Assembly (NCBI GenBank): GCA_019057475.1
Contig: DXJO01000010.1
Location: 293,460 to 357,459, forward strand
Reading direction: 5' to 3'
Length of the DNA stretch: 64,000 nucleotides
Source: Candidatus Thorarchaeota archaeon
GTDB taxonomy: Archaea > Asgardarchaeota > Thorarchaeia > Thorarchaeales > Thorarchaeaceae
Shown piece after piece: positions 1 through 64,000 of the stretch (position 1 is its first letter; each line of letters opens with the position of its first letter). A program made the translations under genes and the position numbers. The notes under the pieces were generated by a model. It made no database searches, was not told where the DNA came from, and worked only from the letters and a program-made list of their open reading frames with translations.

Positions 1-270
1 GGTATGGTCGCGTGAATAGACAATGACCTTGCTAGCACCATATGCGGGGCCATCCATAACTATGCCACTGTCTAGAGGGAACGGAGGAAAATCAGGTGAA
101 AGAGCAGGGAACTTATTGTCAAGAGTGAGCACCTCCCACTCTCCCTGGGTTTCTGGCTGCCCTGGACAAAATGGACACTCATGGTACTGTTCCTGAAATG
201 GTCTACTGGCTCTCTCCTTGGTCACTATGATCCATTCGCCAAGCATCGGATTGAATCGTACTCTACTCAT
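1..270 (-). CDS. galT: Galactose-1-phosphate uridylyltransferase, N-terminal part (truncated by window edge)
   Basis: Not in ORF track. Reverse-strand translation from ATG at 270: MSRVRFNPMLGEWIIVTKERASRPFQEQYHECPFCPGQPETQGEWEV..., matching the GalT N-terminus (RxNPLxGEW... CPxCPG). Confidence 0.8.
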   Translation of the reverse strand, partial: MSRVRFNPMLGEWIIVTKERASRPFQEQYHECPFCPGQPETQGEWEVLTLDNKFPALSPDFPPFPLDSGIVMDGPAYGASKVIVYSRDHT

Positions 271-335
271 AGTTGGCACACCACTATGAGCTGGCGGAAT
301 AATATCGCAGATTAAGGTGTTACGGAGCGGTCATC

Positions 336-1154
336 GTGTATTCTATAAGGTGCAGCAGTGAGAATCACGGTGCATTGACGAACGCGGATAGAATTGCAAG
401 CCTGGAGGAGCTGGCTTACAATGCATGGACTGCTTGTTATGTTGAACAATATGGTCAGTGGTTTCTACGAGCAGACGAAGGCGTAACCAGGCGGGCAAAC
501 AGTGTGTTTCCTTTTGGAGCGCCTCCAACAAGCAACCTGCAGGACGCAGTAGAACACTGCATCGGTTTCTACAAGAAACGTGATATCCTGCCAAGATTCC
601 AAGTAACATCGGCAAGCAAGCCAGACGGATTGGACAAGAGCCTTGAAGACATTGGCTTCGCGTTTGAGATGAGAACCTACCTGCAAACTGCTCCAATAGA
701 AAAACTCCTTCACTTCGAGCCAACCATCAGAGTAGAAATTCTGAGGGACCCCGTACCAGTCTGGATTCAAACATATGCGGAGGCAGGAGGATTCGGAAAG
801 CATTCCATGAAAATTCGAGAAGGCATCTTTAGGCGCACCGCTCTAGACAAGGCCTTTGCCTTGGCCAAAACTGACGAAGATGGTATGGGGGCTGGGCTTG
901 GTGTCTTGGAAGGGGATTGGCTTGGACTATTCGGCATTGAAACCCTTCCAAGTCAGCGAAGAAAGGGGGTTGCTATTGCTGTGAACCATGCCCTTGCATC
1001 ATGGGGCGCCCAGCGAGGCGCCAGAAGAGTGTACCTTCAGGTGGAGGCTAGCAATGATTCTGCCCTGAAGCTATACAGCAAGATGGGTTTCGAAACGGAG
1101 TATCACTACTGGTATCGAACGCTCGGTCTCGACACTGCTGCTGATTCGCCTTGA
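336..1154 (+). CDS. GNAT family N-acetyltransferase
   Basis: C-terminal GNAT core: LFGIETLPSQRRKGVAIAVNHALASWGAQRGARRVYLQVEASNDSALKLYSKMGFETEYHYWYR. Confidence 0.8.
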   Translation: MYSIRCSSENHGALTNADRIASLEELAYNAWTACYVEQYGQWFLRADEGVTRRANSVFPFGAPPTSNLQDAVEHCIGFYKKRDILPRFQVTSASKPDGLDKSLEDIGFAFEMRTYLQTAPIEKLLHFEPTIRVEILRDPVPVWIQTYAEAGGFGKHSMKIREGIFRRTALDKAFALAKTDEDGMGAGLGVLEGDWLGLFGIETLPSQRRKGVAIAVNHALASWGAQRGARRVYLQVEASNDSALKLYSKMGFETEYHYWYRTLGLDTAADSP

Positions 1155-1156
1155 AG

Positions 1157-1933
1157 CTAGATCCTTTCCACCCACGCTTCGTACTCTGACTTGATTCGAG
1201 CGGCCTCATCAGTGTCGCCGAAGTCAGCTGGGCTTACTGTGATGTCTTCTCCGTCCGTGATCACTTCTATGACCATCGTTCCTGGAGCTTCTATTTTGAT
1301 ACCTGCTTTGCCATCTCTCTCGAATCGTTCAGTGTAGACAAGATCTGCGTTTTTCATTGTAGCGAGCAGAAGGAATGCAGTCTTCCTGTCCGCAAGTGAA
1401 CCTGGAAGTTTAGGTGCAGGCTTAGCTATTTGCACCGGTTCGTGTACTGGTTCTGGTACAGGTTCCGGTTCTGCAGCCGCAGGTTTCAATTCAATTGCTG
1501 GTCTTGGCTCCGGACGAGGTGCTTGCGCTCGCGCCGCCTCAGGTGAACCGGGTATCGGCTCGGAGCTTTCCTTTGCCTTTCCAGGAAACGCAAGATACTT
1601 GTCCTCAAAATTAAACTTGCCCTGCAATGCGGCCTTGAAAGCAGCAATGTCCTCAGCCACTTTTCGATCGCTGTCGTTCTTCTCGTTCATCTCAGCTATC
1701 CTTGAAGTCGCCATACCTATGGTCGTGATGCCAATCTTGAATCCCGATCTCTGGAAGAATTTGCTCATCCGCAGCGCGTGCATTCTGGTTGGCATACTTA
1801 CGTTTCGTCCAATCCACAGCCAGCAAACATCGTTCAATTCATCCAATACAATGAGTGCATTATCGCTGGTCACAAGGTGCGGGTTGAGCTTCACAGGCGA
1901 TAACTCACCAGCATCATCCTGCAACATCAACAT
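1157..1933 (-). CDS. Gelsolin-like domain protein with Pro/Glu-rich linker and C-terminal domain of unknown function
   Basis: N-terminal LVTSDNALIVLDELNDVCWLWIGRNVSMPTRMHALRMSKFFQRSGFKIG resembles the gelsolin core (hydrophobic strand - D - W(I/V)G(K/R) - S - helix with A). Confidence 0.55.
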   Translation of the reverse strand: MLMLQDDAGELSPVKLNPHLVTSDNALIVLDELNDVCWLWIGRNVSMPTRMHALRMSKFFQRSGFKIGITTIGMATSRIAEMNEKNDSDRKVAEDIAAFKAALQGKFNFEDKYLAFPGKAKESSEPIPGSPEAARAQAPRPEPRPAIELKPAAAEPEPVPEPVHEPVQIAKPAPKLPGSLADRKTAFLLLATMKNADLVYTERFERDGKAGIKIEAPGTMVIEVITDGEDITVSPADFGDTDEAARIKSEYEAWVERI

Positions 1934-2276
1934 GAAGGGTCTTCTAGAGAGTGCTTTTGGAGAAATTATGGTCGCCTCCTATACTAAGTGTCCACTCTAT
2001 TCTTCTAGGTACTGCCATTTAACAGATTTGTGGACAGACTCCATCATTTCCGGATTGCAAGGCTATTGTAGTAGAACCCCTGTCTGTTAACGACCTGATG
2101 CAAATGTCCTGGATCGCGACTGCTGATAACTCATGCCCTAGACTCTGATATGATGTCTTCTAGGAGAACCACACTACGAAAAAACAGAAGCTGGACCGAG
2201 AAACACATTGGTGTCAACTTCAGTCCGGTGGAAACGCGACTTCCATTAAGGGAGCGGCAGGAATAAGAGGATTCTA

Positions 2277-2429
2277 CTACTTCATTGCAAACCTGGGGCA
2301 TTTTTCCTTAGTTATGCCAGGGGTTTCACAGGGTTTCTGCATTCCTGTGTAGAATTTGAATCCATCCACACCGCAAGTGCCATCTTTTGCATTGTATTCC
2401 GGGCAAGTCATTATTTCTTTCACCAGCAT
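2277..2429 (-). CDS. Small Cys-containing protein (50 aa), unknown function
   Basis: Below the ORF-track size cut-off. ATG to TAG: MLVKEIMTCPEYNAKDGTCGVDGFKFYTGMQKPCETPGITKEKCPRFAMK, with four Cys in a zinc- or Fe-S-like spacing. Confidence 0.5.
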   Translation of the reverse strand: MLVKEIMTCPEYNAKDGTCGVDGFKFYTGMQKPCETPGITKEKCPRFAMK

Positions 2430-2579
2430 TGGTCAAGTCCTGCATCTCCCAGAGGGTAGTCAAGACTTGCACTCGTCGTTTCTAGTCGCCGCATATTAAC
2501 GTTATTCGGTTAGCCTCCCGTTTGCGAAATCACGTCGAAATCGATACGATGCATACATTCGTTTGGATGCGCCACTCCT

Positions 2580-3458
2580 TCAAAGGAATCCGCTTTCCTG
2601 CAGCACACTCCTGAGTAGATCAGGCTCGTCCGTGAATATGCCATCTACGTCAAGATTCACGAGCCACTTCATTGTAGGCGCATCGTTGATTGTCCACACA
2701 TGAACGGCGATGTTTCTGTCATGTGCCGCTTGCACGAATCTAGAGTCGACAACGGTAGTCTTTCCATCCTTAATGGGAACCTGAAAAGCCCTGTACGTGG
2801 GAGTTCTGACGAGCAAGCGCAATACGTGCAACTTGAGTCCGATGACAAACCGCTTCACTTCTCCTGGGTGTGCGCTCGTGGCAACCGTTGGGAATACTTT
2901 TCGGAATTGTTCAAGTTGAAAATCATGAAACGATGCCACAATCACCGATTCTTCTCTACCATGGCTTCGAATCTCTTTTGCAAGCAAGCTGGGGGCTTCT
3001 GGGTCTTTATCCTTAATGTCGAGGTTGAATCGCATGTCGGGAAACTCTGCAAATGCATCCCTTAGGGTGAGCAGTCTGAGCCCCTTCCCTCTGAAGGGGA
3101 ATGTGTTTCCCCCATCAGGTGTGAAGGTATGACCCACATCGATATTCAGAAGTTCCTCCAAGGTGTAGTCACAGATTCGTCCTTTCTGACCTGTGGTTCG
3201 GATCAGGTCATCATCATGGAACAGCACGAATTCCCTGTCCTTAGTGAGATGAAGGTCTGTTTCGAGCAGGTCCACTCCAATCTCGATTGCACTTCTCATC
3301 GACAGCATTGAGTTCTCCGGAACAGCAGCGGAGTCGCCTCTATGCGCCATTATCAATGGGCGCTCCCTCTCAAAAACCCGCGAACCCATCATATAATGGG
3401 TTGGGGAATGGCCACGAATAAATCCTCTCTTTGGGCAGTCTTTCACTGTCTGACACAA
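2580..3458 (-). CDS. Glycerophosphodiester phosphodiesterase (start may be internal, near 3392)
   Basis: PLIMAHRGDSAAVPENSMLSMRSAIEIGVDLLETDLHLTKDREFVLFHDDDLIRTT is the GDPD HRG...PENT...E.D motif set. Confidence 0.9.
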   Translation of the reverse strand: MCQTVKDCPKRGFIRGHSPTHYMMGSRVFERERPLIMAHRGDSAAVPENSMLSMRSAIEIGVDLLETDLHLTKDREFVLFHDDDLIRTTGQKGRICDYTLEELLNIDVGHTFTPDGGNTFPFRGKGLRLLTLRDAFAEFPDMRFNLDIKDKDPEAPSLLAKEIRSHGREESVIVASFHDFQLEQFRKVFPTVATSAHPGEVKRFVIGLKLHVLRLLVRTPTYRAFQVPIKDGKTTVVDSRFVQAAHDRNIAVHVWTINDAPTMKWLVNLDVDGIFTDEPDLLRSVLQESGFL

Positions 3459-3501
3459 ATGAAGAGCACGGGAGCACGCACGTGCTCCGGTACTATTTTG
3501 T

Positions 3502-4455
3502 TCACTCGATACCGCACTTCTTCTTTAGAATCTCCCAGTCATCATTGACCTGTTCTTGGAGACTCTTCTTGAAGTCCGCCCACTCAGGCTTGAAGAGATG
3601 CTTAAACTGGCCTTGGGTCTTCCAGTAGTCGTCAAGTGGTCTGAGCTCCTTCAGGCGCCTGCTGGGTCCGGACATCTTGTACTCAGTCCCGTTGAATATC
3701 TCGTACAGCGGGTGCAGTCCGACCTCCATCGCAAGCTTCGCAAGCTCCATGCTCTTGCCTGTCTGAGACCTCCAGCCTCTGGGACAGGGTGAGAATGCGT
3801 GGATGAAAGCAGGCCCCTCAACCTCGAGAGCTTTGCGGAACTTCGTAATGAAATCCCGATGATGGTACGGATTAACTGTTGCAACATATGGAGTTCTGTG
3901 GGCCGCGACAATCTCTGCAAGAGGCTTCTTACGTTGCTCTTTTCCTGGTGAAACCTTTCCAGCCCACGAGGTGGTCGTTTCCTGGCCAGGGAACGTTCCT
4001 CCGGACCTCTGGATGCCAGTGTTCTGGTAGGCGCCATTGTCGTAGCACATATACACGATGTCATGGCCTCTCTCTAGCATCCCCGAGATTGCTCCGAATC
4101 CGATGTCGAAGGTTCCGCCGTCACCGCCGATGGCGATCACATCAACGTGTTCTTTGCTCCATCTTCCCTTCTCTCTCATCACATCAACGGCTTCTATAAC
4201 ACCGGATGCAACAGCTGCTGCATTCTCGAAAGCCACGTGAATCCACGGGAGTTTCCACGCAGTATACGGGTAGATTGTTGTTGCAACCTCAAGGCATCCT
4301 GTGACCTCGCAAACGATGGTGGGGCCTCTCAGGGCCATTCCCATCAGCTTGACTATTGTTGGTGCAGCGCATCCTGCACACATCCTGTGACCAGAGGTAA
4401 GAATTTCCGGCTTCTTGAGCATGTCCTTCAGTTTGAGTGCTGCTGGTTCCGTCAT
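3502..4455 (-). CDS. porB: 2-oxoacid (pyruvate-type):ferredoxin oxidoreductase beta subunit (TPP-binding)
   Basis: GHRMCAGCAAPTIVKL; GGDGGTFDIGFGAISGMLERGHDIVYMCYDNGAYQNTG; adjacent A/D/G subunits. Confidence 0.9.
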   Translation of the reverse strand: MTEPAALKLKDMLKKPEILTSGHRMCAGCAAPTIVKLMGMALRGPTIVCEVTGCLEVATTIYPYTAWKLPWIHVAFENAAAVASGVIEAVDVMREKGRWSKEHVDVIAIGGDGGTFDIGFGAISGMLERGHDIVYMCYDNGAYQNTGIQRSGGTFPGQETTTSWAGKVSPGKEQRKKPLAEIVAAHRTPYVATVNPYHHRDFITKFRKALEVEGPAFIHAFSPCPRGWRSQTGKSMELAKLAMEVGLHPLYEIFNGTEYKMSGPSRRLKELRPLDDYWKTQGQFKHLFKPEWADFKKSLQEQVNDDWEILKKKCGIE

Positions 4456-5669
4456 TATTTGCGCACCCCCATTGTTTCATAGAGAGGAGCTTTTCCTTTC
4501 TTGAGATACTCCTTCGTCTTCTCGTATCCCTCGACTATCGTTGTTGGTGGACAATCTCGACCACCGAGACCTATCACGAAGTCAACGACCATAGGCCTCT
4601 TCTCGAGATCATAGAGTGCGGTTCTGAGCTCCAAAGCTAGTGGATTTGATGGTGCCCCAAATGAGCGGCACTTCTCAAACACAATCACAGCCTTGGCGTT
4701 CTTAACTACCTCAACAATCTCCTTCGTTGGGAACGGTCTGAACATCCTTAGTCTGAGGACACCAACCTTCTCGCCCTTCTCGCGCAGAACATCCACAGTA
4801 GCCTTCGCAGTACCACCGGGTGTGCTGTGCGTGAAGATGATAATCTCAGCATCATCAGTCCTGTATTCCTCAAACATGCCATACCTGCGACCGGTCATCT
4901 TCTCGAAATCAGTTTCGACCTGCGCAAATACTTCTGGGACTGCTTCCATGGCCCTCTCCTGCTGCTCCTTGAACTCGAAGTAGTAGTCAGTTAGAGCCAA
5001 TGGTCCCATTGTTATTGGATTGTCCGGGTCCAGCTTGATGAATGGCTCGCGGACTCCCAGGAAGTTTTCCACTGCCTTCGTCGGAAGCATCTCGACACGC
5101 TCGACGTTATGGCTCAGAATGAAGCCGTCGATGCACACCATGATTGGTAGGAGTACCTTGTGATCCTCTGCAATCTTGAACGCCATAATGGTCGTGTCAT
5201 AAGCCTCTTGGCAGCTCTGTGTGTAAATTTGAATGAAGCCGCTGTCGCGCGCGCCGTAGGTATCTGACCAATCGTTGTGAATGTTGATTGGTCCCGACAA
5301 TGCCCTGTTCGCTACGGTGAAGATAATGGGCATCCTCATCGAAGCTGCACAGTATAGGATTTCCCACATTAGGGCAAGTCCAGCAGATGCCGATGCAGTA
5401 GCTACTCTGGCTCCCACAGCTGAGGCTCCAATACAGGCTGACATTGCGCTGTGCTCGGACTCCACTGGGATGACCCTACAGTGTACCTCCCCGTTTGCTG
5501 CAAATTTCTGATAGTCTTCCACAATTATGGTTTGCGGAGTTATAGGGTACGCCGCAAGAACGTCAAGGTCACACTGCTTCAACGCGTGAGCGATGGCAGC
5601 GTCACCGGTGAGCCCTTCGATTGCTATTTGGTCCTTGGGTATTCTCTTGACTGCTGTCATCCTATTCAT
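4455..5669 (-). CDS. porA: 2-oxoacid (pyruvate-type):ferredoxin oxidoreductase alpha subunit
   Basis: LTGDAAIAHALKQCDLDVLAAYPITPQTIIVEDYQKF; SEHSAMSACIGASAVGARVATASASAGLALMWEILY. Confidence 0.92.
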   Translation of the reverse strand: MNRMTAVKRIPKDQIAIEGLTGDAAIAHALKQCDLDVLAAYPITPQTIIVEDYQKFAANGEVHCRVIPVESEHSAMSACIGASAVGARVATASASAGLALMWEILYCAASMRMPIIFTVANRALSGPINIHNDWSDTYGARDSGFIQIYTQSCQEAYDTTIMAFKIAEDHKVLLPIMVCIDGFILSHNVERVEMLPTKAVENFLGVREPFIKLDPDNPITMGPLALTDYYFEFKEQQERAMEAVPEVFAQVETDFEKMTGRRYGMFEEYRTDDAEIIIFTHSTPGGTAKATVDVLREKGEKVGVLRLRMFRPFPTKEIVEVVKNAKAVIVFEKCRSFGAPSNPLALELRTALYDLEKRPMVVDFVIGLGGRDCPPTTIVEGYEKTKEYLKKGKAPLYETMGVRK

Positions 5670-5958
5670 TCTCCATCCTTATGCTGTCAGTTGGACATTG
5701 GTTAGCACAAATTCCGCAGCCCTTACAATATTCCAGATCGAACTCGTAGATGTACTTCCCATCCTTTTCGATGAGTTTAACCGAATTATCCGGGCAGTAG
5801 ATCCAACAGAGGCCGCAGGTTCCATTCTTGACCCAGAGACAGGTTTCGTCCGTATGGATTGGACGTTGTGCACGCCAACCACCGGTCTTGTACTTCGTTG
5901 CGTTGCCTGGCTCGATGATATTGCCAGCCATTGGTATTTCGTTGTATTTCTCGCTCAT
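5662..5958 (-). CDS. porD: 2-oxoacid:ferredoxin oxidoreductase delta subunit (2x[4Fe-4S] ferredoxin)
   Basis: CGLCWIYCPDNSV and CKGCGICANQCPTDSI; same strand, overlapping porA. Confidence 0.9.
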   Translation of the reverse strand: MSEKYNEIPMAGNIIEPGNATKYKTGGWRAQRPIHTDETCLWVKNGTCGLCWIYCPDNSVKLIEKDGKYIYEFDLEYCKGCGICANQCPTDSIRMENE

Positions 5959-6530
5959 CCTGTCTGAGCCTCCTCTATAGCTCTCTCCATTGCAGCTTTG
6001 TTCAATTGGCCAACCTTTCCGGGATATCGTTCGATAACCTCATTGATGACTGTCTCGATCTTGACAGTCCCGGTAGCCATCACTGCCGCTGCCATGGTGG
6101 GCATGTTGTAGAACGGACGCCCCATGATATCCATGGCAATGGTACTAGCGTCGACCGTAACCACCTTTCCACCCATGAAGTTGAACTTCTTACGCATCTC
6201 CTCAGGACTCTTGTCTGTATTGAGAACAAGAATACCATCTTCTTTCAGCCCCTCGGCAGGGTTCACTACATCAAGCAGAGTTGGGTCAATGCAGACCACG
6301 ACGTCTGGCTTGTAGACCTGAGCGTACACCTGAATCGGTTTCTTGCTTATCCTCAGGAATGCTCTAACAGGTGCTCCCGTGCGTTCGGGACCGAACTCTG
6401 GGAACGCCTGTATGTAGTTACCCTCCGCAAGGGCAGCCTTTCCTAGCATCTGGTTGCTGGTGATCACTCCCTGACCGCCGCGCCCGTGCCAACGGAATTC
6501 TGTAATGCCTTTTGCGAAGTCAAGCGCCAT
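5955..6530 (-). CDS. porG: 2-oxoacid:ferredoxin oxidoreductase gamma subunit
   Basis: MALDFAKGITEFRWHGRGGQGVITSNQMLGKAALAEGNYIQAFPEFGPERTGAPVRAF; start set to ATG at 6530 (track ORF extends to 6575). Confidence 0.9.
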   Translation of the reverse strand: MALDFAKGITEFRWHGRGGQGVITSNQMLGKAALAEGNYIQAFPEFGPERTGAPVRAFLRISKKPIQVYAQVYKPDVVVCIDPTLLDVVNPAEGLKEDGILVLNTDKSPEEMRKKFNFMGGKVVTVDASTIAMDIMGRPFYNMPTMAAAVMATGTVKIETVINEVIERYPGKVGQLNKAAMERAIEEAQTG

Positions 6531-6860
6531 TGTATTCTCACCTAGGTGATGGCGCAGGCACCAGTGGAAATGCACTTATGTATTGTGGCGTAGCCTTCTA
6601 AGCTTTGAAGCAGGTCAACAGTATTCTTTCAGAGATATTGCTAGGTCACTCTTGCGCCAGAATCAGGAAGTTGTCCGAGAGCGGCCAAGATATCGGCCGT
6701 GAGCATCAGGGTCAGAAGAGGAGAACTGGAACGCAATGAGCTACGCTGCATCTTCATCATCGAACTGGCCGCTCCAGCCATTCATTACGTACGCTTTGGA
6801 AATTGTACTGTAACTCACGTCATTCCCTATCAATGAGAACTAACATTAATAGACTAACTG

Positions 6861-8105
6861 TCAACGCATCTTCTTCACAGCCAGAAGCACAATGGCGACC
6901 AACACGACACTAACCAACGATGCGGCGGCCACCAGTTCGGTTCCAGTCCCTCCAAAAACATCCGCTATTATATTCGCATTTACCGTATCATTGACAACGT
7001 TTCCAAAAGCATCATAGACAAAGAGGGTGAAATTGTGCAGACCCAACTGTGCACCTGTCAGGTGAATCTCTATATCCTCGCCATCCCAGACTACCGTTAT
7101 GAATAAATTGCCATCTTTATGGAGGGCATACTCGTACGGAAACTCATCTCTTGGGGTCCAAGCAACGTTCGCGCCTGATGAGTCCTGCTCAAATATCACG
7201 TCTGACGGACTGTTGATTGTTGGCGCACTTGTGTCGTTCAGAATATGCGGGTGCCTGTCAACGGAGAATGCTGATCCAAGCTCAATCTCGTATGATCCAT
7301 CATTGTCATAATCGGTCCAATAATTCCCTATGCTTACATTATCATCCCATAGGTTATCTTGGCCGTTATCTTCAGCATTACTCTCTTGAGTGCCCGGGTA
7401 CAGCTCCCCGTTCCAACCTACGCTATTCGCATAGATTGAGCAGTTGTATGTGTTCGCATCCAGAGAAACCCCCCTCAACACATTGCGATAGATCTTGTTA
7501 CCAACAATAGAGCAATTACCAGACCATCCAACGTCGATTCCATAGCTGTTGCTGAAGATTGTACTGTTGGATATCGAGATGCGATGCGACCAGTCAAGGT
7601 TGACACCTCTATTGCAGCCATAGACAGTGATATTATCAATGGTGCAGTCGCTCGACTGGACGAGCCATAGCCCCTCGCCTGACTGAACTATCTTGCACCT
7701 CTCCACACGGCCAAAATCAACTTGGTTGAGCCGAATGGCCGCCGAATACTGCACTGATTTGAAGTAGCAATCCCTGATAACAAAGAACACCGAAGTTGTG
7801 AATATTGAAATGCAATAGCCATCGGCTGTGATATTCAGACCCTCGATGATGTATGGGTCATCCTTGGTGCCACTGCCAGAGAAATCCCAGGCAGTGAAGC
7901 CATCATCACTGTCAATTACGATTGGGAAGTGCGCCTCATAGGCTTCTAGAAACGGAATGGATGTCTGTGCTAAGGTGGACGCCATGACTTGATGACCTTG
8001 GCTCCACTGTAGACCTGTCATGGTTAGGATGAAAATCAGACAACATAATACTACTCTACGCCTGCTTATCACATGGGACGCCTCCGTACGTTGACTATGG
8101 TTCAA
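6861..8105 (-). CDS. Secreted/membrane-anchored NosD-like right-handed beta-helix protein with one Ig-like module and C-terminal TM
   Basis: N-terminal signal-like segment, repeats such as CTIDNITVYGCNRGVNLDWSHRISISNSTIFSNSYGIDV, GNYWTDYDNDG motif, C-terminal hydrophobic helix plus KK. Confidence 0.75.
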   Translation of the reverse strand: MNHSQRTEASHVISRRRVVLCCLIFILTMTGLQWSQGHQVMASTLAQTSIPFLEAYEAHFPIVIDSDDGFTAWDFSGSGTKDDPYIIEGLNITADGYCISIFTTSVFFVIRDCYFKSVQYSAAIRLNQVDFGRVERCKIVQSGEGLWLVQSSDCTIDNITVYGCNRGVNLDWSHRISISNSTIFSNSYGIDVGWSGNCSIVGNKIYRNVLRGVSLDANTYNCSIYANSVGWNGELYPGTQESNAEDNGQDNLWDDNVSIGNYWTDYDNDGSYEIELGSAFSVDRHPHILNDTSAPTINSPSDVIFEQDSSGANVAWTPRDEFPYEYALHKDGNLFITVVWDGEDIEIHLTGAQLGLHNFTLFVYDAFGNVVNDTVNANIIADVFGGTGTELVAAASLVSVVLVAIVLLAVKKMR

Positions 8106-8114
8106 CGTGATGTC

Positions 8115-8463
8115 TTATGGTATCGGTCGCTTCTTGAAGATTATGAATAGCACGATTGCAGCAATGATAACACCCCCGCCTGCAAGGATGAGGAACTCGA
8201 CACTGAAACCGCCAATAGGGTCCAATGGGAAATCGGGTGTTCCGTTTGGTAGGACGTTGGGATATCTGTCTACACTGTGAGCATCGCTGTCAATCGTATG
8301 CTCCCCCGTTCCATTATAGTCGCTCCATCAGTTGCCTATGTCTATGCCATTGTCCCATTCCTCAGTAAACAAGATTGAGCTTGCAGTCACACTATCCAAT
8401 CCTGCAAAACGAATGTATGATTCTCTCGGGTTTAGAATTCTCAGCGAAGCTTCCACTTTCATT
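8115..8463 (-). pseudogene. Decayed C-terminal fragment of the NosD-like beta-helix family (in-frame stop)
   Basis: Reverse-strand reading: MKVEASLRILNPRESYIRFAGLDSVTASSILFTEEWDNGIDIGN*WSDYNGTGEHTIDSDAHSVDRYPNVLPNGTPDFPLDPIGGFSVEFLILAGGGVIIAAIVLFIIFKKRPIP*. Homologous to the GNYWTDY...SVDRHPH...TM end of the neighbouring gene. Confidence 0.65.
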
Positions 8464-8548
8464 TGGATGAGATGAACCGAGTACACTTCATACTTTTTGA
8501 CGATTCTTGAGAATTCATGATCCAGATACTGACTACGAACTTCGGAAG

Positions 8549-8557
8549 ATATTTAAT
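8549..8557 (+). promoter_or_regulatory. Possible archaeal TATA box upstream of the 8617 gene
   Basis: atatttaat about 60 nt before the ATG in an AT-rich leader. Confidence 0.3.
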
Positions 8558-8616
8558 GAACTCTCTTGGTGGACACTGTAACAGGGCATTTACTGTTTTT
8601 GTAAGGGTGGATTGGA

Positions 8617-11600
8617 ATGAGAATTAAGGCAACTCTACTCGCAATCATTATTCTGTTGGTTGTATCCCCATTTTTCATACAACCTAATGGATTGAATAAT
8701 ATCAAGGAAGAAGTACAAAGAACTTGCTGGGAAGTAAGCTACACTGATAGTGGTCCAATTCTAATCGAAGAAGACGATGATTTTGGTGTGTTAGGTTTTC
8801 CTGGAGCGGGTTCTGAGTTCTCACCATATCTTATTGATGACTTGAATTTTACAAGCAATGATGTTTGTATCACAATAAGAAATACGCGCGCTTATTTCAA
8901 TATCACAAATTGCTATTTTGCTCCTGAATATGAAGACTATACAATAGGAATCGTTTTAGTGAATGTTACGAATGCCTATATTGGCTCTAATATCTTTTCT
9001 AACAAGACAACAGCAATTCAATGGAATCACGTCAATGATTCGCGGTGTGTTGACAACGAAATCATTGGAAATGTAAACTCAGGTGTTTCTCTTTCAGGTT
9101 GTTATGACAGTGTGGTGGAGTTAAATCAAATCGTTGGTAATGATGAGAATCGTGGAAATGGTGTATATCTTTTCGATTCTATCTCCTGTAATATATCTGA
9201 GAATGAAATAGCAAACTCCTACATTGGAATTAAAGCTGCGTGGGCTGAAAATTGTACCATTGATCAGAATCAGCTACATAACTTTGACTACGGTCCATTT
9301 GTATCTATTGACTCCCCATCAGCAATACGGGTTCAGGGCTCACCAAACTGTACTATACGACAGAACGATATTTCCGAAAGTCCAGTTGCTGGAATACTCC
9401 TCTATGGACCTGCGGACGTTCATTGTATTGAAAACACTCTGACTGGTTGTGGTTTCTTCACACAGGGCTTAATGCCTGGTAATCCTGGATTCTACACAAT
9501 AGGCGATATGGTAAATAACAAACCCGTTCTTTATGTCTGGAATCAGACTAATCTAAATATCAGTGGATCTTTGTATGGTCAAATCATTCTTCATGAAGCT
9601 AAATTCTGCTCAATAGCAGAGGGTCAGTTCAATGAAGCGTCTGTAGGAATTTCCTTATCGTTTTGTACCAACTGTACTATAGAAGATACAGAATCATCTG
9701 GAAATCATTTTGCTGGTGCTCTTATGTTTCTCAGCACTAACTGTACATTTAACAACTTAGCATTAGATGATAACTCACGTATGCAAGGTGGAATGAATTT
9801 AGTTTCGAGTGTTTGGGTGTATGGTAGTCAAAATGCGAAAGTTACCAATTGTGAAATAACAAATTCACAGGGCGCTGGTTTACTAATAATGCAATCTACG
9901 TTAACTGTGGTGACTAATAATACATTCATGAAAAACGGGATATTCATGATGGGAGGAATGGGACCTACTGTTGTAGAGGACTACTACATCATTGAGGAAA
10001 ATAACACCATCAATGGTAAGCAATTTGGTTATTTCTATAATGAAACTGACAAAACTGTGGACGGAACTCTCTATGGACAAATATATGCCGTGAATTCGAG
10101 TAGAGTTAGTATTGTTGGCGGGGACTTTTCCGAAGCAACTTCTGGAGTTGCATTCGTTTTTACTAGTAACTGCTCTCTAGAATCTGCTGCTATGAATCAA
10201 AACTCATTTTACGGACTGCAAAATCTCTTCTCCACAAATACAAGCATTATCAATAATTCAATCGATGATAATCCATATTCTGCGATACATAACACATTTT
10301 CCGAATCCTCGACCTTTCTGAATAACTCAATATGTGGAAATGGACATGGTATCCCAGAAGGTCAAACAATGCCAACATTAGCGCTTTCCTCCTACGATAG
10401 ATTATCTTACAACACAATTTCTCAAAATCGATACGGTATTGCTCTAGATGGATCCAATATTACTGTGCACAAGAACAATATCTCATGTAATGGTATAAAC
10501 GGAATTTGGGTCAATAATGCAGGCTTCTTCAATATCTCATCCAATTGTATAGCAGGCAATTTCATGGAACCAGTGGCCAGCGCATCCGTTGCCGGGATTT
10601 ACGTTTCTGGTGGTACTTATGGAGTCATTCACAACAATTCCATCTATAGCAATAGTGGATATGGCATCATGATAGGTAGTCTTTCTGCCACAAAGAATTC
10701 GATTTATTGGAACGAAGTCGGTTGGAACGGTGTTGGGAATGCTGCAGAAGGCGGTCCTGATAATCTGTGGGATGATAACGTCACGACTGGAAATGCTTGG
10801 AGTGACTATGTAGGACCTGGTACTTATCCTATTATGTTATCGTCAAGTGTTGATAGGTATCCAAGTACATTGACTGATATCACAGTTCCAACGATTAAAG
10901 GTCCTGATGACGTAATCTTTGAATCTGGTACTTCAAACAATGCATTAGTGTGGAATGCTTCGGACAATTATCCTGGCAATTTCGTTGTGTATCAGAATGG
11001 AACACCTATAGAAAACCGGACATGGTGTTTCAAACCAATCGAAGTGGAACTTGAACCATTGGATGTAGGTTTCTATAATCTAACAATTGTAGTCTATGAT
11101 GGTGAAGGTAACACTGCTTCGGATACAGTTATCGTTGAATCAGCAGACTCAATCAATCCTACAATAGACAATCCAGGTGACATTGAATATTCCATTGGAC
11201 AAACTGGAAACAATATCATATGGCATGGTTCCGACTTAAACCCTGCATCCTATGAAATATTCCAAGATGAGATATCAATTAAGACGGGTGTCTGGAATTT
11301 CAGTATAGAATCCATTGTGATAAACGTTGATGGGCTTTTAGCGGCAGAATACAACTATACCATTTTGGTGACTGACATGGGAGGTAATACTGCTGTTGAT
11401 GAAGTCATAGTAACAGTTATTGAAGCAACATCCCCAAGTATAGACTCACCTGAAGATATTGAATATGCTGAGTTTGACACCGATAACATGATTGTGTGGC
11501 ATCCAAATGATGCTAATCCAGAATCCTATATCATCTATTTTGAAGAAACTCCTTTGAAATCTGGTTTCTGGAATACAAGCTCTGAGAGTATTTCAATATC

Positions 11601-12147
11601 TGTGGATGGATTAAGTCTTGGTGTCTTTAACTATACGATTCTTGTAACAGATCAGTATGATAATACTGCGCAAGATGAAGTTCTTGTTATTGTAACCGAT
11701 GGGACACCACCTGTAGTGAATGATGTGCCAGATGTAGCTTTCACAGAGGGTTCAACCGGACACAATATCACATGGTTACCAACCGACTTACATCCCGACT
11801 CTTTCGAGATTCTTCTTGATGGTTCAATGATTAGAAATGGGTTGTGGAACTCAAGTGGAGAGAGTATCTTTGTTGCTCTGGACAGTCTTGACCCGGGTAC
11901 CTACAATTACACTGTCATCATAACTGATGTAGGTGGGAATACTATTAGTGATACTGTGATTGTAACAGTTACTGAGGTAACCACTACAACAGCAACTACT
12001 ACCACTACTACCACTACAACTACGACAACCACTAGAACCTCGACGACTACAGAAGGAAATATTCCTCCTATGACCATATTGCTCTTATCAGCTGTTGCTG
12101 GAATACTCATCATCTTTGTTGTCATTCTGTTACGAGTGAAAAAGTAA
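8617..12147 (+). CDS. Large surface-anchored NosD/pectin-lyase-like beta-helix protein with four Ig-like repeats, Thr-rich stalk and C-terminal TM
   Basis: Signal-like N-terminus, many N-x-S/T-rich beta-helix coils, four ~90-aa repeats (PxIxxPxDIEY...W...D..P.SYEI...YNYTILVTD..GNTA.DEVIV), TTTTTTTT stalk, hydrophobic C-terminus plus RVKK. Confidence 0.8.
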   Translation: MRIKATLLAIIILLVVSPFFIQPNGLNNIKEEVQRTCWEVSYTDSGPILIEEDDDFGVLGFPGAGSEFSPYLIDDLNFTSNDVCITIRNTRAYFNITNCYFAPEYEDYTIGIVLVNVTNAYIGSNIFSNKTTAIQWNHVNDSRCVDNEIIGNVNSGVSLSGCYDSVVELNQIVGNDENRGNGVYLFDSISCNISENEIANSYIGIKAAWAENCTIDQNQLHNFDYGPFVSIDSPSAIRVQGSPNCTIRQNDISESPVAGILLYGPADVHCIENTLTGCGFFTQGLMPGNPGFYTIGDMVNNKPVLYVWNQTNLNISGSLYGQIILHEAKFCSIAEGQFNEASVGISLSFCTNCTIEDTESSGNHFAGALMFLSTNCTFNNLALDDNSRMQGGMNLVSSVWVYGSQNAKVTNCEITNSQGAGLLIMQSTLTVVTNNTFMKNGIFMMGGMGPTVVEDYYIIEENNTINGKQFGYFYNETDKTVDGTLYGQIYAVNSSRVSIVGGDFSEATSGVAFVFTSNCSLESAAMNQNSFYGLQNLFSTNTSIINNSIDDNPYSAIHNTFSESSTFLNNSICGNGHGIPEGQTMPTLALSSYDRLSYNTISQNRYGIALDGSNITVHKNNISCNGINGIWVNNAGFFNISSNCIAGNFMEPVASASVAGIYVSGGTYGVIHNNSIYSNSGYGIMIGSLSATKNSIYWNEVGWNGVGNAAEGGPDNLWDDNVTTGNAWSDYVGPGTYPIMLSSSVDRYPSTLTDITVPTIKGPDDVIFESGTSNNALVWNASDNYPGNFVVYQNGTPIENRTWCFKPIEVELEPLDVGFYNLTIVVYDGEGNTASDTVIVESADSINPTIDNPGDIEYSIGQTGNNIIWHGSDLNPASYEIFQDEISIKTGVWNFSIESIVINVDGLLAAEYNYTILVTDMGGNTAVDEVIVTVIEATSPSIDSPEDIEYAEFDTDNMIVWHPNDANPESYIIYFEETPLKSGFWNTSSESISISVDGLSLGVFNYTILVTDQYDNTAQDEVLVIVTDGTPPVVNDVPDVAFTEGSTGHNITWLPTDLHPDSFEILLDGSMIRNGLWNSSGESIFVALDSLDPGTYNYTVIITDVGGNTISDTVIVTVTEVTTTTATTTTTTTTTTTTTRTSTTTEGNIPPMTILLLSAVAGILIIFVVILLRVKK
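10880..11980 (+). repeat. Four tandem ~90-aa (~275-nt) Ig-like repeat units
   Basis: Repeat starts at VPTIKGPDDVIFE, INPTIDNPGDIEY, TSPSIDSPEDIEY and TPPVVNDVPDVAF. Confidence 0.75.
11978..12050 (+). repeat. Low-complexity ACN (Thr) codon tract
   Basis: accactacaacagcaactactaccactactaccactacaactacgacaaccact..., encoding the Thr-rich stalk. Confidence 0.85.
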
Positions 12148-12152
12148 TATTT

Positions 12153-12178
12153 GGCGGCTCAGCCGCCTCTCCTTTTTC
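12153..12178 (+). terminator. Hairpin plus T-rich tail after the beta-helix gene
   Basis: ggcggc-tca-gccgcc followed by tctccttttt, 6 nt past the stop codon. Confidence 0.5.
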
Positions 12179-12186
12179 ATGAACAT

Positions 12187-12822
12187 TCACTTTGGGGACT
12201 CATCTTCAATGGAATGAATCACGTCAGCGTGCATGGCATTGAGGTCCATGAACAGCTTCCTGTATTCATCATTCATGATGTCGATGTAGACTATGTTCTT
12301 TGCTCTATCAATATCGATGAACTTCAGCGATCTCTCTAGGGCTCTTGGATAGTAGCCGTAGACTACCAGAGTGAAGAACAACACGAGAACCACGGTCAGA
12401 CCTACCACAGGTTCAAGCAATGGTCGGGAATACCATATCGCCGCATTGATTCCCAAGAGGAAGAACAAAGCCGGATAGAATAGGACGAATACCGCGGCCC
12501 AAGCAATGAATCGCGCTCGGCCAGTTCTGAGCTTGCCGCTGCCATGGAGCATGCAGGTTGGCACCCAGAATGTCACTGCGCTTCTCGCAGAGGCCAAGAT
12601 CAGGTCCGCTTTGTCTTTGCCATCGGCCCACGTACTTACAGCGCTTTCATCCCCTCGTACTGCTGAAGACCTCTCTGTGATTGTGACGGATACCAAGTCC
12701 TCTGGTTCATCAAGGCAGACAGGGCACTTTTCTGGGAATTCCACCTTGGATATATTCGCTCTCACAAGTGTAAAGCCAGTGATTTCTTGCTTCTTCTCAG
12801 CATCTTCGCTCATCCTTCCCAC
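12187..12822 (-). CDS. Membrane protein of unknown function (two hydrophobic helices)
   Basis: CPVCLDEPEDLV N-terminal CxxC, then FIAWAAVFVLFYPALFFLLGINAAIW and VGLTVVLVLFFTLVVYGYY. Confidence 0.6.
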   Translation of the reverse strand: MGRMSEDAEKKQEITGFTLVRANISKVEFPEKCPVCLDEPEDLVSVTITERSSAVRGDESAVSTWADGKDKADLILASARSAVTFWVPTCMLHGSGKLRTGRARFIAWAAVFVLFYPALFFLLGINAAIWYSRPLLEPVVGLTVVLVLFFTLVVYGYYPRALERSLKFIDIDRAKNIVYIDIMNDEYRKLFMDLNAMHADVIHSIEDESPK

Positions 12823-12827
12823 TTACC

Positions 12828-13202
12828 TCATTCAGGGGGCATCACGATGATCTGAACACTTGTTAAAGGCCTGTTGTCATTGGGCTCGGAGGCATCAAAG
12901 GTATCGAATGTCATTTCGTACAAGAAACGGCGTTCCCTCATCTTCAACTCATGCGCCACACGGACGGAGAGTCCGATTCCCTTGAAGCCGTATCCTCTTA
13001 TCGCCACCATTCGTTTATCGGATCTTACCAGGTCTTGTATGGTGGCCGCTATCTTGCGCACGTCAATCTTGCCAACCTTGGGTGAGATTTCAAGCAACAC
13101 GTATTCGCTAGTCGGAAAAACTGCGACATCTTCCTCCATCGCGATTGAAACAACCTCATCTCTCAGATTGAGCTGCTCAGGGATTCGGTCACGAAGGGAC
13201 AT
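12828..13202 (-). CDS. Conserved protein of unknown function
   Basis: Coding-like ORF continuous with the upstream minus-strand gene; start set to ATG at 13202 (MSLRDRIPEQ). Confidence 0.5.
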   Translation of the reverse strand: MSLRDRIPEQLNLRDEVVSIAMEEDVAVFPTSEYVLLEISPKVGKIDVRKIAATIQDLVRSDKRMVAIRGYGFKGIGLSVRVAHELKMRERRFLYEMTFDTFDASEPNDNRPLTSVQIIVMPPE

Positions 13203-13306
13203 GATTATGATTGAATGTAGTCGGACTAATAACTTGAGCGGCTTCACTAGCCACAAACCTAATGCTCTTATGCTCAGTGAGCATTATTTTCTCGGAGGAT
13301 TCACTG

Positions 13307-14287
13307 GTGGTAAAAACCAAGACCCTTGCTATCGTTGTGGCTGTGGTAATAATCTCATCATTCGCTGTTTATGGCTACTGGTCTACAATTACCCCCCGAG
13401 CTGACGTCAGAATCGGGTACCTGAACCAAGACCTGCATCAACTCGCCTTACGAGTTGCGTTGGTGAATGGTTACTTTGATGACGTGAATATCACGGTCGA
13501 CGTTGTCGAATTCGGTAACGGTGCTCTTGAGATGGACGGTTTTCTTGCAGACCAGATCGACATGGGATACCTTGGAGCCGCGCCAGCATTGACGAAGCGA
13601 CTCAACCAGGATATCCTGATTACAGTACTCGCCGCGGTTAACTTGGAGGGTTCTGTCATTATGGTGAAGAAGTCGGAGTTCGACTCGGGTGCCGTGACCA
13701 GCATTGTGAATCTAACAGGTAAGGGTGTACATCATCCTGGGCCATCAACAGTTCAGAACTTCCTTCTCCGTCTTGCCTTGGAGAATGCTGGGATGACCTA
13801 CGAAGATATCAATCCCGTATACACAGCACCTCCATACATGGAAAGCGCCCTTACGGCTGAGGCTCCTGCATTCATAGCATGGGAACCCTTCTGTGCCAAG
13901 GCTGAATACAATGACGCCGCAGTAGTTCTGCTGAATTCAGGTGATATCTGGCCTGGCCATCCCTGTTGTGTTGTGGCTTCTGCCAACAGCTTCTTGGAGG
14001 GTAAACCGGATGTCGTTCAGAAGGTCATCGATGTGCACAAGCGGGCTGAGCAGTGGATTATCGATAATCCATTAGATGCTATTGCCATTGCGATTGACTG
14101 GCTTGAGATGGACCAGAGTCCTGTTGAGAATGCATTCAACCGAATTATCTTCGACTATGATCTGAACATGACCGGTCTGACGATGTATCTCGAGTTCCTC
14201 ATTGACCAGGATCTTGTGGATCTTCAATTGAGCGAAGTTGCCAGCTTCATGAACGGCTTTGTTAATACGACGTTCGTCGAGTCATAA
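13307..14287 (+). CDS. ABC transporter substrate-binding protein, NitT/TauT/SsuA type
   Basis: TM/signal anchor VKTKTLAIVVAVVIISSFAVYGYW then RIGYLNQDLHQLALRVALVNGYFDDVNITVDVVEFGNGALEMDGFLADQIDMGYLGAAPALTKRLNQDI; GTG start after ggagg. Confidence 0.85.
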   Translation: MVKTKTLAIVVAVVIISSFAVYGYWSTITPRADVRIGYLNQDLHQLALRVALVNGYFDDVNITVDVVEFGNGALEMDGFLADQIDMGYLGAAPALTKRLNQDILITVLAAVNLEGSVIMVKKSEFDSGAVTSIVNLTGKGVHHPGPSTVQNFLLRLALENAGMTYEDINPVYTAPPYMESALTAEAPAFIAWEPFCAKAEYNDAAVVLLNSGDIWPGHPCCVVASANSFLEGKPDVVQKVIDVHKRAEQWIIDNPLDAIAIAIDWLEMDQSPVENAFNRIIFDYDLNMTGLTMYLEFLIDQDLVDLQLSEVASFMNGFVNTTFVES

Positions 14288-14332
14288 ACGGCAGACACAA
14301 AAGAAACACCGCGGGTCATCTTCAAGAGCAAG

Positions 14333-15169
14333 ATGACTGTAGCGCTTAAGGAACGTCGCAGCGAAGCTGATTCGCAACCCGTCCGACCGAAGAGCTGGAT
14401 GGCAAAGTTCGACCCGCGAGATGTGGTTTTGAGAATCCTCCTTCCAGTCATCATCTTGATTGTCCTCTGGGAGGTTATTGCACAGCTCTCAGTGTCATCC
14501 CTGTCAGGAATTGTGGAATCATTCCTGAAGCTTGCATTCGAGGGCGACAGTCAGGGGAAACTCCTCACAGAACACGTCTTCTCCAGTCTTGGTCATGTTA
14601 CTCTCGGATTCCTAGTCGCTGCACTGACAGCGATTCCTCTAGGAATCATGATTGGTCGGTACAAGGTCGTCAACTCCGTCCTTGGACCAGTGGTTGAAGC
14701 GATGCGCCCCATTCCTCCGATTGCTTGGATTCCTATATCGCTTCTTCTATTCCGTGACATTCTGTTCGCTCGAATTTTCATAATCTGGATTGGCGCTTTC
14801 TTCCCGATTCTCATCAACACGACAGCTGGCGTCAAACGGACAAACCCCGTTCATTTGGATGTGGCTGAAACCTTTGGTGCGACAGAACCTGAAGTCTTGA
14901 CCAAGATAATTATTCCCTCTGCTGCGCCAGAGATATTCGTAGGCTTCCGCATTGGTTTTGGCATCGGGTGGATGTGCTTGATTGCTGCGGAGATGGTGAA
15001 TGTCAATGCGGGACTTGGATATCTCGTGCTAATCATGCAACAGTCAGGTCAGACAGGTGCTATGATTGCGGGTATGTTGTTGATAGGACTCATTGGTTTC
15101 CTCATCAGTTACCTCTTCTTGATCATGGAAAAGCGTCTACTTAGATGGAGAAGAGAAATTTCCGTTTAG
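14333..15169 (+). CDS. ABC transporter permease, SsuC/TauC type
   Basis: Multi-TM with BPD loop AAEMVNVNAGLGYLVLIMQ and EAMRPIPPIAWIPISLLLF. Confidence 0.88.
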   Translation: MTVALKERRSEADSQPVRPKSWMAKFDPRDVVLRILLPVIILIVLWEVIAQLSVSSLSGIVESFLKLAFEGDSQGKLLTEHVFSSLGHVTLGFLVAALTAIPLGIMIGRYKVVNSVLGPVVEAMRPIPPIAWIPISLLLFRDILFARIFIIWIGAFFPILINTTAGVKRTNPVHLDVAETFGATEPEVLTKIIIPSAAPEIFVGFRIGFGIGWMCLIAAEMVNVNAGLGYLVLIMQQSGQTGAMIAGMLLIGLIGFLISYLFLIMEKRLLRWRREISV

Positions 15170-15945
15170 GATCTCTGCATTAGCATAGCTTTCTCTTGCT
15201 CTATCTTAAGGATGTCTAGAATCTGAGCCCGATATGCGAGGCACTCGCTAGTTGCTCGGCGGCGAGGTCTGGAAATGCTGATATCGTATTCATTTAGGAT
15301 CCTCGCTGGGATGTTACTCATGACCAGAATTCGGTTGGACATGAATACTGCTTCATCCACATTGTGCGAGACGAATACGATGGTTGAACCGGTTTCCTGC
15401 CACACTCTCAGGAACTCTTCTTGCAGGTGATTCCGGGTCTGAGCATCAAGATTTGAGAACCCCTCATCTGCGACCAAGATATCTGGCGATGTGATTAGGC
15501 TTCTGGCTATCTCAGTCTTGCGCGCTTGGCCGCCGGAGATTTCATGAGGCAGATGTTCCTCATAGCCTTTCATCCCGACCAGTGCAATCACCGCATCAGA
15601 ACGGCTTCTCATCTCCTCTTCTGATACACCCTTTACCTCGAGCCCGAACTCTATGTTCTTACGAACTGTACGCCAAGGAAATAGTGATTCCTGCTGGAAG
15701 ATGTAGCCCACACGACTGTGGCCCATCTTCACTTCAACATCATCTATGAGTATTTTACCCGCATCGGGTTCAATGAGTCCTGCAATTATCTTGAGAAGTG
15801 TTGTCTTGCCGCACCCCGAAGGTCCAAGGATGCCCAGAAATTCTCCATCCTTGACCTCAAATGAGATGTCGTCCAGAACCAAGGTTGAATCTTGTTCCCC
15901 GTTGTCAAAGGATTTTGATACGTGACGCACGGAGAGATTGGGCAC
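15166..15945 (-). CDS. ABC transporter ATP-binding protein, SsuB/TauB type
   Basis: Walker A GPSGCGKTT, signature ISGGQARK, Walker B DILVADEGFSNLD, H-loop SHNVDEA. Confidence 0.92.
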   Translation of the reverse strand: MPNLSVRHVSKSFDNGEQDSTLVLDDISFEVKDGEFLGILGPSGCGKTTLLKIIAGLIEPDAGKILIDDVEVKMGHSRVGYIFQQESLFPWRTVRKNIEFGLEVKGVSEEEMRSRSDAVIALVGMKGYEEHLPHEISGGQARKTEIARSLITSPDILVADEGFSNLDAQTRNHLQEEFLRVWQETGSTIVFVSHNVDEAVFMSNRILVMSNIPARILNEYDISISRPRRRATSECLAYRAQILDILKIEQEKAMLMQRS

Positions 15946-16144
15946 TATGGTTTCACCGGCCTTCTAGGCCGCATTTCCGGTTAAATAGTGTGCCCTCTGG
16001 ATGACTCAGATTGAGGGACTGCACCCAATAAAGGTAAAAAAGGCAACACTCACACCACATAGTGACTCAGATGCTAAAATCACTGTAGTTGTTAGACCAA
16101 CTTAGTATCTGAACATCAAATCTTCAGATAAATGGTGACCAATC

Positions 16145-18460
16145 TTGACGGCCCCTCGCATACTCTTTGAGATTCCCGATGAGCTGAGTACTAGTGCCAT
16201 TGCCGTGGGCGATGTAACCAACTCAGGACTTTCAGAACTCTGTACGGGTGGCCGTAACGGGGTTCTGAAGCTGTATAGTGCCAGCAATAAGACCGAAGTA
16301 CAGTTCTTGGCGCAGCAGGACCTACAGGGCAGCATTCTCTCGATTCGCATTGCTGATGCCAATAATGACGGTCTGATGGAAGTCATTGTTGGACGCAGTG
16401 TGAGTGCCGGTGAGATGCCGGGTGAAACCGGTACGCTTCAGGTGTTTAGGTACGCTCCAAGTGGCCAGCTAGAACTCCTTGCAGAGCATCCGGTGGGGAG
16501 CTTCGTCACAACAATCAGTGTCACTGATGTCACAGGGGATAACAAGAACGAAATTATGGTTGGAGGCAGCGATTCTACACTTCGAGTCCTCAAGATGGAT
16601 ACTCAGAATAACTTGACGGAATACATTCATCATCAACTAGATGACATGCCTATCGCCATCGGCACTTGCGATGTCATTGGCGATGAGATCGAGGAGATAG
16701 TTACCGGTAACCGTGACAAAACGCTGCGTGTGTTCAAGGTTAGGGAAGACGCGCTGGAAGAGATAGAGGTCCTAGAACTGCCTAGTCCAGTTATTTCAGT
16801 CGCGGCAGGTGATATCCTCGGCGATAGGAAAATGGAGCTTGGGGTAGTTACTCACGATGGCTCTATCAGGATTTACCGCAACGAGGAGAGCAAGCTTGAG
16901 CTCTTCACGAAGTTGGAGAACATCAATGCCCTATCCGTCCGAATAGCCGAGTTGAACGCCGATCATATGGACGAGGTTGTGATTGCCACCTCTGACTTCA
17001 AGATTCTATTCTACAGTCTTTACATGGCTGAGCTCAAACAGCTCGCCGTTATCGATATTGGTGCTAAGATTCTCTCTATCAGTGTTGGTGACGCTGGCGG
17101 TGATGATAGACGAGAAGTGTTGGTAGGGGTTTCTGAAAAGCCTCTCAAGGTTATTGAAGGGTTGTACCAGATAATCCCCAGTTTCGAGATATCTCAGGAT
17201 TCTGAGGACAGTACTCGCCTGCGCGGCAAGGTTACTGTTGCAAACATCACGGACCAGCCAGTGATGGGGATCACCGGGAAGATATACCACTTCCCGAAGG
17301 ACAATATGGAAGTCAATCCACAGCAACTCAAGTTCGACCTAGGGCCGGGCGAAACCAAGGCCATAGATATTGAACTAATGCCAAAAGCAGAAGGAACAAT
17401 TATTGTTCGTCCGATCGTGCTCATGTGGACCGACGACGGAGGTCAAGTGCGTCAGGTCACCACGCCGGAAACCGCGATACTTGTAGAGAAAGACCAGGTT
17501 GCCTCAGCTCCTGCTGAAGTCGCTCCCGTCTCAATGCCCGCCACTACGGTGGAGGCACCTACGATATACGAGGAGCCGTCCCCATTCATACCTCCCTCCG
17601 GCACAGGCTTTGGTGAGGTTTCAGTCTCCGAAACCGCTCCCGTCGAAGCTGCCACTGAATCGGAAATGACCGCACGCGACCAAGCTCAGTTGAAAGCGGC
17701 GGAAGACCTCTTGGACAAACTATTCGGAGAGGACTCAGGATTATCAGAGTTGGACGACGTATCCAAGCTAATGGAAGAGGCGGAGCAGGTTACAACAGAA
17801 CCTTCTGCAACAGTCACGGCTATTGCTGTTGAGAGCGCCATGGTGTTAGAGATCCGCGCCAGAGAGCATAAGTCTCCAAGACCCGGTGCAGCCTCGGATG
17901 CGTATAGCTACTTGTTCAAGGTAATGGTAACCGGAGAAGGAGCAGTCGGTAAGACGGCGCTTGTTACAAGATACACTACGGGCCAGTTCCAAAAGGACTA
18001 CAAAACTACGATTGGGAGTCAGTTTGCCGTCAAGCTCGCACACATCTCACCGCCAGAATCTGAGTTCGCAGTTGGGATCAAACTTCAAGCTTGGGATGTT
18101 GCAGGACAAGCTCGTTTCAAGGCTGTTCGGAAGATGTACTACAGCGGAGCGGCGGGACTGATACTGGTGTTCGACGTAACTAGAAGAAGGTCCTTCGTAG
18201 AGCTCCAAAAATGGGTGGAGGAAGCGGACGAATCAGTTGGTCAGAGAATTCCCATAATCTGCATCGGCAACAAGATTGACCTCCCAGACCGTGCGATACC
18301 GGCAGATGAGGCAAAGAAGTGGGCTGAGGACCAGGGTTTCGTTTACATGGAGAGCAGCGCAAAAACGGGTTCGGGGGTATCAGACATGTTCATGGTGATT
18401 GCTGAGCTTATGTGGCGAGAAACCCGGGCGCAGTCCAACGATAATCAGACGCAGTTCTAG
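16145..18460 (+). CDS. FG-GAP/VCBS-like repeat protein fused to a C-terminal Rab/Ras-like small GTPase domain
   Basis: N-terminal repeats (ISVTDVTGDNKNEIMVGGSDSTLRVLK etc.), Pro/Thr-rich linker, then GEGAVGKT (17933-17956), TTIGSQF, WDVAGQARF, GNKIDL, ESSAKTG. TTG start. Confidence 0.85.
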   Translation: MTAPRILFEIPDELSTSAIAVGDVTNSGLSELCTGGRNGVLKLYSASNKTEVQFLAQQDLQGSILSIRIADANNDGLMEVIVGRSVSAGEMPGETGTLQVFRYAPSGQLELLAEHPVGSFVTTISVTDVTGDNKNEIMVGGSDSTLRVLKMDTQNNLTEYIHHQLDDMPIAIGTCDVIGDEIEEIVTGNRDKTLRVFKVREDALEEIEVLELPSPVISVAAGDILGDRKMELGVVTHDGSIRIYRNEESKLELFTKLENINALSVRIAELNADHMDEVVIATSDFKILFYSLYMAELKQLAVIDIGAKILSISVGDAGGDDRREVLVGVSEKPLKVIEGLYQIIPSFEISQDSEDSTRLRGKVTVANITDQPVMGITGKIYHFPKDNMEVNPQQLKFDLGPGETKAIDIELMPKAEGTIIVRPIVLMWTDDGGQVRQVTTPETAILVEKDQVASAPAEVAPVSMPATTVEAPTIYEEPSPFIPPSGTGFGEVSVSETAPVEAATESEMTARDQAQLKAAEDLLDKLFGEDSGLSELDDVSKLMEEAEQVTTEPSATVTAIAVESAMVLEIRAREHKSPRPGAASDAYSYLFKVMVTGEGAVGKTALVTRYTTGQFQKDYKTTIGSQFAVKLAHISPPESEFAVGIKLQAWDVAGQARFKAVRKMYYSGAAGLILVFDVTRRRSFVELQKWVEEADESVGQRIPIICIGNKIDLPDRAIPADEAKKWAEDQGFVYMESSAKTGSGVSDMFMVIAELMWRETRAQSNDNQTQF

Positions 18461-19083
18461 ACGTTTCGTCCGACAGGTTTCACATCCATAATGTCCTGTG
18501 CTCCAGCTTCAAACGCAGCCAAGTTCATGCTTGTGAGTGGTATGATTTCTGCCAGGCTGGCCTTGATATTATCCGCACGAAGGGGCGTGTTGCCCAGAGT
18601 CGCCAGAGCTCCTAGCATGTAGGCGTTCAACGCTCGTGCGGTACCGATTACTCTCAGGGCAGCACCTGCATCTACCGGATACACCTTGCCACAGATGGTC
18701 GCAAGCGCATCGACAACTTCTTTGCTACTAGGGTGCCCATCTTCTTCACAGCGCGTTGCCGTTGTGTGGACTTCCATCGTACTGAGAACGATGGTTGTTT
18801 GCGGTCCTGCATAGTCCACAGCAGCACGCAGGGTTTCCAGGGGTTCAAGACCCAGCAGCATGTCAACCCGCCCTCGTGGGATCAGCGGACCAGTGTCGTG
18901 GTCTGCAATTCTAATATGTGTGTACACACTTCCGCCTCTTTGCGAGGCCCCAATAATCTGCCCAACCACGGGTTTCATTCCTTGAGCACATGATGCATTT
19001 GCTAGAGCCCGGCCACATACGAGGTTTCCCTGTCCTCCAACACCGGCGACTAGAATATTGTATGCATTGCTCAACGATATCAC
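18457..19083 (-). CDS. iorB: Indolepyruvate:ferredoxin oxidoreductase beta subunit
   Basis: YNILVAGVGGQGNLVCGRALANASCAQGMKPVVGQIIGASQRGGSVYTHIRI; GTG start overlapping the iorA stop. Confidence 0.88.
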   Translation of the reverse strand: MISLSNAYNILVAGVGGQGNLVCGRALANASCAQGMKPVVGQIIGASQRGGSVYTHIRIADHDTGPLIPRGRVDMLLGLEPLETLRAAVDYAGPQTTIVLSTMEVHTTATRCEEDGHPSSKEVVDALATICGKVYPVDAGAALRVIGTARALNAYMLGALATLGNTPLRADNIKASLAEIIPLTSMNLAAFEAGAQDIMDVKPVGRNV

Positions 19084-20966
19084 CTCTGTTTGATGGCTCC
19101 ATGAGGACATACTGCGATGCAAGCGCCACATCGGACGCAAAGGTGTTCTAGTATGACTGGATGTCCCGCTTCACAATCCCAGCCTATTGTGGTGCAGCCG
19201 AAATCATTCACACAAATTCTACATTTCTCGCCAGAACACTCCTCAAGGTCGATGTAGACCTCTGGCTCGGTATCGTAGTTTCCTATACGTTTCTGCTCCT
19301 CCAGTCTGCAGACGCTTGCCAGTATGATTACATGGAGCCCTTTCTTCAGTACTGTCCTGTGTAGCAGTTCCACCATGGATGGAATATCGAAAGCGTCACT
19401 TGTGACGACAGAGTCCGCTCCAATTGCGTTTACAACCTTCTCGATGCTGATATAGCTCTCATTCTTTGCCTGGTTTCCTGAACCCGGGTGTGACTGGAAA
19501 CCCGTCATGGCGGTCGTGGCATTGTCTAGTATCACGAATGTGATGTCTGCGTTCTTGTGTCTTGCATTGACCAGAGCCGGGATGCAGGCATGAAAGAATG
19601 TCGAGTCACCAGCCACAGCAAGGACCTTGGAGTCGAACCCAAATCTACCAAGCTGCCCCAAGCCGCACGCAGTTCCTATTCCGGAACCCATTGCCTGCAT
19701 GGTGTTCATAGATTTGTCATAGAATACTCCGAGTGAGTAACAGCCGATATCACCTGCGACCACCAGCTTGCCTTTCAATCTCTTGCGGACTTTGCGGATT
19801 GCCCAGTAGACATTGCGGTGGGTACATCCTGCACAGAAAGTAAGTGATCTTGAAAAAAGCAGGTCACGAGCCTTTTCAACAGCCGCGAGGGTCCTGGCGT
19901 CAAGTGGCTCATAGCTACCACCTTGAATTCTAGCGATTGATTCCAGCAAGATGTCAGCATTCATCTCCCCAAATGCTGGGACGTTTCCTGTTCGCTTCCC
20001 GTGGAACTGAGGCATCTCCCCGGAGGGATGATTAGCAACCAGCAATCGAACATCATCCTCAACAAACGGATCAATCTCCTCAACAAACAAAATTCTCTCA
20101 ATACCCTTCATCGCATTCAGCAGAAACTCCTTTGGTAGAGGGTGAGTTGTGACAAGGCTCATACATCCCACTTTGATATCCTCTAGAAGTTCCACGGCTT
20201 CCTCTACATATCTGTGGCACACCCCTGTCGATATGGTCAGGAGCTCGGTCTTGTCGTGACTGTCCAGGTTGTTCCACTCGCAATTCTCGAACTCCTTTGA
20301 AATAAGCTCCAACTTCTCCAGAAGGTCGCGATGTCGCAAGTGCGGGTTTGGCACGTTGTACAGCCTCTCTGGCAGACTGTCCGTGACTCTCCATTTCCTC
20401 TTGGGAATCTCTCCCAGCTTGACAATCGCTCTCGAATGACATAGCCGAGTAGTACTTCTCACGATGACCGGAATCTCGAATTTTCTTGATAATTCAAATG
20501 CGTAGGGAATGATGTCTTTCGCCTGTTGACAGGTGGAAGGCTCCAGCAGGGGCAAGTAAGCAGCTTTTGCGTAGAATCGTGAGTCCTGCTCATTGCTTGA
20601 GCTGTGTCCTTGAGGGTCATCACACACGACCACAACAAGGCCTCCCTTACCAGTCCCTGAGAGGTTCAGGTTGAGCAAGAAATCTGCGGCCACATTGAGG
20701 CCCAGTGATTTTATTGGGCAGATTGCAGGAATGCCTGCCCAACTGGCACCGGCTGCAGCCTCGAGTGCAACCTTCTCATTAACGCTCCACTCAACATAGA
20801 CGTCATGTTCAGTAGCGTCCTTCATCAGTGTCGACGTTATCCCGGTGGAAGGAGTTCCCGGATACGAAGAGCAGAATCCTATCCCCGCCTCTAAGGCGCC
20901 CCTGGCAATGGCTTCGTTGCCACTCATTATCATGCCGCAAAGTCCAGATTTCGCCATGGGAGTCAA
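19080..20966 (-). CDS. iorA: Indolepyruvate:ferredoxin oxidoreductase alpha subunit
   Basis: MSGNEAIARGALEAGIGFCSSYPGTPSTGI; FCAGCTHRNVYWAIRK; C-terminal CVRCGACIAVCPHGAI. Confidence 0.92.
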   Translation of the reverse strand: MTPMAKSGLCGMIMSGNEAIARGALEAGIGFCSSYPGTPSTGITSTLMKDATEHDVYVEWSVNEKVALEAAAGASWAGIPAICPIKSLGLNVAADFLLNLNLSGTGKGGLVVVVCDDPQGHSSSNEQDSRFYAKAAYLPLLEPSTCQQAKDIIPYAFELSRKFEIPVIVRSTTRLCHSRAIVKLGEIPKRKWRVTDSLPERLYNVPNPHLRHRDLLEKLELISKEFENCEWNNLDSHDKTELLTISTGVCHRYVEEAVELLEDIKVGCMSLVTTHPLPKEFLLNAMKGIERILFVEEIDPFVEDDVRLLVANHPSGEMPQFHGKRTGNVPAFGEMNADILLESIARIQGGSYEPLDARTLAAVEKARDLLFSRSLTFCAGCTHRNVYWAIRKVRKRLKGKLVVAGDIGCYSLGVFYDKSMNTMQAMGSGIGTACGLGQLGRFGFDSKVLAVAGDSTFFHACIPALVNARHKNADITFVILDNATTAMTGFQSHPGSGNQAKNESYISIEKVVNAIGADSVVTSDAFDIPSMVELLHRTVLKKGLHVIILASVCRLEEQKRIGNYDTEPEVYIDLEECSGEKCRICVNDFGCTTIGWDCEAGHPVILEHLCVRCGACIAVCPHGAIKQR

Positions 20967-21073
20967 GCTCTCCTCCTAAACTGTGGTCGAACTCAAAACA
21001 CTTTCGAATCATCCGAAACGCCTCAGAAAAGGAAGAGTGAAAAGAGAACAGGAGTTCCGAGGCTGGACAGAAG

Positions 21074-22147
21074 ATGGCTGAAAAGAGCGTGACCAAGAAG
21101 AAGATCGGTTCACTTCTCTCGATCTCGCATGATAAGGATGTAGATGGTCTTAACTCAGCTGCTATCGTCTGGCGGTATGCGAAGTCCAAGGGTCTAGGCT
21201 TCGACATGGACCTTACGGACTACGGCGGCTTTGTGAGAGTATTCTCGTCAGTTGCAACTCGCAGAAACACGTTGATTATTGTCACGGACCTTGGCATGGA
21301 TGACTCTGCGCTGGACGCAGTGGTAGCTGGTCTATCCAGAGCAATTTCTCAAGGATGCAGAGTTGTCTGGCTTGACCATCATCAATGGTCCGATCGGGCC
21401 GTGAGGTCAATACTCTCACTCGAGAACAAGCCTGTATTGAAAGTGAACCCCAAGTACTGTGCGGCCGAGATTGCTCATAAGGTTCTCATGCCTCGCGATG
21501 AGATATGCGCCGAGTTGGCGACAGTAGCACGTGATACAGACTTCAACCTTCGTCAGATTGATGGTGCTGGGGCTCTCACAGATGCAGTTTCGGTCATCAG
21601 ATTTGGCACAATTGCTAGCAAGGAGGACCTGACTGCCGCTCTTAGACCAATTGTGGAAAAGCTGGCTGAGAAGGGACTAGCCGGCGTCTGGAATGATCAA
21701 GCTAAGAGATTCCATGACTCGCTTCTGGACAAGAGAGTTCATCACTACAGAAAGGAAAAACTCAAGAAGATGCGCAAGGCTTTGATTGGGCATTGCGATC
21801 AAGAGATTCACGAGAAACTTGTGCGCATTCTTGAGATGCCTAGTGGTGTTACCACGACCGATATGGGTACATTCATCGCAGATTCTGAGAATCTAACAGT
21901 AGATGGAAACCAGCTAAAGGTGGCGGACCTTGCAATCACTATCAGCTCTGGAGGAATGTTGGGCTTTCGCAGAGGTCACAAGACGACGCTGTGCAACATT
22001 GCAGCCAAGCTCTTCAATGGCGGAGGACATCCCTACGCTGCCGGTGGCGAGTATGGGGTCTATACGGACTTTCAAGCCGTTTGTGATGACATATTCGTGA
22101 CTCTTTCGAAGAGCAAGGATTGGGTCATCGAAGCAGATTCGGTTTGA
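21074..22147 (+). CDS. DHH/DHHA1 family phosphoesterase
   Basis: SISHDKDVDGLNSAAIVW, DLGMDDSALD, WLDHHQWSD and GGGHPYAAGGEYG. Confidence 0.85.
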   Translation: MAEKSVTKKKIGSLLSISHDKDVDGLNSAAIVWRYAKSKGLGFDMDLTDYGGFVRVFSSVATRRNTLIIVTDLGMDDSALDAVVAGLSRAISQGCRVVWLDHHQWSDRAVRSILSLENKPVLKVNPKYCAAEIAHKVLMPRDEICAELATVARDTDFNLRQIDGAGALTDAVSVIRFGTIASKEDLTAALRPIVEKLAEKGLAGVWNDQAKRFHDSLLDKRVHHYRKEKLKKMRKALIGHCDQEIHEKLVRILEMPSGVTTTDMGTFIADSENLTVDGNQLKVADLAITISSGGMLGFRRGHKTTLCNIAAKLFNGGGHPYAAGGEYGVYTDFQAVCDDIFVTLSKSKDWVIEADSV

Positions 22148-22155
22148 TTGTTGCA

Positions 22156-23139
22156 TCACTCAAGTGATTCAGTACCAGGTTTGACACCGCTAGCTATGGC
22201 TTGTTTCAAGATGGCTGAAATGTCAATTGCACTCTCCCACAGCCTTTCGAATGTAGCAACAGCGTCATCCACCATGGTTGGGTTGTCATCTCTGTAGATC
22301 AATGCCGCAGAATCTGGGTACGGGGCTTTACTCATAAAGAGAATCATCTTCTCTTCATTCAAGCACAACATTCTGTAGGTTGACGTGGGTTGTGGAGTGG
22401 CTCGGAGCTGCAGTCGCCCATCGAGAATCCCCTGGACAACCAAGCTGCTAGTCTTGCTCAGAAATGACGCTAATGAGGCTAGGCCTTGACCCTGCGGCAT
22501 TTGAGATGTGAGCAGCGCTTTAATGGTCAATCCATTTTGAACTGCTTCGAGTAACGCCTTCTCAACAGGTCCACTATTTGCAGGGGTAAGATCCAAGAGG
22601 TTTGCGCCCTCTGTAAGCCTAAGCACATCCCCCGGACTGGTGTTTCCACATAGCTCTCTAATCATAGCTATGCGAACGTTGTCTTTTCCTTCAATATGAC
22701 CGGATGTCAGTTTCGGTTTTCTTCCTATCATGATTCCAATAATGATGTTGGCCATGTCTTGCATGTCAGCCCCTTCAAGTGATTCCACATCCTCTGATAG
22801 TTCCTTTCTCTCATCTTCTAGTATGCTCCTCTGTCTGCTCTGAGAATTGGCAAGACCCGCCATGATTGTTTCAATTGTGGCCGTAAAATGCCAGGGTCTC
22901 CCGAGTCGATTCACTGTTATGAATTGATTACTCTCAAGATTGGAGATGCATTTGTAAATCCAGGCTTTTGAGGGCGCCTTGGACCTCTCACTTTTGATAT
23001 TTGCGTATATTTGTTGGAACGTGATTTCTCCTTGGGTTTCGTTTCCTGCTCTTAACATAGCTCCTAAAACCTGAATCTCCGGGGCGGAGAGGTGAACACC
23101 AATTCTCTCAAGATCCCGACCAAGATTCTTGACTGTCAA
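22156..23139 (-). CDS. HTH transcriptional regulator, TrmB-like (paralogue 1 of 3)
   Basis: QVLGAMLRAGNETQGEITFQQIYANIKSERSKAPSKAWIYKCISNLESNQFITVNR wHTH; downstream region parallels the two neighbouring ORFs. Confidence 0.65.
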   Translation of the reverse strand: MTVKNLGRDLERIGVHLSAPEIQVLGAMLRAGNETQGEITFQQIYANIKSERSKAPSKAWIYKCISNLESNQFITVNRLGRPWHFTATIETIMAGLANSQSRQRSILEDERKELSEDVESLEGADMQDMANIIIGIMIGRKPKLTSGHIEGKDNVRIAMIRELCGNTSPGDVLRLTEGANLLDLTPANSGPVEKALLEAVQNGLTIKALLTSQMPQGQGLASLASFLSKTSSLVVQGILDGRLQLRATPQPTSTYRMLCLNEEKMILFMSKAPYPDSAALIYRDDNPTMVDDAVATFERLWESAIDISAILKQAIASGVKPGTESLE

Positions 23140-24089
23140 CTCTTCGAATCACTTCCTCCGTCCACGCCTTGATATACATCGACCCCCGCTGTGAAGTCTT
23201 TGTCGAAGCTACTTATTGCTTCATCCACAAGGTACGGGTTTGCCCCCCTCGGAATCCAGGTAGCAGTCGGGGGGGTTTCTGATACTATCAATACGATTCC
23301 ATCATGATTTCTGCTGATGAACTGGTATGTTCTTTCAGTTCTTGGATGGATTTTCAATGTTAGGGGCAACCCTTCATCTCGAATACTCCCGTAGAATGCA
23401 CTCAGCCTAGCCCCACCTTCATTCGTCGGCGTCCACATTGTATGACCTAGCGCTCTAATTTCAACTCCCCGCTCGAGCAGACGAAGTATATCCATCATTC
23501 TCTCAGCAGCTCTCGATGGTTCCGAGCTTATCCAATCAAGACAAATCCTGATAACGTCCCCTCTCTCGCTTCGAGCATACATTGTATTCGTGCTCATACT
23601 ATATATGTCGTCATAACCTTGTGCGAATCTTGCATGCTGTTGAGAAGGGGTTCCCGTACTCGTTTCAACCAGCTTGGTCGCAAGGCTAGAGATACTGGCA
23701 TCCAAAATGGATTCTATATCTGAGTCAGCCTGTTTGGCCTTTTTCCTCAAATCAGCTAACGACATCCTTTTTGCTTTCTCCAGTGCTGCTTGGATTATGT
23801 CTATGCCTGTCCAGTAGCGGTGCTTGTAGGAGCTCTTGTCGACTTCAATGTAGCCATCCTTCTCCAAAGAGCTAAGACTTCTGTAGACTAGTGGCTGAGC
23901 GATTCGCTTCCCCAAGTTCTCATTCTGCAGATTCGGATATATCTCGTCAAACGTTACAGGCGCATCTTGGTTTCCCTGTGTGATTAGAATCGCTTTTAGC
24001 ACGCGTGCTCTCCAATCAGTAAGACTAAACCCAATGATATCCAGCAATTGAAACGCATCATTTTCTTCCATGGGATACCACCGACTCAC
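23136..24089 (-). CDS. HTH transcriptional regulator, TrmB-like (paralogue 2 of 3)
   Basis: LVYRSLSSLEKDGYIEVDKSSYKHRYWTGIDIIQAALEKAK; RTERTYQFISRNHDGIVLIVSETPPTATWIPRGANPYLVDEAISSFD. Confidence 0.65.
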   Translation of the reverse strand: MSRWYPMEENDAFQLLDIIGFSLTDWRARVLKAILITQGNQDAPVTFDEIYPNLQNENLGKRIAQPLVYRSLSSLEKDGYIEVDKSSYKHRYWTGIDIIQAALEKAKRMSLADLRKKAKQADSDIESILDASISSLATKLVETSTGTPSQQHARFAQGYDDIYSMSTNTMYARSERGDVIRICLDWISSEPSRAAERMMDILRLLERGVEIRALGHTMWTPTNEGGARLSAFYGSIRDEGLPLTLKIHPRTERTYQFISRNHDGIVLIVSETPPTATWIPRGANPYLVDEAISSFDKDFTAGVDVYQGVDGGSDSKS

Positions 24090-25225
24090 TATGGCTCTTT
24101 TTCGGTGCCCCTAGTTCTGAACACATCTGCTAGGGTTTTGGCTATGTATGAATCGGGAGAAATTCCAGACTTCTTGAGGTACTCTGGAGAGAGATCCGTT
24201 AATGATATCGATTTCTCCCATTGTGAGTCGAAATTGGTCATCGCGTTGTCAATGAGGTCAGGATTGAATGCCCTTGTTATCCAAGCCGCGGTCATTGGAT
24301 TGTCGCTTATCATGAATGCCATGCTATCATTATTGAGGCTCATGAACTGGTATGTATTCTTTGGTCCGTCGTTGAACCGTATGTCCACGGGCAGACCTTC
24401 TCTACGGCAGTCGATGAATGCCGCGATAGACCCAGTAAGCGCCTCAGGTGTGATCTCAGACCTGATTGAATCATCCTGTATTAAAGATCTAATCGTCACC
24501 GAGTAGCGCACCTCAACACCTCTTGCTGCAGCAACGAATATCCTGTCGACTCTTTCTGTAGCACCCTGCAGATATGGTGCGAATGTCATAACCGAACAAC
24601 GAATGATATCGCCCTCTTTGGCCACTTCGAATATTGTACTGTTCGTCACGCGGTAAAATTCATCCATCCCCTTGATGAATCTGGAACTGAGTTTCTGCCT
24701 ATCCCCCGTGAGTCCTTCAACTAGATTCTCCGCTAGCGAACCACAATCCATGCTTGTCACGAAATCCAGCTGTTGCGTCAGAACGCTCCTTTGGCTGTTC
24801 AGCTTCTGAATGGTTTCTGATTTTATCTTCTCTAGCCCGGTCATGACTGTGCTAACATCTGCCAGATACATTTTCCTGTAGGCATGTTCACTCTCTACTC
24901 TGATCAAGCCGTTATCGACAAGCGACTTCAAAACCCTTTGAACCCATGCTTTCGTAAGACTTGACCCGGGGTTGTCCTTCATCGTGAATTCGTAGATTCT
25001 TTTGAATGGCAGAGGTTCTGGCGAATCTTCCTGAACTCGCAATACAGCACCTAGCAGATTCAAGGTTCTCGAATCGACACTACTCCCCATTACGAGGCCC
25101 AGACTCCTCAAAGCTGCCTTCGTTTTTTCATCTATCAATACGAATCCCTCGCTCCGACGATAACCTCTTGCCGCATAGCCGGAAAATAAAGATACTAGCT
25201 TCGTGCACAGATACTTACTTTGCAT
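24089..25225 (-). CDS. HTH transcriptional regulator, TrmB-like (paralogue 3 of 3)
   Basis: WVQRVLKSLVDNGLIRVESEHAYRKMYLADVSTVMTGLEKIKSE; KNTYQFMSLNNDSMAFMISDNPMTAAWITRAFNPDLIDNAMTNFD aligns to paralogue 2. Confidence 0.65.
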   Translation of the reverse strand: MQSKYLCTKLVSLFSGYAARGYRRSEGFVLIDEKTKAALRSLGLVMGSSVDSRTLNLLGAVLRVQEDSPEPLPFKRIYEFTMKDNPGSSLTKAWVQRVLKSLVDNGLIRVESEHAYRKMYLADVSTVMTGLEKIKSETIQKLNSQRSVLTQQLDFVTSMDCGSLAENLVEGLTGDRQKLSSRFIKGMDEFYRVTNSTIFEVAKEGDIIRCSVMTFAPYLQGATERVDRIFVAAARGVEVRYSVTIRSLIQDDSIRSEITPEALTGSIAAFIDCRREGLPVDIRFNDGPKNTYQFMSLNNDSMAFMISDNPMTAAWITRAFNPDLIDNAMTNFDSQWEKSISLTDLSPEYLKKSGISPDSYIAKTLADVFRTRGTEKEP

Positions 25226-25340
25226 CTGTTGACAAAGGTCGTATTATTATATCGCACGGTTGCCATACTTGCTAGACTTACCCCTCCAGAAAGAGTGTAC
25301 AAGTCACGCACTGGGCATAGCAGAGAATAGGGCTGTTAAC

Positions 25341-25372
25341 GAAGCAGGGTAAGAGGGGGTAGACCCTGCTTC
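25341..25372. terminator. Strong intergenic hairpin, possible terminator
   Basis: gaagcagggt / accctgcttc 10-bp perfect stem followed by ctttctctcttctt. Confidence 0.4.
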
Positions 25373-25403
25373 CTTTCTCTCTTCTTAATCGTTTGCAATC
25401 CAA

Positions 25404-26633
25404 TTACAGCCCGCTTACGGCGATGCTTCGAAGGTAGCCCTTGCCAATCTTCAGGACCATTGGCAGGAAATCAGTGAGTAGTCCCATGTAGTCCCCAATG
25501 CCTGCGTGCCCTTGGATTAGTGAGTTGAGGGTTCCCGCGTCGAGCTGACTGAGTACAATCTCCGCTGCTTCAATTGGATCGTTGAACATCGCATACTTGC
25601 TTATCGCCCACATACCTTCGCCAGTGTTTTTGATGTTCGAAGCCAGCTTTGTTTTCCTGTACTCTTTTTCGTATTGGCTGATGCTCTTTGCTGAGAAGTC
25701 GTTCTCATCAACTATTCTCTTTGCGTGCTTTGCTAGCAGAGTTCCTGCATGGAAGCAGGTTGTCACCCCGCCTCCGACGATTGAAGAAACCTGTCCAGCA
25801 GCATTACCGCAAAGAGCGACGCCTGCATCAGTGAATTTCGGGATTATCCCTGCGCAAGGAACAACTCCCGCATTCACCGCAACTATCTTTGCGTTTTTTG
25901 TTTCGGGGTGACTATCCTTGTATTTCTTGAGCATGCTCTGCATGGGCATTAATGCATCCCAGTTTTCCTTTGATGAGGGGACACGACCAATGCCGAGGTT
26001 GATCTCTGTTTCGCTCCTTGGGTAGAGCCACAGGTAGCCAAGGCCCACGTCTCGCCCGACGAAGAAGTATGCAACATTTGGGTCAATGTTTTTACAATTT
26101 TCGAGCTTCCAGCGGACACCGTAACTGAGTAACCATTTCGGATGGGTGAAGCCAGCTGTTTTGAAGACCCTGCTGAAGGAGCCATCGGCACCTACGGTGA
26201 GACCTGCTCGCTCCTCTTGGTCGCCATTGTATCTGAGACCAACAATCTGATTCCCCTCCTTGATAACAGAGTCAACGCGAGAACGATATCTGAATTCAGC
26301 CCCGTTTCCTTCTGCACGGTCCCTCATCAGTTCTTGGCATTTGTCTTCGTCAAGAAGGTAAGAGTTGCCAAGGAGGCCTCCTCCGACTCTGATATTGGCT
26401 CCTGTATCCAAGCTCTCTCCAACGATTTCGGAGTACTTGTTGCCTACAAACTCGGAGTCTGGCTTCACACCCAAGAATCGCAATGCGTTATCTGTTACAA
26501 GTTCTCCCATCAGAGAATCCGTGACAGCGTTCCTCCTCTCCAAAACGAGGGTCTTAACACCGTATCCTGACGCCCTGTTTGCTGTCATTAGGCCGGCAGG
26601 TCCAGTGCCTGCGATTATGAGATCGAACGTCAT
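25404..26633 (-). CDS. Geranylgeranyl reductase family FAD-dependent oxidoreductase
   Basis: FDLIIAGTGPAGLMTANRASGYGVKTLVLERR; LTVGADGSFSRVFKTAGF; AGVALCGNAAGQVSSIVGGGVTTCFHAGTLLA. Confidence 0.88.
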   Translation of the reverse strand: MTFDLIIAGTGPAGLMTANRASGYGVKTLVLERRNAVTDSLMGELVTDNALRFLGVKPDSEFVGNKYSEIVGESLDTGANIRVGGGLLGNSYLLDEDKCQELMRDRAEGNGAEFRYRSRVDSVIKEGNQIVGLRYNGDQEERAGLTVGADGSFSRVFKTAGFTHPKWLLSYGVRWKLENCKNIDPNVAYFFVGRDVGLGYLWLYPRSETEINLGIGRVPSSKENWDALMPMQSMLKKYKDSHPETKNAKIVAVNAGVVPCAGIIPKFTDAGVALCGNAAGQVSSIVGGGVTTCFHAGTLLAKHAKRIVDENDFSAKSISQYEKEYRKTKLASNIKNTGEGMWAISKYAMFNDPIEAAEIVLSQLDAGTLNSLIQGHAGIGDYMGLLTDFLPMVLKIGKGYLRSIAVSGL

Positions 26634-26789
26634 TGTATCAACTCCTGCTGAGTGAGCTCTAGCGATTGGGTGCTGACCGGTTGGATTACTCTATATCTGT
26701 TTCCCATATGACAATGATTTCTCCCCTTATGTCGCATGATTTAATATGAGGTGCTGTATGGCCCTGAAGCACTCCAAGAAGTGTTCTTT

Positions 26790-27629
26790 ATGAAGGCCAG
26801 AATCCTCGCTTACGGCGCTTACATGATTCTATCGATTCTCATCAGTCTGATAGTTGCAGCTGTCCCGGCTATCTTCCTCTTCGCTTGGGCTTTCTGGAAT
26901 ATCGACTCGATACTCAACGGACTTGGCTGGCCTTTCATTAATATTCAGAGCGCCTTTCAAGGAACGTTCAACGCGAGCTTCCCAACAATCGTCTACACTC
27001 GGTTCTGGGGCATTATCTTCTTTATTCCCGTCGGTTTATTCTGCTATGCATTATTCTTGGGCATTCTCATAGGCATGTTCAAGCTATCCCGCAGAGGCAT
27101 TCCCCGTTTGGAAGACGGATATTACAAACAAGAAACCGAAGACTGGCTTCTGTATGAATTCGCTCAAGTCTATTACATCCTCATCCCCTACTTCGCTGGA
27201 TTCTTCTCAATCTTCCTTGACACTTCGCCAAGGCATATGCTGTTCGGAGCGAAGATAGGAAGAAACACTATCATTGGCAACGGTCGCATATTCAATCCCG
27301 AGAGGACTGTAATTGGAGAGAACTGCTTCTTTGGCTACGATGCCATTCTGAGCGGACACGTCTACGAGAGTGGCTGTCTGTACCTGAAGACAGTGAAGCT
27401 AGGCAACAATGTGACGGTCGGTTCGAACGCTGTCATTCTTGCAGGTGCGGACATTGGGGACAATGTACTCATCGCGGCCACATCCGTGGTTCCCAAGGAT
27501 AAAGTCGTTCCACCCAATACGATATGGGTCCGCGGAAAGGCGCTTCCAAGGAAGCCAGTTCCGTGTGAAGAAGCAGAAGCGTATGCAATCGGTAGCCCAA
27601 CTGCGGGAGCCGTCACCGGCGAAGACTAG
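26790..27629 (+). CDS. Membrane protein with C-terminal left-handed beta-helix (hexapeptide) transferase-like domain
   Basis: N-terminal TM helices; IGRNTIIGNGRIFNPERTVIGENCFFGYDAILSGHVYESGCLYLKTVKLGNNVTVGSNAVILAGADIGDNVLIAATSVV. Confidence 0.75.
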   Translation: MKARILAYGAYMILSILISLIVAAVPAIFLFAWAFWNIDSILNGLGWPFINIQSAFQGTFNASFPTIVYTRFWGIIFFIPVGLFCYALFLGILIGMFKLSRRGIPRLEDGYYKQETEDWLLYEFAQVYYILIPYFAGFFSIFLDTSPRHMLFGAKIGRNTIIGNGRIFNPERTVIGENCFFGYDAILSGHVYESGCLYLKTVKLGNNVTVGSNAVILAGADIGDNVLIAATSVVPKDKVVPPNTIWVRGKALPRKPVPCEEAEAYAIGSPTAGAVTGED

Positions 27630-27720
27630 GCTCTTGGGATTGCTCTTAGACTGATGGTCCCGTTTTACGATTCCCTATTAAGGATGAGTTCTTAACGTCG
27701 ACAGTGAATGAACTCTTGAG

Positions 27721-29160
27721 ATGTCGGGAGTCAAGCCAACATACACTCCGCGTGGATATCAGACCTATATCCTCGACAGGATCAGCGACTTGCAGGGTAC
27801 GAATCTTCTTCTCGAACTCGATTGCGGTCTTGGCAAGCGGTTCATAACCCACCAGCTTGTGGCAGAGCGATTTCCCGATACGAAATTCATCATCGTAGTT
27901 CATTCCTCTTCGTCACTGGCTGAAACGGTAGACTACCTCAGGAGCGAGTACGGCGGGCTCGAAGACGACCTAGGTGAGCTATCATCCAGAGTTCCGTCAG
28001 GCCAAAGGTCACTGGTGCTGAGAGAAAAGAGGGTAATTGTTGCAACCCCGCAGGTACTGGCAGGCATTGCACGAAAGAACCTGAGCCTTCTGGAGCCATT
28101 TGAAGCAATTCTAATTAACGAGGTCGACACTCTCATTAGAAGAACTAGCACGAGAACCGCACTCGTGTTTCCATGGAATGAGCTTCTAACGTTCCTCGGC
28201 GAGAAATGGCTGATTGGAATGAGCGGGACTCTCAGAGACGACCATGCTGTCTTCACCGAGGAGCAGCTGGAGATCCGTGATGAGCTAGTAACGCTGAAGG
28301 AATACATTCCGAACTCAGAAGTCATAACAATGGAGGATCTGTACGATACTGACGTCAAAGAACATCTTGACCCCACATTCCTGTCTATTGCAGAGGTGAA
28401 TGATCCCAAAATAAGATCAATCTCAATCGTGCTTGACGAGCTTGTACGCGATACGCGCATTGAGATTATGAACGAGCTCGCCGAGAGCGACAATCTTGAC
28501 ATCATTGCAGGCGACGCAAGGAGAGTGCATCTAATGTTGGAGCGTCTTCCAATTGATGATGAACTCAAGGGACGATACTCTGGGTTGCTCCTTTTACGCA
28601 AGTATGTCTATGCGATGCCTCCCAAGCAGTTCTTGCGAATGTTTCATGCGGACTATCTGAAACATTACTTCAATGTCACTCAACTCAGGCGTGCGCTTCC
28701 CACAGTTTCTGCAAAGGTCACGAGAGTACTTGAGGTCGCCGTGAAGCATCAAAAGACACTCGTCCTCACTTCCTACCTCAAGATGGTCATACAGTTGCGT
28801 GATGTACTGGAGAAGGCGGGATTGCCAGTGCTTACAATCACTGGGGCCACTCGGAACAAGGGTGAAGTGTTGAAGGAGTTCAAGGAGAATGCTGACGTGC
28901 GCGCCTTAGTGATGTCCCCTGTTGGGGAGCGCGATCTTGACATCCCCCAAGCCGATGTGATGGTGGTCTGCGACACAATCAATACCAGCAAAACGATGTA
29001 CCAGAAGTTCAAGAGAACAAGAGGTGGACTTGTCTTGCTTTTAGCTTACTCTGGCACATCTGAACTACGAAAGGTCAACCGGCTAATGCAGCGGATATTA
29101 AACCGATATCCATGGTCTACCGCGGTTATAGAGCCCGATGTGGGACAACTTGGAATATGA
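27721..29160 (+). CDS. Divergent SF2 helicase-like protein (possibly degenerate ATPase)
   Basis: TPRGYQTYILDRI Q-motif-like; DCGLGKRF in the Walker A position; VIVATPQVLAG; INEVDTL in the motif II position; LIGMSGTLRDD; helicase C-like half. Confidence 0.65.
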   Translation: MSGVKPTYTPRGYQTYILDRISDLQGTNLLLELDCGLGKRFITHQLVAERFPDTKFIIVVHSSSSLAETVDYLRSEYGGLEDDLGELSSRVPSGQRSLVLREKRVIVATPQVLAGIARKNLSLLEPFEAILINEVDTLIRRTSTRTALVFPWNELLTFLGEKWLIGMSGTLRDDHAVFTEEQLEIRDELVTLKEYIPNSEVITMEDLYDTDVKEHLDPTFLSIAEVNDPKIRSISIVLDELVRDTRIEIMNELAESDNLDIIAGDARRVHLMLERLPIDDELKGRYSGLLLLRKYVYAMPPKQFLRMFHADYLKHYFNVTQLRRALPTVSAKVTRVLEVAVKHQKTLVLTSYLKMVIQLRDVLEKAGLPVLTITGATRNKGEVLKEFKENADVRALVMSPVGERDLDIPQADVMVVCDTINTSKTMYQKFKRTRGGLVLLLAYSGTSELRKVNRLMQRILNRYPWSTAVIEPDVGQLGI

Positions 29161-29220
29161 GCTCCCGCATAATACACTATCATTATAAGACTCGTTCAAA
29201 GAAAGGGCTCGTGAGCTACC

Positions 29221-29670
29221 TTGACAGATGAGGCCTCCAATGGCATAAGGGAGATGAACCTCAACGTTGGTGTCGACATCATCGACATAGACCGATTTAG
29301 AGGCGTCAAGCGTAAGGCGCCATTCATCGAGCGGACATATACTCCAAGAGAGCTTGACTACTGCTATGGCTACAGCGACCCGGCCCCGCATCTAGCAACA
29401 ACATTTGCAGGGAAGGAAGCTGTGGTCAAGTCGATTGGAACGAAAACAGGCACCTCATTGAGATCCATTGAAATCCTCCGCAACGGTGATGGAGCTCCTT
29501 ACGTTTGTGTGAACGGGGTTGAGAGCAACGAGATCAAGGTCAGCCTTTCGCATTCTAAGAACCATGCAGTTGCTGTTGCTGCAACAGTATCTTCACTATC
29601 CAAGTCTGGCAAAGAGTATATTCAGGATATTTTAAACAGCAATGCACTAGAGCTGCTGCCAAACGAGTGA
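29221..29670 (+). CDS. acpS: Holo-[acyl-carrier-protein] synthase (4'-phosphopantetheinyl transferase)
   Basis: NVGVDIIDIDRFRG... RTYTPRELDYCYGYSDPAPHLATTFAGKEAVVKSIG... IKVSLSHSKNHAVAVAA are AcpS motifs. Confidence 0.88.
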   Translation: MTDEASNGIREMNLNVGVDIIDIDRFRGVKRKAPFIERTYTPRELDYCYGYSDPAPHLATTFAGKEAVVKSIGTKTGTSLRSIEILRNGDGAPYVCVNGVESNEIKVSLSHSKNHAVAVAATVSSLSKSGKEYIQDILNSNALELLPNE

Positions 29671-29676
29671 ACCGCG

Positions 29677-31509
29677 ATGAGTGGCACAGACGATCAAGTG
29701 GATGAGATTTTGAAGTCGGTGCGTGAGTCGCCAACATATCTTAGCTTCTGGAGCGCCTACAAGAGGATTCAACGCCTTTCACCTAAGCCATCGGAAAACG
29801 CAAGTCTGAGGGCTAGCATTGCGATAATTGGCTCATCCACACTGGAACCGCTCGCCGCGTGTTTTGATGTCAAGATGCGACTGGAAGGATTCCACCCTCA
29901 TACGTTCGTTGGCGGGTTCAACACCTACCACCAGGAAGCAATGAATAAAACTTCAGAACTGTACAAAGCAGAGCCAAACATCATTGTACTTGCAGTGGAT
30001 GCTTGGTCACTATTGGATCAGAAGTTCCTCTCCAATTATCCCCTGATGAGCAGCAAGAGTCGCAGTGCTGCAATAAAGGAGCTGGTGAACAGCATCACAG
30101 CAATAGCAGAGGTGCTGGAGAAGAACAGTGCAGCACTGATTCTTGTGAACAATTTCATTGTTCCCACGTTTTCTCCATTGGGCGTTGCCGACAACAAGCA
30201 GAAGCTTGGTTTCAAGAAGTTCTTCCGTCGAGCCAACCGGCTCTTGGAGGAAAAACTTGAGAGCGCTTCAAATGTCTTTGTTGTGGACCTAGATTCGGTT
30301 GCTTCCGACTTTGGCAAATCGCGTACTGTGAATTGGAACACTTACTACAGAGGCTCTATTCCCTTCAGTGAGGAGTTCACGCCAATCGTTGCTGATGAGT
30401 ACATGCGATACTTCCGTGCTCTCAAAGGTTTAACGAAGAAGTGCATCGTGCTCGATCTTGACAATACGCTCTGGGGCGGCATTATCGGTGAAGACGGCAT
30501 TGAGGGAATCAAGCTTGGTCCAACTTCCCCCGGTTTAGAGTATGTGGAGTTCCAGCGGGCATTGCTGAGCCTTTACAATAGGGGGGTCATCCTCGCCGTA
30601 AACAGCAAGAACAATTTCGACGATGCAATCAAGGTTCTACGAGAACATCCTCATCAGATTCTCAAAGAAGAGCACTTCGCGGCCCTGAGAATCAATTGGC
30701 AGAACAAAGTAGCGAACATTGCAGAACTGGCAAAGGAGATCAACATTGGTCTTGACAGTATCGTGTTCATCGATGATAATCCTGCAGAACGCGAGCAGAT
30801 TAGACAGATCTATCCAGAGGTGATGGTCGTTGACCTTCCGAAGAACCCGCACCTCTACAGGGCCACACTAGAGAAGATAGACGTGTTTGATGTCCTATCA
30901 CTCACCAAGGAGGACATGGCTCGTGGTGAGATGTACGTTGGTAAACGTAAGCGAGAAGAGCTGGAGCAGAGCTCCACATCCATCGAGGACTTCCTTAGAA
31001 CGCTTGAACTCAAAGTGCAAGTGAAACTGACGGACGACTTTGATACACCCCGAGTAGTCCAGCTCCTCGGAAAGACAAACCAGTTTAACCTGACTACACG
31101 AAGGTACACCGATGCCGAAACCAAGAGCCTGAGGGATGCAGAGGAATCCGCAGTCTATAGCATGGCAGTTCAGGACAAGTTCGGCGATGAGGGAGTCGTT
31201 GGAGTCGCGATAGTCAGAAAGGAGAAAATGTCATGGATGGTGGATTCCTTCCTCATGAGTTGTCGAGTGATTGGGCGCTCTGTAGAAACCGCATTTCTAG
31301 CCAAGATCATTGCTGATGCCAAGACTGCCGGTGCCAAGCGCGTGATAGGAGAATACATACAAACCAAGAAGAACGCTCCCGCAGCTGATTTCTATGAACA
31401 TCACGGATTCGCTAAACAGAAAGAGTCAGGTGACGGTGCAATCTGGATGCTTGACCTCGCTCACGGTACAGTCGAAGTGCCGGACTGGATAGACCTCATT
31501 GAGGAGTGA
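29677..31509 (+). CDS. FkbH-like protein (SGNH-like N-terminus + HAD-IIIC + GNAT-like C-terminus)
   Basis: KKCIVLDLDNTLWGGIIGEDGIEGIKLG HAD motif I; SIVFIDDNPAEREQIR; GDEGVVGVAIVRKEKMSWMVDSFLMSCRVIGRSVETAFL C-terminal FkbH signature. Confidence 0.9.
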   Translation: MSGTDDQVDEILKSVRESPTYLSFWSAYKRIQRLSPKPSENASLRASIAIIGSSTLEPLAACFDVKMRLEGFHPHTFVGGFNTYHQEAMNKTSELYKAEPNIIVLAVDAWSLLDQKFLSNYPLMSSKSRSAAIKELVNSITAIAEVLEKNSAALILVNNFIVPTFSPLGVADNKQKLGFKKFFRRANRLLEEKLESASNVFVVDLDSVASDFGKSRTVNWNTYYRGSIPFSEEFTPIVADEYMRYFRALKGLTKKCIVLDLDNTLWGGIIGEDGIEGIKLGPTSPGLEYVEFQRALLSLYNRGVILAVNSKNNFDDAIKVLREHPHQILKEEHFAALRINWQNKVANIAELAKEINIGLDSIVFIDDNPAEREQIRQIYPEVMVVDLPKNPHLYRATLEKIDVFDVLSLTKEDMARGEMYVGKRKREELEQSSTSIEDFLRTLELKVQVKLTDDFDTPRVVQLLGKTNQFNLTTRRYTDAETKSLRDAEESAVYSMAVQDKFGDEGVVGVAIVRKEKMSWMVDSFLMSCRVIGRSVETAFLAKIIADAKTAGAKRVIGEYIQTKKNAPAADFYEHHGFAKQKESGDGAIWMLDLAHGTVEVPDWIDLIEE

Positions 31510-31513
31510 CGCG

Positions 31514-31753
31514 ATGACAGACGCTGAAGATACCCTTACGGAGATAATCTCCAAGGCCCTCCTTCTAGACAAGAGTGAATTGACAGATGACCTGAAGCGA
31601 GGCGATTATGAGCCCTGGGACTCGATGGCACATCTTACTCTGATAAGCGAGATTGAAAACGAGTTTGGCATATTCTTTGAGGATGACGAAGTCGTTGACA
31701 TCTGGACAGTTGCCGATATTCGAAGTCTGCTCTCAAAGAAAATTTCCAGCTAG
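31514..31753 (+). CDS. Stand-alone acyl carrier protein
   Basis: LLLDKSELTDDLKRGDYEPWDSMAHLTLISEIENEFGIFFEDDEVVDIWTVADIRSLL; DSM phosphopantetheine Ser codon at 31622-31624. Confidence 0.88.
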   Translation: MTDAEDTLTEIISKALLLDKSELTDDLKRGDYEPWDSMAHLTLISEIENEFGIFFEDDEVVDIWTVADIRSLLSKKISS

Positions 31754-32196
31754 TCCTTCTTCGATTCCAACCTCTGAACTGCCCTTGCGGGATTGCCTGC
31801 AACTAATGTTAATGGTGGCACATCTCTATGCACAACAGCCCCCGCTGCAACGATTGCTCCCTCTCCAACAGTTACACCAGGCAAGATGATCGCGCCACTG
31901 GCCACCCAGGCTCCCTTCTTGATGGTGATTTTCTTTGGTCCTCCATGGTAGATCTTCGCTCTCTGAAGGTATGGGCTCGAGCCGGAATGAGCCATTAGCT
32001 TTGCCCCTGGACCAATTGCAGCCCAATCCTCAATCTCGATGTACTCTGGATACTCGCTGTCAATCATGACCATATAGCCGATGAAGACGCCTTTTCCCAC
32101 CTTGACACCGCACTTCCTGAGCACTGATGCACGGAACTGGTAGACGGGTGCCAACCAAGCTATAATTCTCAGTAGCCTGCCGATTGTTTTGCCCAT
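31750..32196 (-). CDS. Hexapeptide (left-handed beta-helix) acyltransferase
   Basis: GVKVGKGVFIGYMVMIDSEYPEYIEIEDWAAIGPGAKLMAHSG... ITIKKGAWVASGAIILPGVTVGEGAIVAAGAVVHRDVPPLTLVAGNPAR. Confidence 0.88.
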   Translation of the reverse strand: MGKTIGRLLRIIAWLAPVYQFRASVLRKCGVKVGKGVFIGYMVMIDSEYPEYIEIEDWAAIGPGAKLMAHSGSSPYLQRAKIYHGGPKKITIKKGAWVASGAIILPGVTVGEGAIVAAGAVVHRDVPPLTLVAGNPARAVQRLESKKD

Positions 32197-32197
32197 G

Positions 32198-33130
32198 TCA
32201 ATCTACACTTCCTTTTCGGTTGGCTGAGTCCATCCTTCGCCACAGATATCTCCTTAGGTAGTCTGCGAAAACCCAGTTATCAATGTCACCTGTAAGCAGT
32301 AAACAGAAGGTTGCATCCCCTTTCCACTTGCCATGCTTCTTCCAATACGTTACGGCATCTGCCGGGTTTGGACACCAACCTCCCAGTTCCGCAGTGTATC
32401 CCATCACAGTTCTCAGAGCACCTATGAACTTAGACTGCCCAATCCTAATTGGATGCAGATCGAACATAACAACGCCTCCGCTGGTGGAAGCATTCTTGAT
32501 CTCACGCTTGAGCTGAGTAGCTACAGCTTCAGGTCCCATTCCATGACCATCAATCATTTTGTCGTCGCTCCAGATATTGAGCGGGATGTATGTGGTGCTT
32601 GACATCTTACCGTTCAGTTCCACATTGAAGAAGTGGTCTTTCTCTCGGTGTTCTGGCCTGTATCCGAATCCGCCGTCCCAAATGAAATCGAGGCGTTCAA
32701 TCAATTCAGGCATATCATCAGTGTAGTTGTCATAGGGTGCCCTAAATCCCCTGATTTCGATACCCATCTTCCTGTAGACTTGGAGGCTCAGCATCAGGTC
32801 CTTTTTCCGTTCACTTGACGTCAATGTCGGATAACGGAGATGGTTGTAGCCATGACTTGCTACTTCGTGGCCTTCAGCGACTATCTGTCGTACCAACTCT
32901 GGGCGCATTTTGGCAACTGCAGCCACGGTTGGAAAGCAGAAGTGCCCGTTGTGGTCGTCAAGCGCATCGAAGATGTTGCTGAGAATGTCGTCGAAGGGCA
33001 CACGATGAAGACCATACATGCGGAGGAACTGCCTTGGAGCTCGTGTTCCCCATCGCTTTCTAAGCTGGCTGATGTACCGCATGCTCAAGTCAGGGACCTC
33101 AGATGCATGGTTCAGCTGGTTCGCTTTCAT
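32198..33130 (-). CDS. Polysaccharide deacetylase family protein
   Basis: CFPTVAAVAKMRPELVRQIVAEGHEVASHGYNHLRYPTLTSSERKKDLMLSLQVYRKMGIEIRGFRAPY is the NodB-fold SHGYNH...RAPY motif set. Confidence 0.85.
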   Translation of the reverse strand: MKANQLNHASEVPDLSMRYISQLRKRWGTRAPRQFLRMYGLHRVPFDDILSNIFDALDDHNGHFCFPTVAAVAKMRPELVRQIVAEGHEVASHGYNHLRYPTLTSSERKKDLMLSLQVYRKMGIEIRGFRAPYDNYTDDMPELIERLDFIWDGGFGYRPEHREKDHFFNVELNGKMSSTTYIPLNIWSDDKMIDGHGMGPEAVATQLKREIKNASTSGGVVMFDLHPIRIGQSKFIGALRTVMGYTAELGGWCPNPADAVTYWKKHGKWKGDATFCLLLTGDIDNWVFADYLRRYLWRRMDSANRKGSVD

Positions 33131-33150
33131 AAGAGTTGTGCCGCACTAGC

Positions 33151-34071
33151 CTACGATCCCGTAACAAATGTTCTGCCAATCAAGTCAAAGAGCGGCTTTA
33201 CGAACTGAGGTTCATACTTCGCTTGGACGTGTCTGCACAACTTAACAAACTCCTCGAGTCGTGATTCAGCATCTTCTACGGTGCCCAGTATCTTTCTTGA
33301 TCTCTTTACGATGTTTCGCACTCTGCCTTTGGCTTTCTTATGCTCACCCAGGATACCCGCTGAGTCCTGTTCAATCCGTTGAATCTGACTCTTTAAGCGA
33401 ATGTCTGCGATGTCATCACTGCCCAGCGATTTCACCATGTCCATCAGAACATCAAGAAGACCATTGTGAAGTCCTACCATTAGTGCCTCTATCTCATAGG
33501 CTGTGAATTTTACATCGTTTCCATCGTAGTTCAGCATCCACTTCAGGTCACTGCTTCTTGTGACGCCCAGCTTTTTCTTCCCAATCACAATCGGTTCCAA
33601 GAAGAACCTGCTATCGACGCTATTCTGAATAGATGTCCTGATTAATGCCGCTTCAGGCAAGGTTAGTGACAAAGATTTCCCGCCATTCTTAACAACCAAA
33701 CAGACACCCGCCACAGGGGCTATTTTCTGAACATATTTCGAGGGCGGAGTAACCTCGACAGGAGGCAGGTTGTTTAGCATATCAGCAAGCTCACGCACCT
33801 CGCTCTCAGTGAGGAAGTAGGTCTGACCATCACCAGAAACTGTGATCGTGCCATCTTCGTCTCGCTCAAAGTCTATGCGATTTCCTCCTCCCACATCTGT
33901 AGTCTTCTTGTAGGTCTGCTTGTAATTTCGTGCAGTCTGTGCGAGCTTCTCAAGCGCAGCCGCAATCATATGAGCCTCTCCGTAACCGAGAGTGATCTCA
34001 GCACGTCCTTCTGTGCCTTTGCCTATTCCTACTGCTCCATCTTTGCGAATCTTTACATACAACGGGACCAA
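33151..34071 (-). CDS. Conserved protein of unknown function (duplicated domain, coiled C-terminus)
   Basis: Long ORF; two similar segments (YLTESEVRELADMLNNL / FTAYEIEALMVGLHNGL). Confidence 0.5.
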   Translation of the reverse strand: MVPLYVKIRKDGAVGIGKGTEGRAEITLGYGEAHMIAAALEKLAQTARNYKQTYKKTTDVGGGNRIDFERDEDGTITVSGDGQTYFLTESEVRELADMLNNLPPVEVTPPSKYVQKIAPVAGVCLVVKNGGKSLSLTLPEAALIRTSIQNSVDSRFFLEPIVIGKKKLGVTRSSDLKWMLNYDGNDVKFTAYEIEALMVGLHNGLLDVLMDMVKSLGSDDIADIRLKSQIQRIEQDSAGILGEHKKAKGRVRNIVKRSRKILGTVEDAESRLEEFVKLCRHVQAKYEPQFVKPLFDLIGRTFVTGS

Positions 34072-34172
34072 CCACCGCCCCTTACTGGTGGTGCAATGCT
34101 GAAAACTATTGTGGGGGTGGCCACCATGGCGCTTAAGTAGAGCGCTTCACATCAGGGCCTAGGTGGCATCAA

Positions 34173-35753
34173 TTGCGCAGGTCAATTAGTTTCTCCATCG
34201 CGTTTGTTCTCTTTCTGCTTCCCCTATTGCTGGGTCTTGTGGAAACGACAACTCCGAATCCGGCTGTATCTCTTGAGGGGTCATTCACTGAGGCAGCTCC
34301 CGCTCATTTCGTCAGGGGCCCCACTGTGAACTTGGTGACAAACAGCTCGGCTCTGATCTTCTGGAGAACAGATGTACCCATGAACTCCACAGTAGACTAC
34401 GGGTTGGAGGAATCGAACCCCAACCTAACTGTAAGTAACAGCACCGTTGTTGGGGACCACCGAATAACACTGACCGGTCTCGCTATGGGGTCCAAATACT
34501 ACTATCAAGTGACATCTAATGGCACTGCCAGTGACGAGTACCATTTCAGGACGGCTCCTGCGGATGGAGCTGAGTTCAAGATGATTGTGTTTGGCGATAA
34601 CCGACCAGACACAGACACGGCACCAGTACAACCTCAGGAGTATAGTGATCTTGTTGACTTGGTAATCGCAGAGGAACCACACATCGTGATAATGACCGGC
34701 GATTACGTGCTGATAGTCACTGAGAGCCACAGCTACAATCTTGACGCTTGGGAGCGTTTCACAAACATCACTGACCGACTTGGTCACTATGCACCAATCT
34801 ACGGTGTGCTTGGCAATCATGATACAAGCGCCTACACCGGTACTTTGCGTCTAGAGTACTTCTTTGATGCCTTTGAGATGTATAGCGAACCCTCACCCTA
34901 CTCCTCCTTTGACTATGCTGGTGTCCATTTCACACTTCTCAACTCCGAGGAGCAATACAACAATGGGCGCATAACTGGTACGCAGTACGACTGGCTGGTT
35001 GACGATTTGACCAATACATCGAGGAGCATGAAATTCGTATTTGCTCACCAGCCGCTCTATCCGTTGCAGCACATAAACAGTGCATTAGATAGGAATATGA
35101 CCGAGATGATCCGACTTCAGCAGCTCTTTGAGGACATGAATGTCACTCTCTTCGCCGCTGGACATGACCACCTCTTCAATAGATTGACGGTCAATGGTGT
35201 TGTTCACATAATTGCAGGCGGTGGCGGTGCACCGCTGTATCACACTCCGTGGGGTGGTGCCTTCTTCCATTACCTCAAGGTTGACGTCAGTTCAGGCCAA
35301 GTGGACTTCACTGCCATTGATCTCTCGAGCGTTACAAGAGAACAGTACCAGCTGCCCTACGATGGACCCATCGAGATTGAAGCTAGATTCCTCGCCAACA
35401 ACACCTTGCAGAGGAACGGAACTCTGCCTATATTCTACTTCAGTGAGATTCCAGATGAGGTGCTCTACTCTTGGGATGGTGGCTCAAACTCTACAACTCT
35501 TACTGGGTTCCCAGACGAGCCTGATGCACACACTCTAGACGTGTATGCTAACGATTCTGAAGGTTCATGGAGCCATGAGCGATTCGTGTTCAACACGTAC
35601 AATCCCGATTGGCCAACTCCTACAACGTCGACCAGCACTACCGACACCGAAAGCCCTCCCCCTCCAATGGACGTCGTGTTAATCTTGGGCATCGTGGGCG
35701 TGGTTTCAGCCGTTGTAGTGGTTATTATCCTCATGCGGTTTAAACGGAAATAG
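34173..35753 (+). CDS. Secreted, TM-anchored purple acid phosphatase-like metallophosphoesterase
   Basis: Fn3-like N-terminus (SALIFWRTDVPMNSTVDYGLEE...RITLTGLAMGSKYYYQV), MIVFGDNRPD, MTGDYV, GVLGNHD, FVFAHQPLY, AAGHDHLF; Pro/Thr stalk and C-terminal TM. Confidence 0.85.
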   Translation: MRRSISFSIAFVLFLLPLLLGLVETTTPNPAVSLEGSFTEAAPAHFVRGPTVNLVTNSSALIFWRTDVPMNSTVDYGLEESNPNLTVSNSTVVGDHRITLTGLAMGSKYYYQVTSNGTASDEYHFRTAPADGAEFKMIVFGDNRPDTDTAPVQPQEYSDLVDLVIAEEPHIVIMTGDYVLIVTESHSYNLDAWERFTNITDRLGHYAPIYGVLGNHDTSAYTGTLRLEYFFDAFEMYSEPSPYSSFDYAGVHFTLLNSEEQYNNGRITGTQYDWLVDDLTNTSRSMKFVFAHQPLYPLQHINSALDRNMTEMIRLQQLFEDMNVTLFAAGHDHLFNRLTVNGVVHIIAGGGGAPLYHTPWGGAFFHYLKVDVSSGQVDFTAIDLSSVTREQYQLPYDGPIEIEARFLANNTLQRNGTLPIFYFSEIPDEVLYSWDGGSNSTTLTGFPDEPDAHTLDVYANDSEGSWSHERFVFNTYNPDWPTPTTSTSTTDTESPPPPMDVVLILGIVGVVSAVVVVIILMRFKRK

Positions 35754-35843
35754 CTGGCCGTGTATCGCTCAATCTGGGACTAACAGTTTCGGATGAGAAA
35801 ACGATAATGCAGAAGGTCACAGACCCTCTGCAAATGCATGAAT

Positions 35844-36203
35844 CTAGATTGCGTCTTTGACATCGAAGGCTAGTCTACCTGCCTCTTTGGTCACAAGCGC
35901 GATATCGATTGTGTGCTCTCCTTCAGGAAGAGAATCGGCTTTGATGTGTAGTGCAATCTCTACACCGACTTTGAGGGGCATAGCACTATCTTCACTGACA
36001 TCTGTTGCCTTGTACTCGGAGTCCTCTATTTTGACCGTTAGTGAGTCTAGCGGATATTCAGTACCGTTCACCTTGATAGGTTCCATTGCGGTCACAGTAC
36101 CTGGCGACAACGTGTTCTTGATTTTGAACACAAAGCCGTCGTCAACGTTCTCGAGACTACCCTTAAGGTAGAGCTTTCTTAGAAGAAATGTGGGAATCTG
36201 CAT
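35844..36203 (-). CDS. Conserved protein of unknown function, beta-rich
   Basis: Isolated 119-aa coding-like ORF: MQIPTFLLRKLYLKGSLENVDDGFVFKIKNTLSPGTVTAMEPI... Confidence 0.55.
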   Translation of the reverse strand: MQIPTFLLRKLYLKGSLENVDDGFVFKIKNTLSPGTVTAMEPIKVNGTEYPLDSLTVKIEDSEYKATDVSEDSAMPLKVGVEIALHIKADSLPEGEHTIDIALVTKEAGRLAFDVKDAI

Positions 36204-36411
36204 GATTGTCTAACCCCGTTGAGGTTCTGATTCTGGTCGAATTGGAACGAGCCATTTATAGCTTTTGAACTGCCTTGACGGACGGCAATGTTTCTCAAAG
36301 CTGGTGAAGAGCTACCTGAATAGGGTCACAATGAATCTATGATTCCAGCAAAGGTAATAAGCGAAAAAGGAGTCGAACACACAACCACTAGACGCCTTAG
36401 GAGAGTTTCAC

Positions 36412-36780
36412 TTGCAGTTTCCAGATTTCCCGTTTGATATATTCGATTTCTTCGGTACATTCATGATTCTGATGCTCATCGTGCCACTGATCTTTTTCGT
36501 GGTAGTTGTGATTATCATGGTGAAGGTATGTAGGTCCAGCTCAGTCATATCGAAGGCAGTTGATAGCTTCGTTGTCGAGGCACCACACTTTGCGATTCCC
36601 GAGTATCAGAGAGGGAAAACGAGAACTGATGGCGCACAGATAAAGACCGTGCGACTACCGACCACATGCCCTACCTGCGATGCAGCCATCTCCCAAGAGA
36701 AGATTGACTGGGTTGGCCCATTGGAGGCACAATGCAACTACTGTGGAGCCACCGTCAGGGCGAAACTAGAGAGCATGTAG
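36412..36780 (+). CDS. Small membrane protein with C-terminal zinc-ribbon-like motif
   Basis: FDFFGTFMILMLIVPLIFFVVVVIIMVKV TM; CPTCDAAISQEKIDWVGPLEAQCNYCG; TTG start. Confidence 0.6.
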   Translation: MQFPDFPFDIFDFFGTFMILMLIVPLIFFVVVVIIMVKVCRSSSVISKAVDSFVVEAPHFAIPEYQRGKTRTDGAQIKTVRLPTTCPTCDAAISQEKIDWVGPLEAQCNYCGATVRAKLESM

Positions 36781-36875
36781 GGCTGAAGATAACCAGTATT
36801 CATTCCCTTGCAGTGCAATCTCTCTCCATAAGATTCTATAGCCAGTCGAGTATGACTCACGCGAGGTCTTGACGA

Positions 36876-37919
36876 TTGAGAGGACTCATGAAAACAGCAC
36901 GAGGCGTTGGCAACATCAAGATTCGTGATGTTCCTGTTCCCAAACCTACTGACGACGAGGTTCTCGTTGAAGTGGCCGCTGCCGGTATCTGTGGAACTGA
37001 CATCCACATCAAACATGACCAGTCGTTTTACACGCCCCCTGTGATCTTGGGGCACGAGTACTCAGGCAAGGTCGTGGAAGTGGGTGCCGATGTTAATCTA
37101 GTGCGGGTGGGTGACCTAGTTGTATCCCCAGCCACTGCGTATTGCGGGCAATGCTACCAGTGCAAGACGGGGCACATGAACAGATGCACCTTCAAGGACA
37201 GGCGGATTCTTGGTGTTTCGAAGGCCGACGGGGCCTTCGCTCAGTACTTGACCGTGCCTGAGTACATTATTCATCACATTCCGAAGGGCGTATCGATGGA
37301 GGCGGCGGCACTCGCTGAGCCAACCGCATGCGTAGTCCATGCCCTAGTCGAAAAGACACCCATCTGTGCTGGTGACATTGTTGTGGTGCAAGGACCTGGA
37401 ACCATGGGTCTTCTTTCGGTTCAAGTCGCAAAGGCGATGGGCGCAGGAAAGGTCATTGTGACTGGCGTATCTTCAGACCGGTGGAGGCTCGATATTGCAG
37501 AGCAGACCGGGGCCGATGTAACAATCGATGTCCAATCGGAGTCCGACCCAGTGAAGGCAATCTTAGACCACTCAAACGGTCGCGGCGCAGACGTCGTAGT
37601 TGAAGCTTCAGGCGCGTGCATTGCTTGCGAACAGGCACTAGATTTCGTGAAGGTTGCAGGCCACATCTCTCTGGTTGGAGTACGTGGCAGACCCGCCGAG
37701 GTCAATTTAGATTATATGATTGAGAAAGAGCTGACAATGACAGGCACTTGGGGGACTCTTCCATCCTCATGGGTGACGACGCTCAGACTCATGGAAACAG
37801 GCAAAATCGATGTTCTTCCTCTCATCACCCATAGATTGTCCCTGGATGAATGGGAACGCGGATTTGAGCTCATGGAAACGCAGCAAGCAATCAAGGTTCT
37901 CTTCACCGATCTGAAGTAA
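36876..37919 (+). CDS. Zinc-dependent medium-chain alcohol/sorbitol/threonine-type dehydrogenase
   Basis: AAAGICGTDIHIKHDQ, GHEYSGKVVEVG, CGQCYQCKTGHMNRCTF, VQGPGTMGLLSVQVAKAMG. Confidence 0.9.
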   Translation: MRGLMKTARGVGNIKIRDVPVPKPTDDEVLVEVAAAGICGTDIHIKHDQSFYTPPVILGHEYSGKVVEVGADVNLVRVGDLVVSPATAYCGQCYQCKTGHMNRCTFKDRRILGVSKADGAFAQYLTVPEYIIHHIPKGVSMEAAALAEPTACVVHALVEKTPICAGDIVVVQGPGTMGLLSVQVAKAMGAGKVIVTGVSSDRWRLDIAEQTGADVTIDVQSESDPVKAILDHSNGRGADVVVEASGACIACEQALDFVKVAGHISLVGVRGRPAEVNLDYMIEKELTMTGTWGTLPSSWVTTLRLMETGKIDVLPLITHRLSLDEWERGFELMETQQAIKVLFTDLK

Positions 37920-37963
37920 ACTCCTAGTCCGATGTGATTGTCGATTCTGTGCAGGTAATTTCC

Positions 37964-38329
37964 CTAGCGCCTAGGCTTCCACCTATCAAGAGCATCTTGG
38001 ACAACAGCAACATGTGATGCCGCAGGGCCTCCACCCATGACAATGGCGACTGCACATGCCTCCATTATCTCTTCTCTCGTGACTCCGGCGGCAATGGCTT
38101 GCTTAGTATGATACACCATGCAGGACTTACAGGGCGCCAGCACTGACGCAACAATGCAGATTATCTCCTTAAACTTGGCAGACAGGGCACCGTCAACATG
38201 AACTGTTTTTAGAAGGTCAGAAAACGCGTTCCTAGTATCAGGGATATCCCTGTTCAAAGCTCCAAAGTGCTTCATGAAATCCTTGAGTATCTTCTCGACA
38301 TCCTCTGGCATTATTTGGGGTCTCCTCAC
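37964..38329 (-). CDS. Carboxymuconolactone decarboxylase/AhpD-like protein
   Basis: LAPCKSCMVYHTKQAIAAGVTREEIMEACAVAIVMGGGPAASH. Confidence 0.82.
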   Translation of the reverse strand: MRRPQIMPEDVEKILKDFMKHFGALNRDIPDTRNAFSDLLKTVHVDGALSAKFKEIICIVASVLAPCKSCMVYHTKQAIAAGVTREEIMEACAVAIVMGGGPAASHVAVVQDALDRWKPRR

Positions 38330-38340
38330 CGATCAATTGT

Positions 38341-39138
38341 CTATCTTGGGGCGGGTATCCCCAAGTTCCACTCATCGAGGCTGTAGCGGCTCTGATATAA
38401 AACCTCTGCAGTGTTTACCTCCGTCTGGGTCAGGTTTCCGGATTCCACGTTCTCACCTGAGAATGTGGCTACGCTCCTAACAATGGCTGCCCTAATTTCA
38501 ACATCCGAAGGTCTTGAACTAACCTCCGCAGAGATGTTTGTCACTACGTCCCTCTTACTCAGCTTGCATCTGATTCTCGTTCGGTTTCTCAAGTATTTCG
38601 TTTGGCCAGTTGGTGCATCTAAGGACCTCTCGAGGGTGTTGATGTTTGCGTCAATCAAGAGTGTGCCATGAAGAAAGGATACTCCCCGCTTTATCCATCC
38701 TGCGGTTCCTGTGACCTTTTTCTTTCCGATTCTAAGGCATGAACTTTCCGCATCGTATGCAACGGGTATTCCTATCTCACGGAGTCCGTTTGCGATGCTG
38801 CCAACAAAGCCTTGGTACAACTTCTTCAAACTCCTGGGAACATACGGCTTGCGCTGGTCCGCACAAATGGTGAAGTTCAGGTTACCACTGCCATGATATA
38901 CTGCTCCTCCTCCGGTGAAACGCCTCGCAATTCGAATGCCCTCTTTCTGGCAGTACTCTAAATCCACTTCCTTGTGCACGCACTGAAATCTGCCAATAAC
39001 TACGGATTTGTCTGATTGCCATAGGCGGAGCGTGTTGGTTTTCTCGACCGAATCCGCATTTACTCTGGCAAGCGACTCCTCTATCGATAGGTTGCGATAG
39101 ATGTCCAGTTCTTCGTCTTCTATCACTCGCCAGACCAT
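38341..39138 (-). CDS. lplA: Lipoate-protein ligase A
   Basis: SVVIGRFQCVHKEVDLEYCQKEGIRIARRFTGGGAVYHGSGNLNFTI; KKVTGTAGWIKRGVSFLHGTLLID. Confidence 0.88.
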   Translation of the reverse strand: MVWRVIEDEELDIYRNLSIEESLARVNADSVEKTNTLRLWQSDKSVVIGRFQCVHKEVDLEYCQKEGIRIARRFTGGGAVYHGSGNLNFTICADQRKPYVPRSLKKLYQGFVGSIANGLREIGIPVAYDAESSCLRIGKKKVTGTAGWIKRGVSFLHGTLLIDANINTLERSLDAPTGQTKYLRNRTRIRCKLSKRDVVTNISAEVSSRPSDVEIRAAIVRSVATFSGENVESGNLTQTEVNTAEVLYQSRYSLDEWNLGIPAPR

Positions 39139-39221
39139 GATACGACCAACATCACTTCTTAGTCAGAGCAGAACGAAATCTGGAAGCCTGCATCGAACTT
39201 AACACTTTGGCACAACGAGAA

Positions 39222-39352
39222 TGAATGCCGGTGGTGGAGGTCACCACCGGCTGGTGAGCCTCGGAGGAGAGAAACCTATCGGAGGCTCGGAACAGATGTC
39301 GTTTTCGAGGCGTGACGCAGAGAGGTAGTCTGCGCCGGAAGTTGAACCCTCG
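39222..39352. other. Intergenic region with three consecutive predicted hairpins (candidate structured RNA)
   Basis: gccggtggtg-gaggt-caccaccggc; gagcctc...gaggctc; cgagg..cgcag...ctgcg..cctcg. Confidence 0.3.
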
Positions 39353-39424
39353 CTGAATGATTTAAAGTCCGATAATTCCTTACACCTGCAGGTTTCCCAA
39401 CTCGCGCCTGAAGGATAAGTTCAA

Positions 39425-39661
39425 GTGAAAACGCTTCAGCTTGAAATCGACACGAAACCACTTAGGCACGCAAAAACGGGGATTGAATGTGAGAACTGCG
39501 GGGGGACCGACTGGGTCCTCACAATCTATGAGATGCGAGTAATGGGTAGAACAATCACGTATTCTGCCTTGAAGTGTAAGGGTTTCGGGATGACTTACCC
39601 TCTACAAGAATTGGGCAAGAACGTGAATAAAGAAACTGTTGTTTCAACGCTTCGTCAGTGA
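39425..39661 (+). CDS. Small protein of unknown function with CxxC motif
   Basis: MKTLQLEIDTKPLRHAKTGIECENCGGTDWVLTIYEMRVMGRTITYSALKCKGFG. Confidence 0.45.
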   Translation: MKTLQLEIDTKPLRHAKTGIECENCGGTDWVLTIYEMRVMGRTITYSALKCKGFGMTYPLQELGKNVNKETVVSTLRQ

Positions 39662-39677
39662 CTGCCTGCTCGACGAA

Positions 39678-40001
39678 CTAACTGAACGGGGTCGCACACT
39701 CATGGCAGTAGCTTGACCCGGGCCGTGTCTTGGCACCACAGCTTGGACAACGTCTGGGCACTCGAGATGCTCCCCTTCGGGGGCTCAGAACGAATCTACC
39801 ACTACTCCTGATGTTCCGCAAGCCGATTTTGTCAGCATAGAACTCTGTGTAGCCACATTCCGAACATGTGAACGTCTCCAATGTGGCGGTGGATAATCCT
39901 GGAAGATCAACTCTGATGTGATGGCCATCTCCCCCATGCACCCTATGTGGTCCCGCAATTCGTTTACCTCCGCACTTTGGGCATGTCCTTGACTTAATCA
40001 T
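39678..40001 (-). CDS. Double zinc-ribbon protein
   Basis: CPKCGGKR ... CSECGY ... CPSCGAKTRPGSSYCHECATPF. Confidence 0.65.
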   Translation of the reverse strand: MIKSRTCPKCGGKRIAGPHRVHGGDGHHIRVDLPGLSTATLETFTCSECGYTEFYADKIGLRNIRSSGRFVLSPRRGASRVPRRCPSCGAKTRPGSSYCHECATPFS

Positions 40002-40104
40002 CTTGACACCTCATATTCACTCCAAGCTCAGGAATTATCTACTTTCCCTCGCCCTCCATGCTGTATGTGCGCATGAAAGGTCATAACCCTTTTGATTGCT
40101 TTGT

Positions 40105-41325
40105 CTAGATTTTCATGAAGAAGGGACTCTCAAGTACATCCTTAAGGGCGGCAAGGAACTGACCTGCAGGCACACCATCTAGCACTCTATGGTCCACGGC
40201 ACAGCTGGCCATCATCATGCTCCTTACAGTAATTATATCATCTATCACTACTGGCTTCTTCTTGACCTGTCCAAGCGCCAAGATTGCGCTCTCGGGTGGA
40301 TTGATTACCGGGATAAATAGGTCAACTCCGAATGACCCCAGGTTCGAAACAGTGAATGTGCTTTCAGCCAGGTCTTCAGGCTCCAATGCACTCTCTTTTA
40401 CCTTCTTTCCAAGAGCCCTTATTTCCTGAGCAATCTGTGTGAATGACTTCTTGTTGGCCGCTTTCACTGTTGGGACAATAAGTCCATCTTCAGTAGCCAT
40501 AGCAACTCCGATGTTTATGTCAGAGAACATACGAAATTCATTTCCAACAAGCGTGGCGTTGAATCTAGGGAACTTCTCAAGGGTGTCTGCAACTGCCTTT
40601 ACAATGATATCGTTGAAAGAAACCCTGAATCCGAGCTTCTTCTGAACCTTCTTGTTTATCTCTTCTCTGAGAGCAACGGCCTCGCTCATGTCAATCTCAG
40701 TGATCATGGTGATGTGAGGGTGCTGCCAGCTCTGAGTCATTCTGCGAGCTATGGTTCTTCTCAGGGGCGTCAGTGTTTTTGTCCCGCGCACCTTTCTTGA
40801 ATCTTTTATCGTCATTGCAGCTGGTTGTGCTACGATGTCATTCTCTACGATTCTCCCTCCAGGTCCAGTTCCTATGATAGGGGACAAGTCTACTCCAAGT
40901 TCCTTGGCTTTTTTCTTTGCTCTGGGCGAAGCCTTGATTCTTCCGCTAGGCAATCTTGTTTCTGTAGCTTGAACTTCTTGTGGACCCGCCGTTTTAATCG
41001 GGGTTGCCTTTGCGGGCACTGGCCATGCGGGAGCAACTAGCGCGGGTTCATTGAGTTTCTTGGGTCTGGTGTCAGGTATCTTCTCGCCCTTCTTACCGAT
41101 GAATGCGATGGGTTCGCTGATGGGGATCTCGTCATTCACGTCACAGAGTATCTTCAGTATGACGCCATCGGCGGGAGCCTCCAATTCAAACTCATTCTTC
41201 TCCCCAAATATCTCGACCACTAGGTCACCTTTCTTGACTGCATCACCCTCTTTCTTGAGCCACTTCAGAATGACTCCATACTCCATGGCGACGCTCATGC
41301 GTTGCATGATCATAGTAGTGACCAT
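40105..41325 (-). CDS. Dihydrolipoamide acyltransferase (E2) of a 2-oxoacid dehydrogenase complex
   Basis: Lipoyl domain VILKWLKKEGDAVKKGDLVVEIFGEKNEFELEAPADGVILKI; E3-binding-type RIKASPRAKKKAKELGVDLSPIIGTGPGGRIVENDI; C-terminal DHRVLDGVPAGQFL. ATG at 41325. Confidence 0.9.
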   Translation of the reverse strand: MVTTMIMQRMSVAMEYGVILKWLKKEGDAVKKGDLVVEIFGEKNEFELEAPADGVILKILCDVNDEIPISEPIAFIGKKGEKIPDTRPKKLNEPALVAPAWPVPAKATPIKTAGPQEVQATETRLPSGRIKASPRAKKKAKELGVDLSPIIGTGPGGRIVENDIVAQPAAMTIKDSRKVRGTKTLTPLRRTIARRMTQSWQHPHITMITEIDMSEAVALREEINKKVQKKLGFRVSFNDIIVKAVADTLEKFPRFNATLVGNEFRMFSDINIGVAMATEDGLIVPTVKAANKKSFTQIAQEIRALGKKVKESALEPEDLAESTFTVSNLGSFGVDLFIPVINPPESAILALGQVKKKPVVIDDIITVRSMMMASCAVDHRVLDGVPAGQFLAALKDVLESPFFMKI

Positions 41326-41335
41326 AGGTTTCACC

Positions 41336-42310
41336 TTACACGATTTCGCGTACTGCGCTAATGATTCTATCCTTGTCTGGAATGAATGCCTGTTCAAGAG
41401 GGGGACTGAATGGAACCGGAGTATCAGGCGCGTTGACTCTCTTGATGGGCGCATCAAGCCAATCGAATGCTTCCTCTTGAACAATAGCAGCAATCTCAGC
41501 AGTTGTTGCTCCGGTTTTCGTTTCCTCTGTCACGAGAACAAGGCGTCCAGTCTTCTTCACTGAGTCAATGAGGGTCCTCTTGTCCAGAGGTACCAATGTG
41601 CGCGGATCAATAACTTCCGTACTGATTCCTTGCTTGGCTAGCTCGTCTGCGGCCTCAATGGCCTTGTGCACCATGAGGAATGTCCCCCATATCGTGACAT
41701 CGTCGCCCTCTCTGTGAACTCTTGCCTTGCCGAACGGGATTAGATATTCTTCGTCAGGTACTTCCTCCTTTCGGTCATAGACAAGCTTATGCTCGAAGAA
41801 CATTACTGGATCAGGGTCTCGGATGGCAGTCTTGATGAGGCCTTTAGCATCATAGGCAAAGGATGGTACAGCGATCTTGAGCCCAGGTGTGTGCATGAAC
41901 CAAGCTTCAAGGCTCTGTGAATGATGAGAGGCGAGATTCTTTCCTCCTCCAAACACACTTCGCAGAACAAGCGGGACTGAAGTCTGTCCTCCGAACATAT
42001 ACCTCAGCTTCGCGGCCTGGTTGCAGACTTGGTCCATGGCCAGTGTGATGAGGTCTCCGAACATTATCTCCGCAACTGGAATCATCCCGGTGATGGCCGC
42101 TCCCAGCGCAGCTCCTGCAATTGCGTTCTCAGATATCGGAGTGTCTCGGACTCTGTCATCCCCAAATTCCTCCGCAAGGCCTTTCGTGACCTTGAAAGCC
42201 CCGCCCCAGTTGCGACCAATGTCCTCTCCCATAATGAAGACTCTCTCATCGCGCAACATCTCCTCACGAAGGCCTTCCTTGAGGGCATCTCTGTAGGTCT
42301 TCTCAGGCAT
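41336..42310 (-). CDS. 2-oxoacid dehydrogenase E1 beta subunit
   Basis: TYRDALKEGLREEMLRDERVFIMGEDIGRNWGGAFKVTKGLAEEFGDDRVRDTPISENAIAGAALGAAITG. Confidence 0.93.
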   Translation of the reverse strand: MPEKTYRDALKEGLREEMLRDERVFIMGEDIGRNWGGAFKVTKGLAEEFGDDRVRDTPISENAIAGAALGAAITGMIPVAEIMFGDLITLAMDQVCNQAAKLRYMFGGQTSVPLVLRSVFGGGKNLASHHSQSLEAWFMHTPGLKIAVPSFAYDAKGLIKTAIRDPDPVMFFEHKLVYDRKEEVPDEEYLIPFGKARVHREGDDVTIWGTFLMVHKAIEAADELAKQGISTEVIDPRTLVPLDKRTLIDSVKKTGRLVLVTEETKTGATTAEIAAIVQEEAFDWLDAPIKRVNAPDTPVPFSPPLEQAFIPDKDRIISAVREIV

Positions 42311-43279
42311 CTAGGCCACCCCCGCGAAGACATCATCCAGTACTTCCTGTGGTTCTGGGTACTCGGATTTCACTGCGAAATCAGCAGCATTGTCGACTTC
42401 CTTCTGCAGCTTCCTTCGAATGTCCTTGGCTTCTTTCTTTGTCAGCGCCTTCTTCTCCAAGGCAATGTTCTGAATGGTTTCAACGGCATCCTTGCTGAGC
42501 CAGAAATCGACCTCTTCCTTGGGCCTGTACTTGGCCGGGTCGAATCTTGAATGTCCTCGCATTCGATAAGTTTGACATTCTATCAGGCTGGGTCCGCCGC
42601 CCTTTCTGGCTCTTTTCACAGCCTCTATGGTGGCTTCATAGACCTCTACCGCGTTGTTTCCATCTACCACACAGCTTGGAATGCAGTATGCCTCAGCTCT
42701 CTGTGCAATGCTCTGACTGGGACAGGTTAACGCAATTGGCGTACCCATCGCATAGAAGTTGTTCTCGACAATCCAAATCACAGGCAGTTTCCAGATTGCT
42801 GACAAGTTGAGGGACTCACCGAAAGTTCCGTTGTTTGAAGCACCATCGCCAAAGAAACAAGCGACAACCTCCTTGGTTGCTCTCATTTGGCATGAGAGCG
42901 CAGCACCTGCCGCGATGGGCAGACCAGATGCCACAACACCTGTGGCCCCGAGCACTCCAGCTTTAAACTCCGTGATGTGCATTGAGCCGCCCTTGCCCTT
43001 GCATGAGCCAGTTCGCTTGCCAAGTAGTTCAGCCAGTGCCGCGTTCATGTCTGCACCCTTAGCAACGACATGACCATGACCCCTGTGTGTGCTCTGAACC
43101 CAGTCGCTCTTCTTCAGTGCCGCTGTCACTCCAGCCGCCACCGCTTCTTGTCCTAGGTATAGATGCAGCGTTCCTGGAACAAGATTCTCTCCGAAGAGGT
43201 CCCAGACCTTTTCTTCAAAGAGGCGAACCTTCAACGTTCGCGTGTACAAATCGACGAGCTTCTTCTTTGTGACTGCCAT
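42311..43279 (-). CDS. 2-oxoacid dehydrogenase E1 alpha subunit
   Basis: LHLYLGQEAVAAGVTAALKKSDWVQSTHRGHGHVVAKGAD; CFFGDGASNNGTFGESLNLSAIWKLPVIWIVENNFYAM; start set to ATG at 43279. Confidence 0.92.
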   Translation of the reverse strand: MAVTKKKLVDLYTRTLKVRLFEEKVWDLFGENLVPGTLHLYLGQEAVAAGVTAALKKSDWVQSTHRGHGHVVAKGADMNAALAELLGKRTGSCKGKGGSMHITEFKAGVLGATGVVASGLPIAAGAALSCQMRATKEVVACFFGDGASNNGTFGESLNLSAIWKLPVIWIVENNFYAMGTPIALTCPSQSIAQRAEAYCIPSCVVDGNNAVEVYEATIEAVKRARKGGGPSLIECQTYRMRGHSRFDPAKYRPKEEVDFWLSKDAVETIQNIALEKKALTKKEAKDIRRKLQKEVDNAADFAVKSEYPEPQEVLDDVFAGVA

Positions 43280-43493
43280 TATATAATTCGCCTGCCCGAC
43301 AGAGAGCTTCTGGGCGCCTCCGAGAGTCACACCAGATAAAGGCTTCGAAGTAGATACCATGAAGGGCTTCCCGCGGAACCCATTGCAACCATGAAACTCA
43401 TATCGCGGTGCGCGCGAACCAAACACAGACAGCAAGAACGCGTTGTGGTCGATAATGGATGCCATTGCAGCGTGAAATGAGGAATGGAACTCC

Positions 43494-44282
43494 ATGAATG
43501 ATAGGCGTGACGCCCATTCGGAGCTGAGAGGGGGTTATGAAGCTGCAGCGGAATTCTACGATCTCTTCGCAAAGAATGACGACATCCCATTCTACCTTGA
43601 CTATGCTCGCAGACAGGGGTCTCCGATTCTGGACCTCGCTGCGGGTGCGGGGCGTGTTTCTTTTGCTCTCGCACGTGAGGGCTTTGAGGTCGTGGCATTG
43701 GAGAGGTCTGAAGATATGCTTCGAGTGGCAAGGCAGCGTCACAATGACCTGACAGAGGTCATCGCGAAGCAAGTGACCATTATTGAAGGGGATTTTACAG
43801 ACTTCACGCTGAACCAGCAATTCTCTCTTATCATCATTCCTGCATCCTTTGGGCATGCGTTGACGAGGGATGAACAGCTCTCCACTCTATCGTGCGTGAG
43901 GTGCCATCTTCGGGATAACGGCTTATTCATACTTGATTTGTTTCCAGGTGGTGTACAGCCAGAGCGTGCGTTTTTCGAGGATGTTCCTGTAGAGCTACCC
44001 GATGGGCGTATCGTCAGGCGTGTTGGAGAGATGCGCGTCGACCCAGCGCGTCAGATTCTAGAACTGAAACTTCACTTCATCATAAGCGACCCGCAAATCG
44101 AGCCCAAAAAGGAGGAATGCTTTGAGCTTCTATCTGGAGCAGCACTGATCCACAACCGAGAGGCTAACATGTTGATGAGAATGAGCGATTTAGAAATAGT
44201 GGAGGAGTTCGGTGACTTCGATAGGCGCCCCTTCAGCTCCGATTGTGGAAGGAGAATCTTGGTTCTTAGGAAGAGTTCTTGA
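43494..44282 (+). CDS. SAM-dependent class I methyltransferase
   Basis: YDLFAKNDDIPFYLDYARRQGSPILDLAAGAGRVSFALAREGFEVVALERSEDMLRVA. Confidence 0.85.
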   Translation: MNDRRDAHSELRGGYEAAAEFYDLFAKNDDIPFYLDYARRQGSPILDLAAGAGRVSFALAREGFEVVALERSEDMLRVARQRHNDLTEVIAKQVTIIEGDFTDFTLNQQFSLIIIPASFGHALTRDEQLSTLSCVRCHLRDNGLFILDLFPGGVQPERAFFEDVPVELPDGRIVRRVGEMRVDPARQILELKLHFIISDPQIEPKKEECFELLSGAALIHNREANMLMRMSDLEIVEEFGDFDRRPFSSDCGRRILVLRKSS

Positions 44283-44323
44283 TGAATCTAGAAAAACAAA
44301 GGAAGGGCCAATCAATGGCCCCT

Positions 44324-45571
44324 TCACTTGCCTTTCACTTCGTCAGGAGAAGGCAACTGGTCGACTTTTCTGGGTTCTTGTCTAAACTCGACACCTTTCT
44401 CCGATTCCAGTGATTCAGTGTACAGTACCTCGCCTGTAACGATGGCATCACGCTCGATGTATATCGTGCGGCCATAAACGCTCTTCACCCTAGCGCGCTC
44501 CTCGATTCGGATATCATCACCATAGAGTGAGTCCGTCCTTGCGCGTTCGCGGATTAGAATCTCCTTTGAGTGCACAAAGCCGCTGACTTCGGCCTTCTTG
44601 CCAATTCGGAATCCATCTTCGGCATAGGTTTCTTCGGCATCAAGTCTCCCGCCAACTATAATGCGAAATGTCTTGATCTTGCCGCCCACCTCAATTCTGC
44701 CGCCTACCTTTATCTTCCTTTCACAGGTCAGGTCGGCTCCGACTTCAATTTTCCCTCCGACATCGATATCATCACTTAGGTGGAGTGAGCCATCCACGCG
44801 GACTTTCCCGCCCACGTCGATTGTTTGGCCAGTCGCGTCACCATCGATGCCCACACTACCTCCGACGTCAATGCTACCGAAGGTTAGGTCACCTGATCCC
44901 TTGAAGGAGCCTCCCACATCAACAGAGTCCACCTTTGAACCAGAACCAACTCTTGCAGATCCACCCACATCAATCTCTTCAACCTCAACAGCTCCCTCGG
45001 CCTTGAAGCTTCCACCTATGTTCACCTTGCCAATGCGGCCAACTGTGCACTTGCCGGATCCACCGACGTCCAGCTCATCGCAATCGATACGGCCTTCAAC
45101 CTTGATCGATCCTCCGGCGTCCAATCTTAAGACCTCTGCATCACCCGCAATCCTGATTGAGCCGCCTCCGTTCAGTCGCCTTGCCTTGGCGTTTCCGCCA
45201 ACTCTGATTGATCCACCACCCTTGCCAGAGTCACATGTCAAGTCCTTCTCGACACGCAATGAACTGCCTGCCTCTATTACGCGGGCACTGGCACTTCCTG
45301 TTACCTCTAATGTACCATTTCTTACAACAGCGCTTTCTTCAATAATCAGGTCGCCGTTCACAAGAATGCGGTTTCTGGTTTTAGCCTCTAAATTGCGAGC
45401 TCTTAATGAGCCATCAATCTCTAGCTCACCCTGCACGTACAGAGTCCCAGCGATCACAATCTCAGAACCTTGCTGTGGAACCAAGTGTCTGCATTTCTTG
45501 ATTTCAACGTCGCCCTCAACTGTTCCGAGCTCGACGGTTTCTTTGTTTTCAAACTTCAATCGTTCAGCCAT
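44324..45571 (-). CDS. Bactofilin-like/polymer-forming right-handed beta-helix protein
   Basis: More than 20 short glycine-rich coils (IDVGGSARVGSGSKVDSVDVGGSFKGSGDLTFGSIDVGGSVGIDG...), no signal peptide, charged termini. Confidence 0.65.
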   Translation of the reverse strand: MAERLKFENKETVELGTVEGDVEIKKCRHLVPQQGSEIVIAGTLYVQGELEIDGSLRARNLEAKTRNRILVNGDLIIEESAVVRNGTLEVTGSASARVIEAGSSLRVEKDLTCDSGKGGGSIRVGGNAKARRLNGGGSIRIAGDAEVLRLDAGGSIKVEGRIDCDELDVGGSGKCTVGRIGKVNIGGSFKAEGAVEVEEIDVGGSARVGSGSKVDSVDVGGSFKGSGDLTFGSIDVGGSVGIDGDATGQTIDVGGKVRVDGSLHLSDDIDVGGKIEVGADLTCERKIKVGGRIEVGGKIKTFRIIVGGRLDAEETYAEDGFRIGKKAEVSGFVHSKEILIRERARTDSLYGDDIRIEERARVKSVYGRTIYIERDAIVTGEVLYTESLESEKGVEFRQEPRKVDQLPSPDEVKGK

Positions 45572-45676
45572 TTTTTATTTGTCCTTGGCTTTCTTCCTAT
45601 GTATAGCACGGGATTTTTGGTATATAAAGCGGAACCACAATGAGAGGTCACAAGATGTGACTATTCCCAAAGCCCC

Positions 45677-45982
45677 CTACATACCTATGATTGGGTCCGG
45701 GATAGGTATTCCTACAAGCCCTGCCATCCTCTTGTATAATTCTAGGTACTGATGTCCACGGACTGTGACTTTGTAGACCCTCCTACCGTCATCATCTTCA
45801 TCTTCGAGAAGGCCTCTATCCAATAGCTCTGTGAGGCTAGTCTTTGCACGGTCTACTGGCATGTTTGTGGATCGGGCTGCGCGAGTCAGTGGACAGTGGC
45901 CATAGATATAGATCACACGGATGAGCTCTGCATAGATGTCATATCTCGTCCGTTTCAGACGCTCTTTCTTCTTCTTGGCCAT
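45677..45982 (-). CDS. Small winged-helix transcriptional regulator
   Basis: RYDIYAELIRVIYIYGHCPLTRAARSTNMPVDRAKTSLTELLDRGLLEDEDDDGRRVYKVTVRGHQYLELY. Confidence 0.7.
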   Translation of the reverse strand: MAKKKKERLKRTRYDIYAELIRVIYIYGHCPLTRAARSTNMPVDRAKTSLTELLDRGLLEDEDDDGRRVYKVTVRGHQYLELYKRMAGLVGIPIPDPIIGM

Positions 45983-46066
45983 TGAATGCAACCGACTCCT
46001 AGCACACTTCTCAGCATAAAAAAGCAGTGAATGACTGCCTTCTGAGAGTATCGCCTAGCAATCTTT

Positions 46067-46843
46067 ATGACCGGCGCCTTGGCTGAATTCATGCCGGGGA
46101 AGCCAGTGATACTGCGAGTCTTTTTGTTGCGACGAAACGTGGGCGAGCATCTCTGCGGCATGTCATTTGAGCACGATGTTTCGGAGCAAACCACCTCAAT
46201 GCCCCCTCACATCAGAGCATGTGTCACACTTTTTGGCTCCAGAGAAAGCACCGCACATAGTCGTGCCTACACGCTCCAGCAGGATGGCTTGGTTTGGGTT
46301 TACATGTTCTTTGAGATGTTTGCAGTTGTGGTGTTAACAACTGAAGACGAGGACATCCCACGCCTCCGGAAGCGAATGCTTTCTCTTGGCAAGGCCTTTT
46401 CCAATTCGTTCGGACACCTAATAGCATCCTGGAGCGGCGACATGGACGATATCGAAGGAGTCGGTGCGCTTGTAGAACGATATATGCGTCTCGATCTAGA
46501 TCTTGGAAACGATATTCTGTCTAAGATTGAAAGTCTAGTCAACACTATTCTTGAGAGCTACGATGTAGCCTACGCCGGAGTCTTTGATGCGGGAGGAGAC
46601 CTGCTCTCGGGCGATATCCCGGAGAGTCATATCCCAAGCATCCAAGATGAGATAGCCGTCGCAGGAATCAATTCCGGAGTGGAGCTAATGCCACATGCAG
46701 TTGATATTCAAGGTCATAGTGTGCAGATGCTCAGGGTCAGCTCCCTATCAATTGCTGTAGCCGCATATCGTGACGAAAGCCGGATGGCAGCTGCAAAAGC
46801 AGTGAGCGAGATTGCACAAGCACTTCACGAAGCGATGGACTAA
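46067..46843 (+). CDS. Putative longin/roadblock-type two-domain protein
   Basis: C-terminal half IESLVNTILESYDVAYAGVFDAGGDLLSGDIPE...SLSIAVAAYRDESRMAAAKAVSEIAQAL has roadblock/LC7 character; N-terminal half resembles a longin-type alpha/beta domain. Confidence 0.45.
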   Translation: MTGALAEFMPGKPVILRVFLLRRNVGEHLCGMSFEHDVSEQTTSMPPHIRACVTLFGSRESTAHSRAYTLQQDGLVWVYMFFEMFAVVVLTTEDEDIPRLRKRMLSLGKAFSNSFGHLIASWSGDMDDIEGVGALVERYMRLDLDLGNDILSKIESLVNTILESYDVAYAGVFDAGGDLLSGDIPESHIPSIQDEIAVAGINSGVELMPHAVDIQGHSVQMLRVSSLSIAVAAYRDESRMAAAKAVSEIAQALHEAMD

Positions 46844-46888
46844 ATTACGCAATCGCTAAATGGTGACTGACCTTTTACGGATGTGTGA

Positions 46889-47563
46889 TTGCTGATGGAT
46901 TTGGCCACTGAAATCATTGCGACTGCCGAGAAGGACATAGAGCAAGCACTCTGGCAGAGTGTTCGAGATAATGATAACGACAAGGCATTGACTGTCTATC
47001 ACAAATCACGAATCAAACTAGTGTCACTGACCAACCTATCTGATGTGGAAGAGAGGGACCGGAACCGCGTTCTTGCTTACTGCCTAATGCGCATCGACGA
47101 CGCATTATTCTCCAAGGGTGATACTGCAGACGCCGTGAGTCGGACTCAAGAGGCAATGAGTATAGCGCAACGTTCCGAAGATGAGGTTCAAATTGCTAGA
47201 TGTCAGTTGGCGCTAGGTGCTCGGCTCATGAATCAGGGAAAGATCGCAGAGGCGGAGGAGCATTATCGCGGGATACTCACGACTCACATGGACAGTGAAA
47301 ATGAGGATTTAATCCAGGTGGTTGGGTGGACCCTAATAACGAGGGGCCATCTATTGAATGCTAAAAGCCTCCATGACCAAGCGCTCTTTGTACTTCTTGA
47401 TGCCGAGAATCGACTGAAGTCCATCGATAATTACGCGGGCATTGCCGCAGCGAACGAGCTCCTGGTGAAAGTGTACTCCAATCTTGGATGGTCAGAGGAT
47501 GCCCAGAAATATCGTCGAATGGCGATTAAGTACAAGGAGAAGGCAAAACGCGAACAGAGGTGA
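46889..47563 (+). CDS. TPR-like helical repeat protein
   Basis: DALFSKGDTADAVSRTQEAMSIAQRSEDEVQIARCQLALGARLMNQGKIAEAEEHYRGIL. Confidence 0.6.
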   Translation: MLMDLATEIIATAEKDIEQALWQSVRDNDNDKALTVYHKSRIKLVSLTNLSDVEERDRNRVLAYCLMRIDDALFSKGDTADAVSRTQEAMSIAQRSEDEVQIARCQLALGARLMNQGKIAEAEEHYRGILTTHMDSENEDLIQVVGWTLITRGHLLNAKSLHDQALFVLLDAENRLKSIDNYAGIAAANELLVKVYSNLGWSEDAQKYRRMAIKYKEKAKREQR

Positions 47564-47662
47564 GCGTTCTAGCAGAGCGGGCATTTCGCATCACTGTGCG
47601 AAACAAAGAAGTACTACGCGGCACCGGTAGGTTTTGTTAATGGACATGAGGTTCGTTATGCA

Positions 47663-48289
47663 ATGATTGTCGGCATCTGCGGTTCACCCAAGAAGGAACG
47701 TTCCAACACTCGATACCTGCTCGAGAAGGCGCTCGAAGCAGCTTCTGATATTCTTTCAGAGGGCAAGACTAAGCGCGCAACAACTGTTCTGCTTAACATA
47801 AGTGACTTCGAGATCCGACACTGTACAGGATGTGACACTTGTGTGAGAAAGAAGCCCTGCCCTGAGAGTGAACACGACGACATGCCCAAGATTGAGGAGA
47901 AGCTGCTCAAGGCGGATGGAATCATCATCGCTGCTCCGTCATACTTCACTGCTGTCCCTGGCGTGCTGAAGGACTTCATAGACCGCTCGAGACCGATGAA
48001 GATGTTGGACCATCAGCTGAAAGACAAGCTCTTCGGTGCTATCACCTATGCTGGTCTTCGGTATGGTGGACAAGAGCACGTGATTGACTACCTCAATAGA
48101 TACGCTCTAGGACAGGGGATGATTGTCATTGGAGCAGTGGGGAGTCCGGTAAGAGATGGAACCTTCGGGTCGGGAAGTATGCAGACGGATGAGGGTGAAT
48201 GGAGGTCCGCAAAGAAGGACCAGCTGGCAGTTGAGGGTAGCCAGCAGCTTGGTCGTCGAATGGCTGAGCTTGTCAAGAAATTGAAGTAA
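47663..48289 (+). CDS. NADPH-dependent FMN reductase/iron-sulfur flavoprotein family
   Basis: MIVGICGSPKKERSNTRYLLEKALE; CTGCDTCVRKKPCPESEHDDMPKIEEKLLKADGIIIAAPSYFTAVPGVLKDFIDRS. Confidence 0.88.
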   Translation: MIVGICGSPKKERSNTRYLLEKALEAASDILSEGKTKRATTVLLNISDFEIRHCTGCDTCVRKKPCPESEHDDMPKIEEKLLKADGIIIAAPSYFTAVPGVLKDFIDRSRPMKMLDHQLKDKLFGAITYAGLRYGGQEHVIDYLNRYALGQGMIVIGAVGSPVRDGTFGSGSMQTDEGEWRSAKKDQLAVEGSQQLGRRMAELVKKLK

Positions 48290-48303
48290 AGCGAGGGATT
48301 GTC

Positions 48304-48867
48304 ATGGTGAAACCAGACACAGGCGGTAAGGTTCAAGTATACACCGGCAATGGCAAGGGCAAGACGACTTGCGCGTTAGGCCTTGGCATAAGAGCAGCGG
48401 GTCACGGACTTGAAGTGCTCATGATTAATTTCATGAAAGCGAAGGTCGCCGAAAGGAGCGGAACAAACGAGGTAAATTACGGAGAATTCAAAACTATCGA
48501 GCAGATTCCGAACTTCACAATCATCCCTGTCGGTCGCGAAACCTTTGTCGACAAGGATAATCCTGACCCTGTAGATATAGAGATGGCCCAAAATGGCTTG
48601 AAGATGGCGCAGGACGCGCTTGCAGAACACAAGTGTGATGTCTTGATTCTCGATGAGATCAACGTGGCAGTGGAGTGGAACTTGATTTCCTTGGATGAAC
48701 AGTTGGGCTTAATTAAGATAAAACCCGCGGATGTCGAGGTCATCATGACTGGTCGTTATGCCAGCGAAGAAATTATTGAGGCTGCAGATTTGGTCACCGA
48801 GATGAAAGAAGTCAAACACTACTTTGAAACGGAGAAAATTTACGCTCGGAGAGGATTCGAGTTCTAG
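48304..48867 (+). CDS. Cob(I)yrinic acid a,c-diamide adenosyltransferase (CobA/CobO/BtuR type)
   Basis: KVQVYTGNGKGKTTCALGLGIRAAGHGLEVLMINFMKA; DVLILDEINVAVEWNLISLDE; VIMTGRYASEEIIEAADLVTEMKEVKH. Confidence 0.92.
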   Translation: MVKPDTGGKVQVYTGNGKGKTTCALGLGIRAAGHGLEVLMINFMKAKVAERSGTNEVNYGEFKTIEQIPNFTIIPVGRETFVDKDNPDPVDIEMAQNGLKMAQDALAEHKCDVLILDEINVAVEWNLISLDEQLGLIKIKPADVEVIMTGRYASEEIIEAADLVTEMKEVKHYFETEKIYARRGFEF

Positions 48868-48921
48868 TCCAAGAAGGGCACTGGAGTCGCCTGCATCCCT
48901 TGCAGAATCGAACAGTTAATA

Positions 48922-50625
48922 TTGTGTTTGAAAGAGCTGGTGTTTGTTAAGGAGGATAACCTAGTGGGTGACCAGGGTTCCATTAAGAAAGCGAAGAAAA
49001 GCTGGGAATCAAGTAAGCTCTCCAACCAGAAGCAGTGGCGAGATGAGTTTGTCACGACCTCAAGCAAGCCTGTTAAGGTGATTTACACTCCACTAGACAT
49101 TCCTGACCTCGATTACATGCGGGACCTAGGATTTCCCAGTCAGTATCCGTACACCCGCGGCGTGCAGCCTTCGATGTATCGGGGTCGCATTTGGACAATG
49201 CGGCAGTTTGCTGGGATGGGCAGCGCAGAGGAAACGAACCAACGTTTCAAATTCTTGCTCGATCATGGTCAGACAGGACTGAGTGTAGCTTTTCATCTGC
49301 CAACAATCTATGGACGGGACTCTGACCACCCATATGCGCTTGGTGAGGTTGGAAAGCTTGGTGTTGCCATTGACACGCTACGGGATATGGAGATACTACT
49401 TGATGGACTTCCTCTTGATAAGGTCACAACTTCAATGACGATCAACGCTCCTGCTTCGATACTTCTCGCCATGTACATGATTACCGCTCAGAAACAGGGA
49501 GTTGCTCCGACTCAGATTGGAGGGACTATTCAAAACGATATTCTAAAGGAGTACATGGCCCAAAAATCATACATCTACAGCCCTGAGCCATCAATGAGAA
49601 TCATCACAGACATCATGGGCTATTGCGCGAAAAACATCCCCCGTTGGAACACCATCTCCATCTCCGGCTATCACATTCGGGAGGCTGGTTCGACCGCGAC
49701 TCAGGAGCTTGCATTCACATTAGCCAACGGATTGACGTACGTACAAGCAGGCATTGATGCGGGACTGGATGTGGACGTCTTCGCTCCCCGTTTATCATTC
49801 TTCTTCAATTCACATAATGACATATTCGAGGAGGTCGCGAAGTTCCGAGCCGCACGCCGCATCTGGGCGCGCGAGATGAAGGAACGGTTCAAGGCGAAGA
49901 AGTCAAGGTCTCTTTGGATGCGATTCCACACTCAAACTGCTGGCTGTTCACTAACTGCTCAGCAGCCAATTGTCAATGTTGTGCGTACAGCGTATCAGGC
50001 CCTCGCGGCAGTTCTTGGAGGTACTCAGTCTCTTCACACAAACAGCATGGACGAAGCTTTCTGTTTGCCAACAGAAGATGCAGTCCGTGTGGCGCTCAGG
50101 ACTCAGCAGGTCATCGCGCATGAAAGTGGAGCGGCCAACACGATAGACCCACTTGCGGGCTCGTACTATATCGAATCGTTGACCAACGAAATGGAGGAGG
50201 AGGCCTACAAGTACTTCGATCGGTTCGATGCCATGGGCGGTGTTATCCCCGCCATCGAGAAGGGATTCCCGCAGAGGGAGATAGCCAACGCATCGTATAA
50301 GTACCAACGCGAGATCGAAGCCAACAAAAGGATAATAGTAGGTGTCAATGACTTCGTTCTTGAGGGTGAAGAGATCACAATCCCGGTGCTCAAGATAGAC
50401 CCTGAGATTGAGAGAAAGCAGGTGGAACGTACTCAGAGAATCCGGAGAGAGCGTGACAAGAAGAAGTTCGAGGAAGCTCTCAATGCACTTAGAAAGGCCT
50501 CCGAGGGAGCAGACAATGTTATGCCCCATATCGTCAATGCGGTGAAGGCCTATGCCACTGTGGGTGAGATATGTGATGTATGGCGGGACATCTGGGGCGA
50601 ATGGGAAGAACCGAAGATCTACTAG
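48922..50625 (+). CDS. Methylmalonyl-CoA mutase-family large subunit (acyl-CoA mutase)
   Basis: [49 protein letters not shown]...[75 protein letters not shown]. Start uncertain (possibly GTG near 48964). Confidence 0.92.
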
Positions 50626-50655
50626 GTGCGAGAGAACATCAGAGCACAGCTCTCA

Positions 50656-52020
50656 TCATTCTGCCTTGTTGAGTTCATCATGTGCTTGGGATATCATGGT
50701 TTCCTCATCTTCGGAGTTGAGCACTAACCCCTCGACGGGCTCCTCGGGAGATTCCGCAGCTGCAGTTTCCATAACATCGTCAAGTGCTCTGACTGATGGA
50801 GTCAGCAAAGCGGCAGTTCCTAGCACGATTGTCGCCACTCCTGAGGCAATAAACCAAATCGGAACGCCGTAAGCATCTGCCACGGGCCCAGCAATAACTA
50901 ATCCAATGGGCATCATCGCAGTGGATCCACTAACAACAAGCGCAAACACTCTTCCTTGCTTATCAGCTGGGATCGTTGATTGCAGCAATGCAAGGATGGA
51001 TCCATTCACAATAGTACCAAGACTCGCCACGAGGAAGAACAGAGCTGTTGCCTGGAAAAATGCATCTGGCGGCATCAGACCAATCAGCAGATCCAAGATT
51101 CCAATCACGATTAGTGCGATAAGTGCTGTAAAAGTCCGCCTTCTACCACCTCCCCAAATGCCAAGGAGTATTCCCGAGAGCACCATTCCTATAGCACTTG
51201 CTGACTGGATTATTGCCAGATATGTTGCATCGCCGTGGAAATGGTTGGTGACAAGAATGGGGATCAGGGTGGATGCGGGCCCTCCCACCAAGTTTAGGAA
51301 CATCGCCATCACGACAATTAGTAGTATTCCCCGTGTTTTCCTCAGGAAGCGGAAACCATCCATCATGTCACCGAGAACAGATTTTTCCTCTAATAGGCTC
51401 GTTCGCTCAGGCTGAGGGACATGAACGGCTGCAAGAGCGCCTATCGCAATGATAGCAGTTGCCACATCTATCATCAGGATTGTACTCATCGGAAGCAGAA
51501 TCAGAACAAGCGCTCCAAGCGGCGGCGCGAGTATGCCCGCTGCTCCTTGGAGTGTGTGGTTCATGCCCCCAATGCGCAATAGGTGCTCTTTGGGGACCAT
51601 CAGACTGGTTGACGCCAGCATCGCCGGCCAGTGGAATGCACCTGCGGCTGAACCAATGAGCATGGCCAGATAGATATGCCAGATCTCTATAGTCCCAAAG
51701 TGGAACGTGGCCACCAGGAAGAGAATGCTTAGGGCGATAATCATGTCTGCAGCAATCATAGTTCTGCGTCTATTCCATCGGTCCACATACGACCCTGCAA
51801 AGGGTGCGATCAAGACCTGTGGCAACAATGCCATTATCGTGGCGATGGCGAGCACAGTAGCGGAGCCGGTTTGAAGTGTCAAATACCAGACAATAGTGAA
51901 TCGTACGAGTCGACTCCCGAACAAAGATACGGCCTGACCGCTCCACAAGATGGCAAAAGGACGCAATGACTTGGTGGTTTCATCCTTTGGCGGCTCAGAC
52001 AACATCGTACTGAATTTCAT
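50656..52020 (-). CDS. MFS transporter
   Basis: Multi-TM; FAILWSGQAVSLFGSRLVRFTIVWYLTLQTGSATVLAIATIMALLPQVLIAPFAGSYVDRWNRRRTMI. Confidence 0.9.
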   Translation of the reverse strand: MKFSTMLSEPPKDETTKSLRPFAILWSGQAVSLFGSRLVRFTIVWYLTLQTGSATVLAIATIMALLPQVLIAPFAGSYVDRWNRRRTMIAADMIIALSILFLVATFHFGTIEIWHIYLAMLIGSAAGAFHWPAMLASTSLMVPKEHLLRIGGMNHTLQGAAGILAPPLGALVLILLPMSTILMIDVATAIIAIGALAAVHVPQPERTSLLEEKSVLGDMMDGFRFLRKTRGILLIVVMAMFLNLVGGPASTLIPILVTNHFHGDATYLAIIQSASAIGMVLSGILLGIWGGGRRRTFTALIALIVIGILDLLIGLMPPDAFFQATALFFLVASLGTIVNGSILALLQSTIPADKQGRVFALVVSGSTAMMPIGLVIAGPVADAYGVPIWFIASGVATIVLGTAALLTPSVRALDDVMETAAAESPEEPVEGLVLNSEDEETMISQAHDELNKAE

Positions 52021-52606
52021 GTCAATGGTGAGATATATTGCAGCTGGTTTGGGAATAAACTAGCAATTGGACTTACTCTCGCCGGAATCCTTCACCACAC
52101 TGACCTTCAACTGCCAGCAGTCGATGCAAGGTCTGCGGCCAACATACACCGTTGCCCGAAACTTGTACAATCATGGACATCAATGTCCTTGACTGATGTT
52201 CGGTTCCTGATTCATTGAGGTCTGCTCTGCAGGTCCTACTGGATCTGCGACAAGTCTCACGTCCTCTCCACAGGCGTTTTCTATCTCCGTCCAACTGGCG
52301 GCGACCAAATTGCATGCACGCCCTAGCAATCTGCATTGAACGTCCACACTACTTAATCCTGAGCAGTACGTTATAAGCATCTACAAAATGCCCAAGATCG
52401 TACAAGTTCTTGGCAGCTGTTGCATATCCTCCTTCCATAGCAGTCAATTGTAGAACACGTTTCGCAGGACATTTTCTTATCCTTCAGCAATAGACAAGAT
52501 TAGTTCTATGCTGTATACTCCTTGTGCGGCGAATCATCCACAAGAGCTGCTACATCTCAAACCCTCTGCATTCCTAGGTGGAACTGACAATGATCGTAGG
52601 ACAAGA

Positions 52607-52642
52607 GGGGAGAACCCGGCTCAGACACGCCGGGCTCTCTTC
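52607..52642. terminator. Intergenic hairpin downstream of the minus-strand surface protein gene
   Basis: gagaacccggc-tcagacac-gccgggctctc near-perfect stem. Confidence 0.4.
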
Positions 52643-52689
52643 AAGATTACGTTCTTCTTGATTAGATACGACAGGTTTGCATTAACAGG

Positions 52690-53976
52690 CTAAGTTCTCC
52701 TCTTCCGCATGTATACAACAATCACAATAAGAATAACGGCTCCTCCAATTCCTATTGCTATTAGCAGAGTGTAATCTGGGACTTCAGAAGGTGGCGCCGA
52801 GTCCTCAAATGCGACCAGTATCCCGTTGACTGGACCCGTGTCAGCACTTCGCATGAAACCAGCCACCGCAAATCCACCGGCAGCAAGCTCGACCAAAGCG
52901 TGTCCTTTGTCCAGGTATTCGCCACCAAAGGCCTTTTGCCATTGCAGCACTCCATCGCTGTCTGTACGCCCCAGCCAGACATCGGAGCCCCCTGCACCGA
53001 ACGCATAAGTGCCGCTTGTGAGCGCAAAGCCACCATCACTACATTCCACTACGTCAAGGCCGCCAGGGGCGCTCATCATCCCTGCGAATCCGGTCGTGTG
53101 ATTGTATAGCTGGTTCCAGAGTTCATTTCCATCTCCATCTACCCGCACAAGCCACCCGCCTGCAGAGTCTTCGAAGGAAGACGTGCCGGCTGCGATTGCA
53201 AAGCCTCCTGTACTCACCTCGATTACGGAGTAGCCCATGTCGTAATCGGTACCGCCAAATGTACGGTTCCATAATTCGTTCCCATCTGCGTCCGCCCTAA
53301 TCAACCAGACGTCACTATCTCCCGCTCCGAGACCTTCTGTATATCCGGCTAAAATGAAGTGTCCACCACTAACTTCTGCAACTGAGAGGATTCCCGAAGT
53401 TTCATATTCATCTGCTGAGGCCGTAATGAAGGTCTTGTTCCAGAGCTGGTTCCCGCTGCTATCCAGCTTCAGCAGAAAACTACCATCGCCATGTCCTACA
53501 ACTACAAACTCCCCGTTGCTGCATTCAATTACACAAAATGCATCTGTACTAGCGCCCCCCATCGTGAATGTACTGTTCCAGACCATAACCCCCGAGGCAT
53601 CTGTGCGAATCATCCATGCATCATGCGTAGCAGTCCGTCCAGCGATGAGGTATCCTCCTGTACTCACTTCAACTAAGCTGTAGCCTAGGTCGGAACCTAG
53701 ACCCGGTGAATCGTAAGTCTTATTCCAGATCATCTCGCCATCCGAGTTCGTCCGTGTCAACCATGCAGAGCATTCTCCTGAGCTTGTATTCCCGAGCCGC
53801 CCGAGCAGAGCAAAGCCGCCATCGCTTAGCTGAACTACATCATATAACTCGTCGGTCCCGTCTCCTCCATATTCCTGATACCATAGCTCATCGGCTGCGT
53901 AGACCGGCAATGCAGAAGCCAACATAATCGCAAATGACACCACTAAAGCTTGAAGGATTCTTCTTCTTCTCAACAT
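52690..53976 (-). CDS. Secreted beta-propeller-type repeat protein with C-terminal TM anchor
   Basis: ~52-aa repeats (WYQEYGGDGTDELYDVVQLSDGGFALLGR / WNRTFGGTDYDMGYSVIEVSTGGFAIA...), signal peptide, C-terminal LLIAIGIGGAVILIVIVVYMRKRR. Confidence 0.75.
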   Translation of the reverse strand: MLRRRRILQALVVSFAIMLASALPVYAADELWYQEYGGDGTDELYDVVQLSDGGFALLGRLGNTSSGECSAWLTRTNSDGEMIWNKTYDSPGLGSDLGYSLVEVSTGGYLIAGRTATHDAWMIRTDASGVMVWNSTFTMGGASTDAFCVIECSNGEFVVVGHGDGSFLLKLDSSGNQLWNKTFITASADEYETSGILSVAEVSGGHFILAGYTEGLGAGDSDVWLIRADADGNELWNRTFGGTDYDMGYSVIEVSTGGFAIAAGTSSFEDSAGGWLVRVDGDGNELWNQLYNHTTGFAGMMSAPGGLDVVECSDGGFALTSGTYAFGAGGSDVWLGRTDSDGVLQWQKAFGGEYLDKGHALVELAAGGFAVAGFMRSADTGPVNGILVAFEDSAPPSEVPDYTLLIAIGIGGAVILIVIVVYMRKRRT

Positions 53977-54359
53977 TCAACACATCCTGAGTTCGATTCG
54001 GGCCTTGCGAATGCTCCAGTGATGATCTGGGATGTTGTTGAATTCAATGCAATTGATGGGTGCTTGGCTTTTCTTTGAAGTCATGGTACTCCTGGCATTT
54101 GACGATTCCAATCAGTCTGATTCCCATGGCCGCGAATACGTGTTCTTATCAATTCACGCAATCCCAGAAAAGGCTTTCGAGAAGTTGCTCATCTTGGAAA
54201 CTGTCCCCTGCAGCAGACGCTTTTGCATCGATGCATACTTGCTCAATTGTTCACCAATCTGCCCCATAGTCGATGCCTATTTATTAGGGAGATTTCCTGC
54301 GAGTATCGCTTTCGACAATCCACTCCTCGGCCCTGCCGCTGAGAACGGAGGACTAACGA

Positions 54360-55880
54360 TTGGCAGAGTACAATAAGGTCACGGATGAAGTTGTGAAGAA
54401 ACTGGTCGCAATCTGTGGTGAGAAATACGTCACGGACAGCGAACCACTACGTTACAGCTATATGGCAAGAGGCATCATGGGACTGGAGGCCGTTCTTCCT
54501 GAGGTCGTAATCAGACCTGCAAATACTGAGGAAGTCCGGAAGATCCTCATGATTGCCAACGATAGCCTGAGCCCTGTCACTCCCGCTGCAGGCGGTCTAA
54601 GTGGGGGCTTTGCGTTGCCGGCAATTGAGCCGGGCGGCATTTTGATGGACATGACACGGATGGACAAGATGGAGGTTGACACAGAGAACCGAGTCATGAT
54701 AGTTGAGCCTGGCGTGAGATGTGGTGACGCTTGGCGTATCTTCAAGAAGCGATGGCCCGATTGGGCACCACCAATTCCTGACGGAGCACCACCCGGGGCT
54801 ACCATTCTGGGCGATGCCATAGAGCGTGGCTTTTCTCTGGTGACCGGAAGGTACGGACCGCAGGCTGATATGATCATGGGTCTTGAGATAGTCTTGCCAA
54901 GTGGTGAGATATTCAGGACCGGTTCATGGGCGCTTGATGGCGCGAAGGCGTTCTACAGGTGGGGTGTAGGTCCGAACCCAGACGGCCTGTTCCTTGGTTC
55001 TCAGGGTTCGATGGGCATCATCACCAAAGCTGCAGTGAAGATTGTACCTCATCCTCATTTCAAAACGATCGTAGCTTATGGTGGCGACAGCTGGGAACAC
55101 ATTATTGAGCCAGCATGGGAGATTGGCAAATACGAGATGGGGATATCCGATAATACAGTCATGGTCCAAGGAGGCAACTGGCCCCTTGTAATGACCCGCT
55201 GGCCCAAGAGCAACGTACCGCTCGATTACAAATTCTACGAGAAGATTGGCATTGACGAGTACTGGATGAACTCAGAGGTGTGGGCGCATTCCCAGGAAGA
55301 GCTTGATTTCACGCTGAAGCGGATTGACGAGATATACAAGGACTATGAGGTCAAGAAGAAGACAATATGCAAACAGCAGCAATTGCATCCGAAGCAGATC
55401 GCGTCAAGGCTCAAGAAACCGAATCTGATTGCAGTTCCATACGGCCTGTACGAGGCTGGATTCTTGTTTGTGACTGTGTATACACCTTGGCTGGAGTCCA
55501 GCAGGTGTGCCGAGATGTACTGCCAAAAGATGGAGGAACATGGCTTTCCGCCTGTCATGTGGGTTGCATCAATAGACCATGCAAGGCAAGCCATAGTCAT
55601 GCCAATACTTTGCTTTGATAGCACAGAGAAGGGAGTACTCGATAGGATTAGGAAATGGAATATTGAAACAACGGAACTTGTGCTCGATAATGGCTGGTTG
55701 AACTACCGACCAGACCCGTTCGTGCATGCTCCCATGACATTCAGCAAGTCGAAGGACTACTACCGGATGCTCGTGAAGTTCAGAAAAGTACTCGACCCGA
55801 ATCTCATCTTACATCCCGGGCGATTGGCCATTCCTTGGGCGTCTGTTACAGATAGTCCAAGTCCACTGGAGGATGAGTAG
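54360..55880 (+). CDS. FAD-binding oxidase/dehydrogenase (GlcD-like)
   Basis: PEVVIRPANTEEVRKILMIANDSLSPVTPAAGGLSGGFALPAIEPGGILMDMTRMDKMEVDTENRVMIVEPGV; LFLGSQGSMGIITKAAVKI. Confidence 0.88.
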   Translation: MAEYNKVTDEVVKKLVAICGEKYVTDSEPLRYSYMARGIMGLEAVLPEVVIRPANTEEVRKILMIANDSLSPVTPAAGGLSGGFALPAIEPGGILMDMTRMDKMEVDTENRVMIVEPGVRCGDAWRIFKKRWPDWAPPIPDGAPPGATILGDAIERGFSLVTGRYGPQADMIMGLEIVLPSGEIFRTGSWALDGAKAFYRWGVGPNPDGLFLGSQGSMGIITKAAVKIVPHPHFKTIVAYGGDSWEHIIEPAWEIGKYEMGISDNTVMVQGGNWPLVMTRWPKSNVPLDYKFYEKIGIDEYWMNSEVWAHSQEELDFTLKRIDEIYKDYEVKKKTICKQQQLHPKQIASRLKKPNLIAVPYGLYEAGFLFVTVYTPWLESSRCAEMYCQKMEEHGFPPVMWVASIDHARQAIVMPILCFDSTEKGVLDRIRKWNIETTELVLDNGWLNYRPDPFVHAPMTFSKSKDYYRMLVKFRKVLDPNLILHPGRLAIPWASVTDSPSPLEDE

Positions 55881-55944
55881 GAAATGAAAGCACATCCACA
55901 ACAAAAGTTTCAAAACATAACCTACACAAGGAGGCAAGATTCCA

Positions 55945-57255
55945 ATGACTAGTCTTGAAGAGCTTCGCAAGATCAACGCGCGTTGCATACACTGTCGCGC
56001 TTGCCAATATGCCTATTCCAACGAGCCGGATAGGGAGGGGGCGGACGAGGAGTATACTGGCATGATGCTGTCATGTCCAGGCGGCAACTTCTACGGTTGG
56101 GAAGGCTACTTCAACAGTGGCAGGATGTGGATGGCCCGAGCGTTCCTTGAGGGCGATCTCAAACCCAGTCAAGAGATGCTTGAGATTATTGAGGCATGCA
56201 CGACCTGCGGTCTTTGTGCTGAGCAATGCACAAACTACATTGATACAGTCGATGTCATTGAGGAACTGAGAGCTGCCATTATCGAGTCAGGCGTTGAACC
56301 TCTGAAACGGCACAAGATGATTGGAGATCGGGTTCTTGAAGAGGACAAGAGGAACCCCTATAACGACCCGCGGAGCGACCGCACAGCTTGGCATGATGGG
56401 TCTGTTGATGACAAAGATATGAAGGTCGCATACTACGTCGGCTGTACTGGAGCATACAGACAGCAGGGCGTTGCCAAGCACACTGCAAGTATTCTGAAGA
56501 AGCTAGGTGTTGACTTTACAGTCCTGACCGACGAAGTGTGTTGTGGGTCTCCAATACTACGCACTGGTCAGAAGGACATCCTCAAGAAAGTCATGAATGA
56601 AAATCTCGAGATGTTCAAGGACTTCGACTTGCTAGTGTTTTCATGTGCGGGATGCTATAGGACTTTCAAAGTGGACTATCCAAAGCAGAGTGGCAAGCCT
56701 TTGCCCTTCAAAGTCGCGCACACACTGGACATCGCCTATGACCTCATCACTGAAGGCAAGCTCAAGATTGAGAAGCCCTACAACAAGAAGGTCACGTGGC
56801 ACGACCCCTGTCACACTATACGACACATCGGACTCTCAATTGAGAAGGAGATTCTTGAGAAATCGGATAACTGGCTGCTTGACAGCAGGAAAGCGGCCAA
56901 GGCGAAGGAAGCCTGGTACGAGCGGCCCAGAGAAGTGATTCGCGCGATTCCAGGCATGGACTTCCGTGAGATGTACAGAATCAAGGGCAACAGTTTCTGC
57001 TGCGGAGCAGGAGGCGGTGTCAAGACACAATTTCCAGATATGGCCAACGACACTGCGAGAGAGCGTGTCAAGGAAGCCGCGTCAACCGGTGCAGAAGTCC
57101 TGTTGACCAGCTGTCCCTTCTGCATAACTAACTTCAACGATGCTGTCAAGGCGTTAAAGAAGGAAGAAGAAGAAACTGGTAAGGACTTGTCCGCTGTGGG
57201 TTCAAAGATTGAAGTGGTAGAGCTTCTGGAGCTAATGGATCAACTGCTTGACTAG
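55945..57255 (+). CDS. (Fe-S)-binding protein with CCG domains (GlcF/HdrD-like)
   Basis: ACTTCGLCAEQCTNYIDT; YYVGCTGAYRQQGVAKHTASILKKLGVDFTVLTDEVCCGSPI; WHDPCHTIRHIG; SFCCGAGGGVKTQFPDMA. Confidence 0.88.
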   Translation: MTSLEELRKINARCIHCRACQYAYSNEPDREGADEEYTGMMLSCPGGNFYGWEGYFNSGRMWMARAFLEGDLKPSQEMLEIIEACTTCGLCAEQCTNYIDTVDVIEELRAAIIESGVEPLKRHKMIGDRVLEEDKRNPYNDPRSDRTAWHDGSVDDKDMKVAYYVGCTGAYRQQGVAKHTASILKKLGVDFTVLTDEVCCGSPILRTGQKDILKKVMNENLEMFKDFDLLVFSCAGCYRTFKVDYPKQSGKPLPFKVAHTLDIAYDLITEGKLKIEKPYNKKVTWHDPCHTIRHIGLSIEKEILEKSDNWLLDSRKAAKAKEAWYERPREVIRAIPGMDFREMYRIKGNSFCCGAGGGVKTQFPDMANDTARERVKEAASTGAEVLLTSCPFCITNFNDAVKALKKEEEETGKDLSAVGSKIEVVELLELMDQLLD

Positions 57256-57263
57256 TTGAACTT

Positions 57264-57299
57264 CTGGACTGGGTAGGACTACTCCTGCCCAGGTCCAGT
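57264..57299. terminator. Hairpin after the CCG-domain gene
   Basis: ctggac-tgggtagga-ctac-tcctgccca-ggtccag extended stem, 8 nt past the stop codon. Confidence 0.4.
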
Positions 57300-57407
57300 C
57301 TATTCATGGCTCACTGACAATGCTGGACAATCTTCCAGTTTGGTGTAAATAGTTTACAATCCAAATCCATCATCAGCTAGCTTCTCACGGAATGACACAG
57401 GTCCACC

Positions 57408-58067
57408 TCATTTGATGATGTTCGCGAGTTTGCCAGTGCGGTGTAAGTAGACAATTCCCCAAATCCACATGATGGCAGTTAGAGAAGTCAGAATCTCAGG
57501 CAAGGCTACACCTGTCCAAGGCATTACTCCGACAATCGTTCCCCACCACAAGTAGATTGAGATGAAGGGCAGCGCGAGTGATATCAGGGCAAACCACCAG
57601 AGCTCTCGAAACCGCAGCCAGCTAAGACCAATGAACCACATGGCCCACGGGAATGAGAAGAAAAATCCCACGGATACAATGTAGTGAGTGGGACTGAAGT
57701 TCTCCGAGAAGACACCAATGGTTGTCAGAAACACGGACGCTATGACATATGGGATAATGCCAATCTTTGTTGGTAAATCAGTGAGTTGGCGAAGGAGCCA
57801 AATGATGTAGTACACCATCACCGTCCCAGTGATAGCCAGTCCTGCATTGAAGATAATCGCGCGTACAACTGGATTTGGACCGATGTCGGTGCGTATGTAA
57901 TGCCCCAGGTCGCTCAGTGCGTTACCAGTCCAAGAGAAGTCTGGTGAAATGAGAATTGCAACTGCAATGCAAGTCAATGCAAAAAGTGGGGCTATTGTAG
58001 CCATGAGGATTGGCTTCGGTACTTCCCGAATCTTCTCAGATAGCGACATGAAACCTCCAGCAGACAA
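57408..58067 (-). CDS. DUF998-like multi-pass membrane protein
   Basis: FSWTGNALSDLGHYIRTDIGPNPVVRAIIFNAGLAITG pattern, six hydrophobic helices. Confidence 0.7.
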   Translation of the reverse strand: MSAGGFMSLSEKIREVPKPILMATIAPLFALTCIAVAILISPDFSWTGNALSDLGHYIRTDIGPNPVVRAIIFNAGLAITGTVMVYYIIWLLRQLTDLPTKIGIIPYVIASVFLTTIGVFSENFSPTHYIVSVGFFFSFPWAMWFIGLSWLRFRELWWFALISLALPFISIYLWWGTIVGVMPWTGVALPEILTSLTAIMWIWGIVYLHRTGKLANIIK

Positions 58068-58192
58068 TCCTGTATTTGAGTACTCCTACACGTGGCGATA
58101 TGTCTGCATGTTTCCCAAGCAGTTCAAGCCAAGAATTCATTAGACGGATTATTCATGTCCACGCCACACAAGCCCTCCAGCTTATAGAGGAG

Positions 58193-59236
58193 ATGAATAA
58201 GATACCAGTGCCATTCAAAGTCCTGCAATTTGGCCTTGGAACGATGGGCAGGATAATCACGCAGACACTCATGGACCGAGGAAACCTTGACCTGGTTGGA
58301 GTCGTTGATATTAACCCCAAATACGCAGGCAAGAGTGTCGAGGAAGTTCTGGTTTCGGGTCGCAAGACATCCACATCGATCTTTAACAGCTTAGAGAACG
58401 CACTCCAAGCATTAGGAGATCAACCCGCCGACATAGCCCTGATTGCAACGTTGTCCTCTCTCGATGACATTGCTTCGTCAATCTCGGATTGCTTTGAAGC
58501 CGGAATGGACGTGGTATCCCTCTGTGAAGAGCTATCATATCCCTACATTCGCCATCCCGAGCTCTCACGAAACCTTGACAGATTGGCTAAGAAACACGGG
58601 AAGACCGTTCTGGGCACCGGCATCAATCCTGGTTTCCTGATGGATTTTCTTCCCATATGCCTTTCAGCTCCCTGTCAGAGAGTAGATACGATACGCGTGA
58701 CGCGCCGCATCGATTCCAGTCGTCGGCGCACATCATTCCAGAAGAAAATCGGTACGGGCATGAGTCCAGCGGACTTCAAGAAGGCCATATCTGAGGGCTC
58801 GATTACAGGTCACGTGGGTTTAGTGGAATCCATTCGAATGATTAACGATGCCCTGAATCTAGAGCTCGACTCTGTAGTAGAGTTACCCCCTGAACCAGTG
58901 ATTGCATCTACTGACATTGAAACCCCCGTTGCAGATGTAAAGAAAGGGGATGTCATCGGATTGAAGAGCAATGGAGTGGGTAGGAAACAGGGAACGGATG
59001 TGGTAACCTTGAGCTTCATCGCACATGCGGGAGCGGAGCCGGAGTTCGACGAGGTTTGCATTGAAGGCTATCCCAAGATAGTCCAGCGCATTGAAGGAGG
59101 CATTCAGGGCGATCACGGTACTGTTGGAATGATCCTGAATATGATTCCCTTGGTTATTGAGGCCCCACCTGGTCTCTTCACGATGAAAGATCTACCGTGT
59201 CCAAGAAATACGCAGTCGTTCTGGAGAGGCGACTGA
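58193..59236 (+). CDS. NAD(P)-binding dehydrogenase, dihydrodipicolinate reductase/2,4-diaminopentanoate dehydrogenase-like
   Basis: VPFKVLQFGLGTMGRIITQTLMDRGNLDLVGVVDINPKYAGKSVEEVL; LGTGINPGFLMDFLPICLSAPCQRVDTIRVTRRIDSSRRRTSFQKKIGTGMSPADF; start set to ATG at 58193. Confidence 0.8.
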   Translation: MNKIPVPFKVLQFGLGTMGRIITQTLMDRGNLDLVGVVDINPKYAGKSVEEVLVSGRKTSTSIFNSLENALQALGDQPADIALIATLSSLDDIASSISDCFEAGMDVVSLCEELSYPYIRHPELSRNLDRLAKKHGKTVLGTGINPGFLMDFLPICLSAPCQRVDTIRVTRRIDSSRRRTSFQKKIGTGMSPADFKKAISEGSITGHVGLVESIRMINDALNLELDSVVELPPEPVIASTDIETPVADVKKGDVIGLKSNGVGRKQGTDVVTLSFIAHAGAEPEFDEVCIEGYPKIVQRIEGGIQGDHGTVGMILNMIPLVIEAPPGLFTMKDLPCPRNTQSFWRGD

Positions 59237-59280
59237 CAAGCCCTCAAGACAATACATTGCTAAGTCAGGTGAATAAGATT

Positions 59281-60588
59281 ATGCTTGAGAAGTATAAGCA
59301 AGCAACTCCGAAATCACGCGATCTTTGGAGCAGAGCTCTACAGGTGTTCGCGGGAGGTGTTAACCACAACATACGGACCTTCGGCATGGTGTCCCCCGGT
59401 GCATATCCTCCCTACATCAAGCGTGGAAAGGGTAGCAAAATCTGGGACGTGGATGGCAACGAGTATGTCGATTGGTGGATGACGCACTACTCGCATATCT
59501 TGGGTCATAATCATCCGCGAGTGAAAGAGTCAATTCAGAAGCAGATGGAAGACTGTATTCACCTTGGCACTTTGAATGAGCATCAAATTATCTTTGCTGA
59601 GAAGATTCAGGAGGCCATCCCATACCTAAAGAGAATGCGATTCTGCGCTACTGGAAGTGAAGCCGCCATGTATGCAGTCAGGCTCGCTCGCTTGTTTACC
59701 GGAAAGCGTCTAGTAGCTAAGGCACGTGGGGGTTGGCACGGCGGCAGTGATGCCCTTGGCTATCACATTCACTTCCCCTTCTCCGATGATCCATTCTACG
59801 ACGGCGTTTCATTTGAGTTCAATGACCGCGACAGCGTGGATTTGCTAATGAAGACACACGGAAAGGAGCTTGCCGCCGTGGTAGTTGAGCCCGTGCTTGG
59901 AGCGGGAGGAGGGATTCCACCGGGGCCCGACTTCCTTCCCTATCTTCGCGAAGAAACAGAAACACGGGACATCTTGCTGATATTCGACGAGATAATCACA
60001 GGCTTTCGGCTTCGCTATGGTGCAGCGGGGAAAGACATCTTCGGGGCGGAACCCGATCTTCTCACACTGGGCAAGATTGCAGCTGGTGGAATGCCCCTCG
60101 GAGTTTACGGCGGACGCAAAGATGTCATGGCATTGGCCGCACCCGGGGCAAAAGGCGGGCGCTGGGTGGGCGGTGGGACTTTTTCAAGTCATCCACTCTC
60201 TATGGTTTCAGGGATAGCAACTTTGGATCAACTGCATTCATTATCAGATGACTACGCTTCGCTGAACAAGCGGGGAGATGACTTCCGAGAGAAGCTGAAC
60301 CAAATAATGGTGAACAAGAACGTCAACTCCTTGGCTACAGGCTATGGTTCAATGCTGTTCATCAACTGCCTCAAGCGTGATTTCAGAGGCTCGACGCTGA
60401 CTGGAGGCAGCATTGGAGAGGCGTTGGATACGCGCGGTCAGGATATATTCCAGGCAAGGCTGATGGAACAGGGTGTGTTTGGCTACCATGGATTGGGTGC
60501 CATGTCGTTTGAGCATTCAGAGCAAGACTTGGAGCGAACTCTCGAAGCCGTTTCTATAGCAGCTGAGAAGCTAAAGCAAACGATGTAG
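59281..60588 (+). CDS. Class III PLP aminotransferase, glutamate-1-semialdehyde aminomutase-like
   Basis: SRALQVFAGGVNHNIRTFGMVSPGAYPPYIKRGKGSKIWDVDGNEYVDWWMTHYSHILGHNHP; LLIFDEIITGFRLRYGAAGKDIFGAEPDLLTLGKIAAGGMPLGVYGGRKDVM. Confidence 0.9.
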   Translation: MLEKYKQATPKSRDLWSRALQVFAGGVNHNIRTFGMVSPGAYPPYIKRGKGSKIWDVDGNEYVDWWMTHYSHILGHNHPRVKESIQKQMEDCIHLGTLNEHQIIFAEKIQEAIPYLKRMRFCATGSEAAMYAVRLARLFTGKRLVAKARGGWHGGSDALGYHIHFPFSDDPFYDGVSFEFNDRDSVDLLMKTHGKELAAVVVEPVLGAGGGIPPGPDFLPYLREETETRDILLIFDEIITGFRLRYGAAGKDIFGAEPDLLTLGKIAAGGMPLGVYGGRKDVMALAAPGAKGGRWVGGGTFSSHPLSMVSGIATLDQLHSLSDDYASLNKRGDDFREKLNQIMVNKNVNSLATGYGSMLFINCLKRDFRGSTLTGGSIGEALDTRGQDIFQARLMEQGVFGYHGLGAMSFEHSEQDLERTLEAVSIAAEKLKQTM

Positions 60589-60677
60589 AGAGAGCAGCAT
60601 CTGTTAGTCAAAGATAAAAGGATGGCATGAGATTGACGGCTCCCCAATCATGGGCCAATCTTTCGCGGTGAATCAAG

Positions 60678-61592
60678 TTGGCAGAACCTGAAATAGAAGA
60701 TAAACGAATAACTCTCGCTGAGGCGGCCAAGATGGTCCCAGATGGGTCTGGGCTCTTCTGGGGTGGCTTTGGATTCCAGAGGCCTCCGATAGCTTTTGCG
60801 TCAGAGTTGATTAGGCAGAAGAAGCGCAATCTCACAATCTATACATGTGGTTCAGAGGTTGATCTCGAGATATTGGTTGGCGCGGGAGTTGTTCCACGCC
60901 TTGAGATCGCTTTCGTGGCGATTGAAGCACTAGGGCTTGCTAACAACATGCGTCGCAGAGTTGCTGAGGGCAAGGTTGAGATAGAGGACTATAGCAACCT
61001 GGCAATGGCGATGAGGTTCTTGGGTGGCGCACTGAATGTTCCGTTCATGCCCCTGCGCAGCTTGATGGGGACCGACATGGTCGCCAAATCGCGGTACAGA
61101 GGCGACAAAAAGCTCAAGGTGATTGATTGCCCATTTACAGGAGAGAAGATCTGCCTTGTTCCGTCGATTCAACCAGACTTCAGCATAATCCACGCACAGC
61201 GTGTAGATATGTCTGGGAACGCACAAATCGATGGGATTGTGGGCGAGGACCTTGAAGGCAGCCGCTGTGGAAAGAAGCTCATTGTCTTAGCAGAGGAGCT
61301 CGTTGACGAAGAGGAAATTCGCATCGCGCCTGAACAGACCAAGATTCCGGCCATGTACGTTGATCATGTTGTACTTGTTCCATTCGCAGCTCACCCCATG
61401 ATGTGTCACGGCTACTATGATTATGACTTGGAGTTCTTGCAGATGTTCCATAAGATTACCCGGAAAGAAGAAACTTGGCAGGAGTATCTGGACACATACA
61501 TCCTTGGGGTTGAAAACCATGACGCCTATCTGGACAAGATTGGATGGAGTCGCTTGAACAAGCTGAAGGCTATCAAGCCACGGGGGTACTAA
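60678..61592 (+). CDS. CoA-transferase subunit A (glutaconate/3-oxoacid CoA-transferase-like)
   Basis: KRITLAEAAKMVPDGSGLFWGGFGFQRPPIAFASELIRQKKRNLTIYTCGSEVDLEILVGAGVV. Confidence 0.85.
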   Translation: MAEPEIEDKRITLAEAAKMVPDGSGLFWGGFGFQRPPIAFASELIRQKKRNLTIYTCGSEVDLEILVGAGVVPRLEIAFVAIEALGLANNMRRRVAEGKVEIEDYSNLAMAMRFLGGALNVPFMPLRSLMGTDMVAKSRYRGDKKLKVIDCPFTGEKICLVPSIQPDFSIIHAQRVDMSGNAQIDGIVGEDLEGSRCGKKLIVLAEELVDEEEIRIAPEQTKIPAMYVDHVVLVPFAAHPMMCHGYYDYDLEFLQMFHKITRKEETWQEYLDTYILGVENHDAYLDKIGWSRLNKLKAIKPRGY

Positions 61593-61604
61593 GGAGGTCA
61601 CCCA

Positions 61605-62378
61605 ATGGTCGAGTATAGCAAGATCGAGTTCTTAGCAGCCTGTGCCTCTAGCCATGTCAGAGACGGTGAGAATGTCTTCGGCGGTACTGGTCTGCCTCTA
61701 TTGGCCGCACTGTTGGCCAAAGAAACACACGCACGCAACATCAATTTGATTTCTGAGGCTGGGTTCATCGACGCAAGGCCCAGAGAGGTTCCACTGTCAG
61801 TGGCGGACACGAGGTATTACCTCGGCTGCTCTGCGTCGATTGGTCTTATTGAGACCCTTGGGTTCATCCTTCAAGCCGGACATGTTGATGTTGGTTTTCT
61901 AGGCGCCGCTCAGATTGATGAGTATGGTAATCTCAACACCACATACATCGGACCTTACGAATCACCGAAGGTTAGACTTCCTGGAAGTGGCGGAGGAAAT
62001 GACATTGCCTCCTCAGCTAAGCGCCTGATAATAATAATGACCCACGATAAGCGTAAGTTTGTCAAACAATTGGACCATTTCACCAGTCCTGGCCATCTTG
62101 AAGGCCCAGGGTCTCGTGAGAAATGGTCGATGGTGGGAGGCGGCCCTGAAGTGGTCATAACTGACATGTGTCAGATGGACTTCGACCCAAAGACCCTGAA
62201 GATCAGACTGATGTCGGTGCATCCGGGGTACACTGTACAGGATGTGCTCGATAACGTGATGTTTGACTTGATAATACCGGACGATGTTCCAACGACCGAC
62301 GAACCCACTCAGGAACAGATTGACGTTATGCATCGCCTGGATTCACACGGCGTATACTTGGGCAAGGGCGGGAGCTAA
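61605..62378 (+). CDS. CoA-transferase subunit B (glutaconate/3-oxoacid CoA-transferase-like)
   Basis: FLAACASSHVRDGENVFGGTGLPLLAALLAKETHARNINLISEAGFIDARP; QIDEYGNLNTTYIG; LPGSGGGNDIASSAKR. Confidence 0.88.
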   Translation: MVEYSKIEFLAACASSHVRDGENVFGGTGLPLLAALLAKETHARNINLISEAGFIDARPREVPLSVADTRYYLGCSASIGLIETLGFILQAGHVDVGFLGAAQIDEYGNLNTTYIGPYESPKVRLPGSGGGNDIASSAKRLIIIMTHDKRKFVKQLDHFTSPGHLEGPGSREKWSMVGGGPEVVITDMCQMDFDPKTLKIRLMSVHPGYTVQDVLDNVMFDLIIPDDVPTTDEPTQEQIDVMHRLDSHGVYLGKGGS

Positions 62379-62397
62379 TTCGGAGACTGCACCTATC

Positions 62398-63141
62398 GTG
62401 ACTTCGCTTGAACTGAGTCAATTTGAGGCGATACTCTTCGATCTTGACTCGACGCTGACACACACAGGCGAATACGCTTTCAAGGCCTGTGAGTGGCTTC
62501 TGTCCAAGACCGTAGAGGACACGTCAGATATTCGTGAACCTTACTTCAGATCGCTCTTCTCGAACTACCGGGTTGAGATTGAGCGCATTGTCAACGGAGC
62601 ACCATATATCACTCCGACGAAATGCGTGAGGAATGCTCTGAGGAAAAGCCTTGAGGACATTGGGCTTGAGGTCATTAACTCCCTGCTGGACGAAGTCACT
62701 GACATGTTCAGGAGGCTTCATGTGGAACTCTCGAAGCCCATGCCTGACACAGAAGGTCTGCTGCAACGTCTTTCTGCGAACGGAATCAAGATGGGTGTGA
62801 TAACCAATAGCTTTGTGGGGGATGTCAAAACAATTCTAGGGGGTTTCGATTTGGCGAAGTTCTTCACAGTCTTGGCCGACCCTGGAGACATGAAGGCCTT
62901 CAAGCCAATGCCCGAGATATTCGAGTATACCATGGGCGAACTAGAGGTTTCCAAGAACGAAGTGCTGTTTGTTGGTGATGAGTACTATGCAGATATTGTT
63001 GGTGCCGCTCGGGCGGGAATTCCATCTGTCTGGGTAAATATCAGAGGGTCCTCATACGAGAAGAGCTTGACCAAGTATGGCGATGATACCGCACCGCTTC
63101 TTGTGCTTGATGCCCTAGCAGAGCTTGGGAATTGCTTTTGA
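62398..63141 (+). CDS. HAD superfamily hydrolase
   Basis: FEAILFDLDSTLTHTGEYAF; IKMGVITNSFVGDVKTIL; KPMPEIFEYTMGELEVSKNEVLFVGDEYYADIVGAARAGIPSVWV; GTG start in frame. Confidence 0.85.
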   Translation: MTSLELSQFEAILFDLDSTLTHTGEYAFKACEWLLSKTVEDTSDIREPYFRSLFSNYRVEIERIVNGAPYITPTKCVRNALRKSLEDIGLEVINSLLDEVTDMFRRLHVELSKPMPDTEGLLQRLSANGIKMGVITNSFVGDVKTILGGFDLAKFFTVLADPGDMKAFKPMPEIFEYTMGELEVSKNEVLFVGDEYYADIVGAARAGIPSVWVNIRGSSYEKSLTKYGDDTAPLLVLDALAELGNCF

Positions 63142-63180
63142 CTCTCCCGTTACGCGGTAGCGCGCCTCGTTTAGCTCAAT

Positions 63181-63708
63181 TTGAGTCGCGTTAGACGAAC
63201 AATACATATTAGCAACTCACGAGAACGGAGTCCTGTAAGCACGAAAGGAGCTGCATGCAACTTGAGCGGCGAAAATGACGAAACGGGCCCACTCCGAGCG
63301 CGTTCGGACCTCATTGACATACTAAGTAGTGATCCTAAGAACACCGACGCCCTAGTCACAATCATTGAAAACGAGCTGAAGGACATCAAGGACGGTGATG
63401 TTGTTGACAAGATTTCAGCTGCAGTAGCTAGCGCCGCTGATCGGACTGATATAGGCTCGAAAGCACGTGATAATCTCCTGTTCTGGCTGACGGAAACAAG
63501 CCCAGATGTTAGACAAATGATCATGGTGCAAACGATTGAGCATCTCTTGCAGAACCCCGAATGTCGCAAGCCAACTCTTTCAGCCCTTGCCAAAGTGTCA
63601 TCCAAAGAAAATGTCAAACTAGTGCTTGATTGGCATGACCGTGGAATTTTGACACTCAATCAGGCAGTCTTTGTTTTACTCTATCCTGATTCATCCAAGT
63701 TGGGTTAG
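63181..63708 (+). CDS. Conserved helical protein of unknown function (start uncertain)
   Basis: Helix-rich, HEAT-like: RSDLIDILSSDPKNTDALVTIIENELKDIKDGDVVDKISAAVASAADRTDIGSKARDNLLFWL; TTG start at 63181 or 63262. Confidence 0.45.
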   Translation: MSRVRRTIHISNSRERSPVSTKGAACNLSGENDETGPLRARSDLIDILSSDPKNTDALVTIIENELKDIKDGDVVDKISAAVASAADRTDIGSKARDNLLFWLTETSPDVRQMIMVQTIEHLLQNPECRKPTLSALAKVSSKENVKLVLDWHDRGILTLNQAVFVLLYPDSSKLG

Positions 63709-63729
63709 GTGCGTTAAGAGGCCCTACTC

Positions 63730-64000
63730 CTACACTGTGATATCGGGTAGGAACTTTCGGACATGCTTCTCCCAGGCCGGTTTCAGTTCGAGAGTTTTCT
63801 TGGCGCAGGCAATTGCCTCATCCTTCTGCCCCAGTCGATGATGTAACTGCGCCTTGTAGAACCATGCTTTCTCGAAGCTTGGATTGAGTTTTATGGCCTC
63901 TTCATACGCCTTTAGAGCACCTTCCGAGTCGCCAGCTTTTTCTCGAATCTTTGCTTCTCCGAACCAATCGTACTCTGTATAATCTCCGGGTTCGATGGAC
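63730..64000 (-). CDS. TPR repeat protein, C-terminal part (truncated by window edge)
   Basis: Not in ORF track. Reverse reading: ...YDWFGEAKIREKAGDSEGALKAYEEAIKLNPSFEKAWFYKAQLHHRLGQKDEAIACAKKTLELKPAWEKHVRKFLPDITV*. Confidence 0.75.
   Translation of the reverse strand, partial: SIEPGDYTEYDWFGEAKIREKAGDSEGALKAYEEAIKLNPSFEKAWFYKAQLHHRLGQKDEAIACAKKTLELKPAWEKHVRKFLPDITV

Follow-up and report, generated by a model that had tools for sequence, protein, structure and literature searches.

Asgard archaea encode Rab-like GTPases in large sets. Roco proteins and LRRK2 combine a Ras-like GTPase with a propeller in one chain; in them COR (often with a kinase) comes after Roc, and a WD40 at the C-terminus makes up the propeller. 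Thor-Rab (PDB 7EZB, KXH73347.1), a paralogue of the GTPase considered here, is a proven GTPase with a Rab-like rate, and Asgard Rabs in general lack a C-terminal Cys, prenylation machinery not having been found (PMC10933270). In the BBSome, BBS1, BBS2, BBS7, and BBS9 are propeller proteins with an Ig-like GAE domain, BBS1 being without platform and coiled coil, and blades 1 and 7 of BBS1 form the site at which its propeller receives ARL6-GTP (PMC7018513). An archaeal small GTPase that drives vesicle formation and membrane budding has been described as ArvA/OapA of Haloferax (PMC10927574).

The window, by which we mean the whole stretch of 64,000 nucleotides that was analyzed, holds a gene whose product joins a propeller, an Ig-like sandwich, and a linker to a Rab-like GTPase (Table 1). 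A Pfam scan gave no match to a COR domain in this protein, and a partial literature search found no publication on the architecture. Multidomain Rab-like GTPases of Asgard archaea are already known; what is new is the propeller-sandwich-Rab variant fixed in Thorarchaeia. As a preliminary description had stated, the gene is one unbroken ORF of 771 codons. It is bounded by an in-frame TGA (16136-16138), after which the TTG at 16145 is the first of the usual starts (ATG/GTG/TTG), and a 96% identical relative (L043) has ATG at the same position. The last 4 nt of the gene are shared with the 3' end of an iorB-like gene that converges on it (18457-18460; iorB-like stop at 18457-18459). The C-terminus reads ...RAQSNDNQTQF and, also as first described, has no terminal Cys; the protein has Cys only at residues 33, 175, and 706.

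Table 1. Features of the fusion gene, in window coordinates (residue numbers in parentheses).
Feature	Position	Strand	Remarks
Whole gene, propeller - Ig-like sandwich - linker - Rab-like GTPase	16145..18460	+	771 aa; single frame in 35 genomes
GGTGA, ribosome-binding-like site	16134..16138	+	6 nt before TTG start; last three bases are the in-frame TGA; read from the sequence
Seven-bladed beta-propeller (6-341)	16160..17167	+	AlphaFold2 pLDDT ~90; Pfam matches; loop motifs
Ig-like beta-sandwich, "ear-like" (343-449)	17171..17491	+	AlphaFold2 strands; sub-threshold ASH / Transglut_C / fn3_6
Disordered linker (450-588)	17492..17908	+	pLDDT <50 from residue 457; lowest conservation in the protein
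Linker motif 1, GTGF (486-489)	17600..17611	+	Kept in most homologues
Linker motif 2, LKAAEDLLDKLFGE (516-529), predicted helix	17690..17731	+	LxxAExLLDxLFGE or close variants in all homologues
Linker motif 3, ESAMVLEIRAREHKSPRPG (563-581)	17831..17887	+	Just before GTPase; all homologues, small changes
Rab-like GTPase domain (589-758)	17909..18418	+	Pfam Ras; best PDB match Thorarchaeota Rab 7EZB, 1.8e-45
G1 P-loop, GEGAVGKT (597-604)	17933..17956	+	Invariant in 11-sequence alignment; GPGAVGKT in distant homologue L099
G2 / switch I, TTIGSQF (621-627)	18005..18025	+	Invariant in 11-sequence alignment
G3, WDVAGQ (650-655), catalytic-type Gln655	18092..18109	+	Invariant in 11-sequence alignment
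G4, NKID (709-712)	18269..18280	+	N, K, D invariant in 11-sequence alignment
G5, SSAK (737-740)	18353..18364	+	Conserved; SSAL in homologue L055, as in crystallized Thor-Rab

AlphaFold2, given residues 1-451 and 12 sequences, returned a confident model (pLDDT 88.7, pTM 0.84) of a propeller and an Ig-like sandwich, which disposes of the possibility that the N-terminal part does not fold as a repeat platform. The FG-GAP/VCBS-like repeats of the preliminary description, put there at five or more, are borne out as repeats by Pfam (FG-GAP_3, 8e-17), but their number is seven, counted by our own reading of the strand list of the model and of motif spacing: seven blades of four strands each, with an N-terminal strand (6-10) closing blade 7. 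Loop motifs of the form DxxxDxxxE, or close variants, are found at residues 23, 71, 128, 176, 223, 269, and 316, and only in blade 2 is there a near-canonical calcium loop of the DxDxDG type (DANNDG, 71-76). The other Pfam matches of this part are Beta-prop_BBS7 (3e-16; 60.0 bits against a cut-off of 27, for a model that is not fully specific), BBS2_Mid (8e-12), and Itfg2 (1.4e-7; profile PF15907, 31.5 bits against a cut-off of 27); all four are above their cut-offs. The beta-sandwich-like segment seen earlier is likewise present in the model, with about ten strands from residue 343 to ~447-449, and its modeled fold is Ig-like. The best Pfam resemblances of the sandwich, namely ASH (2.4e-5 at best), Transglut_C, and fn3_6, do not reach the curated cut-offs when the window protein is scanned, and they change from one member to another.

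Searched against the PDB with Foldseek, the model has BBS2 (2.9e-18), BBS9 (2.9e-16), BBS1 (3.9e-14), and BBS7 (5.7e-14) as its top families, followed by integrin alpha6 (7.5e-14) and ITFG2 (7.8e-13). Of the two folds first suggested, propeller or integrin-alpha-like, the propeller thus stands, but integrin is not the top match: BBSome subunits lead structurally, and by sequence the propellers of BBS7 and ITFG2 come closest, ITFG2 giving the propeller profile its best hit in the PDB (1.5e-5). Because the BBS alignments span 480-531 columns as compared to ~350 for ITFG2 (superposed at about 4.0 Å), they probably reach past the propeller, and the large rmsd of the matches suggests that the relative placement of the domains differs from that in BBS proteins. 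Identity in the structural matches is low, at 10-16%, and for BBS proteins it is 10-13%; the resemblance to BBS proteins and ITFG2 is weak and partly generic. Like BBS1, BBS2, BBS7, and BBS9, the window protein has an N-terminal propeller and then an Ig-like sandwich, and in part it is like BBS1 in particular, which works with a small GTPase bound to its propeller (PMC7018513). Unlike BBSome subunits it has no dimerization helix (there is none between strands 334-337 and 343-350 of the model) and no recognizable GAE sequence in its sandwich, no GAE model being among the Pfam matches; in place of the platform and coiled coil that follow the sandwich in BBS2, BBS7, and BBS9 it has the linker and the GTPase. 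That GTPase is covalently attached and Rab-like, whereas the one that recruits the BBSome is Arf-like. ITFG2, a KICSTOR component, differs in having neither an Ig-like domain nor a GTPase.

In the window protein, hydropathy and inspection revealed neither a signal-peptide-like nor a transmembrane stretch (maximum 19-residue hydropathy 1.35; N-terminus MTAPRILFEIPDEL), on which basis an integrin-like surface adhesin was rejected, and the propeller looks cytosolic. The BBS7 and BBS2 Pfam models also match Asgard FG-GAP proteins of extracellular (secreted or membrane-bound) look (L113, L116, and L119); these models are thus not specific to trafficking propellers, and assignment to the BBS family by Pfam alone is weakened accordingly. 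By analogy, the fusion protein would work like a BBS protein rather than be a member of that family.

The BBS7 model is matched in 141 of the 228 Asgard genomes, by propellers that stand alone (340-380 aa) or carry other C-terminal parts, and in none of 14 control genomes. The former include L040:889-1914 (-), a stand-alone propeller of 342 aa encoded on contig C53 of the window's own genome; most relatives have a counterpart of it, and it is a possible partner of the fused protein. The latter include Asgard proteins of 500-1000 aa (L066, L070, L103, L106-L112, and similar), many of which end in at least one "YSRSxPRGW" module that may be a winged helix (HTH_45, only E=0.3), and in L106 and L112 the N-terminal part is long and coiled-looking. 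In the f11 propeller protein L085, neither Pfam nor the PDB supported reading the C-terminal part as a longin domain. A profile of the sandwich located the domain in the fusion gene in 41 of the 47 genomes of the window's family, and gave weak matches to one other Thorarchaeia protein and to two proteins of f11, where the match lies behind a long region, toward the C-terminus. Proteins that are unrelated to the fusion but have a relative of the sandwich are L199 (-, 543 aa ORF), L200 (+, 523 aa ORF), and L201 (+, 727 aa ORF), so the domain seems mobile in Asgard archaea.

The GTPase half is matched by Pfam Ras over residues 592-755 (E=6.9e-46, model positions 1-159 of 162), and G1 to G5 follow in order within a domain of ~165 aa, as in the Ras superfamily. 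All five G boxes and the catalytic-type Gln reported at the outset were located, and their conservation was read from an alignment of 11 homologues spanning several genera. By Pfam the class is Ras (156 bits) rather than Arf (43 bits), with Gtr1_RagA at E=0.17, and by our own reading IGSQF, KLQAWDVAGQA, RFKAVRK, YYSGAAG, and LVFDVT resemble, without equaling, the eukaryotic RabF1-RabF5 motifs. A terminal Cys for geranylgeranylation is absent from the window protein and from every homologue. It had been hinted that the repeat domain supplies localization for want of a prenyl Cys; since the missing Cys is general in Asgard Rabs (PMC10933270), it is no argument by itself, and no special substitute for a lipid anchor need be invoked. 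We infer that the propeller may serve in self-scaffolding or localization. Several homologues, although not the window protein, end in Lys-rich tails (e.g., EAKKKGM), which could favor acidic membrane surfaces.

In a tree of 79 GTPase domains, the fused domains form a single clade (SH-aLRT 99), which is sister (SH-aLRT 92) to a stand-alone Rab of the window's own genome (L002), and a Thorarchaeia-specific group (SH-aLRT 90) takes in this clade, L002, and Thor-Rab 7EZB; the tree is a quick one with only two eukaryotic Rabs and no bootstraps, and is firm for the fused clade alone. Thor-Rab and other stand-alone Thorarchaeia Rabs share with the fused domain the DYK-TIGS-FAVK switch I, the DVTRRRxF strand, and the missing C-terminal Cys. 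They differ in being proteins of 180-200 aa, and the interswitch loop of the window GTPase (residues 632-645; 18038-18079) is longer than that of Thor-Rab, with SPP in most fused homologues. These comparisons indicate a single origin of the GTPase, within a Rab expansion that is specific to Thorarchaeia and in which 7EZB would be a cousin, and the simplest account of the tree is one fusion event that preceded the diversification of the Thorarchaeia sampled.

Among proteins from outside the family, those with the closest GTPase domains (47-51% identity) are 500-626 aa long. Their length had made them candidates for the same architecture, which they do not share: they have an N-terminal Rab, a Pro-rich tail, and a zinc ribbon, without a propeller. 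Proteins of this kind in other Asgard families (L169-L187, 400-626 aa; e.g., L175:325-1884 -), with a PPVPEP-rich or Pro-rich tail and the zinc ribbon at the C-terminus, apparently represent a widespread and distinct architecture. Roadblock/LC7 precedes a Rab-like GTPase in L156:1462-2502 (-) of genome G113 (347 aa; Robl_LC7 just at cut-off), and a region with a weak, sub-threshold GCV_H match does so in L166:1459-2472 (-; 338 aa). Other multidomain Asgard Rabs are thus like the window protein in carrying a Rab-like domain in a longer chain, but differ in having it after a roadblock domain or at the N-terminus, and none has a propeller.

Between the two halves lies a linker whose conservation is 0.44, as compared to 0.67-0.76 elsewhere in the protein. 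It had been called Pro/Thr-rich, which holds to a moderate degree (27% P+S+T) but not strongly (9% P), and it is acidic (19% D+E). The three conserved motifs within it, the third with the consensus ESxxVxEIRxRxxKxPRPG, are candidates for docking of a partner or of the protein's own domains. In a full-length model built from the 11-sequence alignment there is a weak helix at 510-527, over motif 2, the amphipathicity of which was non-significant against shuffles (fraction 0.12). The same model gave residues 457-679 no confidence and did not resolve the GTPase half, which reflects the small alignment of 11 sequences, as the domain has been crystallized in close relatives; docking of the GTPase on the propeller was sought in this model, and the GTPase half was too poorly modeled to judge contacts.

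The domain order, the folds, the intact nucleotide-binding motifs, the cytosolic character, the conservation, and the single origin emerge from the computation itself. As to function, we give an even chance to a soluble cytosolic adaptor or scaffold whose engagement with membrane or partner is switched by its own tethered Rab-like GTPase. Under such a scheme the propeller and Ig-like ear would make up a constant platform for binding proteins, comparable to that of coat-adaptor subunits, those of the BBSome type included, and the GTPase would cycle between GDP and GTP on a flexible tether of ~140 residues. In its GTP state it would engage a partner, most likely one on the inside of the cell membrane, and thereby carry the platform there along with anything bound to it, and hydrolysis, probably GAP-assisted, would release the protein; the short conserved motifs of the tether could serve as docking sites for partners or for other domains of the same chain and so tune the cycle. 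An intrinsic GTP-switch adaptor is the most economical account because of the intact G boxes, the active paralogue (PMC10933270), the cytosolic two-domain platform, and the motif-bearing tether. We count for it the retention of the G boxes, including Gln655, over 11 homologues, the confident propeller and sandwich model with BBSome subunits as its leading matches, the BBS7, BBS2, and ITFG2 Pfam scores, the lack of a transmembrane-like segment, the three motifs kept in a variable linker, the dN/dS of 0.03-0.18 in every segment, and the precedents of ARL6 on BBS1 (PMC7018513) and of the Haloferax GTPase (PMC10927574); we count against it the low BBS identity, the unspecific BBS7 and BBS2 models, a GTPase that is Rab-like and not Arf-like, and conserved neighbors (an ABC transporter, an indolepyruvate oxidoreductase, and a DHH protein) that point to no trafficking function.

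Alternatively, one could envision a switch regulated in cis, with the propeller or the linker motifs acting on the protein's own GTPase as exchange factor, activator, or inhibitor, so that the platform would be a regulator and not a scaffold for cargo or partners. The two domains have been kept joined across 13 genera, with conserved motifs right before the GTPase, and propellers can touch small GTPases, as ARL6 on BBS1 illustrates (PMC7018513); however, no RCC1-like or other known exchange-factor propeller is among the Pfam matches, and we consider such regulation unlikely. It is also improbable that a generic FG-GAP repeat protein was joined once to a GTPase, its likeness to BBS proteins and ITFG2 reflecting a common propeller fold and its function being unrelated to trafficking or membrane scaffolding. 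FG-GAP_3 is indeed among the best matches, the BBS7 model extends to the extracellular-looking proteins mentioned above, and more than 1000 PDB chains match the propeller and sandwich model at E<=0.001, but the five best of these are all BBSome chains, and six bacterial FG-GAP proteins, which FG-GAP models do match, had no BBS or ITFG2 match at the thresholds used. A nutrient-signaling scaffold working like ITFG2 of KICSTOR, a tether for regulators of Rag GTPases, would fit the sequence match to ITFG2, its superposition, its Pfam model above cut-off, and the ABC transporter that adjoins the fusion gene in 18/18 loci examined. Such a role is nonetheless very unlikely, as the GTPase is Rab-like and not Rag-like, ITFG2 itself has no Ig-like domain or GTPase, and the transporter genes may be mere neighbors.

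Those neighbors, the names of which are our own reading of the translations, follow one order at 18/18 loci, as far as each extends: substrate-binding protein (SBP) and permease (+), ABC ATPase (-), fusion (+), iorB and iorA (-), and DHH gene (+). In genus g4, this locus holds a second, divergent small GTPase of 251 aa (L097:2603-3355 +), placed between iorA and the DHH gene. With the N-terminal part as query, strong matches (E<1e-80) were obtained in 41 of the 47 genomes of the window's family, in all 13 genera (228 Asgard genomes searched), and with the GTPase as query the fusion was found in one frame, at 757-863 aa, in 35 genomes; the ORFs that were retrieved contain both halves directly, and named relatives are nearly all Candidatus Thorarchaeota. 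In the rest of the family the gene is cut by a contig end (e.g., G221) or the assemblies are incomplete and fragmented. The architecture that was to be looked for in Asgard proteomes is thus present in all 13 Thorarchaeia genera, and no propeller-Rab fusion was seen outside Thorarchaeia among the ORFs examined (about 225 Asgard genomes). Against three congeners, dN/dS was 0.03-0.06 in the GTPase, 0.06-0.10 in the propeller, 0.04-0.13 in the sandwich, and 0.13-0.18 in the linker, so every segment, the linker included, is under purifying selection. That two separate genes were joined through misassembly or a miscalled stop, as had been raised beforehand, has next to no probability and a chimera is rejected, given one unbroken frame in many independent assemblies (including the single-contig chromosomes G186 and G215), the identical gene order, and purifying selection to either side of the junction as well as within the linker. 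Judged from the genomes compared, the fusion is real, ancient, and fixed throughout Thorarchaeia, and the initial reading of a Rab-like GTPase fused to a repeat platform is supported with refinements: a propeller that looks cytosolic, matches to the BBSome and ITFG2, and a Cys absence that is general.

It is doubtful that the propeller-ear platform shares ancestry with BBSome subunits, as a one-chain prokaryotic unit of GTPase plus coat adaptor; if it did, one hallmark of the membrane coats of eukaryotes, namely that a propeller adaptor is coupled to a small GTPase, would be older than eukaryotes themselves. This class-wide conserved fusion names a physical partner for one Asgard Rab-like GTPase, a propeller-plus-ear platform of a type that coats and tethers of eukaryotes employ. 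In a relative of eukaryotes, a GTPase is thereby physically joined to a scaffold that resembles a coat adaptor, and the link between them lies within a single protein that is open to direct expression and in vitro testing.
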